From NCBI GenBank assembly GCA_011040545.1, contig DQYM01000144.1, positions 1 through 12,455 of the forward strand: DNA of 12,455 nucleotides, in the 5' to 3' direction. A program made the position numbers and the translations under genes. The DNA is from Candidatus Bathyarchaeota archaeon (GTDB lineage: Archaea; Thermoproteota; Bathyarchaeia; EX4484-135). The notes beneath the pieces were generated by a model that saw only the letters and a program-made list of their open reading frames with translations, was not told the origin of the DNA and did no database searches. This document shows positions 1-12,455 of the stretch, piece by piece; positions within the stretch are counted from its first letter, which is position 1, and each line of letters opens with the position of its first letter.

Positions 1-1038
1 GAGGGCCTCATATTCCGTGTGCTAGGCTACGACCACCCACCTGGGGCCTGGTTCTGTGAGCCACTCTACGCCCCATGTAGCATCTTCAGCTCAAGGGACA
101 GGAGGGCACCTAGGCTAGCTAGGGATGGTGGTATTTACTTCAAGTTCTACGGTGATGAAGGCTGGAAGTTCATCATGGAGCACTTCCCACAGTACAGGCT
201 CCTACATGAGCCCCTTGGCGTTGAGCTAGTGGGCGTAAGGGAAGAGCAGATCTTGGCCGTGAGGAGGCCAGAGGAAGCCTTAAGGAGACTTCTGGCATCA
301 GAGGGAGGTGATGAGCTTATCCTAGCCCTAGGGGAATTCCTAGATGAGTTCCTAGCTATAACCAGCATAAGATTAAGTGAATTAGGCGTCTTTGGCTCCC
401 TCTTACATGGCTTTTACCATCCTAAGCTATCTGATCTAGATTTCACAATATATGGCAGGAGGGCGCTTAGAGAGGCAAGGGAGGGCCTGCTAGAGCTCTA
501 CAAATCTGGGGATAGATTTAAAAATGAGTTTGGGCCTAATTGGTCTCCGAGCAGCAAGAATTGGCCTTGGAAGCATATCTCGCCATCTGAGTTTGCATGG
601 CACCAGGAGAGAAAGCTGATTTATGGCTTTTTCCTCAGCAGGAAGGCTGGAAGGTGGATTAAATTTGAGCTAGAGCCAGTTAGGTCGTGGCCTGAGGTTG
701 AGAACGCCTATGACCCACGTGAGAGGATCGTCAAGCTAGGCTGGTCGGTGCTCAAGGCCGATGTCGTGAGTGCTAAGTGGTCCCCATTTACACCAGCTAT
801 CTACGAGATAGACAATGTGGAGTTCCTTGAGGCCCCTGAGGGAGCAGGTGAGCCTGAGCGCATACTGTGCTTTGTAGATGAGTTCAGGCTCCAGGCTTGG
901 GAGGGCGAGCAAATCCTAGCTGCAGGCTGGCTTGAGCACGTAGAAGGGCCTCATGGCGAGAGGGAGCAATTGGTCGTAACCTACGGGCCTAGGTACCATG
1001 AGCAAGTCATAAAGGTCCTGAGGCCCGTGATTAGGTAG
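1..1038 (+). CDS. Predicted archaeal nucleotidyltransferase, 5' partial
   Basis: This is a nucleotidyltransferase-fold protein whose substrate is unknown. Numbering from the GTG at 19, the core motif is at about residues 123-146: the Gly-Ser pair is G126-S127 and the metal-binding pair is D139 and D141 (SDLDF). A third acidic metal ligand is not obvious; KFELEP later in the protein is a candidate. The reading frame is open from base 1 (EGLIFRVLGYDHPPG). Those first residues align with GHIFEVKGLIHPPG at residues 19-32 of the facing paralogue, so the true start lies upstream of the window and about 15 residues are missing; the GTG at 19 is only the first in-window start. Similarity to the paralogue continues to the C-terminus (FTPAIYEIDNVEFLE against FTPCIYRLGNVRLVE, and AWEGE in both). 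It ends in TAG and overlaps the converging paralogue by 8 nt. The fold call is firm; the biological role is unknown. Confidence 0.82.
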   Translation, partial: EGLIFRVLGYDHPPGAWFCEPLYAPCSIFSSRDRRAPRLARDGGIYFKFYGDEGWKFIMEHFPQYRLLHEPLGVELVGVREEQILAVRRPEEALRRLLASEGGDELILALGEFLDEFLAITSIRLSELGVFGSLLHGFYHPKLSDLDFTIYGRRALREAREGLLELYKSGDRFKNEFGPNWSPSSKNWPWKHISPSEFAWHQERKLIYGFFLSRKAGRWIKFELEPVRSWPEVENAYDPRERIVKLGWSVLKADVVSAKWSPFTPAIYEIDNVEFLEAPEGAGEPERILCFVDEFRLQAWEGEQILAAGWLEHVEGPHGEREQLVVTYGPRYHEQVIKVLRPVIR

Positions 1039-2044
1039 CTAAGGGCATGAAGTAGTCGCCAGGGAGGCTGCCGACGAGAAGCCTAACCTCAGCTCCCCCA
1101 TCGGGCCTCAGCACCTCCTCTAGCTTCCCCCTGGCCTTGATGAGCTCCCCCTCCCAAGCGTGCTCACAGAACCTCATCCTGAAGGAGGTCAAGTAGCTTG
1201 GTTCAGCAGGCCCCTCTACCAGCCTGACATTCCCTAAGCGGTAAATACATGGCGTGAAGATGGACCTTGATGCATCTACTATGATGGCCTTGATAACGCC
1301 CACGCCTAGCTTCCTGAACCTAGTGGCCCCGTAGGGCTCAGGCCCCCTGCTGGGCACGAGCCTTATTGAGTAGGGGAAGCCCCTGAAGGTGCCCTGAAGG
1401 ACCTTATTTCTCTCCCTGGTGAAGAAGGAAGCTCGGTCGTGCTTTGTATCCCTTGAGCGGGAGCTGAATATGGCCTTAAGCTCCTCTAGGCCAAGGGGCT
1501 TGGTTGCCCCTTCCTCCCTCATTGACCTAAGGGCTTCGTAGGCCTCTAGGCATGCATCGTGGCCGTAGAACACTAAATCTATATCGGAGCTAGGCCCCTC
1601 AAGGCCAGCTAAGATGGAGCCAGATATGCCTACATCTGACCAACGTAGGTTAGCCCTATCCAAGACCTCATCCACGAGCTCAAGGGAGGCTAAGGCTAGC
1701 GTAGAGGATGGCCCCGACCTCCTCAGCTCCCCAAGGCCACCTACTGGATCTAGGATCCGTGCTACATCTGAGCGTGGGGGCTCGCACAGAACTTCATCAA
1801 GGACTGGATCGTGGACCAAGTAGTGGGGCACGTGCTCCTTAATGAAGGCCACCTTCTCCCTTAGGCTGCCTAGCTTCCTGTAGCGTACGCCTCCCCGCTC
1901 CCTATCGCCAGATGGATCTAGCACGTACTTTGGGTAGGCCACTACATGGCCAGGTGGGTGTATTAGGCCCTTGACCTCAAAAATATGGCCTTGCCTTAGC
2001 TGGAGCAGGAAGCCCTCAATTGGCTCCCCTAGGGCCATGCTCAC
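1031..2044 (-). CDS. Predicted archaeal nucleotidyltransferase, paralogue of the facing gene
   Basis: This is a 337-residue sister of the nucleotidyltransferase at the window start, encoded on the opposite strand. The motif is at about residues 138-161: G142-S143 (SGSILAG) and D154/D156 (SSDIDLVFYG). The position matching KFELEP in the sister reads SIRLVP, so an acidic third ligand is absent there, and activity may differ between the two copies. The C-terminal domain shares FTP-IY and HAWEGE/QAWEGE patterns with the sister. It starts at GTG 2044, which overlaps the TGA of a short upstream ORF in a GTGA arrangement; ATG 2038, two codons in, is an alternative. Both copies being full length with conserved motifs argues against decay. 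The family resembles the archaeal 'predicted nucleotidyltransferase' group; I cannot name a substrate. Confidence 0.83.
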   Translation of the reverse strand: MSMALGEPIEGFLLQLRQGHIFEVKGLIHPPGHVVAYPKYVLDPSGDRERGGVRYRKLGSLREKVAFIKEHVPHYLVHDPVLDEVLCEPPRSDVARILDPVGGLGELRRSGPSSTLALASLELVDEVLDRANLRWSDVGISGSILAGLEGPSSDIDLVFYGHDACLEAYEALRSMREEGATKPLGLEELKAIFSSRSRDTKHDRASFFTRERNKVLQGTFRGFPYSIRLVPSRGPEPYGATRFRKLGVGVIKAIIVDASRSIFTPCIYRLGNVRLVEGPAEPSYLTSFRMRFCEHAWEGELIKARGKLEEVLRPDGGAEVRLLVGSLPGDYFMPLAT

Positions 2045-2139
2045 ACTACCATTAGTGCCTCAACGCCCATCCTCTTTAGCGTTCTCATTATGGGGGCCCT
2101 TAGTAGGTAGCCACCGACAGCTATAGCTATCAGGGCCTA
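2041..2139 (-). other. Short ORF or degraded small gene just upstream of the nucleotidyltransferase
   Basis: Downstream of an in-frame TAG at 2139-2137, the minus strand is open for 31 codons to a TGA at 2043-2041, and that TGA overlaps the nucleotidyltransferase GTG. The peptide begins hydrophobic (ALIAIAVGGYLL) and ends MRTLKRMGVEALMVV. Its codons (CTA, AGG, ATA, GCC) match the local coding style. Upstream of the TAG the frame stays open and hydrophobic (ALLPPVALAVRLF). The only standard start is an ATG at 2088, giving a 15-residue peptide. It is either a coupled leader peptide or the remnant of a small membrane protein carrying a nonsense codon. Chance cannot be excluded. Confidence 0.3.
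2119..2128. promoter_or_regulatory. Palindromic TATA-like site between divergent genes
   Basis: AGCTATAGCT is a perfect 10-bp palindrome in the divergent 140-bp gap. Read as a TATA box it would place starts near 2149 on the plus strand (URI operon, about 36-nt leader) and near 2098 on the minus strand (nucleotidyltransferase, about 54-nt leader that includes the 15-codon ORF). It is more GC-rich than the other TATA boxes in this window, so it is tentative. Nothing else recognisable lies in the gap. Confidence 0.35.
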
Positions 2140-2184
2140 GAACAGCCTAACGGCGAGGGCAACGGGTGGCAGGAGGGCTGGGCC

Positions 2185-2670
2185 TTGAGCCTAGAGGGGC
2201 TACCAGATAGGGGCGTCTACACGCTCGTGATATACGTCAGCGAGGGCCTAGCCCTACATGTGGGCTCCCTTGGCTACGTAGTGCTCAAGCCAGGCTTCTA
2301 CCTCTACACGGGCTCAGCACTTGGGAGGGGGCCCCTTGGGCTAAGGGGGCGCTTGAGGAGGCACCTTAGGAAGGGGAAGAAGGAGTTCTGGCACATAGAC
2401 TACTTGCTTAACCACCCATCTGCCTCTGTAAGGGCGGTAGTTGCCTCAGGCTGCTCTAGGAGGCTTGAGTGCGAGGTCGTTAAGGCCCTAATGGCTAAGC
2501 TCAAGGCCCAGGCCCCAGTTAGGGGCTTTGGCTCCTCAGATTGCAGCTCTAGCTGCCCAGCCCACCTGCTGTTCGTGGGGCAGGATGACCCAACCGAGGG
2601 CGTGAGGGAGGTATATGTAGGCCTAGGCCTAAGGCCACTCGTCATTAGGTGCGGTGAGGGGCATGGCTAG
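2185..2670 (+). CDS. URI/GIY-YIG superfamily nuclease (DUF123)
   Basis: This 161-residue protein has the DUF123 form of the GIY-YIG endonuclease fold: GVYTL at 10-14, the second motif GFYLYTGSALG at 37-47, basic RGRLRRHLRKGKK at 54-66, WHIDYLL at 69-75, a candidate catalytic E95, and the family C-terminal signature GFGSSDC...C..HLLF at 114-130. The family is predicted to cut or process damaged or structured DNA; in some bacteria this domain is fused to endonuclease III. The archaeal biochemical role is not well settled. The start is TTG 2185, preceded by a good AGGAGGG at 2171-2177 with 7-nt spacing; there is no earlier standard start in frame. It is the first gene of a three-gene operon, and its stop lies within the start region of the acetyltransferase. 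Length and motifs are normal. Confidence 0.85.
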   Translation: MSLEGLPDRGVYTLVIYVSEGLALHVGSLGYVVLKPGFYLYTGSALGRGPLGLRGRLRRHLRKGKKEFWHIDYLLNHPSASVRAVVASGCSRRLECEVVKALMAKLKAQAPVRGFGSSDCSSSCPAHLLFVGQDDPTEGVREVYVGLGLRPLVIRCGEGHG

Positions 2671-3178
2671 AGGGGCTGGCCTAGCCGTGCTGAGGGTGAG
2701 GAAGGCCACGCTAAGGGATGTAAGGCTCATGGCCGAGCTTGAGCGCTCCTGCTTTGATGAGGGGTACCCAGAGAGCCTGCTGGCCTACTTCGTGATGAAC
2801 GATGAGCGCTTCATCTGCCTGCTAGCTGAGCTAGGCGGTATTGCGGTTGGCATGGCCATAGGTGAGCTAGAGGAGGAAGGACTGAAGGCAGTTGGCCACG
2901 TATGGACGATAGAAGTCCTAGCTCCGTACAGGCGCAGGGGGATTGGTGAGCGCCTCCTGAGGGAGCTTGAGGAGAGGCTGAGGGCAAGGGGGGCAGTTGA
3001 ATTCCACCTAGAGGTGAAGGTCGGGAATGAGCCAGCAATAAGGCTCTATGAGAAGATGGGCTACATCAAGGTTGGCATCCTCAGGGACTACTATGGCCCA
3101 GGCCAGGATGGCATATTCATGGTCAAGCACTTGGGGCCAGGGGAGGGGCCTAGCAAATGGAGTTGTGGCGCTTGCTGA
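2663..3178 (+). CDS. rimI: GNAT N-acetyltransferase, RimI/Ard1 type
   Basis: This is a single-domain GNAT enzyme of about 171 residues, expected to transfer acetyl from acetyl-CoA to protein N-termini in the cytoplasm. Numbering from GTG 2654, the N-terminal RKATLRDV begins at 16, the acetyl-CoA pyrophosphate-binding motif APYRRRGIG is at 90-98, and the C-terminal motif LEVKVGNEPAIRLYEKMGY is at 119-137, followed by a YYGPGQDGIFM stretch that resembles archaeal Ard1 (YYADGEDAYLM). The C-terminal tail GPSKWSCGAC holds two cysteines and is not part of the fold. Three starts are possible: GTG 2654, ATG 2663 (chosen) and GTG 2687, the last giving a family-typical short N-terminus. It overlaps the nuclease gene upstream and the membrane-protein gene downstream, so translation is probably coupled. 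Confidence 0.85.
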   Translation: MARGAGLAVLRVRKATLRDVRLMAELERSCFDEGYPESLLAYFVMNDERFICLLAELGGIAVGMAIGELEEEGLKAVGHVWTIEVLAPYRRRGIGERLLRELEERLRARGAVEFHLEVKVGNEPAIRLYEKMGYIKVGILRDYYGPGQDGIFMVKHLGPGEGPSKWSCGAC

Positions 3179-3498
3179 AGTGGTACGGCATCGGCTTGCT
3201 CACATCCATGGCCATCTGCCTCCCGATCTCATATGGCCTGTACGCCATAGGATCCATGAGCTTGAGGCACTCCATTAGCTTAGTTACCTCCCTAACTTGC
3301 TTCATGCTCATCTTAGTCCTAGTGGCTATAGCAGCACGTAGGGCACTGCTACCTAGGCCTAGGGCGCTTGAGAGGGCACCAGAAGAAGAGCGTAATTACT
3401 ACCTAAGCCTCAGGGAGAGGATAACGACTGCCGTCCTAGCCATCTTCCTAGTCATGGTTACGTTGCTAGCCATAGCCATACTAGCCCTTGTCCTCTAG
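3157..3498 (+). CDS. Small three-helix membrane protein of unknown function
   Basis: This 113-residue protein is dominated by hydrophobic segments at about 8-30, 39-60 and 89-113. A charged cytoplasmic-looking stretch, rich in Arg and Glu, lies at 61-88 between helices 2 and 3. I recognise no family. The ATG at 3157 lies 22 nt inside the acetyltransferase gene and is preceded by GGAGGGG at 3142-3148, 8 nt away, a strong archaeal ribosome-binding site, so this is a real gene despite its size. A different frame here (3048-3278) also opens, but it has no comparable signal. It is the last gene of the nuclease-acetyltransferase operon, followed by a new promoter for the PEP synthase gene. Being co-transcribed does not by itself suggest a function. 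Confidence 0.72.
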   Translation: MELWRLLKWYGIGLLTSMAICLPISYGLYAIGSMSLRHSISLVTSLTCFMLILVLVAIAARRALLPRPRALERAPEEERNYYLSLRERITTAVLAIFLVMVTLLAIAILALVL

Positions 3499-3513
3499 AG
3501 GGGCTCCGCAATA

Positions 3514-3520
3514 CTTAAAT
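3514..3520 (+). promoter_or_regulatory. TATA box for the PEP synthase gene
   Basis: CTTAAAT sits in the 61-bp gap after the membrane-protein gene. It predicts a transcript start near 3540-3545 and a leader of about 15-20 nt. That leader holds the GGGAGG site at 3551-3556, just ahead of ATG 3560. Spacing and sequence fit an archaeal promoter. Confidence 0.6.
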
Positions 3521-3559
3521 TCACGGGTGAAAACACGTAGCTGAGCCCTGGGGAGGCGT

Positions 3560-6500
3560 ATGGGAGTAGGGATCTACTACTACTTAACTCCTCCACAAAT
3601 GTTTCTCGCTCAGGGGAAGAGGGGGCAGGTTGCAAGCCAAGCCCAGGAGAAGCTCTTCCTCACCATATGGGATGAGGAAGCCGTAGATCCTAGGTTCACG
3701 GGTGGCAAGGGGGCAGGCCTAGCCAAGATATACAGGGCCATAGCCGACCTAAGGTCCATTGGCCTCCCTGTTGATGTCCCATTTGCAGTTATACTTGGCC
3801 CTCCCTTCGTTAGGAGGCTGCTTGCATCAAACCCTGAGATCCTAAGGAAGGTTAGGGTGCTAGAGGAAGCCTTAAGCAGGGGCGAGGAGGTTGGCCCCCT
3901 CCTAGCTGAGATAAGGGAGCTCATAATGAAGCTTAAGTTCCCGCCAGAGCTTGAGGAGGCACTGGAGGAGGCCGTAGAGCTCCTAAGGGAGGAGGGGCTG
4001 AAGGCTGGCAAGGAGGAGCCAATAAGGGTAGCCGTCCGCTCAAGTGGCCTTGCAGAGGACCTACCAACTGCTTCCTTTGCTGGCCAGTATGAAACCATAC
4101 TGAACGTTAGGCTAAGCAATAGGGAGGAGCTCAAGGAGGCCATACTCAAGTGCCTAGCATCCATATACGGCGATAGGGTAACCGATTACAGGCAGAAGCT
4201 AAGGGAGAGGGGCCTTAAGATACCAAGTGAAGTAGAGATATGCTCAAGGGGCCTCTTCTCCATAATCCTACAGCTGATGGTTGATTCAGAGTGGTCGGGG
4301 GTTGGCTTCTCCATAGAAACGGAATCTGGCCACCCAAAGGTATTCAAGTCTACTGCCTGGCTTGGCCTTGGTGAGCTTGGCGTTCAGGGGAAGGTCCCCA
4401 CAGCTGAGATCTTCGCTGCTAAGATAGGTGAGAAGAGGCCTGTAGAGGTATTTGGGAAGCGGGTTCCAAGCTCGGTGGTATGCCTTGGTATAAACCCACC
4501 ATCCAAGCCCCAGAGGGAGATGCTAAAGTGGGATCCAGATAAGGGGAAGAACGTCATAGTAGAAGTAAAGGAGCCAATTAACCCAAGGATAGCCAATGAT
4601 GCACAAGCCACGTTGGTGGCCCTCGCAGTTGAGCACCTTGAGGAGAAGGTCGGCAAGGGGAAGCCAGTTGATGTGGAGTTCGCTTGGGAGAAGGGGCGCT
4701 TGTACTTGCTCCAGGTAAGGCCTGAAACCGTCCATGCTACCAAGAGCCGAGCTATCATAGAGAACTACGTCCTTGAGGAAGAGCCACCACCAGATGCCCT
4801 AATCGGCACTGGCCTAAACGTGGGGACTAAGATAGCAAGTGGGCCACTAATGCCCTTGCTCTTTGGCGACCTACCAACCGAGGAGCTCAGCTTTAGGATA
4901 AGGCTGCTTAAGCGCATACTAAAGGAGTTCGTGGATAAGTTCAAGTTAAAGCCCATAATCTACACCAGCATAACAAGCCCTCCCTGGGAGCCAGTGATGA
5001 AGAGGGACCTGCTCTCTGGCATAATAACTGAGCTAGGCAATAGGACGAGCCACCCAGCTATAATAAGCCGTGAGGAAGGGCTTGCCTGCAGCGTGGGCAC
5101 GAGGGGCCTCTCGGAGCACTTGGGGGAGCTAGAGGATCGCTACTGGGGGGCTGCCTGCATGAAGTGCGATTTCTGCTCAGTTGGCGAGGTCGGGAAGGAC
5201 CCCATGCCAGAGGTATGCCCTGCCTGTGGGGCTGGGCTCTTCACCGTAGTAGCTAAGGAGCCAGTTACGCTTGATTGCAGCAAGGGCGAGGCCCGTGTCT
5301 ACAGGGGGGCACTTAAGTTCAGGGTTGAGGTAAGGGAGGTACGTGAGATACCTAGGCCTGAAACGAGGGTAGCCGTTAACTGTGGCTCACCAATGGAGGC
5401 CCTGAACGTATCGCTCATCCCAGGCGTTAGCAAGGTCGGGCTAGCGAGGGAGGAGTTCATAGCTGCTTGGATACAGGTCCATCCTGTGTTCTGTATAAAG
5501 GCAAGCAAGATTAAATCAGAAGGTGGCTTCTGGGCACCAGAGGTAGAGGAGCTCTTCCCACCTGGCGTTGACCCAAGGGAGGAGTGGGTCTACAGGCTTA
5601 CATTAGGCATGAGCTTGATAGCTGCTTCCTTCTACCCAAGGGAAGTTATACTACGCTTCTCCGACTTCAAGACAAATGAGTATGCTACTTTAATAGGCGC
5701 TGTACACTACGAGCTTGATTGCCCTAAGTGCGGGAAGGGGCTTGCTCTAAGGGAGCACAGCACGTGTCCAATATGTGGCTCACCAGTTAGGGCCAGGAAG
5801 GTAGAGCTAGAGCCAGTTGAGGCCAACCCCATGATGGGGTGGCGTGGTGTATCACGCTACCTAGATCCAAGGTTCAAGGAGGCCTTCCTAATGGAAGTTG
5901 AGGCCATGATAAGGTGCCATAAGAAGGGCTTAACGAACCTAGTGCCCATGTTCCCATTTGTTAGGCACCCAGAGGAGGCAGAAGCAGTTACAAAGCTAGT
6001 TAAGGAGGTGTTCCTGGCAGAGGGCCTCAAGCCACCTAAGATGATATTCATGGCTGAGGTGCCAAGCATAGGCTTCGTGCCCTACCTCTTCAACCCATAC
6101 TGCGATGGCTACTCATTCGGCACGAACGATTACACACAGCTCATAACTGGCACGGACAGGGACTCGCCCTTCCTCCCATTTAACGAGGACATACCAGCAG
6201 TTAGGATGGCCATAGCTACTGTAGCAGATGCAGCCCACTACGAGAACTACGTGAAGTACGGCATCCTAGGGCCAGTTAGAGAGCACAACAAGCCAGAAGG
6301 GGCCTACGCAAAGGAGCTTGGTATCTGTGGCCAAGCACCAAGCGATCTCCCTGGCTTCCTCAAGTTCCTAGCCGTCTACCTAGATTACGTAAGCGTTAAC
6401 CCAGATGCCGTTATGAGGACGCTTGAGGAGCTTAAGAAGGCTGAGGATGAGCTTAGGGAGCTCTGCAAGGCCTGTGGTATGGATCCTAAGCGCATAGCCC

Positions 6501-6610
6501 TAGAGCTCTCAAGGGAGTTCAACCTATGGGATCCATTTGGGAGGCCAGCCGTAAGCGAGTTCAGGGCTAGGTGGCTAATGGCTAAGCTAGGCATGGAGCC
6601 AGCCTCCTAG
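3560..6610 (+). CDS. ppsA: Phosphoenolpyruvate synthase-like protein with two zinc-ribbon insertions
   Basis: It is predicted to convert ATP, pyruvate and water to PEP, AMP and phosphate in the cytoplasm, the first step of gluconeogenesis. The ATP-grasp domain spans about 30-395: GGKGAG at 48-53, AVRSSGLAEDLPTASFAGQ at 158-176 with R160, GLGE at 269-272, and QVRPETV at 385-391. The swivelling domain holds the phosphohistidine H498 (NRTSHPAI, where many relatives have GRTCHAAI). The C-terminal TIM barrel has SDFKTNEY 701-708, NPMMGWRG 756-763, E833, FGTNDYTQL 853-861, DRDS 866-869 and catalytic C923 (GICGQAPSD). All key residues are present. At 1016 residues it is about 200 longer than usual. 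Much of the excess is two Cys4 ribbons: C533/C536/C539 with C553/C556 after the swivelling domain, and C721/C724 with C736/C739 inside the barrel loop between TNEY and NPMMG. It has its own promoter and ribosome-binding site; ATG 3599 is a less likely start. A paralogous substrate remains possible. Confidence 0.88.
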   Translation: MGVGIYYYLTPPQMFLAQGKRGQVASQAQEKLFLTIWDEEAVDPRFTGGKGAGLAKIYRAIADLRSIGLPVDVPFAVILGPPFVRRLLASNPEILRKVRVLEEALSRGEEVGPLLAEIRELIMKLKFPPELEEALEEAVELLREEGLKAGKEEPIRVAVRSSGLAEDLPTASFAGQYETILNVRLSNREELKEAILKCLASIYGDRVTDYRQKLRERGLKIPSEVEICSRGLFSIILQLMVDSEWSGVGFSIETESGHPKVFKSTAWLGLGELGVQGKVPTAEIFAAKIGEKRPVEVFGKRVPSSVVCLGINPPSKPQREMLKWDPDKGKNVIVEVKEPINPRIANDAQATLVALAVEHLEEKVGKGKPVDVEFAWEKGRLYLLQVRPETVHATKSRAIIENYVLEEEPPPDALIGTGLNVGTKIASGPLMPLLFGDLPTEELSFRIRLLKRILKEFVDKFKLKPIIYTSITSPPWEPVMKRDLLSGIITELGNRTSHPAIISREEGLACSVGTRGLSEHLGELEDRYWGAACMKCDFCSVGEVGKDPMPEVCPACGAGLFTVVAKEPVTLDCSKGEARVYRGALKFRVEVREVREIPRPETRVAVNCGSPMEALNVSLIPGVSKVGLAREEFIAAWIQVHPVFCIKASKIKSEGGFWAPEVEELFPPGVDPREEWVYRLTLGMSLIAASFYPREVILRFSDFKTNEYATLIGAVHYELDCPKCGKGLALREHSTCPICGSPVRARKVELEPVEANPMMGWRGVSRYLDPRFKEAFLMEVEAMIRCHKKGLTNLVPMFPFVRHPEEAEAVTKLVKEVFLAEGLKPPKMIFMAEVPSIGFVPYLFNPYCDGYSFGTNDYTQLITGTDRDSPFLPFNEDIPAVRMAIATVADAAHYENYVKYGILGPVREHNKPEGAYAKELGICGQAPSDLPGFLKFLAVYLDYVSVNPDAVMRTLEELKKAEDELRELCKACGMDPKRIALELSREFNLWDPFGRPAVSEFRARWLMAKLGMEPAS

Positions 6611-6617
6611 GGCATCG

Positions 6618-6630
6618 CTTAAGATTATAT
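6618..6630 (+). promoter_or_regulatory. TATA-like region ahead of the small-protein/ATPase cassette
   Basis: CTTAAGATTATAT begins 8 nt after the PEP synthase stop. Either CTTAAG or TTATAT could be the TATA element, with a start near 6645-6653. The distance from TTATAT to the codon at 6666 (about 38 nt) is close to the TATA-to-ATG distance of the sister gene at 6965 (about 35 nt). Confidence 0.5.
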
Positions 6631-6665
6631 CCTTCCCTAGCTACACTTGTCAGGGGTGTAAGAGC

Positions 6666-6917
6666 ACGTTAAGGAAGCTTAAGAAGGCCCTGAGGGAGTT
6701 CGTATTCGGTGCTACTACTTACGAGATGGCTAAGACGTTTGTGGATATGATAACTTACAATACATATGCCATAATGATGTGCGCCCTTGGCGATATGCTA
6801 GGCTACCCAACTTCCTGCTTCTACAAGCTTAGGCTCCTCCCCATCGTCCTCACACGCATAGACGCCTGGAAGAAGTTCATGCTTAAGGAGAGGGATATAA
6901 CGGAGCGAGCGAGGTAA
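6666..6917 (+). CDS. Small partner-like protein 1 of the ArsA-type ATPase cassette; start unclear
   Basis: This small protein (63 residues from ATG 6726, about 83 from 6666) has no family I recognise. It is clearly a sister of the next gene. They align without gaps from KKALREFVFG (6681 on) to LGDMLG, then with a one-residue gap through LRLLP, a Trp-Lys pair and an ERD-x-T ending. Because KKALREFVFG, upstream of ATG 6726, matches KKALKELIYG in the sister, coding extends at least to about 6681. Yet no ATG, GTG or TTG occurs in this frame between the stop at 6588 and 6726. An AGGGGTG at 6652-6658 points to ACG 6666 as the start position. The middle (about 45-60 of the alignment) is hydrophobic and helical. 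It sits between its own TATA box and a second promoter for the sister gene. Confidence 0.62.
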   Translation, partial: TLRKLKKALREFVFGATTYEMAKTFVDMITYNTYAIMMCALGDMLGYPTSCFYKLRLLPIVLTRIDAWKKFMLKERDITERAR

Positions 6918-6926
6918 GGGGAAAGG

Positions 6927-6932
6927 TTTAAA
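6927..6932 (+). promoter_or_regulatory. TATA box for small partner-like protein 2 and the ATPases
   Basis: TTTAAA, preceded by a purine-rich GGGAAAGG element resembling BRE, lies in the 47-bp gap between the two small genes. It predicts a transcript start near 6955, just before GGGGTGG (6954-6960) and ATG 6965. This makes the GTG at 6944 upstream of the transcript and therefore unlikely as a start. Confidence 0.65.
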
Positions 6933-6964
6933 GACACAACCACGTGGCTTTAAGGGGTGGTCGG

Positions 6965-7255
6965 ATGGCTGAGGGGCCAAAGCAGGAGGCGAAAGCTGAG
7001 GGAAAGGGTGGCGTGAAGAAGGCCCTCAAGGAGCTTATCTACGGTATGGCCGTTCACGACATGGTTCGCTACGCCCTAAAGACACGAATGTACCTTGAGC
7101 ACCTGTTCATGCTCATAACGCTCGGCGATATGCTTGGCATACCGCTCCTACCGCCATATTACTCGCTAAGGCTGCTGCCCTACGCTGTCCCGAACATCGC
7201 CACGTGGAAGAGGAGGCTGTTCAGGGAGAGGGACTTCACGGATGCCCTCTACTAG
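6965..7255 (+). CDS. Small partner-like protein 2 of the ArsA-type ATPase cassette
   Basis: This is a 96-residue protein of unknown function. It has a Lys/Glu-rich, probably flexible N-terminus (about residues 1-17), then a helical region KKALKELIYG, a hydrophobic stretch ending LGDMLGIP, then YYSLRLLP, a W-K pair and RERDFTD near the C-terminus. The GDMLG, LRLLP, WK and ERD-x-T positions are shared with the gene just upstream, so the two arose by duplication and have diverged. Start ATG 6965 is favoured by GGGGTGG at 6954-6960 and by the TATA box at 6927-6932; GTG 6944 would lie ahead of the expected transcript start. A gap of 40 bp separates it from the first ATPase, so it is likely co-transcribed. 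A role as partner, adaptor or substrate-binding protein of the ATPases is inferred from position only. Confidence 0.75.
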   Translation: MAEGPKQEAKAEGKGGVKKALKELIYGMAVHDMVRYALKTRMYLEHLFMLITLGDMLGIPLLPPYYSLRLLPYAVPNIATWKRRLFRERDFTDALY

Positions 7256-7270
7256 GTGGCCCATGCCCTA

Positions 7271-7277
7271 GGAGGTG
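7271..7277 (+). promoter_or_regulatory. Ribosome-binding site that questions the ATPase 1 start
   Basis: GGAGGTG is a near-perfect archaeal Shine-Dalgarno sequence, but ATG 7296 is 18 nt downstream, too far. A CTG at 7284 in the same frame lies 6 nt away and would add LPET to the N-terminus. The second ATPase gene has the equivalent GGGAGGTG 7 nt ahead of its GTG and carries a similar short N-terminal extension. Confidence 0.5.
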
Positions 7278-7295
7278 GTGTAGCTGCCTGAAACG

Positions 7296-8306
7296 ATGAG
7301 GGAGTTCTTTGAGAGGAGGCCAGAGCTAAAGGTCATCACATATGCTGGCAAGGGTGGCCTTGGCAAGACCACGTGTAGTGCAGCTACTGCCTACTGGCTA
7401 GCCATAAAGAAGGGGAAGAAGTGCCTTTGCTTTAGCACGGACCCACAAGCTAGCTTAAGCGATATATTTGAGCGAGATATATTTGGCAAGGGGGTCCAGA
7501 GCTTCGGCCCAGGCCTATACGTGCTTGAGATAGATGCAGATAAGCGTATAGCAGATTACCAAGAGGAGATAAGGCGTAGGATAAAGGAGATGTACGGGCT
7601 TGATGAGATACCGAAGGAGATAGATGAGTACATCAAATCAGCTGCAGCTGAGCCAGCCATGCATGAGTCAGCTACGTACGATGCCATGGCAGAGCTACTG
7701 GCCAAGGGCGAGTACGACTACTACATATTTGATATGCCACCCTTTGGCCACGGCATACGTATGGTTAGCATGGCCTTCATACTTGATGCCTGGATTGATA
7801 AGATAACAGAGGCCAGGATGGAGGCCCAGAAGTACAGGGAGGCCATAGAGCTGCTGAGGGGCACGGTTGAGATGGAGCGTGAAGACATGATGCTTAAGGA
7901 CCTCATGGAGATAAGGGAGAAGCTAGACTTCTTCAGGGATGTCCTAACAGATGAGAAGCGCTCTGCCTTCTTCATGGTCATAGTACCTGAGAAGATGGCC
8001 ATCTTGGATACAGAGAGGGCGCTGGATATGTTCGCTAAGCTAGATATGAGGCTAAGTGGCATAATAGTAAACATGGTCTACCCAGTTAGCCTACTTAAGA
8101 GGCCAGATGTAGGCCCCTACCTCCGTAACCGTATAAAAATGCAGCAGAAGTACATGGATATCATATGGGATAAGTTCGGCGATTACATAAGGGCCGTGCT
8201 GCCCATGTATGATCGTGAGCCAAAGGGCCTTGAGATGATTGCCCGTGTAGCAGAGGATCTATTCGGCTGGAGCCCTGAGGGGGAGGTGTGGTGGCGTGAG
8301 CAGTGA
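7296..8306 (+). CDS. ArsA/Get3-like ATPase 1, intact catalytic switches
   Basis: This is a 336-residue member of the SIMIBI-class ArsA/Get3 ATPases, which act as nucleotide-driven dimers to move tail-anchored proteins or metalloids; here the cargo is unknown. The deviant P-loop is AGKGGLGKTT at 17-26 with signature K19 and Walker K24. Switch I is FSTDPQASLSD at 46-56, with the catalytic Asp at D49 (equivalent to yeast Get3 D57). Switch II is FDMPPFGHGIR at 145-155 (D146). The adenine-side Asn is N259 (IIVNMV). The C-terminal KMQQKYMDII and PMYDREPKGLEMI match Get3 positions, but the zinc-binding CxxC of Get3 is absent. The helical part between 165 and 220 is rich in Met and charged residues. 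The start is ATG 7296 or, by ribosome-binding-site spacing, CTG 7284. It overlaps ATPase 2 by 11 nt. Confidence 0.88.
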   Translation: MREFFERRPELKVITYAGKGGLGKTTCSAATAYWLAIKKGKKCLCFSTDPQASLSDIFERDIFGKGVQSFGPGLYVLEIDADKRIADYQEEIRRRIKEMYGLDEIPKEIDEYIKSAAAEPAMHESATYDAMAELLAKGEYDYYIFDMPPFGHGIRMVSMAFILDAWIDKITEARMEAQKYREAIELLRGTVEMEREDMMLKDLMEIREKLDFFRDVLTDEKRSAFFMVIVPEKMAILDTERALDMFAKLDMRLSGIIVNMVYPVSLLKRPDVGPYLRNRIKMQQKYMDIIWDKFGDYIRAVLPMYDREPKGLEMIARVAEDLFGWSPEGEVWWREQ

Positions 8307-9318
8307 GAGGATGAGGTTTGTGGACTTCGTGCGCTCACGGCCAGAGCTGAAGTTCCTCTTCACTGGTGGCAAGGGAGGCGTTGGCAAGACGGTAGCAGCA
8401 GCTGGCATGGCCTACTACTTCGCTACCCAGGGGCAGAAGGTGCTGCTAGTTTCCCTTAACCCAGTTCACTCCCTATCAAGCGTCTTCGGCCAGGACCTCT
8501 GGGGAGGGCAGATAAAGCCCGTGGAGGGGGTTGAGAACCTATGGGCCTGTGAGGTGGACATAAGCGATGTTATAGCACGCTACAGGGAGATGCTTGGCAG
8601 GAGGCTACGTGAGTTCTTCAAGTGGGCTGATATACCAATAAACCCTGAGCCCTTCATAGATATAGCCACTACTAACCCAGCCTTTGAGGAATCAGCTATG
8701 TTTGATAAGATGGTAGATATAATGCTTGAGCAAGGGCCTAACTACGATAAGGTAGTATTTGATTGCGCTGCTGTAGCAAATGCCATAAGGCTAATTGGCC
8801 TAAGCAAGATCTACACGCTCTGGCTCCAGAGGATGATAGAGAGCCGTAAGGAGGCCCTATCGCTTAGGGTTAAGCTATCCTTTAGGAAGGAGAAGGTCAT
8901 GGAGGAGATAAAGAAGGACCCACTTATGGCCGACCTAATAGCCATGGATAAGCGCATAAGGGCAGCCAAGCAGTTCCTAACGGACCCTGAGAGGACGGCC
9001 TTCTTCTTCGTTACGCTCCCACTAGCCCTGCCTATCTCAGTTGTGAAGCGCTTCATACGCATGGTGAAGGCCTTTGACATACCAATCGGTGGCGTCATAG
9101 TGAACGGCGTCATACCCAAGAGCGTGGTTGAGCGTGGCGAGAAATCGGAGTACATGCTTAACAAGCTGAGGGAGCAGGAGGGCTACCTAGCCATCATAGA
9201 GAGGGACCTCGGCCCACTGGTGAGGGCCTACATACCGCTCTACGAGACAGAGGTAGCAGGCGTGGACATGATAGCTAGGGTAGCAGAGGCACTCGTGTCA
9301 GGTGAGATGCCAAAATAA
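8296..9318 (+). CDS. ArsA/Get3-like ATPase 2, altered catalytic switches
   Basis: This 340-residue protein is homologous to ATPase 1 along its length. The P-loop GGKGGVGKT at 24-32 is complete. Switch I reads SLNPVHSL at 53-60, with N55 where Get3 and ATPase 1 have the catalytic Asp. Switch II reads FDCAAVANAIR at 155-165, keeping D156 but losing the usual P-T-G-H (here A-V-A-N). The nucleotide-side Asn is N270. It should therefore bind ATP but hydrolyse it poorly, if at all. No CxxC zinc motif is present. The start GTG 8296 has GGGAGGTG at 8281-8288, 7 nt away, and overlaps the ATPase 1 stop by 11 nt, so the two are probably made in matched amounts. An asymmetric heterodimer with ATPase 1 is inferred, comparable in idea to the unequal halves of bacterial ArsA. 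Confidence 0.87.
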   Translation: MSSERMRFVDFVRSRPELKFLFTGGKGGVGKTVAAAGMAYYFATQGQKVLLVSLNPVHSLSSVFGQDLWGGQIKPVEGVENLWACEVDISDVIARYREMLGRRLREFFKWADIPINPEPFIDIATTNPAFEESAMFDKMVDIMLEQGPNYDKVVFDCAAVANAIRLIGLSKIYTLWLQRMIESRKEALSLRVKLSFRKEKVMEEIKKDPLMADLIAMDKRIRAAKQFLTDPERTAFFFVTLPLALPISVVKRFIRMVKAFDIPIGGVIVNGVIPKSVVERGEKSEYMLNKLREQEGYLAIIERDLGPLVRAYIPLYETEVAGVDMIARVAEALVSGEMPK

Positions 9319-9332
9319 AAATAAGGGTTTTT
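9311..9332. terminator. Bidirectional T-rich terminator between converging genes
   Basis: The short gap between the ATPase 2 stop and the CstA stop carries T tracts for both directions. On the plus strand there is GGGTTTTT at 9325-9332. On the minus strand the complement of 9312-9324 reads TTATTTTTATTTT. Archaeal intrinsic termination needs T runs rather than hairpins, so one element can serve both transcripts. The minus-strand tract extends into the last codons of ATPase 2. Confidence 0.6.
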
Positions 9333-9342
9333 GGCCTTCAGC

Positions 9343-11184
9343 TTACTCTTCGGCCTTCTCCTCAGCTTCCTCAGGTGGAGCCCTCTTGAAGCGGAAGTAG
9401 GAGCGGAAGCCATCGTAGGTCACGATGAAGCCCAGGATTATCAGCACGATGCCGAAGATGAAGAATATCACGTTCAGCGTCATGGCCGTGTAGTACCAAA
9501 CACCCCTGTAACCAGCCTCTAGCTCGGCCTTCACTAGGTCGGCCAACGGCGATTTGGCCAGAGGCTTGCCGAACATTATGCCTACCTGCTTCTCAGGTGG
9601 CAGGCCAAGGTAGGCCAGGCCGAGGAAGACGAAGAACGTCTCCCATATCAGGGCGCCCTCACAGGTTACTATCATGAATATGGCTGGCGCCAGGTTGAAT
9701 ATGGTCGGCTTCTTCACCTTAGCCAGGTAGATGCTGGTCAGTAGGAGGGCCAGGCCAGCTAACAGCTGGTTTGAGCCACCGAAGAGGAGCCATAGGTTCA
9801 GCCAGGCACCAGACATGGCGAAGGCAGCACCTACGGCCAGGCAGATGGCGGAGGCCACGTACTTATTGCCTATTAGCGTCCTAAGGGCTGGCCTAGCTGC
9901 CGTTGCCTCAGCCATAGCTAGCCTGAAGAACCTAACGACCATCTGCTCTACTGTGATGGCATATAGCTCTAGGAAGGCACCGAAGAAGGCAATGAGGAAT
10001 ATGTTATCTGGGGTCGTGCCAAACATGGGTGCTACTAGCTTACAGGCACCAGCTACGAAGCAGCCCCACTTGGTCCCGTACTTAAGGACCTCCTCACTCG
10101 TGAGGACCATGTAGGCAGCTAGAGCTGAGAGGGCTAGGAGGCCCTCCATTAGCATGGCACCAGCACCAACGGGCAGGGCATCGGTTTCTACATCCAGCTG
10201 CCTAGCTGAACCGCTCGTGCCAACTAGGCTGTGCCAGCCTGAGATAGCACCACAAGCAATAGATACCATTAGGATGGGCCAGACTGGCCCAACGCCCGTC
10301 TTGTAGATGCCAGGTATATCACCTGTGAAGGCTGGCTGCTGGATGGCCACGCCAGTAGCTGGTGATACGAATGCAGAAACTATTATCAGTATGACGCCTA
10401 CAGAACAGGGCCAGAAGGCTGCGTAGTTTATGGGCTGGGTCCACCAGATTATGGGCGTTACGGCGCCTATGAAGCAGAATATGGCGGTTATGAGCATGCC
10501 TAGGTACAGGCCATTCCTGCCGAGACCCATAAGGGCGTTCGGGTAGAGGTCCTGGACTAGGCCACCTACGTAAATGCCTATGATGATTATTATGATGCCT
10601 ATTATAGTGCTGTAGGTGATCGGCACCCTCATCCTGTACATGAGTAGGGCCATGATGAGGCCAGATATGATGGTGAATATCACTACCATTAGCGAGCCAG
10701 GCCATAGGTAGAAGAACAGGCCACATAGCAGCACGAAGACGCTTGTGATCAGTATCAAGTAGAATAGCAGGAAGCCTATCAGGGCCGTCCTAGCCCTTGG
10801 GCTAATGAGCTCGTAGGTCAGCGGGCCCATGGTCCTGCCTTCATTGCGGACCGACATGAAGAGGGCGCTGTAATCGTGTATCCAGCCTATGAAGAAGTTG
10901 CCTACCAGCAGCCATATTAGGGCGGGTATGAAGCCGAAGCTAAGGCCGATGAAGGGCCCTAGTATTGGCCCAAGGGCAGCAATGCCCTTGAACTGGAAGC
11001 CGAACAGCACGTACTTGCTGGTCGGGAAGAACTCTATGCCGTCCATGTACATGTGGGCGGGCGTCGCACGCTTGGGGTCGGGCGACCATACATGCTTATC
11101 ATACCACCTGGCGTACAGGAAGTAGGCAGCGCCATATACTATGACGCCCGCCAGCACGAAGTATAATGGGTACCACTCTGCCAT
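9343..11184 (-). CDS. cstA: CstA-family carbon starvation protein / peptide or pyruvate transporter
   Basis: This 613-residue polytopic membrane protein has about 15 or more hydrophobic segments. Signatures of the family are visible: the TP pair at 41-42, DGIEFFPTSKYVLFGFQFKG starting at 48, GPILGPFIGLSFGFIPALIW at 72-91, IHDYSALFMSVRNEG at 102-116, the core IACGAISGWHSLVGT at 309-323, METD-type acidic DVETDA at 331-336, GAMLMEG at 342-348, and WLLFGGSNQLLAGLAL at 465-480. The tail is strongly acidic (PPEEAEEKAEE). Known relatives take up peptides (CstA) or pyruvate (BtsT), probably coupled to protons. ATG 11184 follows GGAGG at 11197-11193, 8 nt away, and a TATA box at 11225-11219. It converges on the ATPase genes. 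Length is slightly below that of E. coli CstA, but motifs are complete. Substrate cannot be read from the sequence. Confidence 0.92.
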   Translation of the reverse strand: MAEWYPLYFVLAGVIVYGAAYFLYARWYDKHVWSPDPKRATPAHMYMDGIEFFPTSKYVLFGFQFKGIAALGPILGPFIGLSFGFIPALIWLLVGNFFIGWIHDYSALFMSVRNEGRTMGPLTYELISPRARTALIGFLLFYLILITSVFVLLCGLFFYLWPGSLMVVIFTIISGLIMALLMYRMRVPITYSTIIGIIIIIIGIYVGGLVQDLYPNALMGLGRNGLYLGMLITAIFCFIGAVTPIIWWTQPINYAAFWPCSVGVILIIVSAFVSPATGVAIQQPAFTGDIPGIYKTGVGPVWPILMVSIACGAISGWHSLVGTSGSARQLDVETDALPVGAGAMLMEGLLALSALAAYMVLTSEEVLKYGTKWGCFVAGACKLVAPMFGTTPDNIFLIAFFGAFLELYAITVEQMVVRFFRLAMAEATAARPALRTLIGNKYVASAICLAVGAAFAMSGAWLNLWLLFGGSNQLLAGLALLLTSIYLAKVKKPTIFNLAPAIFMIVTCEGALIWETFFVFLGLAYLGLPPEKQVGIMFGKPLAKSPLADLVKAELEAGYRGVWYYTAMTLNVIFFIFGIVLIILGFIVTYDGFRSYFRFKRAPPEEAEEKAEE

Positions 11185-11216
11185 AAGCCCAGCCTCCGTG
11201 TGGCTTCCCTTCGGCC

Positions 11217-11230
11217 AAGATTTAAGACTT
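11217..11230. promoter_or_regulatory. Shared divergent promoter, overlapping TATA boxes
   Basis: AAGATTTAAGACTT is an imperfect inverted repeat centred on TTAA. On the minus strand it gives CTTAAAT, about 39 nt from the CstA ATG with room for a 15-nt leader and GGAGG. On the plus strand it gives ATTTAAG, about 30 nt from TTG 11254, which would make that transcript nearly leaderless. One site appears to serve both directions, so the two genes would compete for, or share, TBP binding. Confidence 0.55.
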
Positions 11231-11253
11231 ACGGGAAGGCACGTTAACTAGCC

Positions 11254-11937
11254 TTGGACTACACAGGCTGGGAGCTACCCGTGCTCATCGGCTTAACCGT
11301 GTTCTTAGTGGCCTCCTATGCATTTGGTGCTATAGTAAATAGGCGGATACAGCGCTCCTTCTGGAAGGCACTTAGGGCTGAGGTAAGGCGCTACGCAAGG
11401 CGTGTCAGCTTCAAGGGGTTTGGCTCCTCAGGTTTTAAGGTAGGATTTAAGCCAAGGGAAGGCCCCCTTAGGAAGGTAGAGGTTTCGCTCATACTACTAG
11501 CTAGGGAAATGCTCCTCTACCTCCCAGTAGCCTATGCCCTGGGGAGGAGGGATAGGGTCATAATAAAGGCCAACCTAGCTAAGAAGCCTACCTTCTACCT
11601 TGAGATCTTGAGCAAGAAGACACCTCTTAAGGGGGAGATAAAGCTAAAGATAGAGAAGCTCAAGCCCGTTGAGCTAGGGGTACTAACAAAGCATATGAGC
11701 ATAGGATCAAGTAGGCCGAAGAAGGCAGCTGAATTGCTATCTGGCACGGCTTTTGAACACTTAATAGCCCTTAGAGACTGCCTTGAGCGTTTTTCAATCT
11801 CAAGGGCAGAGCCACACATAATGATGATATGTAGGAGGGATGAGGGGAAGCTAGAAGCCATGTTCAACCTCATAGATGAGGTAGCTAAGGCCCTTGCACA
11901 TCAGGAGGCTCCCCATGGCAGGAGAACGATGAGATAA
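11254..11937 (+). CDS. Unrecognised protein with an N-terminal membrane anchor
   Basis: This 227-residue protein belongs to no family I can name. A single clear hydrophobic helix at about 8-28 is followed by a very basic region (NRRIQRSFWKALRAEVRRYA), pointing to a cytoplasmic C-terminal domain by the positive-inside rule. A second moderately hydrophobic patch at about 78-97 (VSLILLAREMLLYLPVAYAL) may be part of the fold or a re-entrant segment. The rest mixes beta-like Lys-rich stretches (PLKGEIKLKIEKLKP) with a helical C-terminus. TTG 11254 is the only reasonable start: it is the first start after the TATA box and puts the helix at the N-terminus. There is no clear ribosome-binding site, which suits a leaderless transcript. 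It ends in tandem stops TAATAG and overlaps the next gene, on the other strand, by 53 nt. Confidence 0.6.
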   Translation: MDYTGWELPVLIGLTVFLVASYAFGAIVNRRIQRSFWKALRAEVRRYARRVSFKGFGSSGFKVGFKPREGPLRKVEVSLILLAREMLLYLPVAYALGRRDRVIIKANLAKKPTFYLEILSKKTPLKGEIKLKIEKLKPVELGVLTKHMSIGSSRPKKAAELLSGTAFEHLIALRDCLERFSISRAEPHIMMICRRDEGKLEAMFNLIDEVAKALAHQEAPHGRRTMR

Positions 11938-12448
11938 TAGGTATTAGGCTAGGTAGGTCCTCAAGGAGGTACTGGCCACCAAGCACCTCAATCCATAAGA
12001 TCCTCTTCGTCTCATCACAGTAGAATGGCATTACTAACTTATAGATCAACTTGGGACGACCAAGTAGCCTCTTCTTATGCACGGCTAGCACTAAATAGCG
12101 TGCCCTATGCCCAGATACCTCTAATGTGCCTTCCTCTAGCACCTGGGAGCGCTTACTCCCCTTCAGCTTGCCTACCTTCTTCTCTATGTGCTCCTCTGCC
12201 TTAGCCACATCCCTAGCATCACGGGTTTCCACCTGGATGACGTAGGCCCTGTTTTGCCCTTCATTTAGCAAGAAGGCCTTTACACGCCCCTTTAAAACCC
12301 ACCTGAAATCACCACTAGGGTTCCAATCCCCTAGTAGGTCGCACTCAGGTGGCTCAGGTAGGATCCTTAGCTCCCAGGGCTCAGGTAGCCTTAGGAAGCC
12401 AAACATGCCAACGCCAAAGAATATGCTATAACTAGCTAGGCAGCCCAC
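11885..12448 (-). CDS. Unrecognised soluble protein, convergent with the membrane-anchored gene
   Basis: This is an open frame of 187 residues from GTG 12448, or 173 from ATG 12406. The latter is preferred: the stretch between the two holds TTATAGCAT, a plausible TATA box about 25 nt ahead of 12406, implying a leaderless transcript. The product starts MFGFLRLPEPWELRILPEPP and has alternating beta-like and helical stretches (YVIQVETRDARDVAKAEEHI; ARYLVLAVHKKRLL; RILWIEVLGGQYLLEDLP). It has no membrane helix, no zinc cluster and no motif I recognise. Length over 170 codons and local codon style support it being real. Its last 17 codons overlap the end of the converging gene. No function is suggested. 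Confidence 0.58.
   Translation of the reverse strand: MGCLASYSIFFGVGMFGFLRLPEPWELRILPEPPECDLLGDWNPSGDFRWVLKGRVKAFLLNEGQNRAYVIQVETRDARDVAKAEEHIEKKVGKLKGSKRSQVLEEGTLEVSGHRARYLVLAVHKKRLLGRPKLIYKLVMPFYCDETKRILWIEVLGGQYLLEDLPSLIPIISSFSCHGEPPDVQGP
12421..12431 (-). promoter_or_regulatory. TATA-like element of the last gene
   Basis: On the minus strand this reads TTATAGCATAT. It lies about 20-25 nt ahead of ATG 12406, consistent with a leaderless start there, and inside the extra 14 codons that a GTG 12448 start would include. Confidence 0.4.
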
Positions 12449-12455
12449 CTTGACC

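Follow-up and report, generated by a model that had tools for sequence, protein, structure and literature searches.

Two small CstX proteins and an ArsA/Get3-like ATPase pair are gene-linked to the CstA transporter in archaea and bacteria

CstX, a pair of single-domain ArsA/Get3-like ATPases (ArsA-A and ArsA-B) and, in many lineages, the membrane-anchored protein CstY are gene-linked to the CstA-family transporter in archaea as well as in bacteria. In the window, by which we mean the whole 12,455-nucleotide stretch of Candidatus Bathyarchaeota DNA analysed here, a pair of paralogous small proteins precedes two paralogous ATPases of this kind, as the original prediction had described, and the cassette goes on past the ATPases into CstA and a 227-aa membrane-anchored protein, both of which that prediction had missed. 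The module comprises the following genes:

6660..6917, + strand: CstX-beta (SP1), the divergent small sister, identified by homologues P0121-P0127 and the beta rows of the small-protein tree
6965..7255, + strand: CstX-alpha (SP2), a conserved small protein of 96 aa that adjoins the ATPases, identified by homologue starts and the alpha tree group
7296..8306, + strand: ArsA-A, a single-domain ArsA/Get3-like ATPase with GKGGLGKT, switch I DPQAS and a switch II with GH
8296..9318, + strand: ArsA-B, the partner ATPase with GKGGVGKT, switch I NPVHS and a switch II with AN
9343..11184, - strand: CstA-family transporter of 613 aa, identified by PF02554 (1.1e-99) and by its tree grouping with CstX-linked CstA
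11254..11937, + strand: CstY, 227 aa, with an N-terminal hydrophobic helix and an alpha/beta domain of predicted CCDC47/TtfA-like fold

The reading frame of SP1 is open upstream to about 6612 and stops at 6917, and its first ATG, GTG or TTG is the ATG at 6726; no standard start codon exists at 6619, where the gene had been predicted to begin. Since the relatives P0121-P0126 reach upstream to about codon 6660 or beyond, the start of SP1 is ambiguous. For SP2, which stops at 7255, a GTG at 6944 is a possible start, and the relatives P0001 and P0004 start at the position matching the ATG at 6965.

Clusters of ArsA, CstA, CstX and CstY were already published in 2010 by Castillo and Saier (PMC2963123), so that the arrangement, which the original prediction did not recognise, is not new; we found it described only in this survey, and it recurs around CstA in many phyla. 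The survey's passages on these clusters give CstA, a CstX of ~90 aa, a CstY of ~210 aa with a single TM segment and a single-domain ArsA of ~330 aa, no ars genes, and two organisms with a pair of CstX paralogues each. In the same survey Thermococcus kodakarensis carries two CstX paralogues and falls into the CstY set. The window likewise holds a CstA, single-domain ArsA proteins of 336 and 340 aa and the 227-aa protein with one TM segment, which we match to the survey's CstY by size and context. Its two small proteins, of 96 and about 85 aa, are putative members of the survey's CstX by size and place; the hydrophobic peak of CstX-alpha is only 1.52, where the survey gives CstX one TM segment. 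The same passages describe no strict A/B Asp-Asn pairing, no alpha/beta split, no bacterial CstY and no relation to CCDC47.

The partnership of small protein and ATPases, proposed from the window, proved to be conserved: ArsA-A and ArsA-B lie downstream of CstX-alpha in all 69 loci whose downstream sequence runs to 2300 nt or more (L013 and L014, which duplicate the contigs of L017 and L019, were left out of the locus counts). Of the 44 loci covered on both sides, 41 have CstA and the other 3 show none. In a sample of 300 genomes from the phylum of the window, which we call Thermoproteota (this name, like Actinomycetota and Asgard for the other phylum samples, is our own assignment), CstA occurs in 62 genomes overall and in 42 of the 43 that carry CstX, in 40 of them within 5 kb. 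Furthermore, in the genomes of 36 of the 82 CstX loci, CstA was found in every case (36/36) and CstY in 17, all of which have a CstY gene no more than 5 kb from CstA. The window CstA groups with CstX-linked CstA in the CstA tree, in which partner labels are confounded with taxon sampling, as a single phylum supplies all YbdD and CC-star rows with the exception of G064, a genome that carries both a YbdD-type and a CstX-type CstA; no PDB match to CstA was obtained by sequence search. CstX-beta and CstY tend to occur together in the 40 well-flanked loci (21 with both, 5 with beta only, 2 with CstY only, 12 with neither), with a raw Fisher p of 1e-4; placed on the CstA tree (37 rows), the distribution amounts to only 4-5 independent contrasts and reaches no significance.

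Both ATPases match PF02374 in one stretch each (7296-8306 at 4.8e-65, 8296-9318 at 7.5e-55) and agree with each other at 115 of 324 aligned residues. Across loci, switch I has Asp in 78/78 ArsA-A and Asn in 74/74 ArsA-B proteins, and switch II has GH in 76/76 readable A and AN or AH in 73/73 readable B rows; these rows had been pre-filtered by their P-loop letter (L or V), so that the P-loop counts follow by construction, and wrong-frame rows dropped out through the same filter. ArsA-A thus keeps the family's catalytic Asp and Gly-His, whereas ArsA-B is altered invariantly in both switches. With regard to single-domain proteins, the survey states that this D is substitutable only by N (PMC2963123). 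ArsA-A, ArsA-B and the single actinobacterial ArsA form three clean tree groups (SH-aLRT 99, 99 and 100), and the nine CC-star-linked members of the last keep the canonical DPAHS/GH.

ArsA-A and ArsA-B belong to the same fold family as ArsA and Get3/TRC40 and share with Get3/TRC40 the deviant Walker A GKGGhGKT. However, Get3/TRC40 has the catalytic switch I Asp in both subunits and a CxxC zinc motif, which is absent from both window ATPases, as had been predicted, and the arsenite pump ArsA is a two-domain ATPase, whereas here two separate genes encode one domain each. The number of domains, the absence of CxxC and the CstA setting led us to set aside arsenic efflux and canonical Get3 function, in agreement with the earlier view that neither fits. 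No ArsB or ArsR was found among the 10 window ORFs scanned, a set from which the ORFs at 19-1038, 1031-2044 and 2185-2670 are excluded.

The two small proteins of the window are identical at 29 of 78 aligned residues over a 79-column core with a single 1-residue gap, and the predicted GDMLG, LRLLP, WK and ERD-x-T motifs were found in both. Their likeness is not due to chance, since the local BLOSUM62 score of 147 far exceeds those of 2000 shuffles (mean 25, maximum 48). Alpha and beta rows were told apart by a model-score limit of 128 bits and in the case of L053 by position. CstX gave no PDB match by sequence search, and the structure model of CstX-alpha is of low confidence (pLDDT 69.8).

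Two sisters beside two ATPases had suggested that an ancestral small-protein/ATPase pair was duplicated and that each small protein perhaps serves one ATPase or both. Duplication and one-to-one service both draw on the window and 38 of the 82 loci, where two small proteins stand with two ATPases, on nine actinobacterial loci with one small protein and one ArsA, and on the position of A, B and the single actinobacterial ArsA, each on one side of a branch. One-to-one service, itself compatible with the other readings considered here, appears very improbable: 14 of 40 well-flanked loci, and 35 of the full set of 82, combine one small protein with both ATPases, and in 5 loci CstX-beta shares a strand with CstY at a distance of 10-70 nt and lies more than 2.5 kb from alpha, pointing to CstY instead of an ATPase. 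In its favour, second small copies may lie distant from the first (G416) or on another contig (G565), so that single-copy loci may hide a second copy. A historical co-duplication of the pair alone is possible because the actinobacterial kin combine a single small protein with a single ArsA, and an old step from 1+1 to 2+2 would be compatible with these loci and with the three ArsA groups; both trees are unrooted, however, and we regard co-duplication as rather unlikely.

These actinobacterial small proteins, cory-CC-star (NF041419), are homologous to CstX (hhalign 94.4%, E 8.8e-8), and their genes likewise lie beside CstA and next to ArsA. In contrast to the window module with its A/B ATPase pair, they end in Cys-Cys and accompany one canonical ArsA (four of the nine, L125, L126, L129 and L132, were picked by this ending beside CstA and not by the model). 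CstX-alpha matches NF041419 weakly (32.1 bits, cut-off 80) and ends in DALY, with no terminal CC. A second comparison is offered by E. coli, where CstA also has a small gene-linked partner, YbdD, which is required for its pyruvate uptake (PMC5847655). YbdD belongs to PF04328, which gave no match to the window small proteins, and the expectation that CstX beside CstA is a YbdD homologue was not borne out, with only 0.15% in hhalign against six YbdD sequences and no detectable homology; a profile comparison of CC-star with YbdD yielded nothing either, with small alignments of 9 and 6 sequences. YbdD occurs in 1 of 36 CstX genomes, beside a second CstA. Among 119 actinobacterial genomes, YbdD (10 genomes) and model-detected CstX/CC-star (8) never occur together (P 0.018), and all 18 have CstA; PF02554 scores far higher for the CstA of YbdD genomes. 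In 7 of 29 actinobacterial CstA genomes no small partner was found, which counts against the transporter-module reading given below, as do the 3 well-flanked CstX loci that show no CstA, the low-confidence CstX-alpha model and the lack of detectable homology between CstX and YbdD.

The window CstY has a hydrophobic peak of 2.35 at residues 10-28, in a modelled helix 7-45, and the model predicts a TM helix and an alpha/beta domain as in the CCDC47 (PF07946) fold; judged from this model, CstY resembles a prokaryotic relative of this membrane-protein chaperone. The model ends with a predicted helix 197-217 and lacks a charged C-terminal tail and latch helices, whereas CCDC47 of the PAT complex has such a tail, which is also seen in the long Asgard forms of the CCDC47-like protein. 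A further difference from CCDC47 and mycobacterial TtfA is the place of the window CstY at a CstA locus. The window CstY gave no PF07946 match, and 8 of 26 CstY relatives matched with E values no higher than 0.1, the best of them being 8.4e-5 (22.3 bits vs a gathering threshold of 27.7). In 119 genomes of the Thorarchaeota phylum, PF07946 scored above cut-off in 6 and Asterix (PF03669) in none, with 3 weak matches. As CstY, long Asgard and short Asgard profiles retrieved no CCDC47 from PDB sequences, the link rests on fold, PF07946 matches and profile bridges. In a further reading, to which we give a low probability, CstY truly belongs to the lineage from which the eukaryotic PAT-complex subunit CCDC47 arose; CstA-CstX-ArsA/Get3-CstY would then be an ancient operon in which Get3-type and CCDC47-type proteins already work jointly on one polytopic membrane protein, and the stand-alone long Asgard forms would be intermediates toward the eukaryotic translocon part. 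A passage in PMC9630114 states that prokaryotes are without PAT components, which would need revision should CstY prove truly homologous to CCDC47, and CCDC47-type function would then be open to study in tractable archaea.

As to function, we consider it about equally probable as its opposite that the genes encode a CstA transporter module, in which the ATPase pair docks on CstA via CstX-alpha and drives or gates uptake. CstX-alpha would be a small obligatory CstA subunit, by analogy with YbdD, and ArsA-A and ArsA-B may pair as an asymmetric heterodimer in which one site is competent for hydrolysis. Once this heterodimer had docked through CstX-alpha, ATP binding or hydrolysis would drive or gate pyruvate or peptide uptake, as ArsA acts on ArsB, and CstY, membrane-anchored and CCDC47/TtfA-like, would scaffold the complex, perhaps with CstX-beta. 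Energisation of CstA by ArsA, with CstX as linker, was proposed in the survey; the cluster of Hyperthermus butylicus reported there, which is without ArsA, counts against it (PMC2963123), and so does pyruvate uptake by E. coli CstA and YbdD, in an account whose passages on this uptake name no ArsA (PMC5847655). The invariant Asp/Asn pair would offer a precise test of an ArsA-type ATPase serving a secondary transporter.

Alternatively, and with a probability clearly below that of the transporter module, the genes may encode a biogenesis machine, in which ArsA-A/B as a Get3-like chaperone captures CstX or CstA segments and CstY acts as intramembrane chaperone while the CstA complex is inserted or assembled; Get3 and CCDC47 both have roles in membrane-protein biogenesis, which favours it. 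We find it improbable that the ATPase pair is an energy or nutrient sensor that reads ATP/ADP and switches CstA on or off without powering it: an altered site next to one that looks competent would suit a switch, and passages of PMC5847655 and PMC2963123 link CstA systems to carbon starvation, but sequence cannot separate sensing from energisation.

With respect to the surroundings of the module, a PEP-synthase-like gene lies upstream in the window, and in the relatives G001 and G002 a pyruvate:ferredoxin-oxidoreductase-like set and a lactate/glycolate-dehydrogenase-like pair, respectively, both named by eye, lie nearby. This pyruvate gene context is local, since homologues of these genes occur in just 5 of the 82 CstX loci, two of them being the G001 and G002 contigs themselves.

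The cassette is a member of a known, little-studied cluster type, as it corresponds to an earlier description of CstA/ArsA/CstX/CstY clusters. In the portion of that account drawn on here, CstA (carbon-starvation transporter family, PF02554) occurs with ArsA in 26 instances, 24 of them with CstX, and with CstY in five archaea; two organisms possess two CstX paralogues, and CstA was proposed to be energised by ArsA with CstX as the linker (Castillo & Saier 2010, PMC2963123). A literature search on CstX, CstY and CstA returned no other relevant account. The window's CstX and CstY were matched to the clusters in this portion by size and context, not by sequence. The original prediction had proposed a cassette of two sister small proteins and two ArsA/Get3-like ATPases; these four genes are real and paralogous, but the extent was two genes short. 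The window spans an entire contig (C7); its source genome amounts to 1.06 Mb at 86% completeness. The window's genes are arranged as follows.

Gene layout of the window
3560-6610, + strand: PEP-synthase-like gene, directly upstream of CstX-beta
to 6917, + strand: small protein 1 (CstX-beta), frame open from about 6612
6965-7255, + strand: small protein 2 (CstX-alpha)
7296-8306, + strand: ATPase A (ArsA-A)
8296-9318, + strand: ATPase B (ArsA-B)
9343-11184, - strand: CstA
11254-11937, + strand: 227-aa protein (CstY)

The PEP-synthase-like protein (1016 aa) displays weak, below-cut-off zinc-ribbon matches around residues 716-747. CstX-beta has no standard start codon where its homologues begin, and would be translated either from a near-cognate codon or as a shorter 63-aa product from the ATG at 6726; in its close relative at L017, the first standard start is likewise an internal ATG. 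P0004, a near relative labelled Candidatus Bathyarchaeota, is 96% identical to the window small protein.

Scanning a genome collection with the alignment of small-protein relatives (A1) yielded 455 relatives, of which the best 80 loci were kept; the locus set, with class relatives L015 and L016 added and duplicate contigs L013 and L014 removed, numbers 82. Among these best 80 loci of 455 relatives are archaea (Bathyarchaeota, Asgard-type archaea, Thermoplasmata, Thermoproteota) and bacteria (Bacillota, Chloroflexi, deltaproteobacteria, Actinobacteria, Terriglobia, Bacteroidetes, and one Acetobacteraceae bin). The order alpha, ATPase A, ATPase B is kept in 69/69 loci whose sequence continues for 2300 nt or more downstream from alpha. 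CstA is present at 41 of the 44 loci with both flanks covered (not found at L051, L062 and L077), and in all 36 whole genomes drawn from the 82 loci. Furthermore, among 300 genomes of the window's phylum, 43 encode the small protein and 62 CstA; 42 of these 43 possess CstA (up to 5 kb away in 40, 37 kb away in one, and on a different contig in one), the sole one without being G348, whose small-protein match is weak. The small protein is rare among genomes sampled from the window's class (5/61). It is well supported that the cassette is a CstA module. One genome, G074 (locus L050), carries a tandem CstA pair adjoining one CstX-alpha/ArsA pair and one beta.

The CstY family occurs in 17/36 whole genomes, in each of which CstA and at least one CstY copy are 139-4861 nt apart; G085 has an additional copy elsewhere. 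Whereas the consulted portion of PMC2963123 lists CstY in five archaea, we found it in bacterial loci too (L025, L027, L036, L057, L064 and others). These five named loci place beta and CstY on the same strand, separated by 10-70 nt, with alpha far away. Beta and CstY tend to co-occur, with no excess over relatedness demonstrable.

In the small-protein tree, which has few columns and long branches, alpha, the conserved copy adjoining the ATPases, forms one side of a branch (82 rows, SH-aLRT 89), and beta comprises divergent copies (42 rows). Both ATPases accompany a single small protein in 35/82 loci and two in 38/82, some loci being incomplete; among well-flanked loci, 14/40 combine a single small protein with both ATPases. 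A second small copy exists in 24 of 26 phylum genomes with a strong alpha, unlinked in G416 (~166 kb off) and G565 (other contig). Three homologues (P0002, P0003, P0005) are fusions of two CstX units, their types judged by eye.

The ATPases A (78), B (74) and the single actinobacterial ArsA (9) are each set apart by a single branch of the ATPase tree (SH-aLRT 99, 99 and 100, respectively). Across alignments that include the window, ArsA-A carries DPQAS (78/78) and a switch II GH (76/76 readable), ArsA-B N-P-[V/I]-H-S (74/74) and A[N/H] (73/73 readable), and the nine CC-star-linked single ArsA proteins DPAHS and GH. In yeast Get3, the corresponding Asp-to-Asn replacement is reportedly hydrolysis-dead. 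In the simplest reading, A and B would form a heterodimer with one competent site. Of the proposed duplication of an ancestral small-protein/ATPase pair, what survives is a possible passage from 1+1 to 2+2, provided that the tree is rooted on the side of the actinobacterial kin; it draws on the ATPase tree and on the actinobacterial arrangement of one small protein with one ArsA. We hypothesize that CstA is energised or gated by the two ATPases, giving this about an even chance; the main rival, by analogy with Get3 and the membrane-protein chaperone CCDC47, would have them act in biogenesis. Two features merit specialist attention: the invariant asymmetry of the ATPases and the CCDC47-like CstY.

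All 27 A1 members, window small protein 1 included, weakly match NCBIfam cory-CC-star (NF041419), and profile comparison supports a relationship between CstX and that family. Nine actinobacterial loci (L120-L126, L129, L132) encode a Cys-Cys-ending protein, five detected by model and four by C-terminal ending, between CstA and one ArsA-like ATPase, a position that makes a CstA-partner role likely for cory-CC-star.

In E. coli, CstA and YbdD jointly import pyruvate, deletion of either leaving 13% and 20% of uptake, as given in the consulted part of PMC5847655. YbdD (PF04328) occurs in one of 36 CstX genomes, there adjoining a second CstA, and profile comparison detected no CstX-YbdD homology. 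Among 119 actinobacterial genomes, 29 contain CstA, 10 YbdD and eight a model-detected CstX/CC-star, with zero overlap between the latter two; of the 29, four further ones encode a Cys-Cys-ending protein and in seven neither partner type was found. Scores of the best CstA match also separate: they span 843-879 bits in 9/10 YbdD genomes and do not exceed 431 bits in the eight CstX/CC-star genomes; the remaining YbdD genome, G124, has fragments. Partner labels require five changes on the CstA tree versus a shuffled mean of 24, though taxon sampling confounds this difference. CstX and YbdD look like alternative CstA partners.

Long CCDC47-like proteins of 300-305 aa that stand alone and have a charged C-terminal tail occur at L162, L163, L165, L172, L173 and L175, from a Thorarchaeota genome's phylum, with no CstA match in the examined stretches around them. 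In all six loci, which may be close relatives, they directly adjoin a 187-208-aa small Ras-type GTPase-like protein, named by eye.
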